Origin: an uncultured Tropicimonas sp.
GTDB taxonomy: Bacteria; Pseudomonadota; Alphaproteobacteria; Rhodobacterales; Rhodobacteraceae
Assembly: GCA_947497945.1 (NCBI GenBank)
Contig: CANMIP010000005.1
Location: 1-64,000 of the forward strand
DNA: 64,000 nucleotides
Direction: 5' to 3'
In this document: in pieces, positions 1 to 64,000 of the stretch
Layout of the letters: every line of letters starts with the position of its first letter
Position numbering within the stretch: the first letter of the stretch is position 1
The notes under the pieces: generated by a model
The model's input: the letters and a program-made list of their open reading frames with translations, nothing else
What the model was told of the DNA's origin: nothing
Database searches by the model: none
Program-made: the position numbers and the translations under genes

Positions 1-692
1 CTCTTCGGACTGCTCAGCTCAACACTCCTCACAGTCCTCGTAATCCCCGCAATCTACAGACTGTTCCGGACATGACACTGGCTGGTTGACAAGTGAGTGA
101 CTGGAGTGATGGGGCCACTGCGCCGGCTTATGTGGCCTGTGGTGAAAGGCTGTGTCTGATGTGAATTCCGCGCGCCAATCGTATATCTGCTCTGTCGACA
201 TTGCTGTCGCTCGCTGCGACTGACAGCAATGTCGGAGCAGCGGGCATTCCAACCGTTCGCGGCAAGCTGCAGGGCGTCGGCCGACTTCGCTGATCGGTCA
301 TCGGACAAAGTCAGCGGAGTTCTGGTGCGCGCGGATACCATCGCCGGATCGAACCAGACAATCGGCGATCCACGCTGTCTCAGGGCTCGATGGCAGACAT
401 GCCATTTCGTGCCATTGAAGGTCGGCTTGTCCAGTATGCTCGTACTCGCCGGCTATCACACCAGTTTCCGTGGTGAATCCTGCACACCCCTTGTGCAACA
501 AGGCCCCTTTCCTACATCCCGGCAACACAATCAGGCAGCCAGTCGATCATTGGTTCGATATGATGAACGATTGCTCCCCTATGTGTTCAAGAACCGCAAA
601 GTTGTCTTAATTTTATCCAAGTTGAGCGCTTTTGCCGGGCAACGGTGGACGGGTCGATCGTTCACCTAAAAAAATATATGAAAGAAGCAAAA
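1..692. other. Non-coding, lower-GC left edge
   Basis: I find no convincing gene in this stretch. Short open frames exist on both strands but none has a recognisable product, a good ribosome-binding site or Rhodobacterales-like codon use. Base composition is visibly less GC-rich than the rest of the window and continues so into the VPLPA-CTERM gene that follows. It contains a perfect 13-bp inverted repeat (listed separately). It could be upstream regulatory DNA of the next gene, or decayed mobile or intergenic DNA. Confidence 0.5.
196..234. repeat. Perfect 13-bp inverted repeat
   Basis: The arms 196-208 (CGACATTGCTGTC) and 222-234 are exact reverse complements separated by 13 bases, so a strong hairpin can form. 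There is no following T-run on either strand, so it is not an obvious intrinsic terminator. Function is unknown. Confidence 0.7.
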
Positions 693-1343
693 ATGAACAA
701 TATTTATGGCGCAACTCTTGCGCTTTTGCTGGCCGTCGCTGGAACAACGGCAAATGCAGCAACTGTATTCACTTCCGGTGCTGGCTCTGCTGTTTCCTCT
801 GTTGATGCATCGGCCGACTTTGAAAACACGGCGGCCCTGTATGGTAATCCTTATGTCGAAGACGGGATTAGTTTTAGTCGAACGGGTTTGTCCTTCAACA
901 ACAACGGCTGTGGTTACGCCGGATGCACATACCACTCGGGATTCTTTGGTAGCCCTACTCCATTTTCTGGCAACTACATGTATGGAACTGGTAGCGGCGG
1001 AACCTTTACGATTGAAACCACGCTTGGGAAGGTCTTCACTGCCTTGGAGATGATCTTGGGAAGCGGTGGAAGCAGCACCAACTTCTCTTGGACGACCTAT
1101 CTTGGCGGCGCTACCGTTTCTAGCGGAATTACTGCGACTCTGGACGTGCCATCGATACACGGCTGGTCCGACATAAATGGTTTTGACAAGCTGGTCTTCT
1201 CTGCCGGCAACACTGCCCCGGCATTTGACACGGTCAAAGCACAGTACTCAGTAAGTGCAGTTCCCGTTCCTGCCGCGGGGGTTCTTTTGCTAGCGGCAAT
1301 CGGTGGTTTGGGTGTGGCTGGCCGTCGTCGGAAAGCTGCTTAG
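693..1343 (+). CDS. VPLPA-CTERM sorting domain-containing exported protein
   Basis: This is a 216-aa exported protein of unknown function that carries an exosortase sorting signal. Residues 1-22 form a signal peptide (MNNIYGATLALLLAVAGTTANA, cleaved after TANA). The last 28 residues contain the sorting motif VPVPAAG, then a hydrophobic helix, then the basic tail GRRRKAA, which is the layout of the VPLPA-CTERM family found in Rhodobacterales. The body is rich in Gly, Ser, Thr and Asn, as usual for these proteins, and I recognise no catalytic motif. The start at 693 follows AAAGAAG; in-frame ATG codons at 645 and 678 would put extra residues ahead of the signal peptide. GC content is clearly lower than its neighbours. 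By family knowledge the tail would be processed by an XrtD-type exosortase, and a candidate lies at 48072-49682. Confidence 0.85.
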   Translation: MNNIYGATLALLLAVAGTTANAATVFTSGAGSAVSSVDASADFENTAALYGNPYVEDGISFSRTGLSFNNNGCGYAGCTYHSGFFGSPTPFSGNYMYGTGSGGTFTIETTLGKVFTALEMILGSGGSSTNFSWTTYLGGATVSSGITATLDVPSIHGWSDINGFDKLVFSAGNTAPAFDTVKAQYSVSAVPVPAAGVLLLAAIGGLGVAGRRRKAA

Positions 1344-1372
1344 CAGGTCACTCCTTATTTCCCAGAGTATCG

Positions 1373-1401
1373 CGGGCGGCTTCGGCCGCCCGAAATTTTT
1401 T
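1373..1401 (+). terminator. Intrinsic terminator of the VPLPA-CTERM gene
   Basis: An 8-bp GC stem (CGGGCGGC / GCCGCCCG) closes a TTCG tetraloop and is followed by AAATTTTTT. It lies 30 bases after the stop codon of the VPLPA-CTERM gene, so that gene is probably transcribed alone. Confidence 0.85.
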
Positions 1402-1470
1402 GATGGTACTCCGAGCGCTTTTTTGAAGACCGATGAGTTTGCAGAATGGGCCGTTTCGGGCTCGTCTCAT

Positions 1471-1496
1471 CCGTTCGTGGCTTCGACCACGAACGG
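1471..1496. repeat. Perfect 10-bp inverted repeat
   Basis: CCGTTCGTGG and its exact reverse complement are separated by CTTCGA. There is no T-tract. It is a strong hairpin of unknown role in an intergenic region. Confidence 0.6.
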
Positions 1497-1683
1497 CCGC
1501 TTCCGGTTCCGAGCATGGTGCAGAATGTGCGACGCACACACTCGGCGCGAGCGGCAGCTTGGCGCAGATGGCGGCTGTTTCCGAGCTCTACTGGGGACAG
1601 GCTTCAACGCATCGAGCAGATTCCTGCATTCTCACCAAAACAAGTGATCTGGAGCCTGCTCGGGTTGCATCGCCTCTTCCTGT

Positions 1684-1717
1684 CCCGCGTGGGGGGCGGT
1701 GCCGCGCCCCACGCGGG
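1684..1717 (-). terminator. Hairpin downstream of the M16 peptidase operon
   Basis: An 11-bp stem (CCCGCGTGGGG pairing with CCCCACGCGGG) lies 26 bases past the stop codon of the minus-strand M16 peptidase gene. It lacks a T-run, so it may be a weak terminator or an mRNA-stabilising hairpin. Confidence 0.35.
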
Positions 1718-1742
1718 CCTTCAGGTCCCGAAAGCGTCGATT

Positions 1743-3056
1743 TCAATTCGTCGCCTCAAGCCCCTCCGGCTTGCCGACAACGACGAAATGCAGCCCCTCT
1801 GGATCGACCAGTTCAGCTGCGACCCGCTTGATATCCTCGACCGTCACCGCATTGATCCGGTCGTTCCGGGTCCGGACATAATCCGGTGTCAGCCCGTCCA
1901 TCTGCATGCCGACGAGGATGTTGGCGATCCGGCCATTGCCGTCGAAACGCAGCGGATAGGCACCGGTCAGGTAGGTCTGGGCGCGCTCGAGTTCTTCGGC
2001 GCTGACACCCTCCTCCTCGAGCCGCTTCCACTCGTCCTGGATGACAGCAACCGTCTCGGCGGCGCGTGCGTTCACGGTCGAGGTCATGCCCATGAACATC
2101 TCGGAGAGATCCATCGGGTAGAGATAGGCGCCGATTCCATAGGTCAGCCCGCGCTTCTCGCGCACCTCTTCCATTAGACGCGAGGAGAAGCCGCCGCCGC
2201 CAAGGATCTGGGCCATGACATAGGCCGGAAAGAAATCCGGATCGTGGCGTTTCAGGCCACGTTGACCGAAAAGGATCACCGATTGCGGCGTGTCGAAATC
2301 GACCAGGGTCAGGCCGCCTTCGAGCGTGTAATCGATACGATCCGGGATCGCGGCGCCGGTTTCGGGAAGCCCGCTCAGCAGGGTGTCGAGCAAACCGGCG
2401 AGTTCCTCGGCGGTGATATCGCCGACGGCCGAGGCATAGACGCGATCACGGGCAAGCGCAGCGCCATGGGCATTGACCAGGTCTTCCTTTGTCAGCGCCG
2501 CAACGCTCTTCGCAGTGCCGTCCGAGACGCTGCCATAGGGGTGATCCCCGAAGGCCAGCTCGTGAAAGCGGCGGGAGGCGATGGCGTCGGGATCGGTTGC
2601 GTCGGACTCGATGCCGGCGAGGACCTGGCCGCGGACGCGCTCGATTGCGTCCGCGTCGAAGCGGGGCACGACAAGGGCCTGCCGCAACAGCTCCAGGGCC
2701 TCGTCCCGGTTCTCGGTCAGCACCTTGGCCGAGATGGAGATCGAGTCGTCATTCGAGCGGAAGCGAAACTCCGCGGCAAGGCTCTCCGTGGCGACGGTGA
2801 AGGCCTGCGAATCCATCTCGCCCGCGCCTTCCTCGAGCAGCGCCGTCATGAGGTTGGTCGCGCCACGCTTTTCCGGAGCATCGAGGCTGGTGCCCCCCTG
2901 GAAGCGCAGTTCCAGGGCAAGAAAGGGGATCGAATGCTCCTCGACCAGCCAGGCGGTGAGCCCATCCGGGGTTTCGACCTCCTGGATGTCGATTGCTGCC
3001 CGCGCCGGCAGCGTGGCCAGCAGTGTCAGGGTGAAGGCAAGGACAAGGCGGATCAT
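1743..3056 (-). CDS. M16 family peptidase, non-catalytic-type subunit
   Basis: This is a 437-aa periplasmic zinc-peptidase-fold protein. Residues 1-20 are a signal peptide (MIRLVLAFTLTLLATLPARA). Both halves of the M16 fold are recognisable. The zinc-binding HxxEH is absent: the equivalent stretch reads GATNLMTALLEEGAG. The glycine-rich loop and RGLTYGIGAY region typical of the B-type subunit are kept. Its start codon overlaps the stop of the upstream catalytic subunit by 4 nt (ATGA at 3053-3056), so the two are translationally coupled and probably assemble as a heterodimer, as in other M16B pairs. The substrate is not known; clearance of peptides in the periplasm is a guess from the family. 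Confidence 0.88.
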   Translation of the reverse strand: MIRLVLAFTLTLLATLPARAAIDIQEVETPDGLTAWLVEEHSIPFLALELRFQGGTSLDAPEKRGATNLMTALLEEGAGEMDSQAFTVATESLAAEFRFRSNDDSISISAKVLTENRDEALELLRQALVVPRFDADAIERVRGQVLAGIESDATDPDAIASRRFHELAFGDHPYGSVSDGTAKSVAALTKEDLVNAHGAALARDRVYASAVGDITAEELAGLLDTLLSGLPETGAAIPDRIDYTLEGGLTLVDFDTPQSVILFGQRGLKRHDPDFFPAYVMAQILGGGGFSSRLMEEVREKRGLTYGIGAYLYPMDLSEMFMGMTSTVNARAAETVAVIQDEWKRLEEEGVSAEELERAQTYLTGAYPLRFDGNGRIANILVGMQMDGLTPDYVRTRNDRINAVTVEDIKRVAAELVDPEGLHFVVVGKPEGLEATN

Positions 3057-4411
3057 TGGGCCGTCTCCGTCAGCATTGCGAGCTCTTCCTTCTCGAGATA
3101 GCCGGTCACCGCATTGGAGCGATCAAAGAGCCGGGCAGCGGCGGCCTCGACATGCTCTGGTGTCACCTGTTGCAGGATCTCCGGCCAGGCCTGAACATCC
3201 GCGACCGTAAGCCCGGAGGTCAGCGCTTCGCCATAGGTCCGGGCCAGCCCCTGCAGGCTGTCCTTGCGGTAGATCTCCTGCGCGCGAAGCTGCATCTTGA
3301 GCCGCTCGAAGGCGGCAGCATCCACGCCCTCTTCGAGGAATCGCGCAATGGCGCGGTCCATGTCGGCCTCGGCTTCCGCCAGCGAACGGCCCTCGACCGG
3401 CATGACGAGCAGGGTGAAGGTCGTCGCATCCAGCGACAGGCCATCGTAGAAGGCGGTGGTGTAGAGCGCCGATTTCTCCTCGAATTCCAGCATCTGCCCC
3501 ATCAGGGAGGTTGCGCTGGATCCGCCCAGTAGCTGCGAGAGATAGACCAGCGCCGCCGCTTCCTCCTGCGCGCCGGAATTGCGTTCGGTCGCCAGGTAGG
3601 TCCGCTTGACATAGGGGTTCCCGACCCGCGCATCGGCAAAGCTCAGGCGTCGCTCGGCGCGTTGTGGCGGTTCCTGCGGGCGCAGGCGCTCGGGAAGGCC
3701 GGGATTGGCCGGGAGAACGCCGTAATGCTCCTCGGCCAGCGCGCGGACCTCATCCGGCGCGACATCGCCGGCAACGATCAGGATCGCGTTGTTGGGCGCG
3801 TAAAACTCCGAGTAGAAGGCCAGCGCGTCCTCCCGGTCCAGCCCTTCCATCTCGTGCTTCCAGCCAATGATCGGGACGCCATAGGGGTGGTTGAAATACT
3901 GCGCTGCCCGCATCTGCTCGCCGAAAAGCGCGCCGGCGCTGTTCTCGATGCGCTGGTTGCGCTCCTCGAGGATCACGTCGCGCTCGGGCAGGACCTCCGC
4001 CTCTGTCAGTTGCAGCCCGGTCATGCGGTCAGCTTCCATCTCCATCATCAACCCAAGCCGGTCCGACGCGACGCGCTGGAAATAACCGGTGTAATCCTGG
4101 CTGGTGAATGCGTTGTCCGAGCCGCCATTGAGCTCGACCGTGGCGGAAAACTCGCCCGGCTCGAGCTTTTCCGTCCCCTTGAACATCAGGTGTTCGAGAA
4201 AATGGGCGATGCCGGATTTGCCAGCGGGCTCGTCCGCGGCGCCGACCTTGTACCAGACCATGTTGACGGCGACGGGCGCGCGGTGATCCTCGATCACAAC
4301 CACATCCATTCCGTTGTCCAGCGTGAAACTCGTTACCTCCTCGGCGGCCAGTGCGTCTGGAAGGGCCAGGCCGCAAGCCAGGAGAAGGGTCGGCGCGAAG
4401 CGTCGATTCAT
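3053..4411 (-). CDS. M16 family zinc peptidase, catalytic subunit
   Basis: This is a 452-aa exported metallopeptidase. The zinc motif HFLEH is at residues 70-74 and is followed by the typical MFKGTE; a downstream Glu-rich helix (RIENSAGALFGEQM) supplies the third zinc ligand. A signal peptide covers about residues 1-22 (ending DALAA). The start at 4411 was chosen because GAGAGGA sits 5 bases upstream and it gives a clean signal peptide. An earlier in-frame start would add 19 residues before it. It is the first gene of a two-gene operon with the inactive-type subunit, overlapping it by 4 nt. The DUF3035 lipoprotein and lspA genes upstream on the same strand form a gene order often seen in Rhodobacterales. 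Confidence 0.93.
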   Translation of the reverse strand: MNRRFAPTLLLACGLALPDALAAEEVTSFTLDNGMDVVVIEDHRAPVAVNMVWYKVGAADEPAGKSGIAHFLEHLMFKGTEKLEPGEFSATVELNGGSDNAFTSQDYTGYFQRVASDRLGLMMEMEADRMTGLQLTEAEVLPERDVILEERNQRIENSAGALFGEQMRAAQYFNHPYGVPIIGWKHEMEGLDREDALAFYSEFYAPNNAILIVAGDVAPDEVRALAEEHYGVLPANPGLPERLRPQEPPQRAERRLSFADARVGNPYVKRTYLATERNSGAQEEAAALVYLSQLLGGSSATSLMGQMLEFEEKSALYTTAFYDGLSLDATTFTLLVMPVEGRSLAEAEADMDRAIARFLEEGVDAAAFERLKMQLRAQEIYRKDSLQGLARTYGEALTSGLTVADVQAWPEILQQVTPEHVEAAAARLFDRSNAVTGYLEKEELAMLTETAQ

Positions 4412-4506
4412 ATCAATCCTCTCAGATCCGAATGGAATGCAAGATACGGGCGCGGCGGCGGCAATCAAGCGCCTCCACGAGGATGTGACCGGGATTGAGA
4501 GAAAGC

Positions 4507-5043
4507 TTACTCGGCTTCCGGGTTCGGCGGGGCGGCGGAGGTCCCGACACCGTTGCGGCGGAAGAGCCAGGTCGTGCCGTGCTGATCCAGCTCCTCGCGC
4601 TCATAGGCGTCGTAATAGGTGGTCAGGCCAAACAGGCGCTCCATCAGACGGCCACGATTGCGCTTGCGGAACTCGAGATCGGCTTCGGCCAGGTTGGTGC
4701 GGATCTGCGGATCGACGCCATAGCGCGTGGTCTGCCGGATCAGGGCGCCATCGGAGCCGAGCTTGCCGTCCAGCTCGATGCGGGCCGGGTTGCCGCCAAG
4801 GGCAGCGACCGCTTCAGCGCGCGGATTGACATCCGTGCGGTTCGCCACACCGGATGTGGGCGCGGGGAGCGCGGCGAGATTATCGGGGATCTCGATGGGC
4901 TTGGAGGGCAGGATGGCGAATTCGTCCGGCGTGTTCTGGCCGCGTTGCGGCTGCATCAAACCGGGCTCTCTTCGCTCGCAGCCGGCAACTGCAACGCAGA
5001 GCGCAAGCAGTACACCTGCCCGTGCCAGTACCGTCGCTCGCAT
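4507..5043 (-). CDS. DUF3035 domain-containing lipoprotein
   Basis: This 178-aa protein has a lipoprotein signal peptide with lipobox AVAGC and the lipidated cysteine at residue 22. The rest matches the overall look of DUF3035, a Rhodobacterales family of unknown function: a proline-rich N-terminus with NTPDEFAILPSKPIEIP and a C-terminal half rich in Arg and Glu. The start at 5043 has GGAGG 5 bases upstream. An ATG 15 bases earlier lies before that ribosome-binding site and is less likely. It lies 52 bases after lspA, whose product would process its signal peptide, and 95 bases before the M16 pair. Confidence 0.85.
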   Translation of the reverse strand: MRATVLARAGVLLALCVAVAGCERREPGLMQPQRGQNTPDEFAILPSKPIEIPDNLAALPAPTSGVANRTDVNPRAEAVAALGGNPARIELDGKLGSDGALIRQTTRYGVDPQIRTNLAEADLEFRKRNRGRLMERLFGLTTYYDAYEREELDQHGTTWLFRRNGVGTSAAPPNPEAE

Positions 5044-5095
5044 AGCTGCCTCCGTCATCCGCTTTTTGCCTCTTTATCCCAAGCCGACGCCCGCG

Positions 5096-5578
5096 TCACG
5101 AGGGCTTTTCACGTTCGGCGGAATCTCCCGTGAAGAGGATCAGCCCGAAGGCGCCCGCGAAGATGAATACATCGGCCACGTTGAAAACATACGGGTTTTC
5201 GAAGCCGCAGCAGGACATGTTGAGAAAGTCGCGCACGCCGGGATAGAGCAGCCGGTCGAAGGCATTGCCGATGGCGCCGCCGATGATCAGCCCGGCGGAG
5301 GCGAAAGGTTTCCAGCTGTGGAAGTTTTTCCGCGCCCAGTAGAACAGCATCCCGCAGAGCGCGACCGACAGCACGATCAGAAGCCAGCGCTGCCCGGCCG
5401 CGCTATCGGCGAAGAGGCCGAAATTGACGCCCGTGTTCATTCCCTTGCGGAACACGAGATAGGGCGGAGCGACGTCGATCTGGGTCAGCGCCTCCGAGCG
5501 GAACAGCCCGAAGACGTAGAATTTGGACCATTGGTCGACGAGAAAGGCGGCCAGTGCCGCCAGCCAGAGAGACCGCAT
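5096..5578 (-). CDS. lspA: Lipoprotein signal peptidase (signal peptidase II)
   Basis: This 160-aa inner-membrane aspartyl protease cleaves prolipoprotein signal peptides after lipidation. The two catalytic aspartates are visible: Asp108 in GNAFDR and Asp136 in FNVADV. There are four hydrophobic segments, and the conserved N-terminal DQWSK is present. Length is normal for the family. It begins 4 bases after the purH stop codon, so the two genes are probably co-transcribed, and it is followed by the DUF3035 lipoprotein gene. Confidence 0.97.
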
Positions 5579-5582
5579 CCGT

Positions 5583-7172
5583 TCAGTGCCGGAAGTGGCG
5601 CATGCCGGAGAAGACCATGGCGATGCCGGCCTCGTCAGCCGCCGCGATTACCTTGTCGTCCCGCATCGACCCGCCGGGCTGGATGACTGCCGTGGCGCCG
5701 GCCTCGGCGGCCGTCAGCAAGCCGTCCGGGAAGGGGAAGAAGGCGTCCGAGGCGACGACGGAACCCTGGGTCAGCGGTGCCGCGAGGCCAAGCTCGGCGG
5801 CCATGTCCTGCGATTTGCGCGCCGCGATGCGGGTGGAGTCGACCCGGCTCATCTGGCCTGCGCCAACGCCCACGGTCGCGCCGTCCTTCACATAGACAAT
5901 CGCGTTGGATTTCACATGCTTGGCGACCTTCCAGGCAAAGAGCAGGTCGCGCAGCTCTTCTTCCGTCGGGGCCCGCTTGGTCACGACCTTGAGGTCCTCC
6001 AGCGAGACATGGCCGGTATCCTTGTCCTGCACGAGGTAACCGCCGGAGACCTGGCGGATGGTGGTGCCGGCCGCGCGCGGGTCGGGCAGGCCGCCGGTCT
6101 CCAGAAGGCGCAAGTTCTTCTTCTTGGCGAAGATCTCGGCCGCGTCGGGCAGGATCTGCGGGGCAATGACCACCTCGGTGAAGATCTCGGCGATCTCCTT
6201 CGCCGTCGCCGCGTCAAGCGGCTGGTTCAGCGCGATGATGCCACCGAAGGCGGAGGTGCGGTCGCAATCGAAAGCGCGGGAATAGGCTTCCGCCAGCGTC
6301 GCGCCGCGCGCCACGCCGCAGGGATTGGCGTGCTTGATGATCGCGCAGGCCGGTCCGTCCTCGGGGGCAAACTCGGAGACCAGCTCGAAGGCCGCATCGG
6401 TATCATTGATATTATTGTAGCTCAGCTCCTTGCCCTGGAGCTGCTTGGCCGTGGCGACGCCCGGGCGATCCGAGCCGTCCTTGTAGAAGGCCGCCTTCTG
6501 GTGCGGGTTCTCGCCGTAACGCATGGTCTGGGCGAGCGTGCCGGCAACGGCGCGGCGGCGCGGGGTCTCGACGCCGATCGCGCCGGCCATCCAGGTCGAG
6601 ACGGCGGCGTCATAGGCTGCGGTGCGCGCATAGGCGATTTGTGCGAGCTTCCTGCGGAATTTCGAGCAGGTCGCGCCACCATGCTGGTCCATGTCGCCGA
6701 GCAGCTTGGCGTAATCCTCGACATCGGTGACCACGGTCACGAAGGCGTGGTTCTTGGAGGCGGCGCGGATCATCGCCGGTCCGCCAATGTCAATATTCTC
6801 GATGCAGGTGTCGTAGTCGGCGCCCTTGGCGACGGTCTCCTCGAACGGGTAGAGATTGACCACCAGCAGGTCGATCTCGACGATCCCGTGCTCGGTCATC
6901 GCCGCGACATGCTCGTCATTGTCGCGCAAGCTGAGCAATCCGCCATGCACCTTCGGATGCAGCGTCTTGACCCGCCCGTCCATCATTTCCGGGAAACCGG
7001 TCACCTCGGAGACGTCCTTCACCGTCAGCCCAGCCTCGCGCAGCGCCTTCGCCGTACCGCCGGTCGAGAGCAGTTCCACGCCGCGCTCGGAAAGTGCCTT
7101 GCCGAGATCGACCAGCCCCTCCTTGTCGGACACGGATAGAAGGGCGCGGCGGATGGGGCGGGGCTCGGACAT
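5583..7172 (-). CDS. purH: Bifunctional AICAR transformylase / IMP cyclohydrolase
   Basis: This 529-aa cytosolic enzyme carries out the last two steps of purine synthesis: formyl transfer to AICAR and ring closure to IMP. The N-terminal IMP cyclohydrolase (MGS-like) domain shows [11 protein letters not shown] and [15 protein letters not shown] at about residues 34-80. The C-terminal transformylase domain shows the catalytic Lys/His in IIKHANPCG and DAFFPFPDG. The length equals the family norm. It begins the purH-lspA-DUF3035 gene group. The heparinase-like gene upstream ends 16 bases before its start. Confidence 0.98.
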
Positions 7173-7188
7173 GGCAGCTTTCCTCGGT

Positions 7189-8949
7189 TCAGTCAGTCAG
7201 ATGTTCGTCATCTTCGCGGATGACGTCACGGATCGCCTGCGGGGTATCCTGTGCTTTCGCCAAGGTCCAGTTTATCTGGCAAGCGCCGTCCAGAACCCGG
7301 CCCGAAAGCACGATCTGCCGGCTCGCACGCGGCTTCAGCCGGCCCGGTTCGAGATAGACGCTCGGTTCCAGCGCGAGGTCGGCCGGCCCGGCAAAGCGGA
7401 AGACCCAGATCTCGCCGCTCTTGAGCGCCATGGAGACGGCCGCGCCGCCCATGTCGAGCGTCGCATCGACATCCGGATGCAGGTGGAAGCGGATCGTGAA
7501 GCCCACGCCCTGGAGCTGCGCTTCGGTCATATGGCGGTCGAAGAAGGCGCGATCGGCTTCGCTGGCCGCGCCCAGCGTGTCCTCGCCATCGAGCGACCGC
7601 CCGTCGCGGGACAGCGTGAGCTGGCGCACATGGGTCAGACCATGCGTGGCGACATAGCCGTCATGGCCGGCGAGGATATAGAGCCGGTCCGGGCTGGTCT
7701 CCTGCTGGAAGCGGACATCCTTTGGCAGGTCATGCAGGATCTCGCCGCGCTTGCCGCGCCCGAGCCCGACCATGCCGAGCCGGGAAGACGAAAAGCCGTC
7801 CACACCCAGCGTCGAGTGGCTCGGGGTTGCCCGGCCCGCCCGGCGCCAGGTCTCGCCGAAGGTCGCGCCGGGGCCGCAATTGACGATCAGGGGGCGCCGC
7901 CCGGAGGTCATCTCGAAGGAAAGCGTGGACGCATGGGCGTTGACCGAGGCTTCGCCGGACGGGGGCAGTGCTGCGTCGAGGATCACCGATGTGCGCCCCG
8001 CCGCCAGCCGCGCGAACCCCATCGCGAGACCTTCATGCGGTTCGGGACGGATGCCGGCTGTGGCCAGCGCGTGGTCGAGCCGGCCCTCCAGCCCGCGCGC
8101 GCCGCCGTGGAAGCGGGCCAGCCCGCCATCGGCATGGCGCAATGCCCGCAATGTCGGCGCAATGCGGCGAACCGCGTCTTCAAGCTCCGGCTCGGGCCGT
8201 TTTCCGGCCTCCATCATCGCCTGTGCGGCCCAGATCAGCAGGGTGAAGACTTCCAGCAATTCTTCGGGGTTGCGCGTCGGCAGCCCGCCCTCGGCATCGA
8301 TCCGCGCTTCGCATTCGCGCGACAGCGCCTTGATCGCCGGCGCCACATGCCGCTCCTGTCCGTTGAGCGACAGCCCGGCATAGATCAGGCCCGTCAGCGC
8401 CTCGAAGCGCGGCAGGCCGGGCCCCGCAACGTGCCAGCGGCGGGAGAGGAAGAGCGTCTGGCCTGCAAGCGCACGGAAGAAACGGCGAGATTGCTCCGGC
8501 GTGCTGCCATTGAGCAGGAAGATCGCGTGGTTGATCCAGCGAATCAGGCGGCGGCCGACGAGATCCGGCGTCCATCCCGGCCCGCCTCCGCGCCCGAAAC
8601 GCTCGATCCAGTCCCAGGTCCAGCCCTGCGCCGCCTTCCGTGCGGCCATGTCGCCCACGGCGGCGAGATCGTCGAGCCAGCGAAAGCCGTGCAGCTCGGT
8701 CTCGAAGCGCGGCGAGGGCATGTCGAGATCCCACATCGCGGTCCCCGGCGCCTCGACCAGGTGGCCTGCGAAGAGATAGTTTCCGGCAACGAGCTGGCGG
8801 CCGCGGGAAAAGCTCCCAATGGTGCGCGGTTCGGGTTGGGTGACGAAGCCTGTAGCAGGGCGTGCCCGGGCAGCGCGGCGCGCGGCGATGCGATTCAACA
8901 GCCGGACGCGACGCTCCTGAAAACTGGGTTTTCCCTCAACATGTTCCAT
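7189..8949 (-). CDS. Heparinase II/III family protein
   Basis: This 586-aa protein belongs to the alginate-lyase/heparinase II-III fold (an alpha-alpha toroid followed by a beta-sandwich). The first ~300 residues are helix-rich ([21 protein letters not shown], cut here as a typical piece). The C-terminal part shows the family signature region [21 protein letters not shown] and later HDGYVATHG. No signal peptide is evident. Proteins of this type next to rsmB and purH are common in Rhodobacterales, where the substrate is unknown; a cell-envelope or capsular polysaccharide is plausible. It lies 84 bases downstream of rsmB on the same strand. Confidence 0.85.
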
Positions 8950-9033
8950 GACGACGGCTCCAGCCCCCTCGATCTTGTGCTGAACCGCGGCAACAGCACT
9001 CGCGGCGGAGAATAGGCCCGCCCTTCGCCGCTG

Positions 9034-10308
9034 TCAGGCCTTGCGCAGGGCCGCGATGAAGAATCCGTCCAGACCGCCGCGTTCCGGCCACATCTCCGGC
9101 GTGGTCCGGATCGCGCCGGGGCCGGCAACCCACCCCGGCTCAAGACCGGGCAGGGCTGTCACGGCGGCCTCGTCGAGCTGCAACTCCGGGTGTCTTTCCA
9201 GCGCTCGTTCCAGCTGTTTCTCGCCCTCCTCGGGCAGCAGCGAACAGGTGCAGAAGACCAGCCGCCCGCCGGGCGCGAGCATTTCGACGGCGCGGTCGAA
9301 AAGCTGTTCCTGCAATGCGAAGAGTGGCTTGATGGAGTCCGCGTCCTTGGCAAAGGGCAGGTCCGGGTGACGGCGGATCGTGCCAGTGGCCGAACAGGGC
9401 GCGTCGAGCAGGATCGCGTCGAACGGGGCTTCGGGTTGCCACTCCAGAGCGTCGGCGGCCACGACATTTGCGGCCAGGCCGGTCCGGGTGAGGTTCTCGG
9501 TCAACCGCTCCAGCCGGGTTTCGGAGATATCCAGCGCCGTGACCTCGGCCCCCGCAGCGGCCAGTTGCAGCGTCTTGCCGCCGGGCGCGGCGCAGAGGTC
9601 GAGCACGCGCTCGCCGGGTTTCGCCGCCAGAAGCCGCGCCGGCAGCGCGGCGGCGGCGTCCTGTACCCACCAGTCGCCCGTCTCAAAGCCGGGAAGGGTC
9701 GAGATCTGCCCCGCGCGGCCCAGACGCCGCGAGCCGGTCGGGAGCGGGTCGCCCTCCGGCAACTGGCTGGCGTCGCCCTTCGGCGTGAGGTCGACCGGCG
9801 GTGTGGCTTCGAACGCGGCTTCCATCCGCGCCACGCGCGCGTTGCCATAGGTTCCGCCAAGCCGTCCGCGCAGCCAGTTCGGCAACCGCTGCGGCTGGCC
9901 CTTGTCCCAGCTTTCCTGTCCGGTTTCGGCAACCCGGCGCAGCACGGCATTGACCATCGGTGCGGCCTTGGGCTGTTCCCGCTTGGCGATGGTGACGGCG
10001 GCATTGACCACGCCATGCGGCGCCTCGCCTTCGGCCAGTATCTCGACAATGGCCAGCCGGAGCAGCGCCTTGATCCCGGGGCGGGGAATGCGCTGCAGGA
10101 AGGGTTTCATCGCCGCATCGGCCCGTCCGGCCAGCCGCAAGGTCGTCCGTGCCAGCCGTCCGGCCCGGGCCCGGATCTCCGGCGGGCTTTCGGCGAAATG
10201 CGGGTGCTGCTCCATCTCCGCGAGCAGCATCTGCTCCTCCCAGACGCCCTGAAGCAGGTCCAGTGCCAGCTGCCGCGGCCCGGTGCCGCTCGGTTTCGCT
10301 TGGCTCAT
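9034..10308 (-). CDS. rsmB: 16S rRNA (cytosine-C5) methyltransferase, RsmB/NOP family
   Basis: This 424-aa SAM-dependent RNA methyltransferase likely makes m5C in 16S rRNA. Residues 1-135 form the NusB-like RNA-binding domain typical of RsmB (Sun). The catalytic domain has motif I (DLCAAPGGKT), motif IV with the release cysteine (PCSATGTIRRHPD) and motif VI with the nucleophilic cysteine (TCSLLPEEG). The order of domains and the length fit RsmB. Its ATG is preceded only by a weak AAGGG. It is divergent from the DUF1674 gene, about 70 bases away. Exact target base is inferred from family, not shown. Confidence 0.93.
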   Translation of the reverse strand: MSQAKPSGTGPRQLALDLLQGVWEEQMLLAEMEQHPHFAESPPEIRARAGRLARTTLRLAGRADAAMKPFLQRIPRPGIKALLRLAIVEILAEGEAPHGVVNAAVTIAKREQPKAAPMVNAVLRRVAETGQESWDKGQPQRLPNWLRGRLGGTYGNARVARMEAAFEATPPVDLTPKGDASQLPEGDPLPTGSRRLGRAGQISTLPGFETGDWWVQDAAAALPARLLAAKPGERVLDLCAAPGGKTLQLAAAGAEVTALDISETRLERLTENLTRTGLAANVVAADALEWQPEAPFDAILLDAPCSATGTIRRHPDLPFAKDADSIKPLFALQEQLFDRAVEMLAPGGRLVFCTCSLLPEEGEKQLERALERHPELQLDEAAVTALPGLEPGWVAGPGAIRTTPEMWPERGGLDGFFIAALRKA

Positions 10309-10381
10309 GCGACGGCCCTTCCCATTGCTCTTTGATCCGCGCGGCGTATATCACGCATGGATGATCGACAAGGACAAGCGC

Positions 10382-10630
10382 ATGGACGACCAGACCCAGC
10401 AAGAGCCGGACCAGCCAGAACTGGACCCTGAAGCCGCCGCTGCCGCCGAGGCCGAGCGCCGCAAGTCGCTGCCGCCGGCCGCCCTGCGCGCGCTGGAGGA
10501 GGCCGAGGCGCGTCGTGCGGAAGCCGAGAAGGCCGAAGCCCTGCCGACCGAGCTGGGCGGCCGCATCAAGGGGCTTGAGCCGGTCCGCTACGGCGACTGG
10601 GAGAAGAAGGGCCTGGCCATCGACTTCTAG
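10382..10630 (+). CDS. DUF1674 protein (SDHAF4-like)
   Basis: This 82-aa acidic, charged protein ends in the DUF1674 signature (GGRIKGLEPVRYGDWEKKG then LAIDF). In eukaryotes the related SDHAF4 helps assemble succinate dehydrogenase; in alphaproteobacteria the role is presumed similar but not shown by this sequence. The Ala/Glu/Arg-rich N-terminal half is probably disordered or helical. The start at 10382 is preceded by AGGA; another ATG at 10361 would add 7 residues. Its TAG stop is nested with the CTA of the convergent GNAT gene (10627-10630). Confidence 0.85.
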   Translation: MDDQTQQEPDQPELDPEAAAAAEAERRKSLPPAALRALEEAEARRAEAEKAEALPTELGGRIKGLEPVRYGDWEKKGLAIDF

Positions 10631-11439
10631 TCGGCGGCAATCTTTGCGCCGTCCGGCGGGCGCACCACGGCGACAAGCGTCTCGGACAGGGTGAAGCCGC
10701 AGCGGCGATAGACCCGTCCCGCCTGTCCGTCGACATTGGCGACGATGACAGGCACCGCGTCGGGATCATACCGCGCGGCCCAGTCGAGCCCGGCGCAGAC
10801 AAGCGCCGCGCAGATTCCACGCCGGCGGTGACTCTGCGCTGTCTCCACATCCTGAAAACGCGCGGTGCCCTCGCCTACGAAGATCCCCAGGTCGCCTACG
10901 AGCGTCGGCCCGTCGAACGCACCGAACCAGCGTCCCCAGCCTTGCGAGACCTGCCGCTGGCGCGCGGCGAAGCGTTTGCGGATATAGGGAAGGTAATCCT
11001 TGAGGACATGCCCGTCCGCGACCCCGGTCTGGACCTGAAGGGCAATGACCTGTTCCCAGTCCGCCGCGTCTTCCACCGGGCGGATTTCGATCCCGTCCGG
11101 TGGCGAGGACCGGTTGATCGCACCGGACAGGGTGAGTACATCGCAGCGGTCGATCTCGAAGCCCAGCCGGGTGAACTGCGCAAATTCCGGACCTTCCGCC
11201 ATTCCGGGCACATCCCAGACCAGCGTGATATGGCGCACATCCGGCAGATCCGCCTGGAACCGGGCGATCTGCGCGGCCGGTTCGATCCGGGGGCTGCGAA
11301 AAATGACCATGTTACCGAACCAGAAATCCGGCTCGGACGGGGTGCGCAGGACGATGCGGTCGGAATGGTCCTCGACCTGCGCCAGCTCGCCAAGAACCAT
11401 CACATCGCTGCGGAGCCCGAGGCTTCTCGGCCCGGTCAC
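10627..11439 (-). CDS. GNAT family N-acetyltransferase
   Basis: This 270-aa protein has a C-terminal GNAT domain (about residues 115-260). The acetyl-CoA pyrophosphate loop appears as [12 protein letters not shown] and the family's terminal Asn/Tyr region as [14 protein letters not shown]. The N-terminal ~110 residues are a separate domain I do not recognise. It starts with GTG, overlapping the dapB stop by 4 nt (GTGA), so it is coupled to dapB. Substrate unknown. The stop codon is interleaved with that of the convergent DUF1674 gene. Confidence 0.85.
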
Positions 11440-12245
11440 AACCCCAGAACGTCCAGCATCGAGTAATGTCCGGGCATCTTGTCCTGCCCCCAGAGCGCCG
11501 CCTTCAGCGCGCCGCGCGCGAAGAGCGCCCGGTCGGAGGCGACATGGCGCAGCACGATCCGCTCGCCGGCGCCGGCAAAGATCACGTCATGTTCACCGAT
11601 GATGTCTCCGCCCCGGATCGCCGAATAGCCGATGGACCCGGGCGCCCGCGCGCCGGTGATCCCGTCCCTTGCGGCGACATAGCTTTCCTTGAAGTTCAGC
11701 CCGCGCCCTTCGGCGGCGGCCTCGCCCAGCATCAGCGCGGTTCCCGACGGCGCGTCCACCTTGTGGCGGTGATGGGCCTCGACCACCTCGATGTCGAAAT
11801 CCGCGTCCAGCGCGGCGGCGACCTGTTTGGTGAGCTGGGTCAACAGGTTCACCCCGAGGCTCATATTGCCGGCCCGCACGATCACCGCATGGCGGGCCGC
11901 CGCGTCCAGCTTCTCGAGATCGGCATCGGTCATGCCGGTCGTCCCGATCACGTGCACCGCTCGGGCCTGCGCCGCGATCACCGAAAGGTCGATCGTGACC
12001 TGCGGCGTGGTGAAATCGATCACGCCCTGCGCTCCTGCCATCGCCTCCAGCGGATCGTCGGTGACATAGACGCCCGAGGGCTGTCCGCCCATCGCCGCGC
12101 CGAGATCCTGGCCGATCCAGTCATGACCCGCCCGTTCCACGGCGCCGACGAGCCGCATTCCCGGATGCGCACCGACCTCTCGGACGAGCATCTGCCCCAT
12201 CCGCCCCGATGCGCCCATCACCACGATTCCCGGTCTATCGCCCAT
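11436..12245 (-). CDS. dapB: 4-hydroxy-tetrahydrodipicolinate reductase
   Basis: This 269-aa NAD(P)H-dependent reductase of the diaminopimelate/lysine pathway has a Rossmann motif [10 protein letters not shown] at the N-terminus, DFTTPQ near residue 80, the catalytic [15 protein letters not shown] with His and Lys, and a C-terminal [15 protein letters not shown]. The start at 12245 has a strong AGGAGG 8 bases upstream; a longer reading adds 18 unlikely residues. It is divergent from rbfA with about 100 bases between the starts, which probably hold both promoters. The GNAT gene follows with a 4-nt overlap. Confidence 0.97.
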
Positions 12246-12343
12246 CTGCCAGCCTCCTTGCTTTCCGCATCCTTTAGCCGAGCACGCAGCGGCAGGCAAA
12301 GCCCCGCTTGCGCTGAAGCCCCCGCCACCCTAGTTGGGGAAGC

Positions 12344-12763
12344 ATGGCTAAGAACAAATTCCATAACGGGCCCGGCCCCTCGCAGCGCCAGCTCCGCGTT
12401 GGCGAACTGATTCGCCGGCGGCTGGCCGATGTGCTCAACCATGGCGACGTGCATGACCCCGATCTCAACCGGATGTCGATCACCGTCGCAGAAGTGCGTA
12501 CCTCGCCGGACCTCAAGATCGCGACCGCCTATGTGATGCCGCTCGGCGGCGATCACGCCGAGGAGGCGATGGAGGCGCTGATTCGCAACCGCTATGAGCT
12601 GCGCAAGATCGTGGCCAAGGGGTTGGCGTTGAAATACACGCCGCGTCTGCGGTTTGAACTCGACGATACCTATGACCGGATGGACGAGACCCGTCGGCTC
12701 TTTGCCGATGAGCGGGTGCAGCGCGATGTCGAAACCGGCCATGAGGATGACGATGCGCTCTGA
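12344..12763 (+). CDS. rbfA: 30S ribosome-binding factor A
   Basis: This 139-aa KH-type RNA-binding protein is needed for late 30S subunit maturation. The recognisable pattern is [20 protein letters not shown] at the N-terminus, then [24 protein letters not shown], and [16 protein letters not shown] in the C-terminal part. Length is normal. The downstream NAGPA-like gene starts inside its last codons in another frame. Confidence 0.96.
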
Positions 12764-13517
12764 GCGTGTCGCGTCGCTCCTGACCCTGCTCGGCGCCGCG
12801 GCGCTTGCCATCTTCGGTCTCCCGGCGCAGGCCGATCCGGACTGTCGCAAGCTTGCCCATGATGGCGACCGCTACACGGTCTGTACCTTGCGGGCGGATC
12901 GCGACGAGATCCGGCTGTTTCACAGCGATGCGGATGGGCAGCTTCTTGGCAGCTTCTCCGCCATCGATTCTGCGCTGGAAGCCGAGGGCAAGCAGCTCTC
13001 CTTCGCGATGAATGCCGGCATGTATCACGATGATCGCAGCCCGGTCGGGCTCTACCTGGACCACGGGGTCCAGTCCGGCCCGCTGGTCACGCGTGACGGG
13101 CCGGGGAATTTCGGCCTGCTGCCCAACGGGATATTCTGCCTCGGCGACGGCGCGGCCGCGGTGATCGAGAGCCGTAACTATGCCGCCAATCCGCCCAGCT
13201 GTCGCTACGCGACACAATCGGGTCCGATGCTGGTCATCGACGGCAAGCTGCATCCGCGCTTCCTTGTAGACGGCACAAGCCGGTATATCCGGAACGGTGT
13301 CGGTGTCGCCGCCGATGGGGTCACGGTGCATTTCGTCATCTCGGACAACCGGGTCAATTTCCACAGCTTCGGCCGGCTCTTCCGCGACGCGCTGAAAACG
13401 CCAAATGCGCTGTATTTCGACGGCAAGGTCTCGCGCCTGCATGCGCCCTCCATCGGGCGCTCCGACAGTGGTTTCCCGCTCGGGCCGATTGTCGGTGCTG
13501 TCGGCCCGGCGGGATAG
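12753..13517 (+). CDS. Phosphodiester glycosidase family protein (DUF2233/NAGPA-like), exported
   Basis: This is a 254-aa exported protein with the NAGPA fold. A signal peptide covers about residues 1-25 (ending LPAQA). The family core [18 protein letters not shown] is present, with [15 protein letters not shown] and the late [13 protein letters not shown]. In the family this fold hydrolyses phosphodiester-linked sugars; the bacterial substrates are mostly unknown. The start at 12753 overlaps the end of rbfA by 11 nt and has GAGG 6 bases upstream; ATGs at 12741 and 12747 are alternatives. It is convergent with the Bcr/CflA exporter gene. Confidence 0.85.
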
Positions 13518-13521
13518 GCGC

Positions 13522-14694
13522 CTAGCCAGGGCCTCTCTTGCGAACCACCAGCGCGGCGGCGAGCCCGGCGCCGGATGTGGCCAGCATCAGTGCAAGCAGG
13601 ATTGCCTGCGGATTGGCGCCGGTCACCGCGTAGCCGGTGAACGTGGTTGCAACCGCCCCGAAGGCGACGACAAGTGCCCCGGACAGACCCGCCGCCGTTC
13701 CGGACAGCTCGGGGCGGATCGACATCGCTCCGGCGCTGGCCGAGGGGACGCTCAGCCCGTTGCCGGTGCCGACGCAGAGCGTGGCGGCGATGAAGGTGCC
13801 AAGCCCGCCCAGGCCTGTGAGTTCCAGCACCAGCCCGACTGTCAGCCCGAGACAGGCCACCAGCCGCCCGGCCAGCAGCGTCGGGATCAGCCCGGCCCGC
13901 GCGCTGTAGCGCCCGGAGAGGAAGCTGCCGAACATGAAGCCGCAGGTGGTCGTGGCGATGACGAATCCGAGCCGGGAGGGGCTCAGCCCGAAGCCGACCT
14001 GAGCCACATAGGGCGCGCCGGCGAGGAAGGTGTAGAAGGCACCGGTCGTGAAGGCCATGCAGAGCGCGTTGGCCCGGAAGACCCCGGAGCGCAGCAGCGC
14101 GCCGGCGCCGGAGAGCATCGTCTCCGTGTGTCCTGTCTGTGCGGGCCGGGTCTCGCCGAAGTCCCTCCAGCAGATCGCAAGCGTTCCCGCGCCCGCAAGC
14201 GCCAGGATTGCGAAGCCGGCGCGCCACCCGAGCGTGGCTTCCAGCACCCCGCCGACGATTGGTCCGAGCATCGGCGCCAGCGCCATGGCCATGTTGATCT
14301 TGCCGATCATCCCGGCGGCATTCGCGTCCGAGCGGGTGTCCCGCACGACGGCAAGGGCGACAACATAGCCGCCAATCGCCGCCCCCTGGAGCGCGCGGAA
14401 GGCGGCGAGCGTCGTGAAATCGGGCGCAAGTGCTGCGCCTGCCGAAGCGAGGGTGAAGAGAAACAACACGCCGAGCAGGACCGGGCGACGCCCGTAGCGG
14501 TCGGCCAGCGGGCCGATGAGCGGTTGCAGCAGCGCCGTTACGGCGAGGTAGCCGGAGACCAGCAGGCTGGCGCTGGCATAGCTCGTCCCGAAATCCACGG
14601 CGATTCCCGGCAGGGACGGCAGGATCATGTTGAGGCTGAGCACGGAGACAGCCGTCAGCAGGACCAGCGTGGCGAAATGGGGCGGGCTGCGCAT
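13522..14694 (-). CDS. Bcr/CflA-type multidrug efflux MFS transporter
   Basis: This 390-aa inner-membrane protein shows about twelve hydrophobic helices and the MFS loop motif between helices 2 and 3 (GPLADRYGRRPVLL). The overall pattern (SLNMILPSLPGIA at the start, RALQGAAIGGYVVA, VGGVLEATLGWRAGF) is that of the Bcr/CflA drug-proton antiporters. The start at 14694 is preceded by AAGGAG with 6-base spacing. Exported compounds are not predictable. It is followed by nothing on its strand before the convergent NAGPA-like gene. Confidence 0.92.
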   Translation of the reverse strand: MRSPPHFATLVLLTAVSVLSLNMILPSLPGIAVDFGTSYASASLLVSGYLAVTALLQPLIGPLADRYGRRPVLLGVLFLFTLASAGAALAPDFTTLAAFRALQGAAIGGYVVALAVVRDTRSDANAAGMIGKINMAMALAPMLGPIVGGVLEATLGWRAGFAILALAGAGTLAICWRDFGETRPAQTGHTETMLSGAGALLRSGVFRANALCMAFTTGAFYTFLAGAPYVAQVGFGLSPSRLGFVIATTTCGFMFGSFLSGRYSARAGLIPTLLAGRLVACLGLTVGLVLELTGLGGLGTFIAATLCVGTGNGLSVPSASAGAMSIRPELSGTAAGLSGALVVAFGAVATTFTGYAVTGANPQAILLALMLATSGAGLAAALVVRKRGPG

Positions 14695-14881
14695 GGTCTC
14701 TCCTTGGGCTCGCCGGAAGGTAGGTCCGGCGGCTGGGAGGGTCAATGTCGAGGTGGTGGCTCCGTTGGAGGGCGTCTCCTTTGTGTCTTGTTTCGGAGAG
14801 CCCGTCCGACCTGTTTGCGGTGCCGCGATGCGGTGCGAAACTGCGCAGGGAGCCGATAGCGGATGCTGAACGGTGCACTGG

Positions 14882-15032
14882 TGGGCACGGAATCAAGCCG
14901 AAGGCGCCGTGCCAGCGCCGTGCCAGCGCCGGACGGTCCCGGCGGTCTGGCGCTTTTCCGCCCGCGCATAACGGCTTGAGCTTCTTCTGATCTGGCTGGG
15001 ATAGAGTGCAGACCCCGGATGTTGCAGCGCCA
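14882..15032 (-). repeat. Dispersed intergenic repeat, copy 1
   Basis: Read on the minus strand, this 151-bp segment is clearly similar along its whole length to 35172-35313 on the plus strand. Shared blocks include TGGCGCTGCAACATCCGGGG at the start and TTGATTCCGTGCCCA at the end. This copy carries a tandem duplication of GGCGCTGGCAC, which accounts for most of the length difference. Function is unknown. Confidence 0.85.
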
Positions 15033-15091
15033 GCCCACGGTCCGGCGCTGGCACGGCACCTGTTGCTTCTCTGCGCGAATGCGGCCAACGC

Positions 15092-15111
15092 CCCCTTTGT
15101 CCGGAAAGGGG
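15092..15111 (-). terminator. Hairpin downstream of imuB
   Basis: CCCCTTT pairs with AAAGGGG around a 6-base loop, 57 bases past the imuB stop. No T-run is present, so terminator function is only possible. Confidence 0.3.
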
Positions 15112-15167
15112 CCGTCTGATCCCGGTTCTTTCGCCTATCCGAAACGGGTTGGAAGGCGCTCGGGCGT

Positions 15168-16868
15168 TTACGCAAAGCTCCCCTGGCAGAACCAGCCTGC
15201 CGACATCGTGCCGCCATGGGCATAGAAGAGCCAGAGCCGCTCGCCACTCTCCGCTTCGATGCACCAGTAATCCCGCGTGCCGGAGCGCCATTCCGGCTCT
15301 TCCAGCCACCATTCCGGCGCGATTCGTTCCGGCCCGCGCGCCCCGGCGATGACGAAGTCCCGCCGCCGCCACCGGAACCCTTTCGGCGGACGGACCGGCA
15401 TTGCGGGTGGTTCGGAGGGCTGCACCGGTTCGGGGCGGAACAGTATCAGCGGGCGCGGCAGGGGCGGCCGGGCAGGCCAGTCCCGCGCCGGCTCCGACCA
15501 GGCCGCGGCCAGCACCTTCGCAGTTTTCTCGGGGATATGGCTGTCGGCCGGATGCAGCCGGGTGATCACCTCAAGCCCGACCCGTGCGCCGAGCCGCCCG
15601 ATCAGGTCATCGAGTGCCGCGCTTGCGCCGCTGCGGCCGCGCCGCGCCTCGCCATCAGCCGCGGCGCCAAGATGGCCGCGATGCTGCGTGGCGTGGACCG
15701 GTTCGGTCACATGCGCCTCCAGCCGCAGCATGTCGATCCCCGGCCCCGCCTCGATCTCGTGCAGCTTCAGGGCCAGCAGCGGACGCAGGCGCTCCGGGTC
15801 GGCCGAGGGCCGGGCGAGGCCGACCTCCACCGGCTGCATCGTGTGATCGCAGCGGAAGGCCTGGAAGCGCACCCGGCGGGCGCCGCGCCCGCGCGCGCGC
15901 AGCCGTTCGGCTAGTTCGGGCAGCAGCCGGTCCAGCCCGGCGCGGACATCCTCCTCCAGCCCGATCGGTTCGGGCAGGGTCAGGCGGACGGCGAAGCGGT
16001 CCGGCGGGCGGGCGGGCGAGACCGGTTCCGGCACCAGCCCGAAGGCCTGGTCGAGCCGCAGCACCAGCTCCTTGCCGAAGCGCCGCGCCAGCCCGGCGCG
16101 CGGCTGACCGGCCAGCTCGTCGATCCGACGCAGCCCGAGCCGGGCGAGCTGGGCGGTTGTCTCTTCGGGCAGGCGCAGCGCGGCCACCGGCAGGGCAGCA
16201 AGGGCGGTGCGGGTCTGGCCCGGCAGCGCGATCCGTGCGCTGCCGGCGGTCTCCGTCACCAGCCGTGGAGCCGCTCCGCCCCGTTCCCAGTGTCGCCGCT
16301 TGACCGCCCGCGAGCGCGTCGCCCGCGCCTCCTGATCGATGGCATCGCCGGAGCGCCCCGATGCCGCGCTGCGCCCGGAATAGCGCGCCAGGGCCCAGGC
16401 CGCGCCAACCGTATCGGCGATGCCGCCGCGTGCCGTGAGCCCGAGATCGGTGCAGTCCGCCTCTGCCTGCGCGAGCAGCGCCGTCTCGCCGCCGAAGAGA
16501 TGGGCGCAGCCGGTGATGTCCAGCAGCAGCGCGTTGGTGCCGCCCTCCGAGACCCAGGGCGAGAATTTCCCGGCCCAGCGGCGCAGGAGTGTCAGGAAGG
16601 CGGCCTCGGCCTGCGGGTTGGCGAGGCGCGTGACCAGCTCGGGGCAGAGGGCCTGCGCGTCGCGCAGTGGCTGGCCGGGGGTGAGCCCGGCCTGCGAGGC
16701 TTCGGCCGAGAGGGCGTGCAGGATCTGGGTGTTGCCCGTGTCGCGCACGACCGCGAAGGGGCCGGCAAGCGCGGCACCTTCGCGGCGCAGGATGCGATCG
16801 GCGGCGAGGCGGGGGAACCACAGGGAGAGGATCCGGCGCGTGGAAGCAGGAAGAGAATCGGATTGCAT
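15168..16868 (-). CDS. imuB: Y-family DNA polymerase-like protein ImuB
   Basis: This 566-aa protein belongs to the ImuB branch of Y-family polymerases, an accessory that recruits DnaE2 to damaged DNA through the beta clamp. The N-terminal half shows the polymerase fold (RRILSLWFPRLAADRI; then LLLDITGCAHLFGGE), but the metal-binding acidic residues of active Y polymerases (a DMDAFFA-like motif) are not there, as in known ImuB. The thumb region LARLGLRRIDELAGQPRAGL is recognisable. A GTTC-N7-GTTC LexA box lies 9-23 bases upstream of the start, so it should be SOS-induced. The usual partners imuA and dnaE2 are not beside it: the next gene upstream is an unrelated membrane protein. Confidence 0.88.
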   Translation of the reverse strand: MQSDSLPASTRRILSLWFPRLAADRILRREGAALAGPFAVVRDTGNTQILHALSAEASQAGLTPGQPLRDAQALCPELVTRLANPQAEAAFLTLLRRWAGKFSPWVSEGGTNALLLDITGCAHLFGGETALLAQAEADCTDLGLTARGGIADTVGAAWALARYSGRSAASGRSGDAIDQEARATRSRAVKRRHWERGGAAPRLVTETAGSARIALPGQTRTALAALPVAALRLPEETTAQLARLGLRRIDELAGQPRAGLARRFGKELVLRLDQAFGLVPEPVSPARPPDRFAVRLTLPEPIGLEEDVRAGLDRLLPELAERLRARGRGARRVRFQAFRCDHTMQPVEVGLARPSADPERLRPLLALKLHEIEAGPGIDMLRLEAHVTEPVHATQHRGHLGAAADGEARRGRSGASAALDDLIGRLGARVGLEVITRLHPADSHIPEKTAKVLAAAWSEPARDWPARPPLPRPLILFRPEPVQPSEPPAMPVRPPKGFRWRRRDFVIAGARGPERIAPEWWLEEPEWRSGTRDYWCIEAESGERLWLFYAHGGTMSAGWFCQGSFA

Positions 16869-17207
16869 GGGATTTTGTTCACTTTATGTTCTCATTCTAC
16901 CGTCATGGCGCCGGGAGTCGAGTCGTCTGGATGGGGCGATCTCGCGCTCGACGCCGAAATCGGAAGTCGGGCGCAGCAGGGTAATCCGCGCAGTCACACC
17001 GCGCAGGCTTCGGGACATTGCCTCGCCCGGCGCTTGGTCCCAGGAAAACCGAAGAAGACCCGCACGGGGTCCTGCGAAAGCGACCGGCGCACGGAAAGGC
17101 ACTCCTGTCACGAAACGAGAGGGATGCTCGGTATGGTTGCAGGAGGGGCTACGGTCCGAGATGTCCGCCGAACGCCGAAACCGAGCGGGCATCGGGGAAA
17201 GGCACCA
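16869..17207. other. Intergenic region upstream of imuB
   Basis: I see no supported gene here. The only clear signal is the LexA box at 16877-16891. A 102-codon open frame on the minus strand has no recognisable family or ribosome-binding site. I looked for an imuA remnant and could not support one. Confidence 0.45.
16877..16891 (-). promoter_or_regulatory. LexA (SOS) box of imuB
   Basis: GTTC, 7 bases, GTTC (GTTCACTTTATGTTC on the plus strand). This is exactly the direct-repeat LexA operator known from alphaproteobacteria such as Rhodobacter and Caulobacter. It is centred about 16 bases upstream of the imuB start codon, so repression would block transcription of imuB directly. Confidence 0.82.
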
Positions 17208-18641
17208 CTACAACAACAATTTGATCGCGGAAGAAAGCTTCCAGACGATCCGCTTCTGTTCCCCGGAAGTCAGATCGCTCCAGTCGCTCCTCTCTTCGAG
17301 AGTGTTGAGGCGGGAGACGAGAGCGCCCCTCAACGCAACGATCTCGGCAGGAGTACCCTGTCTCACGTACCACCGCGCTGTTCGATCAAGATCCGGCAGC
17401 AAGGGGAAAGCGTCATTTTGCAAGATGCGACGGGACAGTCTGAAAACCTCGGCTTCCTGTTTGAACTGGTACGCTTCGAAATACCCCCGGAGAAACACCC
17501 ATTCCGGATCTGTGGGGGGTCGGTCGGCGGCCTCGACCCGGTCGAGAACTGCCGCGGCCCGCGCGTGCCGGTCTGTCACCTGAAGCCGGAGGTCGAAACC
17601 GAGCAGATCCGTCAGGGCCCGCGGCCAGTCGATCACTTCGCCCCGTCGCGCCGCACTGGCCGACTGCATGTCTTTCCGCCACAGGCTGTAAGAACGGTCT
17701 CCGCTCACGTCTTCGAACCCTGCCGGCAGGTATAACGGACCCAGCTTTCGATAAGACGTGTTTGACCCCTGGTACAGCATGCGGAAGCCATCTCCATCGC
17801 GCGCCCGGACGTGCACGGTCAGACGATAGGGCTCGACATGCTTGTCTTCCATCCACTCGGCGGAAGCTCTGACAGAGCCGTGGGATATAACCATATCGGC
17901 CTCCGACAACATGGCCTTTCTTTCGACGAGACATGTTCCGTTCAACTGTCCGAACCTGATGTCCTGACGGGAACCGGGTCCCTTGCCGTATTCAATGCCA
18001 TCATATTGCAGGTAGAGCTTGTTGGCTCTCAGATCAGGGTCGATCTCAGGGCATTCAGGCATCTCTTCCAGCGTGAAGACGCTTGCTTCCTGCCTTTCGG
18101 GGGACGCGATTGCGAATGTGGTGTCCTCTGCCATGAGGACCCTCTCCGCAGAGCCCGAGAGCAGCAGGTGCTGACAGGTTTCTTCGCAATTGGTCGCGTG
18201 TTTCCCCGTTTCGCTTCGGATTGCGCGAATGGCAATCGCGTCGGTCGGAAGCGGCCGCGTCAGCGCGTTGATGTCCTCCGCTTCAAGGTGATGGATTTGC
18301 GATGCAAGGAGCCAGTTATGGACCGCTGGCGGTGCGGCGAGCAGAGCGACCGTGACGGCCAGAGCCAAAAGGGCGCTGTCCGGTTTCGCCAACCGCAGGA
18401 CGTCGAAATGCTGAAAAACGCGATACGCAAGGTAGCTCAGAGTCCACACGCAAAACAGAGCTGGCGCGGACCAGTAGAGAAGGGCCAGCGGAATTCCCAA
18501 GAGCGAGAAAAAGAAGACGTTGCCAAGCTCAGGCAGCACCAAGGCAAGCCCAGCCACCGCCCCAAGAGCAAAATAGTATCGCACGGTTTCGCCCATTTCC
18601 TGCGCCGACCCTGTGAGGAAGCGAACCACCCTGGGGGACAA
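17208..18641 (-). CDS. Hypothetical membrane protein
   Basis: I do not recognise this 477-aa protein. The N-terminal ~120 residues contain four hydrophobic segments (for example LGAVAGLALVLPELGNVFFF and LLALAVTVALLAAPPAVHNW), and the remaining ~350 residues appear soluble and probably extracytoplasmic. The soluble part has cysteines clustered near residues 145-155 (ATNCEETCQHLLL) and another in PECPEID, suggesting disulphides. No catalytic motif is evident. A second possible start is at 18596, giving 462 aa. It lies alone between imuB and tkt on the same strand, separated from tkt by a hairpin. Codon use is somewhat less GC-biased than neighbours. Confidence 0.7.
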   Translation of the reverse strand: MSPRVVRFLTGSAQEMGETVRYYFALGAVAGLALVLPELGNVFFFSLLGIPLALLYWSAPALFCVWTLSYLAYRVFQHFDVLRLAKPDSALLALAVTVALLAAPPAVHNWLLASQIHHLEAEDINALTRPLPTDAIAIRAIRSETGKHATNCEETCQHLLLSGSAERVLMAEDTTFAIASPERQEASVFTLEEMPECPEIDPDLRANKLYLQYDGIEYGKGPGSRQDIRFGQLNGTCLVERKAMLSEADMVISHGSVRASAEWMEDKHVEPYRLTVHVRARDGDGFRMLYQGSNTSYRKLGPLYLPAGFEDVSGDRSYSLWRKDMQSASAARRGEVIDWPRALTDLLGFDLRLQVTDRHARAAAVLDRVEAADRPPTDPEWVFLRGYFEAYQFKQEAEVFRLSRRILQNDAFPLLPDLDRTARWYVRQGTPAEIVALRGALVSRLNTLEERSDWSDLTSGEQKRIVWKLSSAIKLLL

Positions 18642-18677
18642 GCGGACATCCGACCAATTGCCTCAGTCGGTGGGTAG

Positions 18678-18707
18678 GTCGACAAGGCCGATCTTGGCTT
18701 TGTCGAC
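18678..18707 (-). terminator. Hairpin downstream of tkt
   Basis: GTCGACAAGGCC pairs with GGCTTTGTCGAC with one wobble, around a 6-base loop, 73 bases beyond the tkt stop codon. No T-run follows on the minus strand, so this is a probable but weak terminator. Confidence 0.4.
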
Positions 18708-18779
18708 ACCACATGTGGCAGGATGTTTGGGGATATGGGGCTCCCCATGATGCTTCGGAGGCCTGTAGGCCTGCTCGGT

Positions 18780-20780
18780 TCAGGCGGGCTCGGCCTGTAC
18801 GGTTTTTCCTTCAAGAATCCCGAGCGTCGCCGCGACAACCGCATCCGGCGTGATACCGAAATGCTCGAAGAGCTCGGTCTCCGGCGCCGAGGCCCCGAAG
18901 CTCGACATGCCGACGAAGACGCCATCTTCGCCGATGAAGCGCTCCCAGCCGAGCCGCACCGCCGCTTCCACGGCAACCCGGGCCGTGCCGCGCCCGATCA
19001 CCTGCGCCTTGTAGATTGCGTCCTGCCGCTCGAAGAGCTCCCAGCAGGGCACCGAGATGACTGCCGTCGGAATGCCCTGCGATTCCAGGATCCTCCGCGC
19101 AGCCATCGCGATCTGCACTTCAGAACCAGTGGCAAAGAGCGTCGCCTGGCGTTTCCCGGATGCCTCCGCGAGCACATAGGCGCCGCGTGCCGAGAGGTTC
19201 TCCGCATCCGCGCGTGCGCGCAGGGTCGGGACAGGTTGGCGCGAATTGATCAGCGCGGTCGGGCCGGAGCGGTTTTCCAGCGCCAGCTCCCAGCATTCCG
19301 CCGCCTCGACCCCGTCGCAGGGGCGGAAGACGTCGAGATTGGGCATGGCGCGCAGGCTGGCGAGATATTCCACCGGCTGGTGGGTTGGCCCGTTGCGGCC
19401 GATGCCGATGCTGTCATGGCTGAAGCCGAAGATCACCGGCAACTCCATCATCGCCGCCATCCGCAGCGCGTGGCGCTCGTAATCGGAGAAGACGAGGAAG
19501 GTGATCCCGAAGGGGACCACGCCGCGATGCGCCGCCATGCCGTTCATCATCGCGCCCATGGCGAATTCGCGCACGCCGTAATGGACGTAGCGGCCGAGCC
19601 GCTCTTCCGCCGTGAAGGGCAGGAGGCGCCGCTTGTGCTTGGTCGCGGCCTCCAGATCCGGCGCGCCGGAGATCAGCTCGGGAATGGCATCGCTCACCGC
19701 GTCGAGGATCTCGCCGGAGGTGGCAACGCCAGGCTGGGTCGGCCGTACGCTCGCGTAATGCGCCTTGCGGGCGGCCAGCCCCTCGCGCCAGCCATCGGGC
19801 AGCGCGCCGCGCATCAGCCGTTCGTATTCGGCTTTCAACGCCGGACCGGCAGTCGTGAGACGGTCCTGCCAGGCCAGACGCTCGGCCCGCCCGCGCGCGC
19901 CGCCTTCGCGCCAGGGGGCCAGCAGCTCGGCAGGAATCTCGAAGGGCGCGTGCTCCCAGTTCAGCTGGTCGCGCGTCTCGACACCGTCCTCGGGGATCAC
20001 CGGGCCGCCATGGGCGACACGCAACCCGGCAAGCCGAGGCGCACCTTTGCCGATGGTCGTGTGGCAGGTGACGAAGGACGGGCGCGGATCGGCCTTGGCG
20101 AGCCGGATCGCGGAGTCGATTGCCTCCGGATCATGCCCGTCGCACTCGACCGTGTGCCAGCCGGCAACGCGGAACCGCGCTGCCTGATTCTCGGTGATTG
20201 CCTGATCGGTGTCGCCGTCATCGGTGATGCGGTTGCTGTCGAAGAGGAAAATCAGGTGCCCGAGCTTCAGATGCCCGGCCAGTTCGGCGATCTCCTGGCT
20301 GATGCCCTCCATGAGGCAGCCATCGCCCACCAGCGCATAGGTGTAGTGGTTGCAGATCTCCGGGCCGAAGCGGGCCCGGAGCGACTCTTCGGCCAGCGCC
20401 ATGCCGGCAGCATTGGCGATGCCCTGCCCGAGCGGGCCGGTCGTGGTTTCGATCCCGGCCTCCGGGTCGAGCTCCGGATGGCCCGGGCAGTGCGAATGCA
20501 GCTGCCGGAAGTTCCGGATTTCTTCCATCGAGATCTTCTGGAAGCCGGCCAGATGGTTGGCGGCATAGATCAGCATCGAGCCGTGGCCATTGGACTGGAC
20601 GAACCGGTCGCGATCCGGCCAGGTCGGGTCCGCGGCGTCGAATTTCAGGTGCCGGTTGTAGAGCGTGGTGACGATATCGGCCGCCCCGAGCGGGGTGCCC
20701 GGATGCCCGTCGCCAGCATTTATGATGGCGTCGAGCGAAAGGAACCGGACGGCATCCGCCATACGGGAAAGATCTGCCAT
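18780..20780 (-). CDS. tkt: Transketolase
   Basis: This 666-aa thiamine-diphosphate enzyme moves two-carbon ketol units between sugar phosphates in the pentose phosphate or Calvin pathways. The N-terminal domain has GDGHPGTPLGAAD and the TPP/Mg motif GDGCLMEGISQEIAELAGH. The central pyrimidine domain has REFAMGAMMNGMAAH and FSDYERHALRMAAMM, and the C-terminal domain has FATGSEVQIA. Full length for the family. It is the second complete gene of a short operon, 11 bases after the TIM-barrel isomerase, so it may be a catabolic isozyme specific to that pathway and not the housekeeping copy. Confidence 0.95.
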   Translation of the reverse strand: MADLSRMADAVRFLSLDAIINAGDGHPGTPLGAADIVTTLYNRHLKFDAADPTWPDRDRFVQSNGHGSMLIYAANHLAGFQKISMEEIRNFRQLHSHCPGHPELDPEAGIETTTGPLGQGIANAAGMALAEESLRARFGPEICNHYTYALVGDGCLMEGISQEIAELAGHLKLGHLIFLFDSNRITDDGDTDQAITENQAARFRVAGWHTVECDGHDPEAIDSAIRLAKADPRPSFVTCHTTIGKGAPRLAGLRVAHGGPVIPEDGVETRDQLNWEHAPFEIPAELLAPWREGGARGRAERLAWQDRLTTAGPALKAEYERLMRGALPDGWREGLAARKAHYASVRPTQPGVATSGEILDAVSDAIPELISGAPDLEAATKHKRRLLPFTAEERLGRYVHYGVREFAMGAMMNGMAAHRGVVPFGITFLVFSDYERHALRMAAMMELPVIFGFSHDSIGIGRNGPTHQPVEYLASLRAMPNLDVFRPCDGVEAAECWELALENRSGPTALINSRQPVPTLRARADAENLSARGAYVLAEASGKRQATLFATGSEVQIAMAARRILESQGIPTAVISVPCWELFERQDAIYKAQVIGRGTARVAVEAAVRLGWERFIGEDGVFVGMSSFGASAPETELFEHFGITPDAVVAATLGILEGKTVQAEPA

Positions 20781-20791
20781 GGTCGGTGCCC

Positions 20792-21745
20792 TCAGAGCAG
20801 GTCGTTGAGCATGCGCATCGTGGAGGTCGGGTTGCGGCTCTTGTAACGCGCGGCCATGTCGTCCTTGTCAATCCGGGTGGAGATTTCCTTGAGCTTATTG
20901 GCGATCGCCGCGGCATCGGTGAAGACCTGGCTGGCGTCATGCTCCTTGCAGACGATGTCGAAGGCGATCCAGTCGTCGTAGCCCAGACGCTCAAGGGTGT
21001 AGAACAGCTCGATGAACTCCCAGGTGTGCCAGGTGCCGGGCGTCAGGTCCCAGTCGCCGCGCGTGTCGTTGTCGTTGATATGGACGTAGAAGAGGCGGTT
21101 GCACTTGTGCAGCAGCGCGGCCGCGGCGGCCGGGTTCTCACCGGCGAGGAAGCAATGGCCGGCATCCAGTGTCGCGCCGAGATTGTCCGCGCCGACGATA
21201 TTGGCGAAGGCGATCAGCTCGCCGGCATTGCCGATCTGGCAGCGCACGCGCGGCTCGTTCACCTTGTATTCGATGCAGACCTTCAGGTCGCGGTTATGGG
21301 CGCAGATCTTCTCGAAACACTCGGCCGAATAGTCGAGCGCGGCGATCGGGTCGAGCTCGAACGGGTAATCGAAGCCTTCATTCAGCGGGCAAGTGTGGAA
21401 GCGCGGCGCACCAAGCTCGGCGGCGAGGTCCATCGCGCGCTTGGCATCGTCCACGGCGGCCTGACGGTCTGCCGGATCCTCGGCGGTCCAGGCCCCGCGC
21501 AGCCAGCGGTCATTGCGCACGCTGGCATAGTTGATCGCGGAAACGGCGAGGTTGTTGCGCTTGAGGGCTTCCTTGGTCGCGGAGACGTCCGAGGTGTCGG
21601 CCGGGCAGCGTATCTCCACCGCGCCAATGCCTTCCGCTGCACCAGCACGGTCGAGATGGGTCGGCGTGTCGGCAGCATCCTGGTAGACCATGAACCGGTT
21701 CTTGGTCTGGCCGAGGAAGAGGGTGATGATCGAGAGCTTCAGCAT
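20792..21745 (-). CDS. Sugar phosphate isomerase/epimerase (xylose isomerase-like TIM barrel)
   Basis: This 317-aa protein belongs to the AP-endonuclease-2-like TIM-barrel superfamily that holds many sugar isomerases and epimerases. The likely metal ligands are visible: Glu in KVCIEYKVNEP, Asp and His in GATLDAGHCFLAGE, His in FYVHINDNDTRGDWD, and a late Asp in IAFDIVCKEHD. The substrate cannot be deduced. The direct neighbour transketolase points to a pentose or tetrose route. It follows the broken dehydrogenase by 30 bases on the same strand. Confidence 0.85.
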   Translation of the reverse strand: MLKLSIITLFLGQTKNRFMVYQDAADTPTHLDRAGAAEGIGAVEIRCPADTSDVSATKEALKRNNLAVSAINYASVRNDRWLRGAWTAEDPADRQAAVDDAKRAMDLAAELGAPRFHTCPLNEGFDYPFELDPIAALDYSAECFEKICAHNRDLKVCIEYKVNEPRVRCQIGNAGELIAFANIVGADNLGATLDAGHCFLAGENPAAAAALLHKCNRLFYVHINDNDTRGDWDLTPGTWHTWEFIELFYTLERLGYDDWIAFDIVCKEHDASQVFTDAAAIANKLKEISTRIDKDDMAARYKSRNPTSTMRMLNDLL

Positions 21746-21775
21746 GGCGGCGTCCTTGGTTTCCTTTGATTTTGT

Positions 21776-22117
21776 TCAGAATTCCCCGCGAACGACATGT
21801 CGCGGGGCGCCTTCCACGAAGGCTTCGATTAGGTCGATAAATTGGTCGGAGAGGGGGCGTTGCGCCCCCCGGCTGGCCCAGGCAACATGCGGCGTTACGA
21901 TGCCGACCAGGCACAACTCGGGCAGCTGTTCCGGGTACCTGCGATCAAGCCGGACCATGTTGACGACGGCAATCTCGTCCCCTTTCAGGCGTTTCGCGGC
22001 CTGCTCCGGCGTGGTGTGTGGATGAGTCGCCCAGCGGTGGGGAACCCCGGGCGGGTGCAGCCGCACATCTCGGGCGAGCGTTTCCCAGTCCAGAAAGGCG
22101 ATTCCGCGCTCCGACAT
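21776..22117 (-). pseudogene. D-isomer-specific 2-hydroxyacid dehydrogenase, internally deleted
   Basis: The frame is open but encodes only 113 aa where the family has about 310-330. The first ~55 residues look like the N-terminal substrate domain (FLDWETLARDV through EIAVVNMVRLD), and the last ~55 look like the family C-terminus (VGIVTPHVAWASR, SDQFIDLIEAFVEG, PRHVVRG). The whole NAD-binding Rossmann domain with its GxGxxG and the catalytic Arg and Glu is missing. The junction is near RLDRRYPEQLPEL. It resembles hydroxypyruvate/glycerate dehydrogenases. A clean in-frame deletion is the simplest explanation. It cannot be an active dehydrogenase. Confidence 0.8.
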
Positions 22118-22152
22118 CCCGAACTCCGCTGCGCATTCCAAGGATCACAAAG

Positions 22153-22172
22153 TGTATACTACAATGCATACA
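22153..22172 (-). promoter_or_regulatory. Candidate operator of the transketolase operon
   Basis: TGTATAC and GCATACA form an inverted repeat (6 of 7 positions) around six bases, 36 bases before the start of the first gene of the minus-strand operon. Such TGTATNC palindromes are typical of GntR-family regulators. No regulator gene lies nearby, so this is tentative. Confidence 0.35.
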
Positions 22173-22265
22173 TAGTTTCCTGCAATGCGGCATCTATGCA
22201 TTCTTCCGGACCGTCGGTTGGGTCCATGCTATCTGTTCCTCGAAGACCGGCGCAAAGGATTTGCG

Positions 22266-22697
22266 ATGTTTGAAGAGACCGACCTGGAACGATTCGTCGA
22301 GGCCCAGGAGGAGACCTGGGACGGAGCGATGTCGGAGATCGATGCAGGGCTCAAGCAGGGGCACTGGATGTGGTTCATCTTTCCGCAACTGCGCGGGCTC
22401 GGGTTCAGCCATCGGGCCACCTATTTCGGCATTGCCGACGCCGGGGAGGCCCGTCGCTATCTTGCCCATCCGATCCTCGGGGGCCGGCTGCTCGAAAGCT
22501 GTTCGCGCCTGATGCCGCATGCGGGAGAAAGCCCGGAGCGCATTCTCGGCGATGTCGATGCCTGCAAGCTGCAATCCTGCGCCACGCTGTTTGCCTCCGT
22601 CGCGCCGGACCCGGCCCCTTTCGAAGCGTTGCTGGAGGCGTTCTTCCAGGGTGAGCCTTGCGCGGCGACGCTGGAAGCGCTTGCGGCCGGTTCCTGA
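22266..22697 (+). CDS. DUF1810 domain-containing protein
   Basis: This 143-aa cytosolic protein matches the DUF1810 (calpastatin-named) family of unknown function. The signature is visible as LERFVEAQEETWDGA, then GHWMWFIFPQLRGLG and ATYFGIADAGEARRYLAHP. The start at 22266 follows AAAGGA with 6-base spacing; upstream codons in frame lack a ribosome-binding site. It is a lone plus-strand gene, convergent with the cytosine deaminase gene. Confidence 0.9.
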   Translation: MFEETDLERFVEAQEETWDGAMSEIDAGLKQGHWMWFIFPQLRGLGFSHRATYFGIADAGEARRYLAHPILGGRLLESCSRLMPHAGESPERILGDVDACKLQSCATLFASVAPDPAPFEALLEAFFQGEPCAATLEALAAGS

Positions 22698-22716
22698 GGT
22701 CGGAGCCAGCCCTGCG

Positions 22717-23985
22717 TCAGGCACCGGGGTCCAGTTCAGTGGGGCGGCCGGGAAGCGAAAGCGTTGCTGAACTGGCAGGCGTCTCCGAGATGACCTTGCC
22801 CGCACGGATCACGGCCAGGCGCGTTGCGCGCAGGCGGATCGCCTCGATCGGGTCCGGTGCTTGCAGGAGGACGAAATTCGCCTTCTTGCCCTTGGCGAGG
22901 CCGTAACCTTCCAGCCCCATGATCTTGGCGGAGTTGACCGTGACCGCGTCGAAGCACCAGCGCATGTCCTCCCGGGAGGAGAGCTGGCCGACATGCAGGC
23001 CCATGGCGGCGACATCGAGCATGTCGGCGCGGCCGAGGGAATACCACGGGTCCTTCACGCAATCCGAACCGAAACCCACCGTCATCCCCGCGTCCCGCAG
23101 CTCGCGGACGCGGGTCTGGCCACGGCGCTTGGGATAGCTGTCGTGGCGGCCTTGGAGCATGATGTTGATCAGCGGGTTCGGGATAACGCGCATCTCGCTC
23201 TCGGCCATTAGCGCGATGAGCTTGGAGACGTAGTAATTGTCCATTGAGTGCATGGAGGTCAGGTGCGAGCCGGCGACGCGGCCCTGCAACCCGAGGCGCT
23301 GGGTCTCGTAGGCCAGTGTTTCGACGTGGCGGGAATGCGGGTCGTCGCTCTCGTCGCAATGCATGTCCACCATCAGCCCGCGTTCGGCGGCGATTTCGCA
23401 AAGCTGGCGAACAGAGTCGGCGCCATCGGCCATGGTGCGCTCGAAATGCGGGATGCCGCCGACCACATCGACGCCCATGTCGAGCGCGCGGATCGTGTTT
23501 TCCATCGCGGTCGGGTCGCGGAGCACGCCGTCCTGCGGGAAGGCGACGAGTTGGAGGTCGATATAGTCCTTCACCTTTTCGCGGACTTCGAGCAACGCCT
23601 GCACGCCGGTGAGGCTGTCATCGCAGGTATCGACATGGGAGCGGATCGCGCCGAGGCCCATGGAGACGGCGATGTCGCAATAGGCGAGTGCGCGCTGGAC
23701 GATATCATCGACGCTCTGGATCTGCTTCAGCTCGCCCCAGAGCGCGATGCCTTCGAGCAGTGTGCCAGAGACATTCATGCGCGGGGTGCCGAGGGAGAGG
23801 GTCGCATCCATGTGGAAATGCGGATCGATAAAGGGGGGGGTGACGAGGCGGCCCGTGGCGTCGATGGTCCTGGCGGCCTCGGACGGGATGTTCGGCTCGA
23901 TCGCCGAGATCAGGCCGTCTTCGCAGGCGATATCGGCGCTGGTGCCGTCGGGCAGGGTGGCGTGTTTGACGAGAAGGTCGAGCAA
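22717..23985 (-). CDS. codA: Cytosine deaminase (amidohydrolase family)
   Basis: This 422-aa metal-dependent amidohydrolase probably deaminates cytosine to uracil (related members act on isoguanine or other N-heterocycles). Metal ligands are visible as the HFH of IDPHFHMDATL, the HCDES at about residue 214, His in GSHLTSMHSM, and Asp in GFGSDCVKDPW. The start is TTG, 6 bases after a good AAGGAG. It is the last gene of the transporter operon; about 200 bases containing a palindromic repeat separate it from the permease gene. Context with a BMP-type transporter supports a nucleobase substrate. Confidence 0.88.
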   Translation of the reverse strand: MLDLLVKHATLPDGTSADIACEDGLISAIEPNIPSEAARTIDATGRLVTPPFIDPHFHMDATLSLGTPRMNVSGTLLEGIALWGELKQIQSVDDIVQRALAYCDIAVSMGLGAIRSHVDTCDDSLTGVQALLEVREKVKDYIDLQLVAFPQDGVLRDPTAMENTIRALDMGVDVVGGIPHFERTMADGADSVRQLCEIAAERGLMVDMHCDESDDPHSRHVETLAYETQRLGLQGRVAGSHLTSMHSMDNYYVSKLIALMAESEMRVIPNPLINIMLQGRHDSYPKRRGQTRVRELRDAGMTVGFGSDCVKDPWYSLGRADMLDVAAMGLHVGQLSSREDMRWCFDAVTVNSAKIMGLEGYGLAKGKKANFVLLQAPDPIEAIRLRATRLAVIRAGKVISETPASSATLSLPGRPTELDPGA

Positions 23986-24022
23986 AGTGATCTCCTTCAG
24001 ATGAGATGGAGTGCAGAGGGCA

Positions 24023-24164
24023 GCGCCCGACCCTGGGTGGGCGCATGCGACTTTTGAGGGAAGCGATGCAGGGTCGTTCTGCCCAACTCAAGGTCAGCGC
24101 GAAACGGAGACAATGCGCCCTCCCGGGGGGAGGGTCGGGCGCGGCCCGGCTTTGAAGCCGGGCC
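24023..24164. repeat. Palindromic intergenic element, copy 1
   Basis: The left arm (24023-24046, GCGCCCGACCCTGGG...) is inverted relative to the right arm (24113-24142, ...AGGGTCGGGCGC). The right arm runs into an 8-bp hairpin, GGCCCGGC / GCCGGGCC (24143-24164). The block 24111-24150 is identical over 40 nt to 27843-27882. The interior between arms is not conserved. It lies between the permease and cytosine deaminase genes of the transporter operon. Confidence 0.85.
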
Positions 24165-24193
24165 ATACCTGTTCGAGCGGAATGCGACTTCTT

Positions 24194-25138
24194 TCATCGT
24201 TGTCCTTTGAACCACGGCTTCAGAAGTGCGCGCGGATAATCCGCTTTTCGCGCCGCAATGATCAGCGCGATGATCGACAGCACATAGGGCACCATCAGGA
24301 AGACCTGCCCCGGCACGATCGCCCCGGCCATGGTCTGGAGCCGGACCTGAAGCGCGTCGAACATGCCGAAGAGCAGCGCGCCCAGCAACGCCTTGCGCGG
24401 TTGCCAGCTGGCGAAGATCACCAGCGCGATGCAGATCCAGCCGCGCCCGTTGACCATGCCGAAGAAGAAGGCGTCGAAGGCGGACATGGTGAGGAAGGCG
24501 CCACCGAGCGCCATCAGCGCCGAGCCGGCAACGACCGCACCAATGCGCAGGCGCATGACGGAAAGGCCCTGTGCGTTCACCGCGTCCGGGTTGTCGCCCA
24601 CGGCCTTGATTGCAACGCCAAGCGCGGTTCGGTCCATCAGGTACCAGACCAGCCCGACCATCAGCAGCGCCAGCCATGTCAGCGCCGTCTGCTGGAACAG
24701 GACGGGGCCGAGGAAGGGGAGGTCCGAGAGGACGGGGATGTCGAGCGCGCGGAAGGGTTCGATCCGGGGCGGCGTGGCGACCTGCGGAAAGATTGTCCGG
24801 TAGGCGAAGGACATGAGCGCGGTGGCGAACATGGTTATGCCGAGGCCGGAGACGTGCTGAGAGAGGCCAAGGGGCACGGTCAGGATCGCGTGGAACAGGC
24901 CGAACAGCCCGCCGGACAGCGCCGCGGCAATCACGCCGAGCCAGAGCGAGCCGGTCAGATAGGCCACCAGCCAGCCCATCATCGCGCCGACGACGAAGAT
25001 TCCCTCGATGCCGAGGTTCAGCACGCCGGAGCGTTCGCAGAGAAGCGCGCCCAGCACACCGAAGATCAGCGGCGTGGCGATGCGCAAGCTCGCGGCCCAG
25101 AAGCTGTCGGACAGGAAGATCTGCAAAATGTCCATCAT
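24194..25138 (-). CDS. ABC transporter permease (BMP-type nucleoside/purine uptake)
   Basis: This 314-aa inner-membrane permease has about eight to ten hydrophobic helices. The segment CERSGVLNLGIEGIFVVGAMM near the N-terminus is the hallmark of the permease family paired with BMP substrate-binding proteins (YufQ/NupQ-type), and SVMRLRIGAVVAGSALMALGG is the transporter's cytoplasmic coupling region. Its start overlaps the stop of the partner permease by 4 nt. The pair forms the membrane channel of the importer. Confidence 0.93.
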   Translation of the reverse strand: MMDILQIFLSDSFWAASLRIATPLIFGVLGALLCERSGVLNLGIEGIFVVGAMMGWLVAYLTGSLWLGVIAAALSGGLFGLFHAILTVPLGLSQHVSGLGITMFATALMSFAYRTIFPQVATPPRIEPFRALDIPVLSDLPFLGPVLFQQTALTWLALLMVGLVWYLMDRTALGVAIKAVGDNPDAVNAQGLSVMRLRIGAVVAGSALMALGGAFLTMSAFDAFFFGMVNGRGWICIALVIFASWQPRKALLGALLFGMFDALQVRLQTMAGAIVPGQVFLMVPYVLSIIALIIAARKADYPRALLKPWFKGQR

Positions 25139-26205
25139 GCCGCGTCCTCCGTGCGGACCCGTCGGATGCGGAAGCGGGCGAAGAAGCCGCCGAGCAAGAC
25201 GCAGATGAGGGACATGGAGACCGTGAGGTCTGCGAGGAAGGAAGAGACGCCCATGGCGCGGCTCATCGAGTCGGTGCCGACAAAGACGGAGGCGATGAAG
25301 AGCGCGGCGGCGACCACACCGAGCGGCGAAAGCCCGGCCAGCATGGCGACGACGATGCCGGTATAGCCGAAGCCCGGCGAGAGATCGGAGGTCAGGTAGC
25401 CCTTGAGGCCGGCCACTTCGGAGACACCCGCGATCCCGGCCAGTGCGCCGGAGGCGAAGGCGACGGCGAGGAAAATCCGCTTTACCGGCATCCCGGCATG
25501 GCGCGCGGCGGCGGCGTTCTCACCGACAGCGCGGATGCGCAACCCCCAGACGGTCATGGCCATGATGACATGGGCGATGATCGCGGTGCCGATGGCGAGC
25601 AGGAACCCCGCATGCAGCCGCATTTTGGCAATGAGCTGCGGCAGAACCGCCTCGTCGACAATCGGCTCTGATTGCGGCCAGCCGAGGCTCATCGGGTCCT
25701 TCAGCGGCCCCTCCAGCATCATCTGCACGAAGATCAGGATGATGAAGTTCAGCAGCAGGGAGGTGACAACCTCATCCGCCCCGAACCGGGTTTTCAGCAG
25801 CGCCGGGCCGAGCATCCCGAGCCCGCCAGCTATCGCGCCGGCCAGCAGCACGACGGGCACAAGCAGGATCGGCGGACCGTCGATCATCCCGGTGCCGACC
25901 CAGACTGCGGCCATCGCGCCGAGATAGAGCTGCCCCTCGCCGCCGATATTCCACAGCTTGGCGCGGAAGGCGACGGCGGCGGCCAGCCCGGTGAAGATCA
26001 GCGGCGTGGCCCGGGTCAACATCTCTGTAAAGGAGAACAGCGAGCCGAAGACGCCGGTGAACATCTGCCCATAGGCCTCGAAAATCGGCGCCCCGGCGAA
26101 GGCCAGCGGAATGGCGGCCAGCAGCAGCGACCCGATGGCGGCCAGCAGCGGCACACCTGTGGTCAGACGCCGTGACGGCTGTTCTCTGGGAACGATCTCG
26201 ATCAT
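25135..26205 (-). CDS. ABC transporter permease (BMP-type nucleoside/purine uptake)
   Basis: This 356-aa permease is the second channel subunit (YufP/NupP-type). It has about ten hydrophobic helices. FRAKLWNIGGEGQLYLGAM and AVGENAAAARHAGMPVKRIFL are the typical family segments, the latter holding the EAA-like coupling loop. Both ends overlap its neighbours by 4 nt, so the ATPase and the two permeases are translationally coupled in a 1:1:1 unit. Confidence 0.93.
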   Translation of the reverse strand: MIEIVPREQPSRRLTTGVPLLAAIGSLLLAAIPLAFAGAPIFEAYGQMFTGVFGSLFSFTEMLTRATPLIFTGLAAAVAFRAKLWNIGGEGQLYLGAMAAVWVGTGMIDGPPILLVPVVLLAGAIAGGLGMLGPALLKTRFGADEVVTSLLLNFIILIFVQMMLEGPLKDPMSLGWPQSEPIVDEAVLPQLIAKMRLHAGFLLAIGTAIIAHVIMAMTVWGLRIRAVGENAAAARHAGMPVKRIFLAVAFASGALAGIAGVSEVAGLKGYLTSDLSPGFGYTGIVVAMLAGLSPLGVVAAALFIASVFVGTDSMSRAMGVSSFLADLTVSMSLICVLLGGFFARFRIRRVRTEDAA

Positions 26206-27722
26206 GCGGCATGTCCCGCCATCAGCTGGCCGATGGACGCGCGGTCCCGGCTTTCGGTTTCGGTGAGCTCTCCGGCATGCATGACCAGCACGCGGTCGGC
26301 GAGCGAGAGGACCTCGTCGAGATCCTCGGAAATCAGGATGACGCCCGCGCCCGCATCGCGCGCAGCGATCAGGCGGCGCGAGACCTCGGCAGCGGCGCGG
26401 AAATCCAGCCCGCGCGTCGGCTGGTTGGCGAGGATCACGTTGGGATGCGTTTCCAGCACGCGGGCGAGGATCAGCTTCTGGATATTGCCGCCCGAGAGCA
26501 GTGCGGATCGGGCGTGGATGCCGGGGCCGCGCACGTCGTAAGCGGCGCTGAGCGCTTCCGCATTCTTCGCCATGGAGGCGCGGCGCAGGAAGCCCGCGCG
26601 CTGCACATCGGCATCGCCAAGCCGCTCGATCACCAGGTTCTCGGACACGCTCAGCGCCGAGATGATCCCGTCATGGTGGCGGTCTTCGGGGATGCGTCCG
26701 ATCCCGTGGGAGAGCGCGGCGCGGGGGGTCAGCGCGGCGAGCCGTTCGCCGCCGATCTCGATGCCGCCCGCATTTGGCGCCAGCAGTCCCGAAAGAACCC
26801 GTGCCAAAGCGCTCTGGCCGTTGCCGGACACCCCGGCGATGCCGACAATCTCGCCGCCTTTCAGGTCGAGAGTCACGTCACTAAGCCCGCGTGTCTCGCG
26901 GGTGGGGTGGATCGACACGCCGTCGAGCTTCAGCACGCTGTCGCGCGGCGTGCCGGGTGTGCGTTCCGGCATGTCATGCTCTTCGCCGATCATCATGCGG
27001 ATGATGGAATGGGTGTCGGCGTCGGCCGTCACCATCTCCCCGGTCTTCTTGCCGTGGCGCAGCACGGCGATCCGGTCGGAAAAGGCCAGCACCTCGCGCA
27101 GCTTGTGCGAGATGAAGATGACCGAGAGGCCGTTCTCCACCATCGAACGTACGGAGGCGAAAAGCGTGTCGGCCTCCTGCGGGGTCAGCACGGCGGTCGG
27201 TTCGTCGAGCACAAGGATGCGGACGTCGCGATAGAGCGCCTTGAGGATCTCGACCCGCTGGCGTTCGCCGACCGAGAGCTCGCGCACCTTGCGGTCCAGC
27301 GGCGCTTCCAGCCCGGAATGGATCATCAGTGCTTCGAGCTTGGCCCGGGCGGCGCGGCGGTTGCGGTTGAGATGCAGCAGGCGTTCGGTGCCGAGCAGGA
27401 TGTTGTCGATGACGGAGAGGTTCTCGGCCAGCGTGAAATGCTGGTGTACCATGCCGATCTTCGCCTCGATGGCGGCCTGCGGCTGGCCCGGCGGCAGGAT
27501 GATCTCGGCGCCATCCTCGTGCCAGACATGCACGCTACCCGCATCGGCGGTGTATTGGCCGAAGAGCATGTTCATCAGCGTCGTCTTGCCGGCGCCGTTC
27601 TCGCCGAGAAGGGCAAGCACCTCGCCGCGGGCAAGCTCGAGGTCGATATGATCGGCGGCCAGCACCGAGCCGAAGCGCTTGGTCATGCCGCGCAGGGAGA
27701 GGACGGGAGAGGGTTTGGTCAT
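26202..27722 (-). CDS. ABC transporter ATP-binding protein, duplicated NBD (BMP-type importer)
   Basis: This 506-aa ATPase contains two fused nucleotide-binding domains. NBD1 has a good Walker A (LGENGAGKTT), signature LSVGERQRVEI and Walker B LVLDEPTAVL. NBD2 has a degenerate Walker A (GVSGNGQSAL, no GKT) and signature LLSGGNIQKLI followed by ILANQPTRGLD. That asymmetry is usual for sugar and nucleoside importers (RbsA/YufO type). The start at 27722 (MTKPSP) is chosen by homology position because the region before it belongs to the palindromic element. The ribosome-binding site is weak. Confidence 0.93.
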   Translation of the reverse strand: MTKPSPVLSLRGMTKRFGSVLAADHIDLELARGEVLALLGENGAGKTTLMNMLFGQYTADAGSVHVWHEDGAEIILPPGQPQAAIEAKIGMVHQHFTLAENLSVIDNILLGTERLLHLNRNRRAARAKLEALMIHSGLEAPLDRKVRELSVGERQRVEILKALYRDVRILVLDEPTAVLTPQEADTLFASVRSMVENGLSVIFISHKLREVLAFSDRIAVLRHGKKTGEMVTADADTHSIIRMMIGEEHDMPERTPGTPRDSVLKLDGVSIHPTRETRGLSDVTLDLKGGEIVGIAGVSGNGQSALARVLSGLLAPNAGGIEIGGERLAALTPRAALSHGIGRIPEDRHHDGIISALSVSENLVIERLGDADVQRAGFLRRASMAKNAEALSAAYDVRGPGIHARSALLSGGNIQKLILARVLETHPNVILANQPTRGLDFRAAAEVSRRLIAARDAGAGVILISEDLDEVLSLADRVLVMHAGELTETESRDRASIGQLMAGHAA

Positions 27723-27753
27723 TTCGTGACGATTGTCCGAAGCCAGGAGGGTC

Positions 27754-27896
27754 GCGCCCGACCCTGGGAGGGCATGCGGAACAGGCGTCGTTGGCAGTGC
27801 CATCACATTCCCCCCCAAACGCCTGATCCGGGTATGCCGTCGCAATGCGCCCTCCCGGGGGGAGGGTCGGGCGCGGCCCGGCGGTGTCGCCGGGCC
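27754..27896. repeat. Palindromic intergenic element, copy 2
   Basis: Same architecture as copy 1: left arm from 27754 (GCGCCCGACCCTGGGAGGGC), right arm 27845-27874 in inverse orientation, and a terminal hairpin GGCCCGGC / GCCGGGCC (27875-27896). Only the 6-base loop differs between copies (GGTGTC here, TTTGAA there). It separates the substrate-binding protein gene from the ATPase gene. Confidence 0.85.
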
Positions 27897-27934
27897 AGTT
27901 CTCTGAACGGAGAGTGTCCGCTCCTGATCGATGC

Positions 27935-28933
27935 CTACTTGTCCGAAACCGGGGCGTCGTCATTCACAGTCACGGTGAACTCGCCCGAAAGGATCGCGGC
28001 TTCCTTCGCCTTCACCGCCTCCAGTACGTCGGCCGGAACCAGCGCTTCGTCGGCCACGATCGAGCCGCCGCCATGTTCCATGTAGGAATAGACGCCGTAA
28101 TCGGCGCCTTCATAGGAGCCGTCGGCAACCTTGGCGATGGCGGTGTCGATGGTCGCCTCCATGTGCCAGATGGCGGAAGCGAGGATGGTCTCGGGGTAGT
28201 CGGCCGAGGTGTCGATGACGTTGCCGATGGCCTTCACGCCGCGCTCGACAGCGGCGTCCGACACACCGAAGCGCTCGGCATACATCACGTCCGCGCCCGC
28301 ATCCATCATCGCGAAGGCGCTCTCCTTGGCCTTCGGCGGATCATACCAGCTGTCGATGAAGTTCACGAGGAACTTGACCTCCGGGTTCACCTCCCGCGCG
28401 CCTTCCATGAAGGCGTTCATCAGGCGGTTCACCTCGGGGATCGCGTAGCCGCCGACCATGCCGATCACGTTCGATTCGCTGGCCGCGCCCGCGATCATGC
28501 CGGTCAGGTAGGCGGGCTCATGGATATAGTTGTCGAAGACCGAGAAATTCGGCTCCTGCGCCTGGAAGGAGGAGCCCATAAGGAAGCCCGTCTCGGGATA
28601 ATCCTCGGCGACCTTGCGCGCGGCGCGCTCCACGCCGAACACCTCACCGACGATCAGCTGGTGGCCGGCTTCGGCATATTCGCGCATCACGCGCTCATAG
28701 TCGGTGTTGGAGACGTTCTCCGAGAAGACATACTCGATATCGCCACGCTCGGCGGCGGCATTGAGCGCCATGTGGATACGACTGATCCATTGCTGCTCGA
28801 CCGGCAGCGTGAAGATGGCCGCAACCTTGACCGCGTCGGCCGCCAGGGCCGCGCCGCTCGTGGCCAGCAGGGTCAGCGCCGTGGCGCCGGCAAGCACCGC
28901 CCGTCGCCCGATCCGGGACGTGAATTCGATCAT
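27935..28933 (-). CDS. BMP family ABC transporter substrate-binding protein
   Basis: This 332-aa periplasmic binding protein belongs to the basic membrane protein (BMP/Med) family that binds nucleosides or purines. The N-terminus reads MIEFTSRIGRRAVLAGATAL and ends in AALA, so it has a twin-arginine-like signal peptide. The start at 28933 follows GGAGG with 5-base spacing. It is the first gene of the importer operon, and a palindromic element downstream may set a higher expression level for it than for the membrane components. The cytosine deaminase at the operon end and the adenine deaminase elsewhere in the window support a nucleobase or nucleoside ligand. Confidence 0.92.
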   Translation of the reverse strand: MIEFTSRIGRRAVLAGATALTLLATSGAALAADAVKVAAIFTLPVEQQWISRIHMALNAAAERGDIEYVFSENVSNTDYERVMREYAEAGHQLIVGEVFGVERAARKVAEDYPETGFLMGSSFQAQEPNFSVFDNYIHEPAYLTGMIAGAASESNVIGMVGGYAIPEVNRLMNAFMEGAREVNPEVKFLVNFIDSWYDPPKAKESAFAMMDAGADVMYAERFGVSDAAVERGVKAIGNVIDTSADYPETILASAIWHMEATIDTAIAKVADGSYEGADYGVYSYMEHGGGSIVADEALVPADVLEAVKAKEAAILSGEFTVTVNDDAPVSDK

Positions 28934-29193
28934 TTGAACCTCCATGTTCGCCAGGATATCCGCGATGTGTCGCATATGGCCGTGATGAGAAAGGCCACCG
29001 CATCCCTTGGCAATCCTGCGCGTGACTTATCCTCAGGCAATTGCCTTCGAACAGGGCAGAGCGCCTGGTTGCGACATTATTATGCGCCTAACGCCCAAGG
29101 AAAGGGCAACCTTCGCGCAGTTCGAGGGCATCTGTGCAAAATCTGCACATCATGCGCGATTTCCCTGCACGTCCGGCTGCGAGCCATGGGCAC
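28934..29193. other. Divergent intergenic region, BMP importer / exosortase operon
   Basis: This region between two divergently read operons must contain both promoters. I could not place a convincing -10/-35 pair or a purine riboswitch-like fold by eye. Confidence 0.4.
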
Positions 29194-30651
29194 ATGCAGA
29201 AAGCCTTTCGCCCCCTCGCCTGGACATTGTTCGCCGCCGCCTCGCTGATCCTTGCCTGGGAGCCGGCGCGATGGCTGGCGCGGAGCTGGCAGGACCCGGC
29301 TTATGATTCCATCGGCCTTGTCTATGCCTGCGCCGTTGCGGCGCTGGCGCTGCGCTCTCTGGTGAGCGGCCGGCCGCAGGGCTCTGCCTCCGAAAGGCTT
29401 GGCCTCTTCCTGCTGGTGGCGGCCGGGCTGCGGCTGGCGGCGCAACTGCTGGCGATCAACCTTGTCGGGGGCATTGCGCTTGCGGTCGATCTCTACGCGC
29501 TGGCAAAGCTCGCGGGGCTGGAGCGCCGACCCGTGCCGCTGGCGCCATTCTGGCTGTCGGTCCTGTTCCTCTTCTCGCTGCCGGTGGAGGCGGTGGTCGA
29601 GCGGTTGCTGGGCTTTCCGCTGCAGCTGCTGTCCGCGCAGCTCTCCTGCGGGCTGCTTGGGCTTGTCTTCGAGGACACGGCCTGTGTCGGGATCCGGATC
29701 ACGCTGGCCGGGCAGGATGTACTGGTTGACCTGCCCTGCGCGGGGGCTTCGGGGCTGCTGCTCCTGCTCGGCTTCTTCGTGGCGATGAATGCGGTGATGC
29801 GACCGCGCTGGCCCGTGGCCCTTGTCTGGCTGGCGGCGACGCTTGCGCTTGCCTTGCTGGGAAACAGCCTGCGGATCGCCCTCCTGGCGGCGGGGCTCGC
29901 GCTCGGCATCGAGATGATGGCGGAGCCGTTGCATTCGCTGAGCGGGCTTGTGACGCTTGCCCTGTCCGCTCTGCCGCTGGCGCTCTGGTATCGGCCCGCG
30001 CCGGCGCGCGCCCCGGTGCCGCACAGCGCCGCGCGCCCTGTCGCCGCGCCGCTGCTCGTGGTGGCGGGCTCTGCCTGCCTCGCCGCCGCGCTCTGGATCG
30101 TTGCCCAGCCGGCCCGACCCGTCGATATCTCCCAACCGTTCGCCCCGGACGCCCTGCCCGCACAGCTTGCCGGCCAGCTTCGCGCCGATATCCCGCTCTC
30201 TCCGCTCGAAGACCACTATTTCCGCGCCTATGGCGGCGACGCGCAGAAGGCACGATATGGCCCGCTCGGCCTGACCCGCATCCGCACCACCTCGCCGCTG
30301 CGCCACCTGCACAGCCCCGATGCCTGCCTGCGGGGTCTGGGCTTCGATGTCACCTTCCTCGGCACCCGCCATGACGGCGCCCCTGCCGCGATCTACCGCG
30401 CCACCGGGCCGGACGGGCGCGGTTGGCAGGTTGCCGTCACCATCATCGCGCCGGGCGGACGCATGGTTCCCAGCATTGGCGAGGCGGTCTGGCTCTGGCT
30501 GAACGGTCAGGACGGCCAATGGACCGCGTTGCAACGGATCACCCCGCTCGGACTGCCCCCGCAGCAGGTGGGCGCATTGGAGGCCGCCGCCTTCGCCGCG
30601 CTCGACCTCCCCCTTCCCAATCCCCTAGGCCCAGAGGAGCCCGCCTCATGA
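29194..30651 (+). CDS. Exosortase with C-terminal EpsI-like domain (dedicated type)
   Basis: This 485-aa integral membrane cysteine protease-transpeptidase homologue has about eight helices followed by a C-terminal extracytoplasmic domain. The exosortase catalytic triad is visible: Cys182 in DLPCAGASG, Arg227 in GNSLRIA, and His247 in EPLHSLSG. The soluble C-terminal part contains HSPDACLRGLG, comparable to the H-P-x-x-C motif of EpsI domains. The start could also be 29134 or 29152; no strong ribosome-binding site helps. Its stop overlaps the start of the VIT/vWA gene (ATGA), so the two are coupled. It is distinct from the XrtD-like enzyme at 48072-49682, which has ACSGLR and NALRIA. No polysaccharide genes flank it. 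Confidence 0.88.
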   Translation: MQKAFRPLAWTLFAAASLILAWEPARWLARSWQDPAYDSIGLVYACAVAALALRSLVSGRPQGSASERLGLFLLVAAGLRLAAQLLAINLVGGIALAVDLYALAKLAGLERRPVPLAPFWLSVLFLFSLPVEAVVERLLGFPLQLLSAQLSCGLLGLVFEDTACVGIRITLAGQDVLVDLPCAGASGLLLLLGFFVAMNAVMRPRWPVALVWLAATLALALLGNSLRIALLAAGLALGIEMMAEPLHSLSGLVTLALSALPLALWYRPAPARAPVPHSAARPVAAPLLVVAGSACLAAALWIVAQPARPVDISQPFAPDALPAQLAGQLRADIPLSPLEDHYFRAYGGDAQKARYGPLGLTRIRTTSPLRHLHSPDACLRGLGFDVTFLGTRHDGAPAAIYRATGPDGRGWQVAVTIIAPGGRMVPSIGEAVWLWLNGQDGQWTALQRITPLGLPPQQVGALEAAAFAALDLPLPNPLGPEEPAS

Positions 30652-32657
30652 GACATCCTCGTTTCCGAATCTTCCTGCTGCTGATGTATGTCTTCAGCGC
30701 CCCCGCGCTCGCCGCGCCGGAAGAGCCCGCCGGACATCTGCTGGGCGAGCTTCACGGGCAACCTGTTGCCCTGCCCATGTTGCGCAGCGATTACGAGATC
30801 GACATTGCCGGCGATCTTGCCCGCGTGACCCTGACCCAGGTCTTCGAGAATCCTTACGAAGCGCCGATGCGGGCCGAGTATTTCTTTCCCCTGAACCGTC
30901 AAGCGGCGGTACATGCGATGGAAATGGAGCTCGCAGGCGAGACGATCCGGGCGCAGATCAAGCGCAGGCAGGAGGCCGAGGCGAGCTTTGCGGCGGCCGA
31001 GAAGGACGGCAAGGCGGCTGCGCTGCTGACCCAACGTCGTCCGAACATGTTCACCCAGACACTCGCAAACCTGGTGCCCGGCCAGCCGGTTACGGTGCGG
31101 TTGAGCTATGTCCAGCCGGTGCCGCGCATCGATGGCGCCTATGAACTGGTCGTCCCGCTGCTGGTCGGGCCGCGATATGAAGGCCCGCAGGGGGGCAGTG
31201 CCGCGGTCACGGAGGCGGATGGCTGGGAGCTGAAAAAGCTTCCGGCGGCACCGGTCTTCGGGCTGGACCTGCCCGACCGGCTCGCGCCGGAGCGGGTCTC
31301 TCTGGATTTGTCCCTGCGTTCGGCGCTGCCGGTGATCTCGCTGAGTTCGCAGACCCATCCGCTCGAGATCGTCGAGAAAGACGGCGTGCAGGAGGTCCGC
31401 TTCGCCACCGGCCGCGTGCTCGACAATCGCGACCTGGTGATCCGGTATATCCTCGGCGGGGCACAGCCCACCGCCGGCGTGATCGCGCATCGCGACGATA
31501 CCGGCGGCTACCTCTCGCTGATGGTCGAGCCGCCCCGCAGCTCCGAGGCGATGGAGCCGACCGCGCGCGAGATCGTCTTCGTCCTCGACAGTTCCGGCTC
31601 GATGGGGGGCGATCCGATTGCGGCGTCCAAGCGGTTCATGGCCGCGGCGCTGGACGGGCTGCGGCCACAGGATCACTTCCGGATTCTCTCCTTCGCAACC
31701 GAGACCCATCATTTCGCCGAACAGTCCCTGCCGGCCAATCCGTCCAATCTCAAGGCGGGGCACCGCTTCGTGCGCGGCCTGGAAACGGGCGGCGGGACGG
31801 ATATCTTCGGCGCTGTGCGCACCGCGCTGAGCGTGGACCAGCCGGAGAACAGGCTGCGGCTCGTGGTCTTCCTGACGGACGGCTATATCGGCGACGAGGC
31901 GAGCGTGCTGCGCGAGATCCGAGGCCGCATCGGCGCTGCGCGGATCTATGCATTCGGGATCGGCGCTTCGGTCAATCGCTACCTGCTGGAAGGCATGGCC
32001 GAGGAGGGGCGCGGCTATGCGCGCTATGTCGACCCGACCCAGACCAGCACGGAGGCCGCCGAGCAACTCGCTGCTGACCTGCGCACGCCGCTGCTGACCG
32101 ATGTTTCGATCGACTGGGGAGGGATGGCGGTCTCCGAGGTGACGCCGGCGCGGCTGCCCGACCTTTTCGACGGCAGGTCCCTGCGGCTCCTGGCGCGGTT
32201 CGAAGGGGAGCTGCCGGAAGAGATCCGGGTCACCGGACGCGTGGCGGGGCAGTCGGCGTCGCTGCCGGTCAAGCTGCGCGAGATCGCCGAGGAGAGCGAA
32301 GACGGCGCGGCGCTGCCGCTGACCTGGGCTCGCAGCCGGATTGCCGATCATGAACGCGCGCTGGCGGTGCGCGACGGCGATGCCGGCGCGCGCGAGGCGG
32401 ACATCACCCGGCTCGGGCTGGACCACGGGCTGCAAAGCCGCTTCACCTCCTTCGTCGCGATCTCCGAACAGGTGATCAATCCCGGCGGCAAATCGGACCC
32501 CGCCTCCGTGCCGCTGCCACAGGGCGCCGGTGTGCCGGCCACGGCCTATCCGAGCTTCGGTGGCGCCTCGACGCCCGAGCCGCCGGCCTGGTTCGGGGTG
32601 CTGCTGCTGGCGGCTTTCGGTGCGCTGCGGCTTCACCGGGGCAAGCGGGACTGTTAA
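30648..32657 (+). CDS. VIT and vWA domain protein with PEP-CTERM-like sorting signal
   Basis: This 669-aa exported protein is the probable sole substrate of the exosortase encoded just upstream. Residues 1-23 are a signal peptide. Residues ~28-160 form a VIT domain (RSDYEIDIAGDLARVTLTQVF, then VFENPYEAPMRAEYFFPL). A von Willebrand A domain follows with an intact MIDAS, DSSGS at 314-318, with GGGTDIF and LTDGY completing it. The C-terminus has TPEPPAW, a hydrophobic stretch (FGVLLLAAFGAL) and basic RLHRGKR: the three-part layout of PEP-CTERM signals. The start overlaps the exosortase stop by 4 nt. Similar VIT/vWA proteins are targets of the proteobacterial dedicated sortase. Confidence 0.88.
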   Translation: MRHPRFRIFLLLMYVFSAPALAAPEEPAGHLLGELHGQPVALPMLRSDYEIDIAGDLARVTLTQVFENPYEAPMRAEYFFPLNRQAAVHAMEMELAGETIRAQIKRRQEAEASFAAAEKDGKAAALLTQRRPNMFTQTLANLVPGQPVTVRLSYVQPVPRIDGAYELVVPLLVGPRYEGPQGGSAAVTEADGWELKKLPAAPVFGLDLPDRLAPERVSLDLSLRSALPVISLSSQTHPLEIVEKDGVQEVRFATGRVLDNRDLVIRYILGGAQPTAGVIAHRDDTGGYLSLMVEPPRSSEAMEPTAREIVFVLDSSGSMGGDPIAASKRFMAAALDGLRPQDHFRILSFATETHHFAEQSLPANPSNLKAGHRFVRGLETGGGTDIFGAVRTALSVDQPENRLRLVVFLTDGYIGDEASVLREIRGRIGAARIYAFGIGASVNRYLLEGMAEEGRGYARYVDPTQTSTEAAEQLAADLRTPLLTDVSIDWGGMAVSEVTPARLPDLFDGRSLRLLARFEGELPEEIRVTGRVAGQSASLPVKLREIAEESEDGAALPLTWARSRIADHERALAVRDGDAGAREADITRLGLDHGLQSRFTSFVAISEQVINPGGKSDPASVPLPQGAGVPATAYPSFGGASTPEPPAWFGVLLLAAFGALRLHRGKRDC

Positions 32658-32681
32658 GGCGGGATCGACGGAGGAAACGAG

Positions 32682-33377
32682 ATGCAGGCAGCGCCCTACA
32701 AGGTCCTGATCGTCGATGACGATCCGGGTATTCGCGAGGTGATCGCCATCGCGCTGGAAGATGCCGGCCTGCGCTGCCGGCAGGCGAGCAACGGCCAGGC
32801 GGGGCTGGTGGACGTGGACCGGAACGCGCCCGATCTTGTCATCCTCGATATCGGCATGCCGGAGATGGACGGGTTCGAGACCTGCCGCGCGATCCGGCGC
32901 CAATCCGCCGTGCCGATCCTGTTCCTCACCGCGCGGGACGAGGAGATCAACCGCATCCTCGGCTTCGAGCTTGGCGGCGACGACTACGTCACCAAGCCTT
33001 TCAGCCCGCGCGAGCTGGTGTTGCGGGTCAAGGCGATCCTTGCGCGGGCCAATGGCGCGCTGCACCAGGAGGAGCGGCTCGGCCACGGGGTGCTCGAGAT
33101 GGTGCCCGCGCGCCATCACTGCACCCTGGCGGGCCAGCCGGTCGAGCTGACGGCGACGGAGTTCCAGCTCCTCGCCGCCTTGCTGCGCTCGGGCGAACGG
33201 GTGCTCACGCGCGACCAGCTTATCCAGGCCGTCTATGGCGCGAGCGCCCAGCATTCGGACAGGACCGTCGACAGCCATATCCGCAACCTGCGGCGCAAGG
33301 CCGCTGCGCTTGGTGTCTCGGATCTCGTGTCGACAGTGCATGGGGTCGGGTTGAAGCTGGGCACATGTCGTTTGTGA
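32682..33377 (+). CDS. OmpR-family response regulator of the exosortase operon
   Basis: This 231-aa regulator has an N-terminal receiver domain (acidic pocket VDDDPG, phospho-acceptor Asp56 in VILDIGMPEMDG, switch Thr in FLTARDEE, Lys in VTKPFSPREL) and a C-terminal winged-helix DNA-binding domain (TATEFQLLAALLRSGERVLTR cut; ending DRTVDSHIRNLRRKAA). It begins 24 bases after the VIT/vWA stop and overlaps the kinase start by 13 nt. By analogy with the dedicated sortase system, it probably controls the operon or the surface response in which the VIT/vWA protein acts. No target site was identified. Confidence 0.93.
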   Translation: MQAAPYKVLIVDDDPGIREVIAIALEDAGLRCRQASNGQAGLVDVDRNAPDLVILDIGMPEMDGFETCRAIRRQSAVPILFLTARDEEINRILGFELGGDDYVTKPFSPRELVLRVKAILARANGALHQEERLGHGVLEMVPARHHCTLAGQPVELTATEFQLLAALLRSGERVLTRDQLIQAVYGASAQHSDRTVDSHIRNLRRKAAALGVSDLVSTVHGVGLKLGTCRL

Positions 33378-34951
33378 GTGTCCGGCGGAAATGGCGCCCG
33401 CCGCTCTGGTTGATGATCGCAGCACTGGTGGGATTGCTGACAGCCTTGCCGCTGGTCGGGCTGGTGATGGCCCGGCTGGCCGATGACCAGTTCCTGCGCG
33501 AGACGGAGCGAAGCCTGATCGACCAGGCGGCCATTCTTGCCGCGCTGCATGCCGACGCGCTGGCCCGCGCCAGGGCGGAGGATCTCCCCGGCATCCCGCT
33601 CTCCGAGGCCGCACGGATGCGCCTGGCCGAGGATTTCCACCCGGTCGAGCCGCGACTGTCGCTTGCGACTGCGGAGATCGACCCGCCGGCGGAAGCGGTC
33701 GAGCCGGCGGAGGGCGCACTCCATCCCCTGCATGAACAGCTCGCCGCCCCGTTGTCCGAGCTGGCACAGAGGGTCCAGAAGACGACGCTGGTCGGCTACC
33801 GCTTCACCGATTCAGAGGGGCGGGTGGTCGCGTCGAGCGGCGAGGGGCACGGACGTTCCCTGGCGCATCTGCCCGAGGTCTCGGCGGCCCTTTCGGGCGA
33901 GGTCGCCACGCGCCTGCGTTATCGCAAGCCGCTGGAGACGCGCGACCGGATCGGTTCGATCAGCCGTGACACGCTGTTCCGGGTCCATGCCGCGCATCCG
34001 GTGATACTCGGGGACCGGATCGTCGGCGCTGTCCATCTCTCGCGCACGCCGGACGGGCTGATGGATTTCCTCTATCGCGAGCGCGCCCCGCTGACGGGCG
34101 TTCTGATCGGGATGGCCACAGTGGCCCTGGTGATCGGTTTCGTTTTCTGGCGCACGATCTCGGCGCCGATCCAGGCCCTGCGGGACCAGAGCCAGGAGGT
34201 GGCGAGCGGGGCTCGTCCAGCGCCCGTGCCGCTGCGCCATTACGGGATGCGCGAGCTGGCGGAACTGGGGCAGAGCCTGCTCTCCATGGCGTCCAGCCTG
34301 TCGGAACGGTCCGAGGCGATCGGCACCTATACGCAGCATGTCACCCATGAGCTGAAGTCGCCGGTCACGACCATTGTCGGCGCAGCGGAGTTGCTGGAGA
34401 TGGCGGGGGATCGGCTCGAGCCCGAGCAACGGGCGCGGCTCTTGGCGCAGATCCATGCAGAGGGGCTGCGGATGGATGCGCTGCTGTCGCGGCTGCGCGA
34501 GCTGGCCCGGGTGCGGGGGCTCACGGGCGCGGAGACAACCAGACTGGAGGCCGGGGTTGCACGCATTCGAGCGAATTTCCCGGAGCTGGAGCTTGCCCTG
34601 TTCGCGCCGGAGGGCTGGCAGGTCGCACTGTCGGGAGATGAGCTGGAGATCGTCCTGACCCAGCTTCTGCGCAACGCGTCCGAGCATGGCGCGACGCGGG
34701 TCGAGCTGGAGGTCCTGCCCGAGGTGCAATGCCTGGTTGTCCGCGATGACGGGTCGGGCATTTCGCCGGGCAACGCGGCGCGGCTCTTCAATCCCTTCTT
34801 CACCACCCGCCGCGAGGCGGGCGGCACCGGGATGGGGTTGGCCATCGTTGTCGCGATCCTCGAGCGGCGGCGAGGACGGATCGGGGTGGAGGACAGGGCA
34901 CAGGGCGCGGCCTTTCGGCTTTACCTGCCGTCGGAGCCACGCGGCGTCTGA
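33365..34951 (+). CDS. Sensor histidine kinase of the exosortase operon
   Basis: This 528-aa inner-membrane kinase has a transmembrane helix at about residues 16-38, a periplasmic sensor region of about 210 residues, a second helix near 245-265 (GVLIGMATVALVIGFVFW) and a HAMP-like linker. The catalytic core follows: phospho-acceptor His328 in THELKSP, N-box LLRNASEHG, G1 DDGSGIS, F-box NPFFTTRR and G2 GGTGMGLAI. All required residues are intact. It overlaps its cognate regulator gene and closes the four-gene operon. The ligand is unknown, but a link to the state of the exported VIT/vWA protein is an attractive guess. Confidence 0.92.
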   Translation: MSFVSVRRKWRPPLWLMIAALVGLLTALPLVGLVMARLADDQFLRETERSLIDQAAILAALHADALARARAEDLPGIPLSEAARMRLAEDFHPVEPRLSLATAEIDPPAEAVEPAEGALHPLHEQLAAPLSELAQRVQKTTLVGYRFTDSEGRVVASSGEGHGRSLAHLPEVSAALSGEVATRLRYRKPLETRDRIGSISRDTLFRVHAAHPVILGDRIVGAVHLSRTPDGLMDFLYRERAPLTGVLIGMATVALVIGFVFWRTISAPIQALRDQSQEVASGARPAPVPLRHYGMRELAELGQSLLSMASSLSERSEAIGTYTQHVTHELKSPVTTIVGAAELLEMAGDRLEPEQRARLLAQIHAEGLRMDALLSRLRELARVRGLTGAETTRLEAGVARIRANFPELELALFAPEGWQVALSGDELEIVLTQLLRNASEHGATRVELEVLPEVQCLVVRDDGSGISPGNAARLFNPFFTTRREAGGTGMGLAIVVAILERRRGRIGVEDRAQGAAFRLYLPSEPRGV

Positions 34952-35374
34952 TCCTGTGCGATTGCTCTCTCGGTCTGGCTTGAATCGCTGGTTCGGTCGC
35001 CGCGGGGGTCTGATGGCGATGTCAGCCACCAGCCATCAAGGGCGATCGAGCGTGGCACACCGCGCAGGACAAGGTCTCGTTTCATCTGGTTCTCCTGTTT
35101 TTACCTGTCTGCGAACATGGCGGTGACGCGCGCAGCCGGTTTGCAGGTGTCGTGCAGGATTTTCGCAGGGATGGCGCTGCAACATCCGGGGTCCGCACTT
35201 TGTCCCGGCCAAACCCGAAGACCTTCAAGCCATTGTGCGCGGATGACAAAGCGCCAACCCGCCGGGACGGGCAGGCGCTGGCACGGCGACCTTCGGCCTT
35301 GATTCCGTGCCCATTGACGTATCGCCGCTACCCGTTCCATTCGAGTATTCTGGCGGGATTTCGAGACGACCCTG
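34952..35374. other. Intergenic region with a dispersed repeat
   Basis: This convergent region between the kinase gene and the acyl-CoA synthetase gene holds no recognisable gene. It contains copy 2 of the 140-150 bp repeat. No T-tailed hairpin was seen. Confidence 0.55.
35172..35313 (+). repeat. Dispersed intergenic repeat, copy 2
   Basis: This 142-bp segment matches 14882-15032 on the opposite strand over its entire length, with scattered substitutions. It has a single GGCGCTGGCAC where copy 1 has two. Both copies lie in intergenic DNA at the 3' side of genes. Confidence 0.85.
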
Positions 35375-37270
35375 TCAGTCTTGCCAGCGCCAGCCGGGCA
35401 CGAAGCCGGACAGGCAGTCCGCGATGGCCTCCTCGGACGCGTCGCCAGAACGGTCGAGCACGGCCACCAGCCCACGCTTTCGGTCCTCTGTGACCTCGAT
35501 GACGCGCGGTGCCAACCCGGCCTCGACAAGGGCCATGTCGAAGACCCGTGCGATGGCGCGCTTGCGCAGCTCCGGCTTGAAGACCTTGCCGACCATGGTC
35601 AGCGGCATCGCATCGACAATCTCGACGTATTTCGGCGTGGCGGCGCGTTCCCAGATATGCTCCCGGGCGAATTCCGACAGTTCCTCGACCGTCACCTGCG
35701 CTCCTTTGACAAGCTCCACATAGGCACAGGGCAGCTCGCCGGAGTGAATGTCGGGTTGGCCGATGGCGGCGACAAGCGCCACGTCGTGATGGGCGATCAT
35801 CGCCTCCTCGATCTCGGCGGGGTCGATATTGTGCCCGCCGCGGATGATCAGGTCCTTGGCGCGCCCGGTGATCCAGAGATCGCCCTCCGCGTCGAGACGG
35901 CCGAGATCGCCGGTACGCAGCCAGGTTTCGTCTGCATAGAGTCCGGCATTGCGCTCGGCCTCGATATAGGTCCGCCCGGGAAGCATGCCGGGCGAGGAGA
36001 CGCAGATCTCCCCAACTTCATCCGGACCGCAGTCGGCGCGGATCTCGCCATCGGGACCGATATCGAGAATGCGCACCGCACAGAATGGCACGGGCAGGCC
36101 GACCGAGCCGACCTTGCTCCCGTCGCCGCCCGGGGTAATCGAGACCATGCAGGTATTCTCCGTCATCCCGTAGCCTTCGAGGATCGACAGCCCGGTCGCT
36201 TCCTCGAAATGCCGGAACAGCTCCATCGGCATCGGCGCCGAGCCGGAAACGGCGAAACGCAACGAAGAGACATCCGCATCCACCGGGCGTTGCATCAGTG
36301 CAGCCACGGCGGTCGGCACGACAACGGCGATGCTGGCCTGGTAGCGTTCGACCAGCTTCCAGTAATTGTCGAACACCCCTTCGCCGCGATAGCCCTGCGG
36401 CGTCGGCAGCACGATCTGCGCCCCGCTCTGCAACGCCAGCCCGAGCGCGACATGCCCGGCCATGACATGAAAGAGCGGCAGCGGGCAGAGCAGGACATCT
36501 TCCGGGCCGCAGACCGCATCGGCGAACATCCAGCCCTGGTAGAGCACGCCGGAGACCATGTGCTGCGCCACCTTGGGCGTGCCGGTCGTCCCGCCGGTAT
36601 GAAAGAGTGCCGCGACGCGATCCTCGGGGCCGTCCTCAAAAGCCAGCCGGTCGGCGGGTTGCCTGGCCAGTTCACGCGCGAAGTTGTAGATCCGTGCATG
36701 GTGCTTGTTGGGGTTGCGCGGGCGGACGACGCTGAGAATGCCGGCCTTGAGTGGCGGCAGGTAGCCGGCGAGGTCGACCTCCAGCAGGGTCGTGACATTG
36801 GGCGCGAAGGCGACGGCCTGCGCGGCCTTCTGGGCGATATCCGTCTTCGGGATCGAGCGCAGGGTGACGACCACCTTCGCCTTCGTCTCCCGCAGGATGG
36901 CCGAGATCTGTTCGGCTTCCAGCAGCGGGTTGATCGGGTTGACGATCCCGGCCGTCATCGCGCCGAGCATAGCGACAACGGTCTCGCAGCAATTCGGCAT
37001 GACCAGCGCCACCACGTCGTCTGGCCCGACCCCATGCGCGCGGAAGAGATTGGCGCATTGCGTGACCTGCGCCAGCAACGTGTCATAGGTGAGCGTGCGG
37101 CCGTTGTCCTGCGGGCTCGAGGTCAACTGGAAGCTCAGGGCCGGGCGGTCGCCATGGGCGGCGGCGCTGTGGCTGAGCATCTCGTGGATCGTCCGGAAGG
37201 GGCGATACGCCTCCCAGCTTGTCGTCTTTGCCAGGTCGCGTCGTGCCGCGAGCACCTCTTGCATGGACAT
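35375..37270 (-). CDS. Acyl-CoA synthetase (AMP-forming)
   Basis: This 631-aa adenylate-forming enzyme activates a carboxylic acid with ATP and CoA. Core motifs are FHTGGTTGTPKVAQ (P-loop-like), EGYGMTENTCMVS, TGDLGRLDAEGDLWITGR, IIRGGHNIDPAEIEE, and a late GKVFKPELRKRA carrying the catalytic lysine. It is longer than classical ~550-aa FadD proteins, with a ~60-residue C-terminal extension (VIEVTEDRKRGLVAVLDRSG). The start at 37270 has GAAGGGAAG upstream; 37318 is an alternative. The natural acid cannot be deduced. It is divergent from adenine deaminase, with about 300 bases between. Confidence 0.9.
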   Translation of the reverse strand: MSMQEVLAARRDLAKTTSWEAYRPFRTIHEMLSHSAAAHGDRPALSFQLTSSPQDNGRTLTYDTLLAQVTQCANLFRAHGVGPDDVVALVMPNCCETVVAMLGAMTAGIVNPINPLLEAEQISAILRETKAKVVVTLRSIPKTDIAQKAAQAVAFAPNVTTLLEVDLAGYLPPLKAGILSVVRPRNPNKHHARIYNFARELARQPADRLAFEDGPEDRVAALFHTGGTTGTPKVAQHMVSGVLYQGWMFADAVCGPEDVLLCPLPLFHVMAGHVALGLALQSGAQIVLPTPQGYRGEGVFDNYWKLVERYQASIAVVVPTAVAALMQRPVDADVSSLRFAVSGSAPMPMELFRHFEEATGLSILEGYGMTENTCMVSITPGGDGSKVGSVGLPVPFCAVRILDIGPDGEIRADCGPDEVGEICVSSPGMLPGRTYIEAERNAGLYADETWLRTGDLGRLDAEGDLWITGRAKDLIIRGGHNIDPAEIEEAMIAHHDVALVAAIGQPDIHSGELPCAYVELVKGAQVTVEELSEFAREHIWERAATPKYVEIVDAMPLTMVGKVFKPELRKRAIARVFDMALVEAGLAPRVIEVTEDRKRGLVAVLDRSGDASEEAIADCLSGFVPGWRWQD

Positions 37271-37569
37271 GGCTTTCTTCCCTTCGCCGCTGCCTGTTCG
37301 TTCCGAGTTGTCTATCATTGAAAGCCGCCTCGCCGCGCTGTCCGTGTCGGGGAACGCCACGTTTGGGCGAGGATAGCATGTTTCGCGCCGCAGGCCTCGT
37401 CCCGCAATGACGGGACCATCCGGCGCCCGCCTGCCCTTGAGCAACAAACTGCCTGCGCGCGGGGCATTTTGGTGCTGTCTTGCGCCTGTCATCTGCATCT
37501 GGTCTTTCTCCGGTCCAGACCCCGCTCGCCGGCGCTTGCATCGGGCGGGAAAACGGGAAAGCATGGCAC
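37271..37569. other. Divergent intergenic region, acyl-CoA synthetase / adenine deaminase
   Basis: About 300 bases separate the two divergent starts. A small inverted repeat GTCCCG...CGGGAC is present near 37400. I see no clear promoter elements or riboswitch. Confidence 0.4.
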
Positions 37570-39375
37570 ATGGAAAGACCGTCTCTGAAAAGCTGGGCAG
37601 ACGCTGCCCCCCGCCTTGTCGCCGTGGCCGCCGGCCGCGATGCCGCAGACCTCGTGATCCGACAGGGGATCTGGGTCAATGTCCAGAGCCGCGAGTTGCT
37701 GCCCGGCCATGATATCGCCGTCGCTGAAGGGCGCATCGCCTATGTCGGCCCGGACGCAAGCCACTGTATTGGCGCAGAAACCAAGGTGATCGAGGCCGAC
37801 GGCCGCTACATGCTCCCCGGTCTCTGCGACGGGCATATGCATGTCGAATCCGGCATGCTCACCCCGGCCGAATTCGCCCGCGCCGTGATCCCGCATGGCA
37901 CCACGAGCATGTTCACGGACCCCCACGAAATAGCCAATGTGCTCGGTCTCGAAGGCGTCCGGCTGATGCATGACGAGGCGCTGCTGCAACCCGTCAACAT
38001 CTTCACCCAGATGCCCTCCTGTGCGCCCTCCGCGCCGGGGTTGGAGACGACCGGTTTCGAGATCACGCCCGAGGATGTGGCCGAGGCAATGCAATGGCCT
38101 GGCATTGTCGGGCTGGGCGAGATGATGAACTTCCCCGGCGTGATCGGCGCGGACCCGAAGATGCTTGCCGAGATTGCCGCCACCCAGGCGGCCGGAAAGA
38201 CCGTGGGCGGGCATTATGCCTCTCCCGATCTTGGCCCTGCCTTCCACGCCTATGCCGCCGGTGGCCCTGCTGATGACCACGAAGGCACGCAGGAGGCCGA
38301 CGCCATCGCCCGTGTCCGTCAGGGTATGCGCGCCATGCTGCGGCTCGGTTCGGCCTGGTATGATGTCGAGAGCCAGATCACGGCGGTGACCGAAAAAGGG
38401 CTCGATCCGCGCAACTTCATTCTCTGCACCGATGATTGCCATTCCGGCACGTTGGTGAATGAGGGCCATATGAACCGTGCCGTGCGCCACGCCATCGCCT
38501 GCGGCTGCGACCCGCTGATCGCTCTGCAGATGGCGACGGTGAACACGGCGAGCCATTTCGGCCTCGAACGCGAGCTGGGCTCCATCGCGCCCGGACGGCG
38601 GGCCGATATCATCCTGTCCTCCGATCTCCACGCGCTTCCCATCGAAACGGTGATCGCGCGCGGCAAGATCGTCGCCGAGAACGGGGCGATTGCGGTCGAC
38701 TGCCCGCATCTCGACTGGCCGGATCACGCCCGCAAAACGGTCCATCTCGGCAAGGAGCTTGGCGCAGCGGATTTCGAGATCCCCGCGCCGAGCGGCGCCA
38801 ACCAGGTCCGGGTTCGGGTGATCGGCGTGGTCGAGAACCAGGCGCCGACGCGGGCGCTCAGCGCCGACCTGCCGGTGGTGGACGGGCGCATCGAGGCCGA
38901 GGGCGGCGTCTGCCAGATCGCGCTGGTCGAGCGGCACCGGGCGACCGGTGCGGTGACCAATGCTTTCGTCGAGGGGTTCGGCTATGAGGGCCGGATGGCC
39001 ATGGCCTCGACCGTCGCCCATGACAGCCACCACATGATCGTCGTGGGCACCTCCCGCGCCGACATGGCGCTGGCGGCGAACCGGTTGGGCGAGGTCGGCG
39101 GCGGCGTGGTTCTCTTCGCGGATGGAGAGGAGCAGGCGCTGGTCGAGCTGCCGATAGCCGGGCTGATGTCGGATGACCCGGCCCCGACTGTCGCCGCGAA
39201 GACCGAGTCGCTGGGCGCGGCGATGGAAGCGGCCGGATGCAAGCTCAACAATGCCTATATGCAACATTCCCTGCTGGCGCTTGTCGTGATCCCGGAGCTG
39301 CGGATCTCGGACAAGGGGCTGGTGGACGTGACGAAATTTGAAACGACCGACCTGGTCGAGAAAGTCCTGACATGA
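37570..39375 (+). CDS. ade: Adenine deaminase
   Basis: This 601-aa amidohydrolase converts adenine to hypoxanthine and ammonia. The bacterial Ade pattern is clear: PGLCDGHMHVESGMLTPAEF with its HxH metal ligands, PHGTTSMFTDPHEIANV, ILCTDDCHSGTLVNEGH, and a C-terminal domain with VAHDSHHMIVVG. The start at 37570 (MERPSL) is chosen because the homologous region begins there; the ribosome-binding site is only weak GGGAAAG. It overlaps the AMP nucleosidase gene by 4 nt. Together they give AMP to adenine to hypoxanthine. Confidence 0.95.
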   Translation: MERPSLKSWADAAPRLVAVAAGRDAADLVIRQGIWVNVQSRELLPGHDIAVAEGRIAYVGPDASHCIGAETKVIEADGRYMLPGLCDGHMHVESGMLTPAEFARAVIPHGTTSMFTDPHEIANVLGLEGVRLMHDEALLQPVNIFTQMPSCAPSAPGLETTGFEITPEDVAEAMQWPGIVGLGEMMNFPGVIGADPKMLAEIAATQAAGKTVGGHYASPDLGPAFHAYAAGGPADDHEGTQEADAIARVRQGMRAMLRLGSAWYDVESQITAVTEKGLDPRNFILCTDDCHSGTLVNEGHMNRAVRHAIACGCDPLIALQMATVNTASHFGLERELGSIAPGRRADIILSSDLHALPIETVIARGKIVAENGAIAVDCPHLDWPDHARKTVHLGKELGAADFEIPAPSGANQVRVRVIGVVENQAPTRALSADLPVVDGRIEAEGGVCQIALVERHRATGAVTNAFVEGFGYEGRMAMASTVAHDSHHMIVVGTSRADMALAANRLGEVGGGVVLFADGEEQALVELPIAGLMSDDPAPTVAAKTESLGAAMEAAGCKLNNAYMQHSLLALVVIPELRISDKGLVDVTKFETTDLVEKVLT

Positions 39376-40847
39376 ACGATATGACGCCGGTTGTGACGCC
39401 GGAAATGCCGGAGCGGGCGCTGTTTCGCGACCCTGAAGCAGCCGTTGACCGGCTGATCGAACTCTATGAGCAATCCGTCGATTTCCTGACCGAGAAATTT
39501 AGCGAATGCCTCTCGGGCGCGAAGCCGCCGCATCGCTTCCGTGCCTTCTATCCCGAGATCCGGCTGGTCTCGACGAGTTTCGTCGAGGCGGATTCTCGTC
39601 TGGCTTTCGGCCATGTGACCGAGCCGGGAGTCTATGCGACCACCGTCACCCGGCCCGACCTCTTCCGCAACTACCTGATCCAGCAGATCGGCCTGGTGCT
39701 GAAGACGCATGGGCAGGCGGTGATGATCGGCGCCTCCGACACGCCGATCCCGATCCATTTCGCGGTTCTGAACGATGCGCGGCTTTCGGTGCCGCAAGAA
39801 GGGGCGATGGATTTCCAGATGCGGGACGTGTTCGACGTGCCGGACCTGGCGACGACCAATGACGACATCGTCAATGGCTATGGCTTCACCTATGCCGATG
39901 GTGCGCGCCCGCTGGCGCAGTTCACGGCGCAGCGGGTCGATTACTCGCTGGCACGGCTGAGCCATTACACCGCCACCGGCCCGCATCACTTCCAGAACCA
40001 CGTGCTCTTCACCAACTACCAGTTCTATGTCGAGGAGTTCGAAGCCTATGCCCGCGCGGCGCTGAACGACCCCGACAGCGGTTACACGTCCTTTGTCGCG
40101 CCGGGGAATGTCGAGATCACGGATGGGGATACGCAGATCCCCGAGCCCTCCAAGATGCCGCAAATGCCGACCTACCATCTCAAGCGGGAGAATGGCGGCG
40201 GGATCACGCTGGTCAATATCGGCGTCGGGCCGTCCAACGCCAAGACGGCGACCGACCATATCGCCGTGCTGCGCCCGCATGCCTGGCTGATGGTGGGCCA
40301 CTGCGCCGGGCTGCGCAACAGCCAGGCGCTGGGCGATTTCGTCCTCGCCCATGCCTATCTGCGCGAGGACAAGGTGCTGGATGACGACCTGCCGGTCTGG
40401 GTGCCGATCCCGCCGCTGGCGGAGGTGCAGGTTGCGCTGGAGGATGCGGTCGAGCAGGTGACCAAGCTGGAAGGCTACGATCTCAAGCGGATCATGCGGA
40501 CGGGCACCGTGGCCTCGGTGGACAACCGCAACTGGGAGTTGCGCGACCAGACCGGGCCGGTGCAGCGGCTGAGCCAGAGCAGGGCGATTGCGCTGGACAT
40601 GGAAAGCGCCACGATCGCGGCCAACGGATTCCGTTTTCGGGTGCCCTACGGCACGCTTCTGTGCGTCTCGGACAAGCCGCTGCATGGCGAATTGAAGCTG
40701 CCGGGCATGGCGAGCGAGTTCTACAAGACACAGGTCGCGCGGCACCTTCTTATCGGAATTCGAGCGATGGAATTGCTCCGCGGAATGCCTCTTGAAAGGC
40801 TTCATTCAAGGAAATTGCGCAGTTTTGAAGAAACAGCCTTCCTCTGA
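39372..40847 (+). CDS. amn: AMP nucleosidase
   Basis: This 491-aa cytosolic enzyme hydrolyses AMP to adenine and ribose 5-phosphate. The N-terminal ~170 residues are the Amn-specific domain, and the C-terminal part is a nucleoside phosphorylase-like domain (INIGVGPSNAKTATDH analogue in residues ~280-300, HCAGLRNSQALGDFVLA, and the ALDMESATIAANG signature). Length agrees with the family. Its start is embedded in the ade stop (ATGA), so product adenine is handed directly to the deaminase pathway. It is followed by the HU gene, which has its own promoter. Confidence 0.96.
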   Translation: MNDMTPVVTPEMPERALFRDPEAAVDRLIELYEQSVDFLTEKFSECLSGAKPPHRFRAFYPEIRLVSTSFVEADSRLAFGHVTEPGVYATTVTRPDLFRNYLIQQIGLVLKTHGQAVMIGASDTPIPIHFAVLNDARLSVPQEGAMDFQMRDVFDVPDLATTNDDIVNGYGFTYADGARPLAQFTAQRVDYSLARLSHYTATGPHHFQNHVLFTNYQFYVEEFEAYARAALNDPDSGYTSFVAPGNVEITDGDTQIPEPSKMPQMPTYHLKRENGGGITLVNIGVGPSNAKTATDHIAVLRPHAWLMVGHCAGLRNSQALGDFVLAHAYLREDKVLDDDLPVWVPIPPLAEVQVALEDAVEQVTKLEGYDLKRIMRTGTVASVDNRNWELRDQTGPVQRLSQSRAIALDMESATIAANGFRFRVPYGTLLCVSDKPLHGELKLPGMASEFYKTQVARHLLIGIRAMELLRGMPLERLHSRKLRSFEETAFL

Positions 40848-40902
40848 CCCGGCAAAATTTCGTAGAAACCCCTTGTTTTCCTGATCAAACAGCCACAAAA
40901 CG

Positions 40903-40931
40903 TTGTGGGCTGTGCCAACATGGCGTAGAAT
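40903..40931 (+). promoter_or_regulatory. Candidate sigma70 promoter of the HU gene
   Basis: TTGTGG (40903-40908), a 17-base spacer and TAGAAT (40926-40931) lie 47 bases before the HU start codon. The -35 overlaps an imperfect palindrome, AGCCACAAAACGTTGTGGGCT (40891-40911 approx.), which could be an operator. Sequence match only. Confidence 0.45.
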
Positions 40932-40978
40932 CAGCCGAATAAGCCCCAATAGAATGGGCAACAACGAGGAGACCATAC

Positions 40979-41269
40979 ATGGCCACCAAACCGATGACCA
41001 AGACGCAGCTTGTTGCCGCTATTGCGGAGGCAATGGAAGCCGACAAGAAGACCGCGACCGCAGCGCTCGATGCCGTGACCGGCATCATCACCAATGAAGT
41101 GTCCGGCGGCGGCGCCGTGACCCTGCCCGGGATCGGCAAGATCTATTGCCGCGAACGTCCTGCGCGCCAGGTCCGCAACCCGGCCACCGGCGACATGATC
41201 GACAAGGAAGCAGACAAGGTCGTGAAAATGACGATCGCCAAGGCGCTGAAGGATTCGGTCAACGCCTGA
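40979..41269 (+). CDS. hup: HU family DNA-binding protein
   Basis: This 96-aa nucleoid protein binds and bends DNA as a dimer. The HU signature is complete: MTKTQLVAAIAE helix, then GGGAVTLPGIGKIYCRERPAR with the DNA-binding arm, and NPATGDMIDKEADKVVKMTIAKALK split at its end. It closely resembles the Rhodobacter-type HU. GAGGAGA sits upstream of its ATG. It is monocistronic, bounded by its own promoter and a strong terminator. Confidence 0.96.
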   Translation: MATKPMTKTQLVAAIAEAMEADKKTATAALDAVTGIITNEVSGGGAVTLPGIGKIYCRERPARQVRNPATGDMIDKEADKVVKMTIAKALKDSVNA

Positions 41270-41300
41270 GGCAGATCGAGCTTTCACGCTTGAGTTGAGG

Positions 41301-41330
41301 GGGTCGCCTTGAGGCGGCCTCTTTTCTTTT
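41301..41330 (+). terminator. Intrinsic terminator of the HU gene
   Basis: An 8-bp stem (GGGTCGCC / GGCGGCCT, two GU pairs) around a TTGA loop is followed by CTTTTCTTTT. It lies 31 bases past the HU stop codon. Confidence 0.85.
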
Positions 41331-41339
41331 GTGGCCGGG

Positions 41340-41963
41340 TCACATGCCAGGGAAATCCTGCATGCGCCGTCGAAGAAAGTCATTCGCGGCGTCGTGGAAC
41401 CGAACGTTTCCGCCGCGAGCGTCGAAACTGGCCTGTATCGCTGCCAGATGCGCCTCGAATGGCGCCCAGGCCGGGTCCGACGTATCGCCCGGGGCGCGTT
41501 CATAGGCAACGAAGCTCGACTGTGCGCCCCGGATCGGGCTGACCATGTCATCAAGCCCGAGATGTCGCGCCCCGGCGATCATCCGGTCGAAATCGGCCGG
41601 CGTCCAATGGGCGAGCACCCATTCGATCCCCTCGCTCTCGAAGGTTATGTCGATGAAGCCGGCCGCGTCGATCACGGTCTCGATCTGCTCAAGCGCCACG
41701 CTCCCGTCTTGGGGCCACGCCAGCTTCAGATAGGCACCGACGCTCTCGTAGAAATCCTCCGCGTCGACCTGGTCCAGCATGGCCTTGCGGGCGGCATCGC
41801 ATTTCCGCCGATGTTCCGTGCGGTCCCGCCGGCGGCTCCTGGCCACGCTCACCATCGCATTGATGCGCGGACCGAAGGCCAGCACGGCGATAGCGCCCAG
41901 CGCAAGGACCAGGATCCCCGGGTTGTCACGCAACACGTCGATCACGATATTTGCGCCGCGCAT
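41340..41963 (-). CDS. Hypothetical membrane-anchored protein
   Basis: I do not recognise this 207-aa protein. One hydrophobic segment near residues 12-33 (NPGILVLALGAIAVLAFGP) anchors it, followed by a strongly basic stretch (RSRRRDRTEHRRK) that would face the cytosol, and a soluble C-terminal domain of about 150 residues with acidic and tryptophan-containing helices (VDAEDFYESVGAYLKLAWPQ). GGAG is 8 bases before the ATG. It is convergent with the HU gene and divergent from the DMT exporter gene. Confidence 0.75.
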   Translation of the reverse strand: MRGANIVIDVLRDNPGILVLALGAIAVLAFGPRINAMVSVARSRRRDRTEHRRKCDAARKAMLDQVDAEDFYESVGAYLKLAWPQDGSVALEQIETVIDAAGFIDITFESEGIEWVLAHWTPADFDRMIAGARHLGLDDMVSPIRGAQSSFVAYERAPGDTSDPAWAPFEAHLAAIQASFDARGGNVRFHDAANDFLRRRMQDFPGM

Positions 41964-42104
41964 GGTCTGATCTCCATATTTGCGCCAGCCAAAGGATGCC
42001 GTTGGTCATCACGGGTCAAGGCGGCGCGCGAAACTGGCGGCTTTCCATTCTCGACTGTGGCGCGTAGCCCTGCCGGGAGGCCGCGCGCAACAACAGGACG
42101 GAAC

Positions 42105-42992
42105 ATGGATATTCGGGCTTTGGCGATGGGGCTGGCATTTGCCCTGATGTGGTCTTCCGCCTTCACCTCGGCACGGATCATCGTGGCACATGCCCCGCCC
42201 TTGGGGATTTCGGCCATCCGGTTCCTGATCGCCGGGCTGGTGGCGGTCGCGATTGCCCGGTTTCTGGGGCAATCCTGGCGGCTGACGACAAGCCAGGCGC
42301 GCGCGACGGTGATCTTCGGGATCTGCCAGAACGCGCTCTATCTCGGCCTGTTCTTCGTCGCCATGCAGACCATCGAGGCCTCGATGGCCGCGATCATCGC
42401 CTCGACCATGCCCTTGCTGGTTGCGCTGGCCGGGCTGGCGATCTTTGGTGAGCGGGTACGGCCGCTCGGCATAGTCGGGCTGGCTGTCGGTTTTGCCGGG
42501 GTTGCGCTCATCATGGGAAGCCGTTTGCAGGGCGGCGGGGTCGATCCCTGGGGGATCGCCTATTGCGTGATCGGGGTTCTGGCGCTGACCTTCGCGACGC
42601 TTGCGGTGCGGGGGGCCTCCTCGGGCGGCAATGTGCTGATGATCGTCGGGCTGCAGATGCTGGTGGGCGCGGCCGTCCTGGCGCCGGCCTCGCTGCTGCT
42701 GGAAGAGTGGCGGATCGAATGGTCGCCGGAATTCGTCCTTGCCTTTGCTTATACGGTGATCGTGCCCGGGCTGGTGGCGACGCTGACATGGTTCCTGCTG
42801 GTGCAGCGGATCGGGGCTGTGAAGGCCGCGACCTTCCACTTCCTAAACCCGTTTTTCGGTGTCGCCATCGCGGCGCTGATGCTCGGAGAGCGGCTCGGAC
42901 CCTGGGATATTGTCGGTGTCGGTGTGATCATGCTGGGCATTCTCGCGGTGCAGCTTTCGCGGCAGCCTGTAACAGATCCCACGCGGAAGTGA
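42105..42992 (+). CDS. EamA/DMT family transporter
   Basis: This 295-aa inner-membrane protein has ten hydrophobic segments arranged as two EamA repeats. MGLAFALMWSSAFTSARI begins repeat 1, and FATLAVRGASSGGNVLMI begins repeat 2. RLGPWDIVGVGVIMLGIL near the end is typical of the drug/metabolite transporter superfamily. The ATG at 42105 has AGGA upstream. Cargo unknown. Confidence 0.9.
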   Translation: MDIRALAMGLAFALMWSSAFTSARIIVAHAPPLGISAIRFLIAGLVAVAIARFLGQSWRLTTSQARATVIFGICQNALYLGLFFVAMQTIEASMAAIIASTMPLLVALAGLAIFGERVRPLGIVGLAVGFAGVALIMGSRLQGGGVDPWGIAYCVIGVLALTFATLAVRGASSGGNVLMIVGLQMLVGAAVLAPASLLLEEWRIEWSPEFVLAFAYTVIVPGLVATLTWFLLVQRIGAVKAATFHFLNPFFGVAIAALMLGERLGPWDIVGVGVIMLGILAVQLSRQPVTDPTRK

Positions 42993-43049
42993 GTCCACGC
43001 CAGTACCTCGTGTAATGACAGCCGGGGCGGCATCGGCCATCTCTCTGGC

Positions 43050-43763
43050 ATGGAATATTTGCTTGGATATGGCGCGGGGCTGCTGACCCTCATCAACCCC
43101 TGCGTGTTGCCGATATTGCCGATCGTGCTGGCGACCGCCCTTCAGGCGAGCCGCTGGGGGCCTGTGGCGCTGGCGGCAGGGATGTCGCTTTCCTTCGTGG
43201 TGCTAGGGATAGGGGTTGCAACCTTCGGCTATGCCATCGGCCTGACCGAGGATGTCATCGGACAAGCCGCTGCGGTGCTGATGATCGGTTTCGGCTTTGT
43301 GCTGCTGGTGCCACGCTTCTCGGCCAGCTTTGCCACCGCGACTGCAGGCATTGCCGGGTCGGCGGATGCGCAATTCGACACGATCGACCGTTCCGGCCTG
43401 CCCGGGCAGTTTCTCGGCGGCATGCTGCTCGGGGCGGTCTGGAGCCCCTGCGTCGGGCCGACCCTTGGCGCGGCGATCTCGCTGGCAAGCCAGGGCGAAA
43501 GCCTCGGACGTGCCGGGCTGATCATGCTGACCTTCGCGGTCGGTGTCTCGACCGTCATCCTTGCGCTCGGATATGGCGCGCGCTCGGTCATCCAGAAGCG
43601 GCAGGCCTGGATGCGCGCCGTGGCGACCCGTGGTCGCCCCATCCTCGGAGTGGTCTTCGTCGCGGTCGGGCTGGGGCTGCTGCTCAACGTTCATCACATG
43701 GTCGAGGCCTGGGCGGTGGAGCACATGCCCATCTGGTTGCAAGACCTTTCCGTTTCCATCTGA
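43050..43763 (+). CDS. CcdA-like thiol-disulphide transporter
   Basis: This 237-aa membrane protein passes electrons across the inner membrane. It belongs to the CcdA/DsbD-beta family, with six hydrophobic helices. The two redox cysteines lie in LINPCVLPILP (N-terminal helix) and in VWSPCVGPTLG (fourth helix), symmetric as expected. It lies 17 bases upstream of a Tat-exported thioredoxin-like gene, so the reductant probably goes to that periplasmic partner. No cytochrome c maturation gene is nearby. Confidence 0.92.
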   Translation: MEYLLGYGAGLLTLINPCVLPILPIVLATALQASRWGPVALAAGMSLSFVVLGIGVATFGYAIGLTEDVIGQAAAVLMIGFGFVLLVPRFSASFATATAGIAGSADAQFDTIDRSGLPGQFLGGMLLGAVWSPCVGPTLGAAISLASQGESLGRAGLIMLTFAVGVSTVILALGYGARSVIQKRQAWMRAVATRGRPILGVVFVAVGLGLLLNVHHMVEAWAVEHMPIWLQDLSVSI

Positions 43764-43780
43764 TCAAAAGGAGATTTCCA

Positions 43781-44197
43781 ATGGATCGTCGTTCTTTCCT
43801 CGCCCTTGCCGGTGCAGTTGCAACACTCCCGCTTGCTTGGCGCGCCATGGCCAGCGGGATGGCCTACAAGCCGGGCCTCGTGACCCAGAAGCTCAAGGCG
43901 GGCGAGACCGTCTTTCTGGACTTCAAGGCCAGCTGGTGCACAACCTGCGCCGCGCAGGAGCGCGTGATCAAGGCACTCAAGGCGGACAATCCGGCCTATG
44001 AGCAGGCGATCACCTTCATCGATGTCGATTGGGACGATTACGGCAAGTCCGATCTCGCCAAGTCTCTCAAGATCCCGCGCCGTTCGACGCTGGTCGTTCT
44101 GAAGGGCGACAAGGAGCTGGGGCGGATCGTGGCCGATACCTCGAAGGGCTCGATCAAGTCGCTGATGGATACCGCGCTCACGGCCGCCAGCGCCTGA
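43781..44197 (+). CDS. Exported thioredoxin-like protein (CTTC)
   Basis: This 138-aa protein has a twin-arginine-type signal (MDRRSFLALAGAVATLPLAW) and a thioredoxin domain. The active site is CTTC (Cys53-Cys56) in FKASWCTTCAAQ. A cis-proline-like KIPRRSTLVVLKG occurs later. AAAGGAG lies 8 bases upstream of its ATG. Placement after the CcdA-like gene suggests it receives electrons in the periplasm and keeps exported thiols reduced. Targets unknown. Confidence 0.9.
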   Translation: MDRRSFLALAGAVATLPLAWRAMASGMAYKPGLVTQKLKAGETVFLDFKASWCTTCAAQERVIKALKADNPAYEQAITFIDVDWDDYGKSDLAKSLKIPRRSTLVVLKGDKELGRIVADTSKGSIKSLMDTALTAASA

Positions 44198-44297
44198 CGG
44201 CAGGCGCGACAGCGAAACCTGTCGCGCAACCGGCCCGATGCTGTAGACCTCGACGCGCCGGCCCTCTAGGTTGGCGCAGTCAGCGGAGCGAGGCGAG

Positions 44298-46055
44298 ATG
44301 AGCGAGACGGGCGAGAGCGGCTACCAGGTCCTGGCGCGGAAATACCGCCCCAATACCTTCGCGGATCTTGTAGGCCAGGATGCGATGGTGCGGACGCTGA
44401 AAAACGCGTTCGCTGCCGATCGGATCGCGCAGGCCTTCATCATGACCGGCATTCGCGGAACTGGGAAGACCTCAACCGCGCGGATCATTGCCAAGGGGAT
44501 GAACTGCATCGGCCCGGATGGCGGCGGCGGACCGACCACCGAGCCCTGTGGGCAGTGCGAGCATTGCGTTTCCATCGCCGAGGGGCGCCATGTCGATGTG
44601 CTGGAGATGGACGCCGCCTCCAACACCGGCATCGACGATATCCGCAGCCAGGTTCTGGACTCGGTCGCCTATGCGCCCTCTTCGGCGCGGTTCAAGGTCT
44701 ATATCATCGACGAGGTCCACATGCTCTCCAAGAGCGCGTTCAACGCGCTGCTGAAGACGCTGGAGGAGCCGCCGGCGCATGTGAAATTCATCTTTGCCAC
44801 CACCGAGATCCGCAAGGTGCCGGTCACCGTGCTCTCCCGCTGCCAGCGTTTCGACCTGCGCCGGATCGAGCCGGAGGAGATGATCGCCATGTTGCATCGG
44901 ATCGCCGATGCCGAGGCAGGCGAGATCTCCGAAGAGGCGCTGGCGCTTCTGGTGCGCGCCTCCGAGGGATCGGCGCGTGACGCGACCTCGCTTCTGGATC
45001 AGGCGCTGAGCCAAGGTGTCGGCGAGACGACGGCCGACAATGTGCGCGCCATGCTCGGCCTGGCCGATCGCGGGCGGGTGCTGGACCTTTTCGAGATGGT
45101 TCTGAAAGGCGATGCGGCCGGCGCGCTGACCGAGCTGTCCGCGCAATATGCCGATGGCGCCGACCCGATGGCCGTGCTGCGGGATCTGGCAGAGGTCTGC
45201 CACTGGGTCTCGGTCATCAAGATCACGCCGGAAGCCGCCGAAGATCCGACCGTGCCGCCAGACGAGCGGGATCGCGGGCGGGTGATGGCGGAAGCGCTGG
45301 TGATGCCGGTGCTGACCCGGATGTGGCAGATGCTGCTCAAGGCGCTCGATGAGGTCAGCCAGGCGCCCAACGCGATGATGGCCGCCGAGATGGCGATCAT
45401 CCGCCTGACCCATGTCTCCGAGCTGCCGACGCCAGGGGACCTTGTTCGCCAGATGAAGAACGCGCCGCCGCCTGCGCCGGGCGCGCCGGCAGGGCCGGAG
45501 GGCGGGATGCGACAGGATTCCGGGGCTCCGGTTGGCCAGGCCGCGCCGCCGATATCCGCGCCGATGGGGACATCCGGCGGTCCGGTGGCCGCATTGCAGA
45601 CCGCGCCGGCGATGGCACTGGCACAGTTTGCCAGTTTCGACCATGTGATCGAACTGATCGCCGCCCATCGCGACATTGCGCTTCAGATCGAGGTCGAACG
45701 AACGCTGCGGCTTGCGAAATACTCCCCCGGTCGGATCGAGTTCGAACCGACGCCCAATGCGGCGCCCGATTTCGCCCAACGGCTTGGCGCGGCCCTGCAA
45801 CGCTGGACGTCGACCCGATGGGCCGTGATTGTTGTCAGCGAGGGCGGCGCTCCGACCATCGCCGAAGCCCGGAACGCCGCCACGCGTGCACTGGAAGAGG
45901 AAGCGATGGCACATCCGCTGGTCCAGGCGGTGCTGGAGAGTTTCCCGCAGGCGCGCATCGCCGAAATCCGGACGCAGGCAGAGATCGCGGCCGAAGCGGC
46001 GGTCGAGGCATTGCCGGAAGTCGAGGACGAGTGGGATCCTTTCGAGGAGACGTGA
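44298..46055 (+). CDS. dnaX: DNA polymerase III subunit gamma/tau
   Basis: This 585-aa AAA+ clamp-loader subunit has Walker A GIRGTGKTSTAR, a zinc-module cysteine cluster (GMNCIG...CGQCEHC at residues ~75-100), sensor/Walker B region YIIDEVHMLSKSAFNALLKT (split), and SRC motif LSRCQRFDLR. A proline/alanine-rich linker (about residues 390-440) leads to the tau-type C-terminal domain. The start at 44298 (MSETG) is preceded by GAGG; an earlier TTG/ATG reading adds nine residues. It marks the end of the housekeeping section before the EPS locus. Confidence 0.96.
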   Translation: MSETGESGYQVLARKYRPNTFADLVGQDAMVRTLKNAFAADRIAQAFIMTGIRGTGKTSTARIIAKGMNCIGPDGGGGPTTEPCGQCEHCVSIAEGRHVDVLEMDAASNTGIDDIRSQVLDSVAYAPSSARFKVYIIDEVHMLSKSAFNALLKTLEEPPAHVKFIFATTEIRKVPVTVLSRCQRFDLRRIEPEEMIAMLHRIADAEAGEISEEALALLVRASEGSARDATSLLDQALSQGVGETTADNVRAMLGLADRGRVLDLFEMVLKGDAAGALTELSAQYADGADPMAVLRDLAEVCHWVSVIKITPEAAEDPTVPPDERDRGRVMAEALVMPVLTRMWQMLLKALDEVSQAPNAMMAAEMAIIRLTHVSELPTPGDLVRQMKNAPPPAPGAPAGPEGGMRQDSGAPVGQAAPPISAPMGTSGGPVAALQTAPAMALAQFASFDHVIELIAAHRDIALQIEVERTLRLAKYSPGRIEFEPTPNAAPDFAQRLGAALQRWTSTRWAVIVVSEGGAPTIAEARNAATRALEEEAMAHPLVQAVLESFPQARIAEIRTQAEIAAEAAVEALPEVEDEWDPFEET

Positions 46056-46062
46056 GGCGGCA

Positions 46063-47076
46063 ATGCGGATCGGCTTCGGGATCTTTGCCCATAACGAGGC
46101 GCGGGACCTGCCGCGCTTGCTGGATGACATTCGCGCGCAGGATATCCTGACCGACCCGGCCATCGATTTCGAACTTCACCTTCTGGCCAATGGCTGCACG
46201 GATGACACAGTTCAGGTCGCCCGCTCCCATCCGCTCGCAAGCCGGCTCGGGGCTGCTTTTGTCCTTCATGACCTCGCCGAGGGCGGCAAGAGCCGGACCT
46301 GGAATCGCTATGTCCATGATTTTACAACCGATTGCGACATGCTCGGCTTTCTCGATGCCGATATCCGGCTGCCCGATCCCGGCCTGTTCTCCGGCCTGGC
46401 CCAGTCGCTTGCTGCCCGGCCGGAGCTTCTCGCCTTTGTCAGCCGTCCGGTCGCCGATGCGGCAGGGGCCAGGACGCCGATTGCGCGGGCGATCCTGCGC
46501 GGCGGGGGCAGTTCGGATGACTGGCGGCACGCGATCTGCGGACAATGCTACCTGTTGCGATCCGAGGTGGCGCGCGGCATCCATTTGCCGATCGGGCTTC
46601 CGGTCGAGGACGGGTTCCTGCGGGCGATGCTGCTGACCGACTGCATGGAGCGCGCAGAGGGTCCGATGGTGATCGATGGCGACCCGTCTCTCGCGCATCT
46701 CTTCGAGCCGGATCGCAGCTTGCCCGGGTTCTTGCGCCACCAGGAACGGATTGTCGTCGGCAGCGCGGTAAACGCCGCCCTTTTCGCGGTGCTCGACGAG
46801 GCGCCGCCCGGTGAACGTGGTCAAATCCTGGCCCGGGCGGCCTCCGATCCGGGCTGGATTCCGGCGCGGTTGCAGGAGCGTCTGCCGGATCGGCGTTTTG
46901 GCTGGGTCCCCTGGCATTTCCTGTTCAAGCGCTCGAAACGGATCCTCACCGGTGTGCGTTCGTCGCGCGACCTGCCGCGCGTGCTGCGGGTTCCTGCCTA
47001 TTTCTTGCTCGACCTTATCGTTTTCTTAAGGTCCCAGATGCGATTAGCGAGAGGGATCGGAACGGATTTCTGGTGA
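46063..47076 (+). CDS. Glycosyltransferase family 2
   Basis: This 337-aa enzyme has a GT-A fold. FGIFAHNEARDLPRLL begins the nucleotide-binding part, the metal-binding DxD appears as LDADIRLPD, and EDGFLRAMLL follows as the likely acceptor/base region. The C-terminal ~60 residues hold a hydrophobic, basic stretch that may associate with the membrane. It starts 7 bases after dnaX on the same strand and is the first gene of the polysaccharide region. The sugar transferred is unknown. Confidence 0.85.
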   Translation: MRIGFGIFAHNEARDLPRLLDDIRAQDILTDPAIDFELHLLANGCTDDTVQVARSHPLASRLGAAFVLHDLAEGGKSRTWNRYVHDFTTDCDMLGFLDADIRLPDPGLFSGLAQSLAARPELLAFVSRPVADAAGARTPIARAILRGGGSSDDWRHAICGQCYLLRSEVARGIHLPIGLPVEDGFLRAMLLTDCMERAEGPMVIDGDPSLAHLFEPDRSLPGFLRHQERIVVGSAVNAALFAVLDEAPPGERGQILARAASDPGWIPARLQERLPDRRFGWVPWHFLFKRSKRILTGVRSSRDLPRVLRVPAYFLLDLIVFLRSQMRLARGIGTDFW

Positions 47077-47131
47077 TCCGGTTCGTTTTTTTGCGGCGCA
47101 GAAGGCGTCGGAAGGCTTCGAAGGTGAGCGC

Positions 47132-48085
47132 GTGGAGCTGTTCTATTGCAGATTGCCCAGGGGGAATTTCGGGGATGACCTGAATCTCTGGCTCTGGGAT
47201 GCGATCCTGCCCGGGTGGCAGGGGCTCGGACAGGCAGGCGAGACGCTCTTCGGGGTCGGGACCCTCCTGAGCGAGGGCAACCTTCAGAAGTTCTCGCGTC
47301 CGCTCGTTCTCGGGAGCGGCACGGGATATGGCGCCCCGCCTTCCGCGGACAGTCTTTCCCGCTGCGATATCCGGGCGGTGCGCGGCCCGCTCACGGCCCG
47401 ACGCCTCGGCCTTCCCGAGACGGTCCTGATGCTGGATCCGGCGATGCTTTCTCCGGATGTCCTGCACTTGCCCGTCCCGTCACAAACAGGGCATCGGCCG
47501 ATCTTCGTTCCCCATCACACGACGGCTGCGCTGTCCCTGCGCTGGCACCAGCTCTGCGACGATGCAGGACTCGATTTCGTCAGCCCCGAAGGGGACTCAC
47601 GGGAGGTGATTGCCCGCATCTCCCAGGCGGATTTCGTCCTCGCGGAGTCGATGCATGCCGCGATCCTGGCGGATGCGTTCCGCGTTCCCTGGATCGCTGT
47701 CCGGCTGAGCGACTCCTTCAATCAGTTCAAATGGAACGACTGGACGCTGTCGCTTGGGGTGGATGTTGCCGCAGCGGATCTCTTGCGGCGCTACCGTTGG
47801 CTGTTTCGGCAAAGGCCTGCACAGCCCGAGGACCGGAACGCGGCTGGACCGGAACGCACGCCTCTCGTTGGAGAAACGCCGGTCGTCGCGCCGCCGAGCG
47901 GGGACGCGCGCAAGAGGCTCAAGCGTTTGCTGGAGAGATTTCGGCCCCTGGTCGAGCGCCAGATTTGCGCCGCCCTGCGGCGGGCAAAAACCCTTCCGAT
48001 GCATCTGTCCGACGCGACAATGCTTGCAAAGAGAAAGGCGCAGTTCCGGGCTGAAATCGAGCGGGTGCGCTGTGATCTCTCTTGA
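47132..48085 (+). CDS. Polysaccharide pyruvyl transferase family protein
   Basis: This 317-aa protein matches the PS_pyruv_trans family that adds pyruvate ketals to exopolysaccharide sugars. RGNFGDDLNLWLWDAILP is the N-terminal signature, and FVLAESMHAAILADAFRVPW is the C-terminal signature with its SMHAAI block. The start is GTG with AAGG upstream. The last ~70 residues are basic and may be a tail. It overlaps the downstream exosortase gene by 14 nt, so pyruvylation and exosortase functions are co-expressed. Confidence 0.86.
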   Translation: MELFYCRLPRGNFGDDLNLWLWDAILPGWQGLGQAGETLFGVGTLLSEGNLQKFSRPLVLGSGTGYGAPPSADSLSRCDIRAVRGPLTARRLGLPETVLMLDPAMLSPDVLHLPVPSQTGHRPIFVPHHTTAALSLRWHQLCDDAGLDFVSPEGDSREVIARISQADFVLAESMHAAILADAFRVPWIAVRLSDSFNQFKWNDWTLSLGVDVAAADLLRRYRWLFRQRPAQPEDRNAAGPERTPLVGETPVVAPPSGDARKRLKRLLERFRPLVERQICAALRRAKTLPMHLSDATMLAKRKAQFRAEIERVRCDLS

Positions 48086-49682
48086 CGCACAGTGCAGACC
48101 GCCCCGCTACGATGCGGCGACCGGGCGGAACCTGCCGCTCGGGGCGGGTCTCCTGCTCCTCGCGCTTTTCTCTGCGGGGTGGTTCCTGTTGCCGGGGCTG
48201 CAAGCGCTGTTTCATGCCTGGAAGACGCCGGAATACAGCCACGGCCCCCTGATCCCGATCCTCTCCCTTGTTCTCTTTCTTCGGCATATCAAGCTCTCGC
48301 CGGCGGGCTCAGGCGCGCCTGGCCTGGCCTGGCCTGGCCTCGCCATCACCCTGCTTGCCTTGCTGCTCGGTCTTGTCGGACGGTTGGCGAGGATCGACGA
48401 GATCGTGGCCTATGCGCTGATCTTGTGGATTGGCGGCACGCTTCTTGTCATCTGTGGGTGGCAGCGCGGCCGACAGTTCTGGCCTTCCATCCTGCATCTT
48501 GTCTTCATGCTGCCCTTGCCGGGTCTGTTTTATTACAAGCTCTCCGCCGCCCTGCAGCTGATTTCTTCGGAGCTTGGTGTCGCGATGCTGCGCCTGGGGG
48601 GGATCTCTGTCTTTCTCGATGGCAATATCATTGACCTCGGGAGCCTCCAGCTTCATGTGGCGGAGGCCTGTTCGGGGCTTCGGTATCTCTTTCCGATCCT
48701 CAGTTTTTCCTACGTCTTCACCATCCTGCACAATGGCCCGGTCTGGCAGCGGGTGCTCCTGCTGATGGCCGCGGCCCCTATCACCATCGTCCTGAACGCG
48801 CTGCGCATCGCTGCGGCCGGTGCTTTCGTGCAGATGCGTGGTGTCGTTCCAGCCGAAGGATTCCTGCATTTCTTCGAGGGCTGGGTCATCTTCCTGGCGT
48901 CGGTGATGTTACTGATGCTGCTTGCCGGCCTGCTGTCCCGAATCCAGCCTGCCAGCGGCGAGCCGTCGCCTCCATCCGGACCGGACGGTCGCAACTCAGT
49001 GGCGCAGCTTGCCCGACTGCGCAGTCTGCCAGCGCGACCAGCGCTCGTGCTCGCGGTCTTCCTGCCCCTGATCGCGACAGGGCTGCTCTCGGCACTCCCG
49101 CATTCCGGCGCAGGGAATGTCGAGCGCTCTCCCTTTGCCCTTTTTCCGGACCGGCTCGGTTCCTGGCAAGCTGGTCCGCCGGAGCGGCTTCCGGCCGAGA
49201 TCCAGGGGACACTCGGGGCGGATGATTATCACAAGGTGGTGCTGACACAGGCGGAGGCGGCACCGGTGCGGCTCTTCACTGCATGGTACGCCGATCAATC
49301 CGCTGGCGGTGTACATTCGCCCGAAATATGCCTTCCTGGAGCAGGTTGGGAGATCGCAGCTCTTAAACGGATCGACATTTCCGAGCGAACCGGATCGCCA
49401 GATGCTTTTCGGATCAATCGCGCCGTGATCCAGAAAGGGAACGTTCGCCAGATGGTCTTTTACTGGTTCGATCAGAGGGGACGAAAGGTCGCCTGGGACT
49501 TCGTCGCCAAGGCCTGGCTTCTGGTTGATGGCGTGCGATCTGGCCGGACCGATGGGGCCCTGGTCGAACTGACAACGCCGATCCTGCCGGGCGAAGGTGA
49601 AGCTGCGGCTGAGGCGCGACTCCTGTCGGTTGTCAGCAGGCTTGTTCCGGTCCTGCCGCGATTTGTGCCGATCGGGGACTAG
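48072..49682 (+). CDS. xrtD: Exosortase, VPLPA-CTERM type (XrtD-like) with EpsI domain
   Basis: This 536-aa protein has about eight transmembrane helices and a C-terminal EpsI domain. Catalytic residues are Cys200 (AEACSGLRYL), Arg245 (LNALRIA) and His266 (EGFLHFFEGW). The C-terminal domain has GGVHSPEICLPGAGW as in EpsI. In Rhodobacterales, exosortases of this build sort VPLPA-CTERM proteins; one such protein is at 693-1343. GTG at 48072 is the best start and overlaps the previous gene. The remainder of the EPS locus lies downstream, as expected for exosortase loci. Confidence 0.88.
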   Translation: MISLDAQCRPPRYDAATGRNLPLGAGLLLLALFSAGWFLLPGLQALFHAWKTPEYSHGPLIPILSLVLFLRHIKLSPAGSGAPGLAWPGLAITLLALLLGLVGRLARIDEIVAYALILWIGGTLLVICGWQRGRQFWPSILHLVFMLPLPGLFYYKLSAALQLISSELGVAMLRLGGISVFLDGNIIDLGSLQLHVAEACSGLRYLFPILSFSYVFTILHNGPVWQRVLLLMAAAPITIVLNALRIAAAGAFVQMRGVVPAEGFLHFFEGWVIFLASVMLLMLLAGLLSRIQPASGEPSPPSGPDGRNSVAQLARLRSLPARPALVLAVFLPLIATGLLSALPHSGAGNVERSPFALFPDRLGSWQAGPPERLPAEIQGTLGADDYHKVVLTQAEAAPVRLFTAWYADQSAGGVHSPEICLPGAGWEIAALKRIDISERTGSPDAFRINRAVIQKGNVRQMVFYWFDQRGRKVAWDFVAKAWLLVDGVRSGRTDGALVELTTPILPGEGEAAAEARLLSVVSRLVPVLPRFVPIGD

Positions 49683-49760
49683 GCGGTGGCGGAAGATGGC
49701 GTCAGGCAGGAACAGGTCGGCGATGCGGTGGAGACGACGCCTGATCTACCGGACCAGGTC

Positions 49761-50552
49761 CGGTTCCGGCTGGGACTTGAACCCGGGGCGCCGCCTTGTG
49801 CTCTCCGTCCACAACACATTCTGGCCGATGGGAGATCGGCCGGCCAGCTTCAAGGACATCGCCCGGTCGGGCCTGCTGGGACGGCGGGCCTGTGCGCTTG
49901 ACGGTGCGATCGAGGCGTCGGAGGAGAATGTGCTCGCCAACTTGCGCGCATCACCTTCGGGCGCCGCCACGCGGCCGTTCAGCTTCCGCAGATCCCGGGA
50001 CGGTGCGCGCTGTGTCCACGAGCGCACGCGGCGACTGATCTATCTCGGCAGGATCGAACAGAACAAGGGCATATTCCCGCTTCTGGTGGCCTTCGAGGAA
50101 TTGTCCGGGCGCTTTCTGGAGCTGAGATCGCGCCTGGCCGGCTCAGGCGGAGCGGCTGCTCGGCTGGAGAGCAGAGTGGCGGAACAGGCACCGGGGCGCG
50201 TCCAATATCTGGGGCCGCTCGATGCGGCGGGTGTGTATCGGGAGCTCGACGCGGCGGACATGCTTGCCTGCCCGACCTGGCGAGGCTTCCCAAAGGCTTC
50301 GCGGTGGTCGGGTTCGAAGCGGCGACGCATGGCGATCCGTCCCTGGTCAGTTCCGTTGTGCCTTCTGCCGAGCCCTTGGGGGCGGCATGCGCGGATGACA
50401 CCGCGTCGCTGATCAGCGTCCTCAAGTCGATTCTGGAGGATTCGGACATCTATGCAGGTCTATATGCCGCAACGGAGGATGTCAGGGCCTTGGTTACGGA
50501 CAGGTCCCGTTCCTTGGGCAGCATGCTGGGCAAGGTCCTGGCGGGGCTGTAG
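49761..50552 (+). pseudogene. Glycosyltransferase family 4, truncated and frameshifted
   Basis: The first reading frame encodes LVLSVHNTFWPMGDRP, RRLIYLGRIEQNKGIFPLL, RVQYLGPLDAAGVYRELD and ADMLACPTW, which are typical GT4 pieces. The usual continuation, LPKGFAVVGFEAATHG, is in a different frame from about 50283, so a frameshift lies near 50281-50285. The N-terminal donor-independent part before LVLSVHN is also missing. No single frame gives a complete enzyme. A sequencing error could explain the frameshift but not the missing N-terminus. Confidence 0.75.
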
Positions 50553-50567
50553 GCGGCGGTTCCGACA

Positions 50568-51959
50568 TCATGGCAGAAGCGCCAGGATCGCCTCCCGGTG
50601 CCAGGCGCAGGTCGCAAGGGCCGCGAGCAGGCCGAGCGACGTGATCCCGAAATCCTGAAGCGGGTCCCAGGCCCGGTAGCGGCGCGCATAGGCCATGCGC
50701 AAGGGGGCCGCGAGCAGGCAGGCAAGGCCGGGTGCAAGGATGGCCCCGGCAATTCCGAAGCTGTGAATGCCAAGGATCAGGAATCCTGTCTGCAAGACGG
50801 CTGTCAGCACTTGCGAGATCAGAACCCTCCGGGAATCTCCCATGGCGAGCAGCATTGGCCCTGTCGTGGTGAGAGTAATCAGGGGGACGAGCGAGAGGGA
50901 AAACAGTGTGATCATCGGGCCGGCGGCGGCGTAGCGGGCATCATATAGCAGGTTGACCAGCAGGGGGCCAAAGGCCGAAAGCAGCAGGGCGGTCGTGACC
51001 ATTGCGACGGCGAGCAGACGACGGGCCCGGAAAATCCGGGCGCGGTTGGCCGGGCTCTCATCGAGGGGCTGAAGGCGGTAGAGCGGAAAGATGATCTTTG
51101 TTTGCAGCGATGAGGCGAAGTTGCGGGGCATCGTCGCCATGAAGAAGCCGATATTGTAGATCCCGAGCTCCGCCATGGAGACATGCAACCCGAGAATGGC
51201 GCGGTCGCTCTGGGCGACGATGAAGCCGGCGGCGGTGCTCAGGAAGATGTACTTGCCGAAATGGAAGAGGCTGCCGAGGGCTTCTCTTTCGATCCGGAAG
51301 CGGTTGCGCGCGTCGGGGAGAAGTCGCCAATGTGCCGCGAGCCCGGCAACGACGCGAAGATTGGCGGCGATGACCAGCGCCCAGACCGATTGCAGATACC
51401 AGGCAAGGAGGCACGCGGCGAGGATCTGGAGGGAGAATGTCCCGAGGCTGATAAGGGTCAGGCGGCCAAGCTGCAGATGGCGATTGGCGGAGTGCACCGC
51501 GGTTGGGGTGAAGCCGTGGAGAAAGAGGCTCAACCCCATCCAGGGGAGCATTTCGGCCAGCAGCGGCGCATCGTAAAGTCGCGCGACGGGGCCTGCGACA
51601 AGGAAGGTGATGCCCCAGAGAAGCGCACCGCGCAGGATCTGGACGCTCCAGGCCGTGTCGAGAAAAGCCGGATCGTCCCCCCGCCTGTTCTGGATGATCG
51701 CGCTCTGGACGCCGGCATCGGAGAACATCTGCAATCCGGTCAGGAAGACCTGGACGATGGCCATGAGTCCGAAGGCTTCCGGGAAGAGAAGGCGTGTCAG
51801 CAGGAGGTTGGAGGCCAGCCGCAGCATCTGGTTGCCGCCAAAATCGAGCGCTGCCCAGAGCGTACCGCGCCGAGTGCGGGCGGCGATATCGGAGCCGGTG
51901 AATTTTCGCGCAAGCCTCTTCACGGGCAGGACCTTCTGGCGGCGGGGCTCCATCTGCAT
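50568..51959 (-). CDS. Oligosaccharide flippase family protein (Wzx-like)
   Basis: This 463-aa integral membrane protein has about twelve to fourteen hydrophobic helices. The N-terminal GTLWAALDFGGNQMLRLASNL and LLFPEAFGLMAIVQVFLTGLQ (split) and the DAGVQSAIIQN motif are typical of the Polysacc_synt/MATE-like lipid-linked oligosaccharide flippases. It would move repeat units across the inner membrane to the Wzy polymerase at 60431-61969. It is transcribed opposite to its neighbours, convergent with the broken glycosyltransferase. Confidence 0.88.
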   Translation of the reverse strand: MQMEPRRQKVLPVKRLARKFTGSDIAARTRRGTLWAALDFGGNQMLRLASNLLLTRLLFPEAFGLMAIVQVFLTGLQMFSDAGVQSAIIQNRRGDDPAFLDTAWSVQILRGALLWGITFLVAGPVARLYDAPLLAEMLPWMGLSLFLHGFTPTAVHSANRHLQLGRLTLISLGTFSLQILAACLLAWYLQSVWALVIAANLRVVAGLAAHWRLLPDARNRFRIEREALGSLFHFGKYIFLSTAAGFIVAQSDRAILGLHVSMAELGIYNIGFFMATMPRNFASSLQTKIIFPLYRLQPLDESPANRARIFRARRLLAVAMVTTALLLSAFGPLLVNLLYDARYAAAGPMITLFSLSLVPLITLTTTGPMLLAMGDSRRVLISQVLTAVLQTGFLILGIHSFGIAGAILAPGLACLLAAPLRMAYARRYRAWDPLQDFGITSLGLLAALATCAWHREAILALLP

Positions 51960-52108
51960 GCGTCACGGCGGGCAGGCTGGCAAGCCGGGCGGGGTCTTGG
52001 GCCGCCAGTGTCGATCCCGGGCAACAGGATGGAGATCTGGCACCTGTGCTCCGGCCGGTGCTAGACAGGCGGTCGACCGGGACGACCGGTGGAAAGGCAG
52101 GCAGAGCA

Positions 52109-53101
52109 ATGCATATCCCGGATTTCTTCATTGTCGGCGCGGCAAAGGCCGGGACCACGTCGCTGACGTCACAGCTGAAGGCCTGTCCTTCGATCTTCAT
52201 GACGACACCGAAGGAGCCGGAGTTTTTCGCCCGGGACGACAGGTTCGCGCTGGGGCCAGACTGGTATTCCGCGCTCTATGCCGCGGCCGGTCCGGAGCAG
52301 ATCACCGGGGAGAGCTCGACGATCCACTCACTCGTGCCGCATTTTCCCCACGCGGCGCGCCGGATTGCGGAAGCTGCGCCGGATGCGCGGATCATCTACA
52401 TGCTGCGTCATCCCGTGGCCCGCAGCTATTCGATGTATCAGGAGGTCCTGAAGCATTATCAGAATGACAGCCGTCGAGGGCGGGTCAATCGTAGCTTCGA
52501 GGAATTCCTGTTTCCGGAGGATTTCCCGAACAGAGCGCCGCGCGATGCGGTTTTCGCACGGTTCGATGCGCATTTGCCGGATACACCCGGGCTGCTCCTG
52601 GACGGGAGCGACTATTCCCTTCAGGCGGCCGAATACCTGGCGCATTTCCCGCGCGAGTCGATCCGGTTCATCCTGTTCGAGGATTATGTGAAGGCGCGGC
52701 GACAGTATCTCGAGGATGTTCTGGTCTTTCTCGGGCTGGATCCGGCGGAGGCCCGGGATGGCCTGGAACATGAAGCCCGCAACACCTCTCTGGACCATTT
52801 CGAGAGAACGGCGCAGGACCAGCAGCTTTCGGATTTCAAATCCCGTTTCGTGCCGCGCTGGTTGAACGATGCGCTGCCGGCCCCGATACGTGCGCGGCTC
52901 CGGAAGGCGGTCTTGTCGGCCAACCGTGCCCGTGGCGTGGCGGCCGAGTTGCCGCAACCGATGTTGCCGGAGACCCGTGACTGGCTGACCCGGCATTTCG
53001 CGCCGCGCTACTCGGAAATCGAGCAGTTGACCGGGCTGGATCTCGCGCCCTGGCGGCAGATCGATGCCCGATGGTGGCAAGAGCGGGGGTGTGCCCCCTA
53101 G
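52109..53101 (+). CDS. Sulfotransferase domain protein
   Basis: This 330-aa enzyme transfers sulfate from PAPS to a sugar or related acceptor. The 5'-phosphosulfate loop is GAAKAGTTSLTSQL, and the 3'-phosphate-binding Arg/Ser is in YMLRHPVARSYSMYQ. A later TPGLLLDGSDYSLQAAEYL matches the acceptor-side region. The ATG at 52109 is preceded by weak GGCAG. Its stop codon interleaves with that of the convergent glycosyltransferase gene. It indicates that the exported glycan may be sulfated. Confidence 0.88.
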   Translation: MHIPDFFIVGAAKAGTTSLTSQLKACPSIFMTTPKEPEFFARDDRFALGPDWYSALYAAAGPEQITGESSTIHSLVPHFPHAARRIAEAAPDARIIYMLRHPVARSYSMYQEVLKHYQNDSRRGRVNRSFEEFLFPEDFPNRAPRDAVFARFDAHLPDTPGLLLDGSDYSLQAAEYLAHFPRESIRFILFEDYVKARRQYLEDVLVFLGLDPAEARDGLEHEARNTSLDHFERTAQDQQLSDFKSRFVPRWLNDALPAPIRARLRKAVLSANRARGVAAELPQPMLPETRDWLTRHFAPRYSEIEQLTGLDLAPWRQIDARWWQERGCAP

Positions 53102-54117
53102 AGGGCGAGCATTCGGCAGGCGTCTTTGGTCGCCTGCAGGAAGCCGGCTTCGAGCAGGCTGGCCGGGGTCGGATCGGATCCCATATCCGGAACCGTCAAG
53201 GTCATCTGCGGATTCCTGGCAAATGCCGCGAGGCGCAGTTCGGTTTCGTTATGGGAAAGGCGTCGTTCCGCCTGACGGCGGCGCTCACGGGCGAGGAAGC
53301 CGCCGGCGAACTTGTAATGTTGCAGCAGGACAGTGAAATCCGCCATGTGCAGTCCGGTCGAGACATGCGGGTTCGGCAATGGTGTGACGCCGGACCCGTG
53401 TCGGAAGAGAACGTGTTTGCTCAGGCAGCAATCTTCCGAAAAAAGCGCACGGCGCAGCCCGCCATACAGGAAGTGGAGACCAGGGTCGGAGAGGCTGTTC
53501 TGGGACAGGAGCGGGTGCAACGGGATCTCCGGCGCACCGTAGGGATAGGCCGTGATGTTGCCGAGGCTGAAATGGCGGAAGACCTCGAGCACCGCGTTGA
53601 AAGGAAGCCCGCCGAAAGCTTCCAGGGGCCCGTCGGGGACCATTTCCAGCATCTGTGCGAGAAGGCCGGTCATGCCGCGCGCTTCCAGTCGGCGGGTCAG
53701 TTCGGGCAGGTCGATGCGCGCATCTCCCGGATATCGAAGGATCTCGTCGGCATCGACTGCGAGGCGCCAGCCGCCCGTGGCGTATTCCCGCGCCATATGC
53801 ATGCGCATATGTCTTTGATATTCCCTGAAATTCAATCGGTTTTGGAGAATGATCACATCACTGTAGCGCCGCATGATCTCGACAGAGCCGTCATCCGAAC
53901 CATTGTCCAGGTAGACGAGATAGCGCATTCCGAGGGCGCGATAATGCTCCATGAAAACCGGAATGTTGTAGGCGATATTGCGCCCCATCAGCAAACCGCA
54001 GATTTCGTCTGACGCCAGGTCGAAATGCTTCGGTCCGCCGATATGCTGCGTCCTGATCCGGGTGACGAACCGTTTCCGACGACCGTCGAAATATCTGCCG
54101 AATCGCGTGTCTTTCAT
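53098..54117 (-). CDS. Glycosyltransferase family 2 (Glyco_tranf_2_4 type)
   Basis: This 339-aa protein has ICGLLMGRNIAYNIPVFMEHY at its start region, VYLDNGSDDGSVEI, and the metal-binding VDADEIL. These fit the Glyco_tranf_2_4 subgroup, often found in capsular and EPS clusters. HYKFAGGF near the C-terminus is also typical. It is transcribed opposite to the sulfotransferase gene with interleaved stop codons. Donor and acceptor are unknown. Confidence 0.83.
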   Translation of the reverse strand: MKDTRFGRYFDGRRKRFVTRIRTQHIGGPKHFDLASDEICGLLMGRNIAYNIPVFMEHYRALGMRYLVYLDNGSDDGSVEIMRRYSDVIILQNRLNFREYQRHMRMHMAREYATGGWRLAVDADEILRYPGDARIDLPELTRRLEARGMTGLLAQMLEMVPDGPLEAFGGLPFNAVLEVFRHFSLGNITAYPYGAPEIPLHPLLSQNSLSDPGLHFLYGGLRRALFSEDCCLSKHVLFRHGSGVTPLPNPHVSTGLHMADFTVLLQHYKFAGGFLARERRRQAERRLSHNETELRLAAFARNPQMTLTVPDMGSDPTPASLLEAGFLQATKDACRMLAL

Positions 54118-54303
54118 CGCCGATGTCGCGGGCCCGTTGTTTTCCCGAACAATCCCTCAATTTGTCCGGTTTCGCAAACGGGAAGTCGCGCATGCGGTGA
54201 GCGCAGCCGATCGCGGGATCGAAAGGCAGACGATCCGTCACGTGATCCGGCTTGTTCGCCGGTTCCGGATTGGCCGCGGTCGGGCGGACGTGGTGGACGC
54301 AAT

Positions 54304-56061
54304 CTAGGGCTGTTTCAGGGCGGTGGGAACAGCGGACCGGTTGATGGGATCGGCCAGTGCAAATTCACGAATGTGAAGCGTGAAGGCGTCATGCGCAGTC
54401 CCGGCGGCGGTTCGGCCTTCCTGTCGAGACAGGCGGGCGAGGGTATCCTTGATCCGGGTTGCGCTGGTCATGTCGGACAGTCCGAGATGGACCATGCCGA
54501 GCTCGAACAGGAGCGAGATGTCGTCCGGATTCCTTTGAAGCGAGCGCGCCAGGGTTTCTCGAGCGAGTTGGAGACGTTCTTCCGAGACCAGAAGCCGCGC
54601 AAAACGAAGAGACTCCTCGGGCGCGGCTCCCGAAGCGTCCACGGCTGCCGCAAGCATTTGGCGTTGCAGGTCGGAATCTCCGGAACGTGCATGGGCGGCG
54701 GCCATCAGGGACAGGATCTGGGGGTCGCGGGGGGCGTTTCGCAAGGCGCCGCGCAGGGTTGCAATGGCGTCTTCGCTGCGGTCCGTTCGGATCTGCGAGG
54801 CGCCATACATTTTCAGTGCCTCGATATTGCCCGGTTCCTCGACAAGGATGTTCTCAAGCAACGGCACGGCACCTTCCGGGTCGCCGGCTTGATGTTTCAT
54901 CCGAGCCAGGTCGAGAAGGTTTTTTGTTTTTGAGTAAGGATTTGTCCCCGACTTGACCTGTTCCTGAACCAGCTCTTCAAGTTCGGCTATCGCCATCGAA
55001 CGCGCGCCGGTCCTGAAATGCAGTTTGGTTCGCATGGCCCGAACGCTTGCGACATGTGGCCCGCCTTTCGTGATCGCTGCGTTCAGTTCTCGCAGGGCCG
55101 CAGGGATGCCCTCTTGTTTGAGAAGGAAGGCGATGAGGTGTTGGTAGGCCGCGCCGTCGGGCGCAGACGCTGCGCGGGCGCGCAGAAAGGCTTCGGCTCT
55201 ATCGGGCTGATCCTGATGCAGGTACCAGCCGACCAGCGTCTCGGGCAACGCTTCCTGCTCCGGGAAACGTGCGATCATCTCTTCGAGCTGCCGCGTGATG
55301 GCCTCGATGTGCCCGAGCTTTTGCAGAACGATCAATCGCAGTTGCAGGAGTTCCAGATTGTCGGGAAAGTGTCCGAGGGCCCGGTCCGTCGCTTCCAGCG
55401 CGGAGTGCCATGACCGCTGGCGCATCCTGAAATCGATACACAAACGGTGCAGCCCGATATTCCGGGGAACCTGAACCAGAAGCGTTTCGGCCTCTGCGGC
55501 GAAATGTGTCCGTGCACCGAGTTCGCCGGATTTCAGCGCTCCGCGATAGTCCAGAACCAAACGAACCGCGCGGGTCTGAGGGGTATCGCCCTGAAGCCTG
55601 GCCGCCTCGCTTGCATATTTCTGCACGGCCACCCAATCGCCCTGCTCAAGAGCAATTTCCGCCAGCGCCAGATGCCCGGCGCCGTTTTCGGGATGTGTCC
55701 TGACCAGGGCCAGGTATTCTCGGGCCGCGAGAGGAAGCGCACCTTCGGCTCGCCGCGACTCCGCCAACATCAGGCGAGCCTGTTCATGTTCCGGCATCAG
55801 TTGAAGGGCGTTGCGCAGTTCGAGAACTGCCCGCGCTGTGTCTCCGTCTTCCAGAAGGCCCGAAGCCGTCCTGACGAATTTATCGGCCCGCAGTTCCGGG
55901 CTCTTGCACCCGGTCATGAGCAGCAGGGCACAAAGAATGAGCAGCGAAGTCAGAAGACGGATCACCCGATTGTCTCGCTTGTTTTCGCCCGAGTGATTCT
56001 CCCTCGGCGCGGTGTCACGATCAGATCGCGGATTTGCATCTGGTCTCTGCCCGGCCAGCAT
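54304..56061 (-). CDS. TPR-repeat lipoprotein of the exosortase system (PrsT-like)
   Basis: This protein (585 aa as read, 553 aa from a GTG at 55965) has a lipoprotein signal with lipobox LLMTGC, then KSPELRADKFVRTA and a long series of TPR helices (ALELRNALQLMPEHEQARL-like units). This layout matches the TPR lipoproteins of PEP-CTERM/exosortase loci. The GTG start gives a normal signal peptide and seems more likely; the upstream segment is charged. It is divergent from the PEP-CTERM-type ATPase gene with 183 bases between. It probably scaffolds the glycan or sorting machinery at the outer membrane. Confidence 0.8.
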   Translation of the reverse strand: MLAGQRPDANPRSDRDTAPRENHSGENKRDNRVIRLLTSLLILCALLLMTGCKSPELRADKFVRTASGLLEDGDTARAVLELRNALQLMPEHEQARLMLAESRRAEGALPLAAREYLALVRTHPENGAGHLALAEIALEQGDWVAVQKYASEAARLQGDTPQTRAVRLVLDYRGALKSGELGARTHFAAEAETLLVQVPRNIGLHRLCIDFRMRQRSWHSALEATDRALGHFPDNLELLQLRLIVLQKLGHIEAITRQLEEMIARFPEQEALPETLVGWYLHQDQPDRAEAFLRARAASAPDGAAYQHLIAFLLKQEGIPAALRELNAAITKGGPHVASVRAMRTKLHFRTGARSMAIAELEELVQEQVKSGTNPYSKTKNLLDLARMKHQAGDPEGAVPLLENILVEEPGNIEALKMYGASQIRTDRSEDAIATLRGALRNAPRDPQILSLMAAAHARSGDSDLQRQMLAAAVDASGAAPEESLRFARLLVSEERLQLARETLARSLQRNPDDISLLFELGMVHLGLSDMTSATRIKDTLARLSRQEGRTAAGTAHDAFTLHIREFALADPINRSAVPTALKQP

Positions 56062-56244
56062 AGATTTCTATCCGTTCCTAAAGAATTAATGCGGTTGTTA
56101 ACCGAATTCTAACCACGCGGCCGCATTCATCTACCATGACCGGCCTGGAGAGCGCAGCGAAGCGAAGCGTCAGGCCAGGGTCAGGTGCGCAGAAGCGCGA
56201 ATTCGCCTCCGCGAAGAATTGCGGACGGATAATGGAGGCAGGTG
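56062..56244. promoter_or_regulatory. Divergent promoter region of the EPS export genes
   Basis: This AT-richer gap lies between the divergently transcribed TPR lipoprotein gene and the ATPase gene. TTAACCGAATTCTAACC at 56098-56114 resembles a CtrA-type site (TTAA-N7-TTAA) with one mismatch in the second half. No convincing -10/-35 pair was placed. Confidence 0.35.
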
Positions 56245-57093
56245 ATGTCGACGGACATGTATGAAGGGCATTTCGGACTGGAGAAACGCCCCTTCACCCT
56301 TGTTCCCGACCCCGATTTCCTTTTCTGGACACCGCAGCACAAGCGCGCCTTTGCGGTGCTTGAGTTTGGCGTGATGACACAGGCTCCGATCACCTTGATC
56401 ACCGGAGAGGTTGGCGCCGGCAAGACAACCCTTCTGCAAGCGCTGCTTGGACGGATGTCCGAAGAGCTGAAGGTGGGCCTGGTTTCCAATGCGCAGGGCG
56501 AGCGGGGCGAGCTGCTTCAATGGGTTCTGAATGCGCTTGGTCTGGAGCTGCAGGACGATGAAAGCCACGTTCAGATGTTCCGGCGCCTGCAAGAACAGCT
56601 CGTCGAGGATTATGCAGCCGGACGCCGGGTCATCCTGATTTTCGACGAGGCGCAGAACCTGACCAAGCAGGCGCTCGAAGAGCTGCGCATGCTGACAAAT
56701 ATCAACTCGAAGCGGGACATGCTCCTGCAGATCATCCTGGTCGGCCAGCCGGAACTTCGGGACCTCATCCGTGCCGTCGACATGCGTCAGCTCGCACAAC
56801 GTGTGGCGGCACATTTCCACCTTCAGGGCCTTGATGCCGATCATACGGCCGGTTTCGTGGCGCACAGGCTGCGACAGGCGGGCGGCACCGGCGACGAGAT
56901 CACACCAGACGCGGCCACGCTTGTTCACGAGGCAACCCAAGGCGTGCCCCGGCTCATCAATCAGCTATGCGATCTGACCATGATTTATGCCTGGAGCGGA
57001 AACCAGACCGTGGTGACCGAAGGCACCGTTCGCGAAGTGCTGGATGACGGCGTTTTCTTCGGCGGCGGCCTGGGTGGCGGCATGGTGCACTGA
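56245..57093 (+). CDS. AAA ATPase of the PEP-CTERM/exosortase EPS type
   Basis: This 282-aa ATPase resembles the XrtA-associated ATPase and ExeA family. EGHFGLEKRPFTLVPDPDFLF is the typical N-terminus (split), Walker A is GEVGAGKTT, and Walker B is LIFDEAQNL. A sensor region (IILVGQPELRDLI) follows. The start at 56245 has GGAGG 6 bases upstream. It leads the plus-strand gene group of chain-length protein, BY-kinase-like ATPase, WecB/TagA transferase, polymerase and glycosyltransferase. Confidence 0.9.
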   Translation: MSTDMYEGHFGLEKRPFTLVPDPDFLFWTPQHKRAFAVLEFGVMTQAPITLITGEVGAGKTTLLQALLGRMSEELKVGLVSNAQGERGELLQWVLNALGLELQDDESHVQMFRRLQEQLVEDYAAGRRVILIFDEAQNLTKQALEELRMLTNINSKRDMLLQIILVGQPELRDLIRAVDMRQLAQRVAAHFHLQGLDADHTAGFVAHRLRQAGGTGDEITPDAATLVHEATQGVPRLINQLCDLTMIYAWSGNQTVVTEGTVREVLDDGVFFGGGLGGGMVH

Positions 57094-57094
57094 G

Positions 57095-58648
57095 ATGTCG
57101 GAGATACAGTTTTACCTGTCGCGGTTCCAGCGGCGATTTCACTGGTTCCTGCTGGTTGCGGCGACGATCTCGCTGGCCGCCATCGCGGTGACGCAAAGCC
57201 TGCCGTCCTCCTACAGGAGCGAGTTGCGGCTGATGATGGAATCGAAACAGATTCCGGATGAGCTTGCGCGTTCTACCGTGGGAACCTCCGCGGTTGAGCA
57301 GATGCAGATCATCGAGCAGCGGTTGATGACGCGCGACAATCTCCTGCGAATCTCGTCCTCCTTCAACGTGGTACGAGGACAGTTGGACATGAGCGCGGAC
57401 GAGGTGGTGCAGGCGATGCGGGCACTGACCCGGATCCGGCGGCATTCTGGGCGCAACCAGGCGACGGTGATGACGATCACCTTTGTCGCACCGGAGGCGG
57501 AAGCTGCGGCGGGGGTGTTGAACGCGTACCTGTCGTTGATCCTCGAGCAGAGTGCCGAGTTCCGCACGGAGCGCGCCACGACAACCCAGGACTTCTTCGA
57601 ACAGCAGGTGGCATGGCTGAAGCGGGATCTGGATGAAAAGTCGAGCGAGATCCTCGCCTACAAGACCGAGCATGCCGAGGCGTTACCGGAAACGATGGTG
57701 TTCCGGATGTCCGAGCAGTCCCGCTTGCGTGAACAGGCGGCACGGTTGGAAAGCGATATCGTCAACCTTCAGACCCAACGCGCGCAGCTGATTCGCCTCG
57801 ATGAGGCGTCGCGGCAGATCGGCGCCGACCCCAACAAGGCGAAGATCCAGCTCAGCCCGCGCCAACTGCGCCTGAGCCAGCTGCATCAGGACCTGTCCGA
57901 GGCGCGCACGGTCTATTCCGGTCAGAGCCTCAAGGTGAAACATCTGGAGGCATTGATTGCGCAGCTGGAGGCGGACGAGTCGCAGGCGGTTCCCCATGCT
58001 GCGGATGCCGTCCAGGACCACTCGCCCGAAAGCCTGATGCTGGAGATCCAGCTGGCCGACATAGACGCGCGTATCGCCGTTCTGCAGGCGCAGCGGAGCA
58101 ACCTGGCTGTCCAGATTGACGAGCTTGGCGATGGCATTGCCCGGACGCCAGCCAGTGTCATCGCATTGCAGGCCATCGAGCGCGACTACGAGAATATCCT
58201 GGTGCAATACAATCAGGCGGTGGACAACCTGAGCCGCGCCGAGACCGGTGAGCGGATCGAGTTCATGTCGCGGGGACAGCGCATTGCGGTGATTGAGCCT
58301 CCCAGCGTTCCGAGTGTGCCGAGTGAGCCCAACCGCACGAAGCTCGCGGCGGCCGGGATCGGGTTCGGTGTGCTGTCGGGGCTTGCGCTGGTCTACTTGC
58401 TGGAAGTCATGTCGCATTCCATGCGCCGTCCGGAGGATATCGTCGCCCGTTTCGACGTGATGCCTATCGCGACGATTCCCTACCAGCGAACCCGGAAACA
58501 GATCCTGGCAGGACGGGTGGCCTCAGCGCTCGTCGGGCTGGTTATCGTGTCGAGCGTGTTGGGCGCGAGCTGGGTGTTTCACGAGACCTACATGCCGCTG
58601 GACCTTGTCGCCGACAAGGCGGTCGGGCGCCTGGGGTTGTCCTGGTAA
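57095..58648 (+). CDS. Wzz/GumC-like polysaccharide chain-length determinant
   Basis: This 517-aa protein has transmembrane segments near both ends (residues ~17-35; and the C-terminal AAAGIGFGVLSGLALVYLLE followed by VASALVGLVIVSSVLGASW). Between them lies a long periplasmic part with coiled-coil helices (LREQAARLESDIVNLQTQRA). PSVPSVPSEPNRTK before the last helices is the usual proline-rich hinge. No kinase domain is fused; the separate gene downstream supplies one. It starts 1 base after the ATPase stop. It would set polymer length with the Wzy-type polymerase. Confidence 0.88.
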   Translation: MSEIQFYLSRFQRRFHWFLLVAATISLAAIAVTQSLPSSYRSELRLMMESKQIPDELARSTVGTSAVEQMQIIEQRLMTRDNLLRISSSFNVVRGQLDMSADEVVQAMRALTRIRRHSGRNQATVMTITFVAPEAEAAAGVLNAYLSLILEQSAEFRTERATTTQDFFEQQVAWLKRDLDEKSSEILAYKTEHAEALPETMVFRMSEQSRLREQAARLESDIVNLQTQRAQLIRLDEASRQIGADPNKAKIQLSPRQLRLSQLHQDLSEARTVYSGQSLKVKHLEALIAQLEADESQAVPHAADAVQDHSPESLMLEIQLADIDARIAVLQAQRSNLAVQIDELGDGIARTPASVIALQAIERDYENILVQYNQAVDNLSRAETGERIEFMSRGQRIAVIEPPSVPSVPSEPNRTKLAAAGIGFGVLSGLALVYLLEVMSHSMRRPEDIVARFDVMPIATIPYQRTRKQILAGRVASALVGLVIVSSVLGASWVFHETYMPLDLVADKAVGRLGLSW

Positions 58649-58672
58649 TGCCGAACAAAGGGGAGACATGAC

Positions 58673-59521
58673 GTGGACAGGTTGCAGATAGCCATCGAGA
58701 AGGCGCGGGCGCAGCGCGCCCTGGCCCTCAGCGCGGCGAATGAAGCCGGTCAGCCCGTTCTTGTCGCACCTGCTCCCACGCCTGTTCCGGTCCCGGACAG
58801 GGATGAGCTCTGGGCCGCGTTGGCCCCGCTTGATCTCTCGGCGCGACCGCTGCGCGACAAGCGGTTGATGTCGAGGCAGGGCGGAAAGGACGCCGCGCCC
58901 TTCGACCTCCTGCGCACACGGATGTTGCATCAGGCGCGTCAGAATGGGTGGCGTTACATCGGTATTGTCTCGCCCACGCCCGAATGCGGCAGGACAACCG
59001 CCGCAGCCAACCTTGCCTTCGCCTTTTCGCGGCAACCGGACCTGCGGATGATGTTGCTGGATTTCGATCTGAGACGGCCGTTTCTGGCCCGGATGCTGGG
59101 ACAGGACGTCGAACAGGGCATGCAGGATGTGTTGCGCGGCGAGGTGGAGTTTGCCGATCATGCGCTTCGCCTGGGCTCGAATGTCGCAATCGGCCTGAAC
59201 CAGGGGCCGGCCGAGTCGCCATCGGAGTTGCTTCAAAGCGTCAGGACCGAAGAGAAAATCGCCGAGATCACCGCGCAATATGATCCCGACCTCGTCCTGT
59301 TCGACCTGCCGCCAATGCTGGGGGCCGACGACAATTTCGGCTTCCTGAGCAAGGTTGACGCGGTCCTTCTCATGGTGGCCGCCGAAGAAACCACGCGCGA
59401 ACAGATAGAGCTTTGCCTTCGCCAGTTGAACGAACTGACGACCGTCATGGGCATCGCGCTCAACAAATGCCGTCACCCTGGCGGGCTCTTTGGAAATATA
59501 AACGACCAGGCAGTGGCCTGA
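58673..59521 (+). CDS. CpsD/CapB-type (BY-kinase-like) ATPase with altered P-loop
   Basis: This 282-aa protein has the BY-kinase/MinD-like fold: Walker A region at SPTPECGRTTAAANLA, Walker A' LLDFDLRRP and Walker B VLFDLPPML. The invariant P-loop lysine is replaced by Arg107 (GRTT instead of GKST), and the preceding PGEG is PECG. There is no C-terminal tyrosine cluster. It may therefore be weakly active or a regulatory partner of the Wzz-like protein encoded 24 bases upstream. The start is GTG with GGGGAG 7 bases before. Confidence 0.83.
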   Translation: MDRLQIAIEKARAQRALALSAANEAGQPVLVAPAPTPVPVPDRDELWAALAPLDLSARPLRDKRLMSRQGGKDAAPFDLLRTRMLHQARQNGWRYIGIVSPTPECGRTTAAANLAFAFSRQPDLRMMLLDFDLRRPFLARMLGQDVEQGMQDVLRGEVEFADHALRLGSNVAIGLNQGPAESPSELLQSVRTEEKIAEITAQYDPDLVLFDLPPMLGADDNFGFLSKVDAVLLMVAAEETTREQIELCLRQLNELTTVMGIALNKCRHPGGLFGNINDQAVA

Positions 59522-59548
59522 CGCCGGAATCCGCAAGGAGGTTCTACA

Positions 59549-60376
59549 ATGGTATTCGACCTTGGTTTCATGTCGCCGCACGCCGAGATTCGAATCCCGA
59601 TTCGCAGGCGGAAAGCGGAGGAGGAGAGCGAGATGTCCGTTCCGCTCACTCATCCGAGTTCGGTCAAGCTGCTGGATGACCTGGTGAGCCGGTTGCGCGA
59701 AGGGCGAGGTTTCGCTGTCGCGACGATCAATCTCGATCACGTCGTGAAGCTGCGTCGTTCCACCGACTTCCGGGAAGCCTATTTGCGCCACAGCCATATC
59801 GTCGCCGATGGAAATCCCATCGTCTGGGCCGCCCGGCTTGCCGGGCACGAAGTCGGTCTCGTCCCCGGCTCGGAACTTGTCGAGCCGATTGCGCGCCAAG
59901 CCGCATGGCACGATGTGCCTATTGGCTTCTTTGGCGCCAGCGAGGAGAGCCTGTCTGCTGCGGCCGCGGCGCTCAAGGCGCGTCATCCCGGACTTCGGAT
60001 CACGGATCGCTTTTCGCCGCCGCGTGGATTCGACCCAAACAGCGAAGCTGCCGATGACTACATCGCGGCGATGGCCCAATCAGAGGCAAAACTCTGGTTG
60101 CTGGCGCTCGGCGCCCCGAAACAGGAACTGTTTGCCGCGCGGGCATGCCAAAGGCTGACGGACAGGGGCTTTCTGTCGATCGGCGCGGGGCTGGATTTCA
60201 TTTCCGGGCAACAGGTGCGTGCTCCGAAGATCGTGCGGATGATGGCGCTGGAATGGGCCTGGCGCATGGCCACGAATCCGCTGCGGCTCACGCCCCGCTA
60301 TGCACGCTGCTTCTCTGTCCTGCCGGGGTTGTTCGGAGCCGCGCTGCGCCAGCGTCGGGAAAGCAGGCGCTTTTGA
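59549..60376 (+). CDS. WecB/TagA/CpsF family glycosyltransferase
   Basis: This 275-aa GT26-family enzyme adds a sugar (often ManNAc(A)) to a lipid-linked GlcNAc in polysaccharide assembly. Visible motifs: TINLDHVVKLRR, ADGNPIVWAARLAG with the catalytic Asp, ALGAPKQELFAA, and SIGAGLDFISGQQVRAP. The ATG has a strong AAGGAGG 7 bases before it. It lies in the plus-strand EPS gene group between the kinase-like gene and the polymerase. Confidence 0.92.
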   Translation: MVFDLGFMSPHAEIRIPIRRRKAEEESEMSVPLTHPSSVKLLDDLVSRLREGRGFAVATINLDHVVKLRRSTDFREAYLRHSHIVADGNPIVWAARLAGHEVGLVPGSELVEPIARQAAWHDVPIGFFGASEESLSAAAAALKARHPGLRITDRFSPPRGFDPNSEAADDYIAAMAQSEAKLWLLALGAPKQELFAARACQRLTDRGFLSIGAGLDFISGQQVRAPKIVRMMALEWAWRMATNPLRLTPRYARCFSVLPGLFGAALRQRRESRRF

Positions 60377-60430
60377 CACCGGTCCGGGATCTTCGGCGCG
60401 TCCGGGCCGAATGGCCGGAGACGTTTGGGC

Positions 60431-61969
60431 ATGCCTAATATCCTGGCCTTTTGCGCGGTGTTCTCCTGGCCGATTGTTGCGACAATCGCCTTTCGACGGC
60501 TGCCCCTTGCAGCGGGAATCAGCGCCGCGTTGCTGGGCGGGTTTCTTCTCCTGCCGACCCGAACGGCGGTGGATCTGCCGATGTTGCCGAGCTTCGACAA
60601 GAATGTGTCCGCCATCCTGGCCGCCCTTCTCCTGGTTCTGCTGTCGCGCGACACGCCGGCGCGTCAGAACGGCATTGATGCGCTTCCCGGCTGGATCCCG
60701 GGATCGATATGGGTTCGCCTCTGCCTCGCCTCTGCCGTTGGTGGCAGCATGGTCACCGCAGTCCTGAACAGTGACCCGCTCATCTATGGGTCGCAGGTCT
60801 TGCCCGGCCTGTCGCTCTATGACGGCTGTGCGGCCATCCTGTCGCTTTCGATCCTGTTCCTGCCCTTCATCATTGGCCGTAAGTACCTCGCCTCCTCACT
60901 GGCGCACCGGCATTTCCTGCTCGTGCTGATCGTCGCGGCGGTTCTCTACGCTATTCCCACGCTCTACGAGATCCGGATGTCGCCGCAGCTCAATCGCGAC
61001 ATCTACGGCTTTTTCCCGGCCTCCTTTTTGCAGCACCTTCGCGGCGATGGCTTCCGGCCGATCGTCTTTCTCAACCATGGCCTCGTTCTGTCTCTCACGC
61101 TGTCTCTCGCCACGCTCGCCGCATTGGCCAGCGCGCGGCACATTCCGGAGAGGCGCTCGCTCCTTGTCCTTCTGGCCGCGTTTCTCTTCGTGACGCTGAT
61201 CCTGAGCAAATCTCTCGGCGCACTTGCCATCACGCTGCTCTTTGCGCCCGTTATTCTCCTGTTCCCGACCAGGGGGCAGCTGCTGGTTGCGGCCGGAATC
61301 GCCGTGGTCATTCTGGCCTATCCCGCCTTGCGTGCGCAGGGCGTCCTACCCGTCGATCGGATCGTGGAATTGGCCGAACAGATTGATGTCGAACGTGCCG
61401 GATCCCTGCAGTTCCGGCTCGAACAGGAAGAGGCGCTGCTGGCCAAGGCCGAGTCCCGCCCGGTCTTCGGTTGGGGCGGTTGGGGACGGGCGCGGCTCTA
61501 CGATTCCAGCGGCAAGGACATATCCGTGTCCGACGGCACCTGGGTGATCCTGTTCGGACAGGGCGGATGGGTCCTGTATCTCTCTGTCTTGAGCCTTCTG
61601 TGCTTTCCCGTCTTGCAGCTTTCCATCCAGGCGCGACGGCTGGAACCTGACGGCGTGACCGCGGCGCTGGCTGTGCTGCTCGCCGCAAATCTCGTCGACC
61701 TTCTCCCGAATTCTTCGCTAATCGCCCTGACCTGGACCATCGCCGGCGCCTTGACCGGGCGCCTTGAGTGGGAGCGTGCGGCCACTCGCGAAGGTGAGAG
61801 TGCGGAGTCCGCTGCGCCGCAGGCTCTCTTTTCGCCACGCATTCCGAACCATGACATGGCAATCAGTGGCCATCGGATGCGGTACCGTCCTGTCCTGCCA
61901 GAGCTCTCGCCGTCGAAGAGGGGACCGGGCTTCTCCCCGCCCGGGCGCGACGCGTCGTCGGGGGACTAG
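60431..61969 (+). CDS. O-antigen ligase/polymerase-like protein (Wzy type)
   Basis: This 512-aa inner-membrane protein has about ten to twelve hydrophobic helices and a periplasmic loop (residues ~190-215, RDIYGFFPASFLQHLRGDGF). The pattern resembles VpsF/Wzy-like polymerases, which join repeat units. The Wzy families diverge strongly, so this rests on topology and position. It follows the WecB-like gene by 54 bases and precedes a glycosyltransferase gene by 3 bases. The C-terminal ~60 residues are hydrophilic. Confidence 0.75.
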   Translation: MPNILAFCAVFSWPIVATIAFRRLPLAAGISAALLGGFLLLPTRTAVDLPMLPSFDKNVSAILAALLLVLLSRDTPARQNGIDALPGWIPGSIWVRLCLASAVGGSMVTAVLNSDPLIYGSQVLPGLSLYDGCAAILSLSILFLPFIIGRKYLASSLAHRHFLLVLIVAAVLYAIPTLYEIRMSPQLNRDIYGFFPASFLQHLRGDGFRPIVFLNHGLVLSLTLSLATLAALASARHIPERRSLLVLLAAFLFVTLILSKSLGALAITLLFAPVILLFPTRGQLLVAAGIAVVILAYPALRAQGVLPVDRIVELAEQIDVERAGSLQFRLEQEEALLAKAESRPVFGWGGWGRARLYDSSGKDISVSDGTWVILFGQGGWVLYLSVLSLLCFPVLQLSIQARRLEPDGVTAALAVLLAANLVDLLPNSSLIALTWTIAGALTGRLEWERAATREGESAESAAPQALFSPRIPNHDMAISGHRMRYRPVLPELSPSKRGPGFSPPGRDASSGD

Positions 61970-61972
61970 GGG

Positions 61973-62968
61973 ATGGAACCGAACACTCCGCGAATTGCCG
62001 TCATCATTGTGAATTTCGGAACGGCGCCCCTGGCGCTTGAAGCTGTTTCCAGCGTTTGGAATGCGGCGGACAGCGACGCGGTGCCGGAGATCCATGTGCT
62101 GGACAATGCGTCTCCAGGCGAGGAAGCGCGCGTGCTGGCCGAGGCGATTGATGCGCGCGGTTGGCAAGATCGCGTGCACCTGCACATCTCGACGAAAAAC
62201 CTGGGATTCGGGCGCGGAAACAACCTTGTTCTGCACGCCCTGGCTGACAGTGAAAAGCCGCCGGATTTCGTCTTCCTTCTGAATCCGGACGCGACCCTGC
62301 GCAAACCGGCCCTGGAGATCCTCACCAAATGCCTCCTGGCCCATCCGGGCGTCGGGGTGGCCGGGGCTCTGTTGCACGACGCAGAGGGACGCCCGAGCAC
62401 AAGCGCCTTTCGCTTTCCCGGACTTGCAGGGGAGTTCGCGGAAGCGGCCAGCTTTGGACCGCTCACGCGACTTCTTGACCGATGGCGCATCCCGCTTCCG
62501 CCCGGGCACCCGTCCGGGTCGGTGGATTGGGTGACGGGTGCGGCCGCGATGTTCCGTTTCGAGGCGCTGCGGCAGGTCGGCTTTTTTGATCCTGGTTTTT
62601 TCCTCTACTATGAAGAGGTTGACCTGATGCGCCGTCTCGCGGCTGCGGGCTGGGAGTGTCGGCATGTCCACGAAGCGGAGGTCGAGCACGCCGAGGGCGC
62701 GGCAACAGGGTTGCGTGGCGACGAGGTTGGGCAGCGACGGCGGCCGGCCTATTGGTACGAGTCCCGACGTCTGTATTTCTATCGCTCACATGGGCGCGCG
62801 GGCGCAATCGGCTGTACGCTTGCGGCCATCCTGGGCGCGTGGGTCAATCACGTTCACAGTCGGCTTCGTGGCCGCCGGCCATGGATTCCGGACCGGTTCA
62901 TCCGCGACAGTTGGCGCCACATGCTGGCCCCGCTGCTCACCGGTTGGCGGCCGCAAGGGCGACCTTAG
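61973..62968 (+). CDS. Glycosyltransferase family 2 (rhamnosyltransferase-like)
   Basis: This 331-aa enzyme has the GT2 core AVIIVNFGTAPLALEAVSSV, IHVLDNASPGEEAR, NLGFGRGNNLVLHAL, FLLNPDATL (DxD-like) and ALRQVGFFDPGFFLYYEEVDLMRR (split). This arrangement is typical of WbbL-like rhamnosyltransferases. The ATG follows AGGGG. It starts 3 bases after the polymerase gene stop. Sugar specificity is only suggested by family resemblance. Confidence 0.87.
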   Translation: MEPNTPRIAVIIVNFGTAPLALEAVSSVWNAADSDAVPEIHVLDNASPGEEARVLAEAIDARGWQDRVHLHISTKNLGFGRGNNLVLHALADSEKPPDFVFLLNPDATLRKPALEILTKCLLAHPGVGVAGALLHDAEGRPSTSAFRFPGLAGEFAEAASFGPLTRLLDRWRIPLPPGHPSGSVDWVTGAAAMFRFEALRQVGFFDPGFFLYYEEVDLMRRLAAAGWECRHVHEAEVEHAEGAATGLRGDEVGQRRRPAYWYESRRLYFYRSHGRAGAIGCTLAAILGAWVNHVHSRLRGRRPWIPDRFIRDSWRHMLAPLLTGWRPQGRP

Positions 62969-62973
62969 CAAGG

Positions 62974-63936
62974 CTACTTGTGTTCGATCAGTTTGCGGCG
63001 CTTGCCGGTGAAACGTTGACGCTGGAAATCGAGAACGCCCTGCATCTCGGCAAAGCGCCCAAGGGTCAGAAAAATGGCGCGTTCCCAACCGAGGCGTTTT
63101 GCCAGGCGGGCAATCTGGAGCGGGTACAGGAGGATCCACAGCAACGCCCAAGGGGAGAGGGCAAGCGTCGTCAGCAGAATGAAGAGCGGGAGCAGGCCCG
63201 CCCAGATCAGAATGCGACGGATCTCTGTCGCGTAATGCCGCTCCGGCGGGCCCCCATGCAATGCGTGCCCTTCAGCGAAGGCGAAACCGGCGCGGCGGCA
63301 TCTCTGCCACCATTGTGAAAACCGGGTCATATCCGCATCGTGCCGTGCCATTTCGTGGTCTATCCGCCAGATTTCCCCTCCGGCCGCGCGCAGACGCACA
63401 CAAAGCTCCGGCTCTTCGCCTGCGATGAGGTCTTCGCGAAATCCATCGACCCCCAGGACCGCGTCCAGACGCATCATGACGATTCCACCACAGGCCCTGG
63501 ACCGGCCAACAGGCGTGTTCCATTCCGCGTCGCAGAGGCGGTTGTAGAGACTGCGCTCCGGGTGGCGTTCGCGCAGGCGCCCGGAGACGGCCACCACGCT
63601 CGGGTTCTGTTGAAGGAAGTTGCGCGCGGCCGAAAGCCAGCCGGGCGCAATCGTGCAGTCGCCGTCGATGAACTGAACAAACTCCGGCTTGCCGGATTCG
63701 GCAAGCGCCGTCACTCCGGCATTGCGGGCGCGCGCCGCCGTGAAGGGGCGCGACATGTCCAGTTCCACCACATCTGCACCGACCTCGCGTGCCGCCGAGA
63801 CAGAGCCGTCGGTCGATCCCGAATCCACGTAGACCAGCCGGACAGGGCCGCCGTCCAGAGAGGCCAGACAAGCACGCAGGCGTTCGCCTTCATTGCGCCC
63901 GATCACGATGACGCCGATTTCTTCGGAAACGCTCAC
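62974..63936 (-). CDS. Glycosyltransferase family 2
   Basis: This 320-aa protein has the GT2 core (IGVIVIGRNEGERLRACLASL split; LVYVDSGSTDGSV; FIDGDCTIAPGW with the DxD-like motif; GEEPELCVRLRAAG). A C-terminal hydrophobic region (ILIWAGLLPLFILLTTLALS) suggests membrane anchoring. It is convergent with the previous gene, 5 bases apart. The upstream promoter and neighbour are cut by the window edge. It could extend or modify the same glycan; donor unknown. Confidence 0.87.
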   Translation of the reverse strand: MSVSEEIGVIVIGRNEGERLRACLASLDGGPVRLVYVDSGSTDGSVSAAREVGADVVELDMSRPFTAARARNAGVTALAESGKPEFVQFIDGDCTIAPGWLSAARNFLQQNPSVVAVSGRLRERHPERSLYNRLCDAEWNTPVGRSRACGGIVMMRLDAVLGVDGFREDLIAGEEPELCVRLRAAGGEIWRIDHEMARHDADMTRFSQWWQRCRRAGFAFAEGHALHGGPPERHYATEIRRILIWAGLLPLFILLTTLALSPWALLWILLYPLQIARLAKRLGWERAIFLTLGRFAEMQGVLDFQRQRFTGKRRKLIEHK

Positions 63937-64000
63937 CTTCTCGTCACTCGTCCTTTGTTGTCCGCGCCGCGCGTGAGCCGGGATGGCCTGCGGCGGTCTC
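63937..64000. other. Right window edge
   Basis: This is only 64 bases upstream of the last glycosyltransferase. No feature is supported. The EPS locus probably continues beyond. Confidence 0.4.

Follow-up and report, generated by a model that had tools for sequence, protein, structure and literature searches.

A probable dedicated exosortase module: exosortase T with a single VIT/vWA partner, a linked two-component system and a CTGCACA operator

Introduction

Many exosortases serve numerous substrates, and the acceptor of bacterial exosortase targets is, to our knowledge, still unsettled. A locus from an uncultured Tropicimonas sp. raises the question of whether an exosortase can be devoted to one protein and carry its own regulatory system. 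In the window, by which we mean the whole stretch of 64,000 nucleotides analysed, a first-pass annotation had singled out an exosortase gene followed by those of a VIT/vWA protein, a response regulator and a histidine kinase, and had proposed that an exosortase replaced the sortase of an otherwise parallel module. Judged by their sequences, the four genes constitute a complete dedicated exosortase module, and a functional reading that joins exosortase T (XrtT), a single VIT/vWA partner, the linked two-component system and an operator is probable.

Organization of the locus

The features considered here are as follows.

29132..29170, + strand: operator, three half-sites on an 11-bp grid, putative site of the linked response regulator
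29194..30651, + strand: xrtT, exosortase T, 485 aa (NF033770 and PF09721 matches)
30648..32657, + strand: VIT/vWA protein, 669 aa, proposed only substrate (VIT and VWA matches)
32550..32654, + strand: sorting tail of the VIT/vWA protein, PSFGGASTPEPPAWFGVLLLAAFGALRLHRGKRDC (tail comparison, tail profile)
32682..33377, + strand: OmpR/PhoB-type response regulator, 231 aa (Response_reg and Trans_reg_C; best named match CreB, below cut-off)
33365..34951, + strand: sensor histidine kinase, 528 aa (HAMP, HisKA and HATPase_c; best named match CreC, below cut-off)
47754..49682, + strand: second exosortase, XrtD, with EpsI domain, outside the module (TIGR04152; contrast case)

In the ORF reading of the window, the four genes of the module are joined, in order, by a 4-nt overlap, a 24-nt gap and a 13-nt overlap, so that the tight coupling first described is borne out in coordinates, strands and junctions. 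The absence of adjoining polysaccharide genes was likewise correctly noted, the flanks being occupied by a Bmp/ABC/permease set upstream and by an AMP-binding enzyme and an adenine deaminase downstream. The longest ORF of xrtT begins at a GTG at 29134, a start that the operator (29132-29170) overlaps; since the middle half-site lies 50 nt before the ATG at 29194, as in relatives, the operator supports this ATG, the original choice, over the GTG. A scan of the locus for consensus promoters and terminators gave nothing beyond chance level.

Exosortase T

The enzyme matched exosortase T (NCBIfam NF033770) over the full model (1-472 of 472) with 594.8 bits against a cut-off of 250, and Pfam PF09721 with 66.4 bits, also above the cut-off. 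The idea that the enzyme is undescribed was rejected, as XrtT is already a named family; NF033770 is known here by its name and score, and the NCBIfam description may already name the partner. A literature search found no paper holding both 'XrtT' and 'exosortase'. The Cys/Arg/His triad had been described as intact, and C182, R227 and H247 are identical in 81/81 XrtT sequences, a count partly selected for in the case of C182, which lies inside one of the two peptide patterns used to find the loci, R227 and H247 lying outside both. Further invariant residues, H371, H373 and C378, belong to an EpsI-like C-terminal part, which hhalign aligned with the EpsI part of XrtD (probability 83%, E 9e-6) around a common HSPxxCL motif; the NCBIfam EpsI models gave no match to the XrtT protein at E 0.01. 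An AlphaFold model (mean pLDDT 88.3) is helical in its N-terminal part. Among solved structures none matched the model (best E 0.044, probability 0.20) and none matched the sequence at E 1. The catalytic-type residues, the PF09721 match and the helical N-terminal part place XrtT in the exosortase/archaeosortase superfamily.

Conservation and the two-component system

Of 119 XrtT relatives 80 were kept and the remaining 39 left out, the counts covering 81 XrtT loci; L028-L037, apparently from the same genomes as some of L038-L117, were left out of the counts. A VIT/vWA gene is present in 81/81 loci and is the next gene in 80/81. A regulator/kinase pair is linked in 65/81; among the 16 loci without a linked pair, seven run out of sequence and nine do not. 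Only the exosortase, the VIT/vWA protein, the regulator and the kinase recur widely in these neighbourhoods. The grouping seen in the window is thus found again in other genomes. As judged from gene order, linkage of the regulator/kinase pair to XrtT is not obligatory, the pair travelling along in most loci, and the claim that the exosortase has its own two-component system is further strengthened by a common operator.

The regulator and kinase predicted after the VIT/vWA gene carry the expected domains (Response_reg and Trans_reg_C; HAMP, HisKA and HATPase_c). By best family match they appear CreBC-like, both falling short of the cut-offs (regulator against CreB, 220 for a cut-off of 273; kinase against CreC, 166.1 for a cut-off of 356).

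The VIT/vWA protein and its sorting tail

The partner protein scored 99.3 bits for VIT and 72.4 bits for VWA and has an N-terminal signal sequence, as judged by eye. Its MIDAS, previously called intact, is kept across the relatives, with D/S/S in 79/79 of the rows with letters there and T and D in 78/78. The C-terminus, STPEPPAWFGVLLLAAFGALRLHRGKRDC, agrees with the earlier description of a PEP-CTERM-type tail, with PEP motif, helix and basic end. The general form of the XrtT-linked tails is GSSxPEP, a helix and a basic end; among the 78 tails whose end can be seen, PE[PA] is found in 75 and HEP in one, the other two being short ORFs, and the helix sequence drifts while PEP stays. Unusually for such a tail, PEP is followed by about 60-70 residues at some Stappiaceae and Rhizobiaceae-like loci. 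Pfam PF07589 (PEP-CTERM) gave no match to the VIT/vWA protein at E 0.01, nor to the genome at window position 32550 at E 0.1.

A profile built from these same XrtT-linked tails gave one match below E 0.01 per genome, always the VIT/vWA gene, in 32/32 XrtT genomes, as expected for the single substrate first proposed. A clade accompanied by many PEP-CTERM proteins and not by VIT/vWA, the contrary picture, is contradicted by this result and by the VIT/vWA gene at every locus. The two properties by which a system is judged dedicated, one target per genome and adjacency of enzyme and target (80/81), are both seen in the predicted genes.

The CTGCACA operator

A new finding here is an operator of CTGCACA repeats, phased at 11 bp and lying some 50 nt ahead of xrtT. 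Its half-sites in the window are CTGTGC (29132), CTGCAC (29143) and CTGCAC (29165). CTGCAC or TGCACA occurs in 72 of 79 upstream regions of xrtT loci, versus 7/74 control regions for each 6-mer; the 11-bp phase was found in 57/79, the other ten phases in 1-8. These 6-mers occur in 3/24 upstream regions of sortase-linked targets and in 0/12 of those of TIGR03787 regulators. A test with strict spacing of the claim that the operator occurs only with a linked regulator (48/64 versus 2/16 or 0/9; Fisher 7e-6 and 2e-5) was rejected, as the pairless L087, L093 and L108 have repeats 44 bp apart.

When 15 selected genomes were scanned for the three-site pattern, xrtT alone gave the best match in 12, and matches outnumber those of the reversed control in 14/15. 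In G1019 the best-matching site lies close to the regulator gene. The xrtT site of the window's genome (two mismatches) shares first place with one unrelated position, a regulator site in G1022 (two mismatches) is likewise tied with an unrelated position, the xrtT site there having three mismatches, and G1038 has other close matches besides; because of these ties and close sites, a regulon wider than the xrtT operon is possible. Where the pair forms a separate upstream operon, the repeats precede both xrtT and the regulator in two of five loci (L081 and L089). Since the operator stands before xrtT and, in these two loci, before the separate regulator operon, the circuit is probably autoregulated.

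Relation to the sortase module

The window VIT/vWA protein scored 447.3 against TIGR03788, under the cut-off of 551.65, and this cut-off was exceeded in 0/45 XrtT genomes. In a sample of the window's class, the 20 targets over the TIGR03788 cut-off that were examined with their neighbourhoods all lie beside a sortase relative, none PEP-tailed and 16 of the 20 with an LP-type tail, and four PEP-tailed targets (window included) all lie beside XrtT and under the cut-off. In a VIT/vWA tree whose 45 XrtT-linked rows comprise 42 of the 81 and three from the class sample (L169 repeating L099), XrtT-linked and sortase-linked targets form sister clades with branch supports of 100 and 92 and a weak root.

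The 20 sortase/VIT loci examined in the class contain no relative of the window regulator, and only three of them give kinase matches, which are weak and not beside the target. The window regulator scored 131.9 against TIGR03787 (cut-off 335.7), and by score PhoB and CreB of E. coli are closer to it than the regulators of that family. TIGR03787 regulators, which come from other classes, form a clade separate from that of the XrtT regulators, 32 of which (from 65) were included and are set apart by a branch of weak support (66/0). CreB of E. coli fell among the TIGR03787 regulators (95/86; a join flagged as long-branch), a placement that does not favour descent of the XrtT regulator from CreB. 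By these trees and gene orders, the regulated XrtT and regulated sortase modules look like separate recruitments. Of the original proposal of a replaced sortase, the pairing with VIT/vWA holds (81/81); the direction of replacement does not follow from sister clades with a weak root, and the notion of an otherwise parallel module is not supported by the regulators.

Alternative explanations

Could XrtT be a broad exosortase that also handles ordinary PEP-CTERM/VPLPA-CTERM proteins, the VIT/vWA gene being a mere neighbour? Of 45 genomes examined (that of the window plus 44 of the 80), 32 of which were used in the tail-profile and PF07589 searches, 27 yielded no exosortase other than XrtT. Four of these 27 are exceptions to the absence of other PF07589 matches, and sole-XrtT genomes of this kind speak for a broad enzyme: the assembly of G1014 contains 12 matches and lacks a second exosortase, G996 has eight, of which one is the target and seven are others, and G1021 has one other PEP tail. 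However, all 12 tails of G1014 read [VI]PxPA, the XrtD type, G996 is only 64% complete, the six PF07589 matches of the window's genome are of VPxPA type with XrtD present there, and 23/27 sole-XrtT genomes have no match except, in some, the VIT/vWA tail. We consider a broad XrtT very improbable, and give about as little credence to a tail that acts as a membrane anchor only and is never cut. The simple helix and basic end would suit such an anchor, but almost every tail retains PEP (75/78 as PE[PA]) over a drifting helix, sortase-linked homologues have a different motif at the same place (LP-type, 16/20), and the XrtT triad is invariant.

Whether the operator is read by the linked response regulator can be asked of the loci in which no linked pair is seen. 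Four of the nine pairless loci with enough sequence (L087, L093, L108 and L110) have CTGCAC/TGCACA and no linked pair in the available sequence, as would be seen with another reader. Against this, a site is present in 63/63 evaluable loci with a linked pair, and all seven siteless upstream regions belong to loci without a linked pair seen (linked-pair loci versus the nine with room, Fisher 9e-6, shared ancestry ignored); the repeats before both genes in L081 and L089 also favour the linked regulator, as does the phasing, OmpR/PhoB-type regulators typically having 11-bp-phased sites. A reader other than the linked regulator is unlikely on this evidence. Somewhat more so is a recent exchange, in this lineage, of sortase for exosortase within an existing sortase/VIT/regulator module: the targets are homologous, and a regulator adjoins the sortase/target pair in four of 12 TIGR03787 loci examined in other classes, but the regulators fall in separate clades and, because each target type occupies one side of its branch, one old switch, in either direction, suffices.

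Proposed mechanism

In the dedicated module as we picture it, the VIT/vWA protein would leave the cytoplasm through Sec and stay tethered by its C-terminal helix; XrtT would cut at or near PEP via Cys182, with Arg227 and His247 assisting, and would hand the protein to an acceptor, a lipid or an envelope glycan. The result would be surface display of the metal-binding vWA head, the protein being probably adhesin-like. The kinase may sense an envelope cue, and the phosphorylated regulator would bind the operator and control its own operon. A more far-reaching reading, offered tentatively and rather doubtful as a whole, is a closed sense-and-display circuit in which the kinase watches the envelope step served by XrtT, with free acceptor, unprocessed target or a ligand of the vWA head as candidate inputs, and the regulator has few targets outside the operon, acting through a CTGCACA operator that Alpha- and Gammaproteobacteria share with Nitrospinota; enzyme, only substrate and regulon would then be a portable unit, assembled apart from the sortase unit around sister VIT/vWA proteins.

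What has been worked out here for XrtT, at the level of prediction, is its partner, exclusivity, regulator and operator. With one enzyme, substrate, regulator and operator, the cleavage site, acceptor and inducing signal should be findable in one strain, and the recurrence of this gene set in distant bacteria, preceded by a similar control sequence, makes a simple test case for the role of exosortases. The sister clades of VIT/vWA proteins, one served by a sortase and the other by an exosortase, offer a clean natural comparison.

Comparison with known systems

Exosortase N, like XrtT, has a named target family, TIGR04477 ('sorted_by_XrtN'), whose members presumably hold a VIT domain; XrtT scored 47.5 bits against the XrtN model (cut-off 200), and TIGR04477 matched nowhere in the window. 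The window holds a second exosortase that was absent from the first-pass annotation, XrtD (TIGR04152, 559 bits, cut-off 400). Both enzymes have a fused EpsI-type C-terminal domain, but XrtD lies inside a polysaccharide cluster in a genome with six VPxPA tails, whereas a single PEP-tailed target goes with XrtT. A CTGCAC/TGCACA and a loosely 11-phased pair of TGCRC also occur in 721 bp that lead up to and extend into the XrtD ORF; this stretch includes coding DNA, and no meaning is assigned to the finding.

The term dedicated system was defined by Haft & Varghese (2011; PMC3237569), who described dedicated rhombosortase/GlyGly-CTERM pairs and VIT/vWA homologues ending in GlyGly-CTERM, LPXTG (with a dedicated adjacent sortase) or PEP-CTERM tails. 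In the parts of that paper considered here, the PEP-tailed example is one Verrucomicrobium spinosum protein, and XrtT, its regulator and the operator do not appear. The proteobacterial dedicated sortase system (sortase TIGR03784, target TIGR03788, regulator TIGR03787) resembles the XrtT module in having one enzyme and one VIT/vWA target encoded by adjacent genes, which a regulator adjoins in some genomes of other classes, but the two differ in enzyme family, tail, target clade and regulator clade alike.

Identity and distribution of the module

ORF reading and domain matches in the window confirmed the four genes of the first-pass annotation, with their overlaps and named residues, and the flanking genes are unrelated to the module. 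The exosortase is a member of an already named family, exosortase T (XrtT; NF033770, 594.8 bits, cut-off 250), with XrtO as the runner-up at 53.9 bits (NCBIfam). The best family for the adjacent VIT/vWA protein (the target) is that of the dedicated sortase targets, TIGR03788, at 447.3 bits and thus below the cut-off of 551.65, and its sequence is akin to those of inter-alpha-trypsin inhibitor heavy chains and PARP4. The regulator and kinase are closest to CreB and CreC, respectively, each under the corresponding cut-off (NCBIfam).

XrtT exceeded its cut-off in 10 of 394 genomes sampled from the family; the phylum sample (398 genomes) had 2 and a set of 60 near relatives had 1. Each count includes the window's own genome, and the eight other genomes of the genus had no XrtT. 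A pattern scan with one genome per species yielded 119 relatives, of which the 80 best were retained; most are labelled as Alphaproteobacteria, the rest as Gammaproteobacteria and Nitrospinota, and many are metagenome bins with possibly wrong labels. The proposed pairing of exosortase and VIT/vWA protein was borne out by the neighbourhood search, a VIT/vWA relative being present in all 81 XrtT loci (window included) and directly following xrtT in 80 (in L088 it is in two pieces, the first of which follows xrtT); in L113, the sole non-adjacent case, it lies ~5.5 kb further on. The linked two-component system also held, with a regulator/kinase pair in 65 of the 81 loci (55 downstream, five upstream on the same strand and five divergent), setting aside matches in L107 that are parts of other large proteins. 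Among the 16 loci with no linked pair, seven have less than 1.3 kb left past the target and nine have at least 3.9 kb. Blast clustering of the surrounding genes revealed no other widely shared neighbour, the next two by size spanning 21 and 13 loci, with their members scattered in position. In a cluster of nine loci (including L073, L084, L087, L101 and L117) a membrane protein, assigned to DUF4153 from the three members scanned, comes straight after the target and is possibly an accessory of the module.

The enzyme and its substrate

Cys182, Arg227 and His247 of XrtT are invariant in all 81 sequences, as are Cys152, Cys164, His371, His373 and Cys378, Cys182, His371 and His373 falling inside the peptide patterns used to find the relatives. 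The C-terminal part is EpsI-like in a profile comparison with XrtD, the second exosortase of the window (83%, E 9e-6); the NCBIfam EpsI models gave no match to the window XrtT, and structure and sequence comparison found no solved structure resembling its structure model. Within this EpsI-like part, the invariant HxH motif and nearby cysteine (His371, His373 and Cys378; 81/81) hint at another active or metal site.

Three of the 81 targets are cut by a contig end. PE[PA] is present in 75 of the remaining 78 tails, the exceptions being HEP in L061 and two short ORFs devoid of a tail (L059 and L107); the consensus of 40 tails is xFSGSSxPEP followed by a hydrophobic stretch and a basic end. Stappiaceae and Rhizobiaceae-like targets (L048, L049, L050, L053, L054, L058, L071, L072, L082 and L110) have 61–72 residues past the PEP, an extension beyond the helix that is usually absent from PEP tails, and in several an RxDxWW(L) stretch lies close to the C-terminus.

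The suggestion of one enzyme for one substrate agrees with a 32-column tail profile, made from these same target tails, which gave a single match with E < 0.01 per genome in 32 of 32 XrtT genomes, always the module target (best off-target match, E 0.02). Because of the origin of this profile, these genomes were also searched with the Pfam PEP-CTERM model, which gave a match at E 0.1 in 14 of the 32. Non-target matches occurred in four of the 27 genomes with XrtT as the only exosortase found: G996 (64% complete; eight matches, one being the target), G1014 (12), G1021 (one, a PEP tail) and G1025 (one, neither PEP nor [VI]PxPA-type). All 12 tails of G1014 (Litoreibacter roseus, locus L068) are [VI]PxPA-type, and an exosortase other than XrtT was not found in this assembly, which may reflect a recent loss or an assembly gap. 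The six matching tails of the window's genome are all VPxPA-type, and for these XrtD is present:

1257–1331, VPVPA-type sorting tail of a probable XrtD substrate at the window's left end
~45.8 kb to the window end, polysaccharide genes (glycosyltransferases, pyruvyl transferase, Polysacc_synt, weak Wzy-like)
47754–49682, XrtD exosortase (559 bits), among the polysaccharide genes
54304–56061, TPR protein

A candidate operator

In ten Ruegeria/Shimia loci, a conserved island closes the otherwise unconserved DNA upstream of xrtT. At a spacing of 22 bp, TGCNC pairs are found in 33 of 79 xrtT upstream regions, compared with 0–5 regions at other spacings of 14–32 bp, 21 at 33 bp, and a mean of 0.8 (maximum 4) in mononucleotide shuffles. 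In the window, the repeats read:

29132–29170, candidate operator CTGTGC-N5-CTGCAC-N16-CTGCAC, middle half-site 50 nt before the ATG at 29194

For 24 of the 35 sites in the 33 loci, the next in-frame start codon follows at a distance of 48–50 nt. Among all 6-mers, CTGCAC has the widest distribution (71 of 79 regions), followed by TGCACA (68), with either one in 72; each occurs in seven of 74 control regions further upstream. TGCRC pairs at multiples of 11 bp are found in 57 of the 79 regions (1–8 for the other ten phases) and in 2 of the 74 controls. In raw counts that take no account of shared ancestry, CTGCAC or TGCACA precedes xrtT in all 63 of the loci that have a linked pair and could be evaluated, and in four of the nine pairless loci with room, and the seven regions with neither 6-mer all belong to loci where no linked pair was seen, two being too short to tell.

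The three-site pattern, with up to three mismatches, was scanned for in 15 genomes picked for repeats near xrtT, and in 12 no other match was as good as the xrtT site. In the window's genome, judged on the 11 listed of its 15 matches, the xrtT site shares the lead, at two mismatches, with one unrelated position; in G1019 the top match precedes the regulator, with xrtT second; and in G1022 the lead is shared by a site upstream of the regulator and an unrelated one, the xrtT site having three mismatches. Matches exceed the reversed-pattern control in 14 of the 15 genomes. In G1038 a second operator-like site (one mismatch; about position 9505 of L067) lies 436 bp upstream of the xrtT site, and further sites have a similar core, so that operator targets outside the module are possible.

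Proposed mechanism

At the sequence level, XrtT is paired with its target, with one tail match per genome, a co-travelling regulator and a putative operator. The target would be exported by Sec and cleaved by XrtT at the PEP, through a cysteine mechanism of the kind put forward for archaeosortase ArtA; in that account, a model that is speculative according to its authors has the cysteine-bound target handed to a lipid (PMC7157517). The vWA head would be displayed, and the phosphorylated regulator would exert control through the CTGCACA repeats. Since an exosortase has been described as essential for motility and biofilm in a cyanobacterium (PMC12188702), and an exosortase gene as having a role in surface colonisation in Flavobacterium (PMC10936215), an adhesion role would by analogy be reasonable for the XrtT module. 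Dedicated systems and VIT/vWA proteins with exchanged tails are already in print (PMC3237569), and XrtT is a named family; for the module, its regulator and operator, no published account was found in the open-access literature, which was partially covered.

Comparison with the dedicated sortase system

A target exceeds the TIGR03788 cut-off in 22 of 240 genomes of the window's class, 20 of which were fetched with their surroundings (all except G979 and G042). In all 20, the ORF of a sortase relative ends shortly past the target. LPxx[AS][ST] precedes the final helix in 16 of these targets, a related AT motif devoid of LP is found in L162, L165, L166 and L167, and PEP is found in none of the 20 tails. 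The four PEP-tailed targets of the class sample (window and L168–L170) all adjoin XrtT and fall below the TIGR03788 cut-off (no regulator was seen on the short contig of L168), and no VIT/vWA protein exceeds it in 45 XrtT genomes. Other weak TIGR03788 matches in the class are partial or other VIT/vWA proteins, three of which served as outgroups.

The idea that an exosortase replaced the sortase finds partial support in the homology of the targets. In a quick VIT/vWA tree built from sequences stripped of their tails (SH-aLRT only), a branch with support 100 sets apart the XrtT-linked targets (n = 45), and another with support 92 the sortase-linked targets (n = 24); the root, for which four far relatives were used, is weakly supported (12), and the tree therefore sets no direction of change.

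The view of an otherwise parallel module was not supported in this form. Within the stretches fetched, a relative of the window regulator is absent from the 20 class sortase loci, three of which have weak kinase matches at a distance from the target. The sortase-system regulator TIGR03787, for which the window regulator reaches 131.9 of the 335.7 bits needed, exceeds its cut-off in 13 of 249 genomes of other classes; among the 12 loci fetched, eight have a kinase match and four have target and sortase. CTGCAC or TGCACA is found upstream of three of the 24 sortase-linked targets and of none of the 12 TIGR03787 regulators. These 12 form one clade (100/100), joined by Escherichia coli CreB in what was flagged as a long-branch join, and 32 XrtT regulators fall weakly on one side of a branch (66/0), short of proof of a single origin. 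The window regulator scores 151 bits against E. coli PhoB and 150 against CreB, compared with 91–126 against the TIGR03787 regulators, and its kinase scores 85 bits against CreC, compared with 29–66 against the kinases of the eight TIGR03787 loci.
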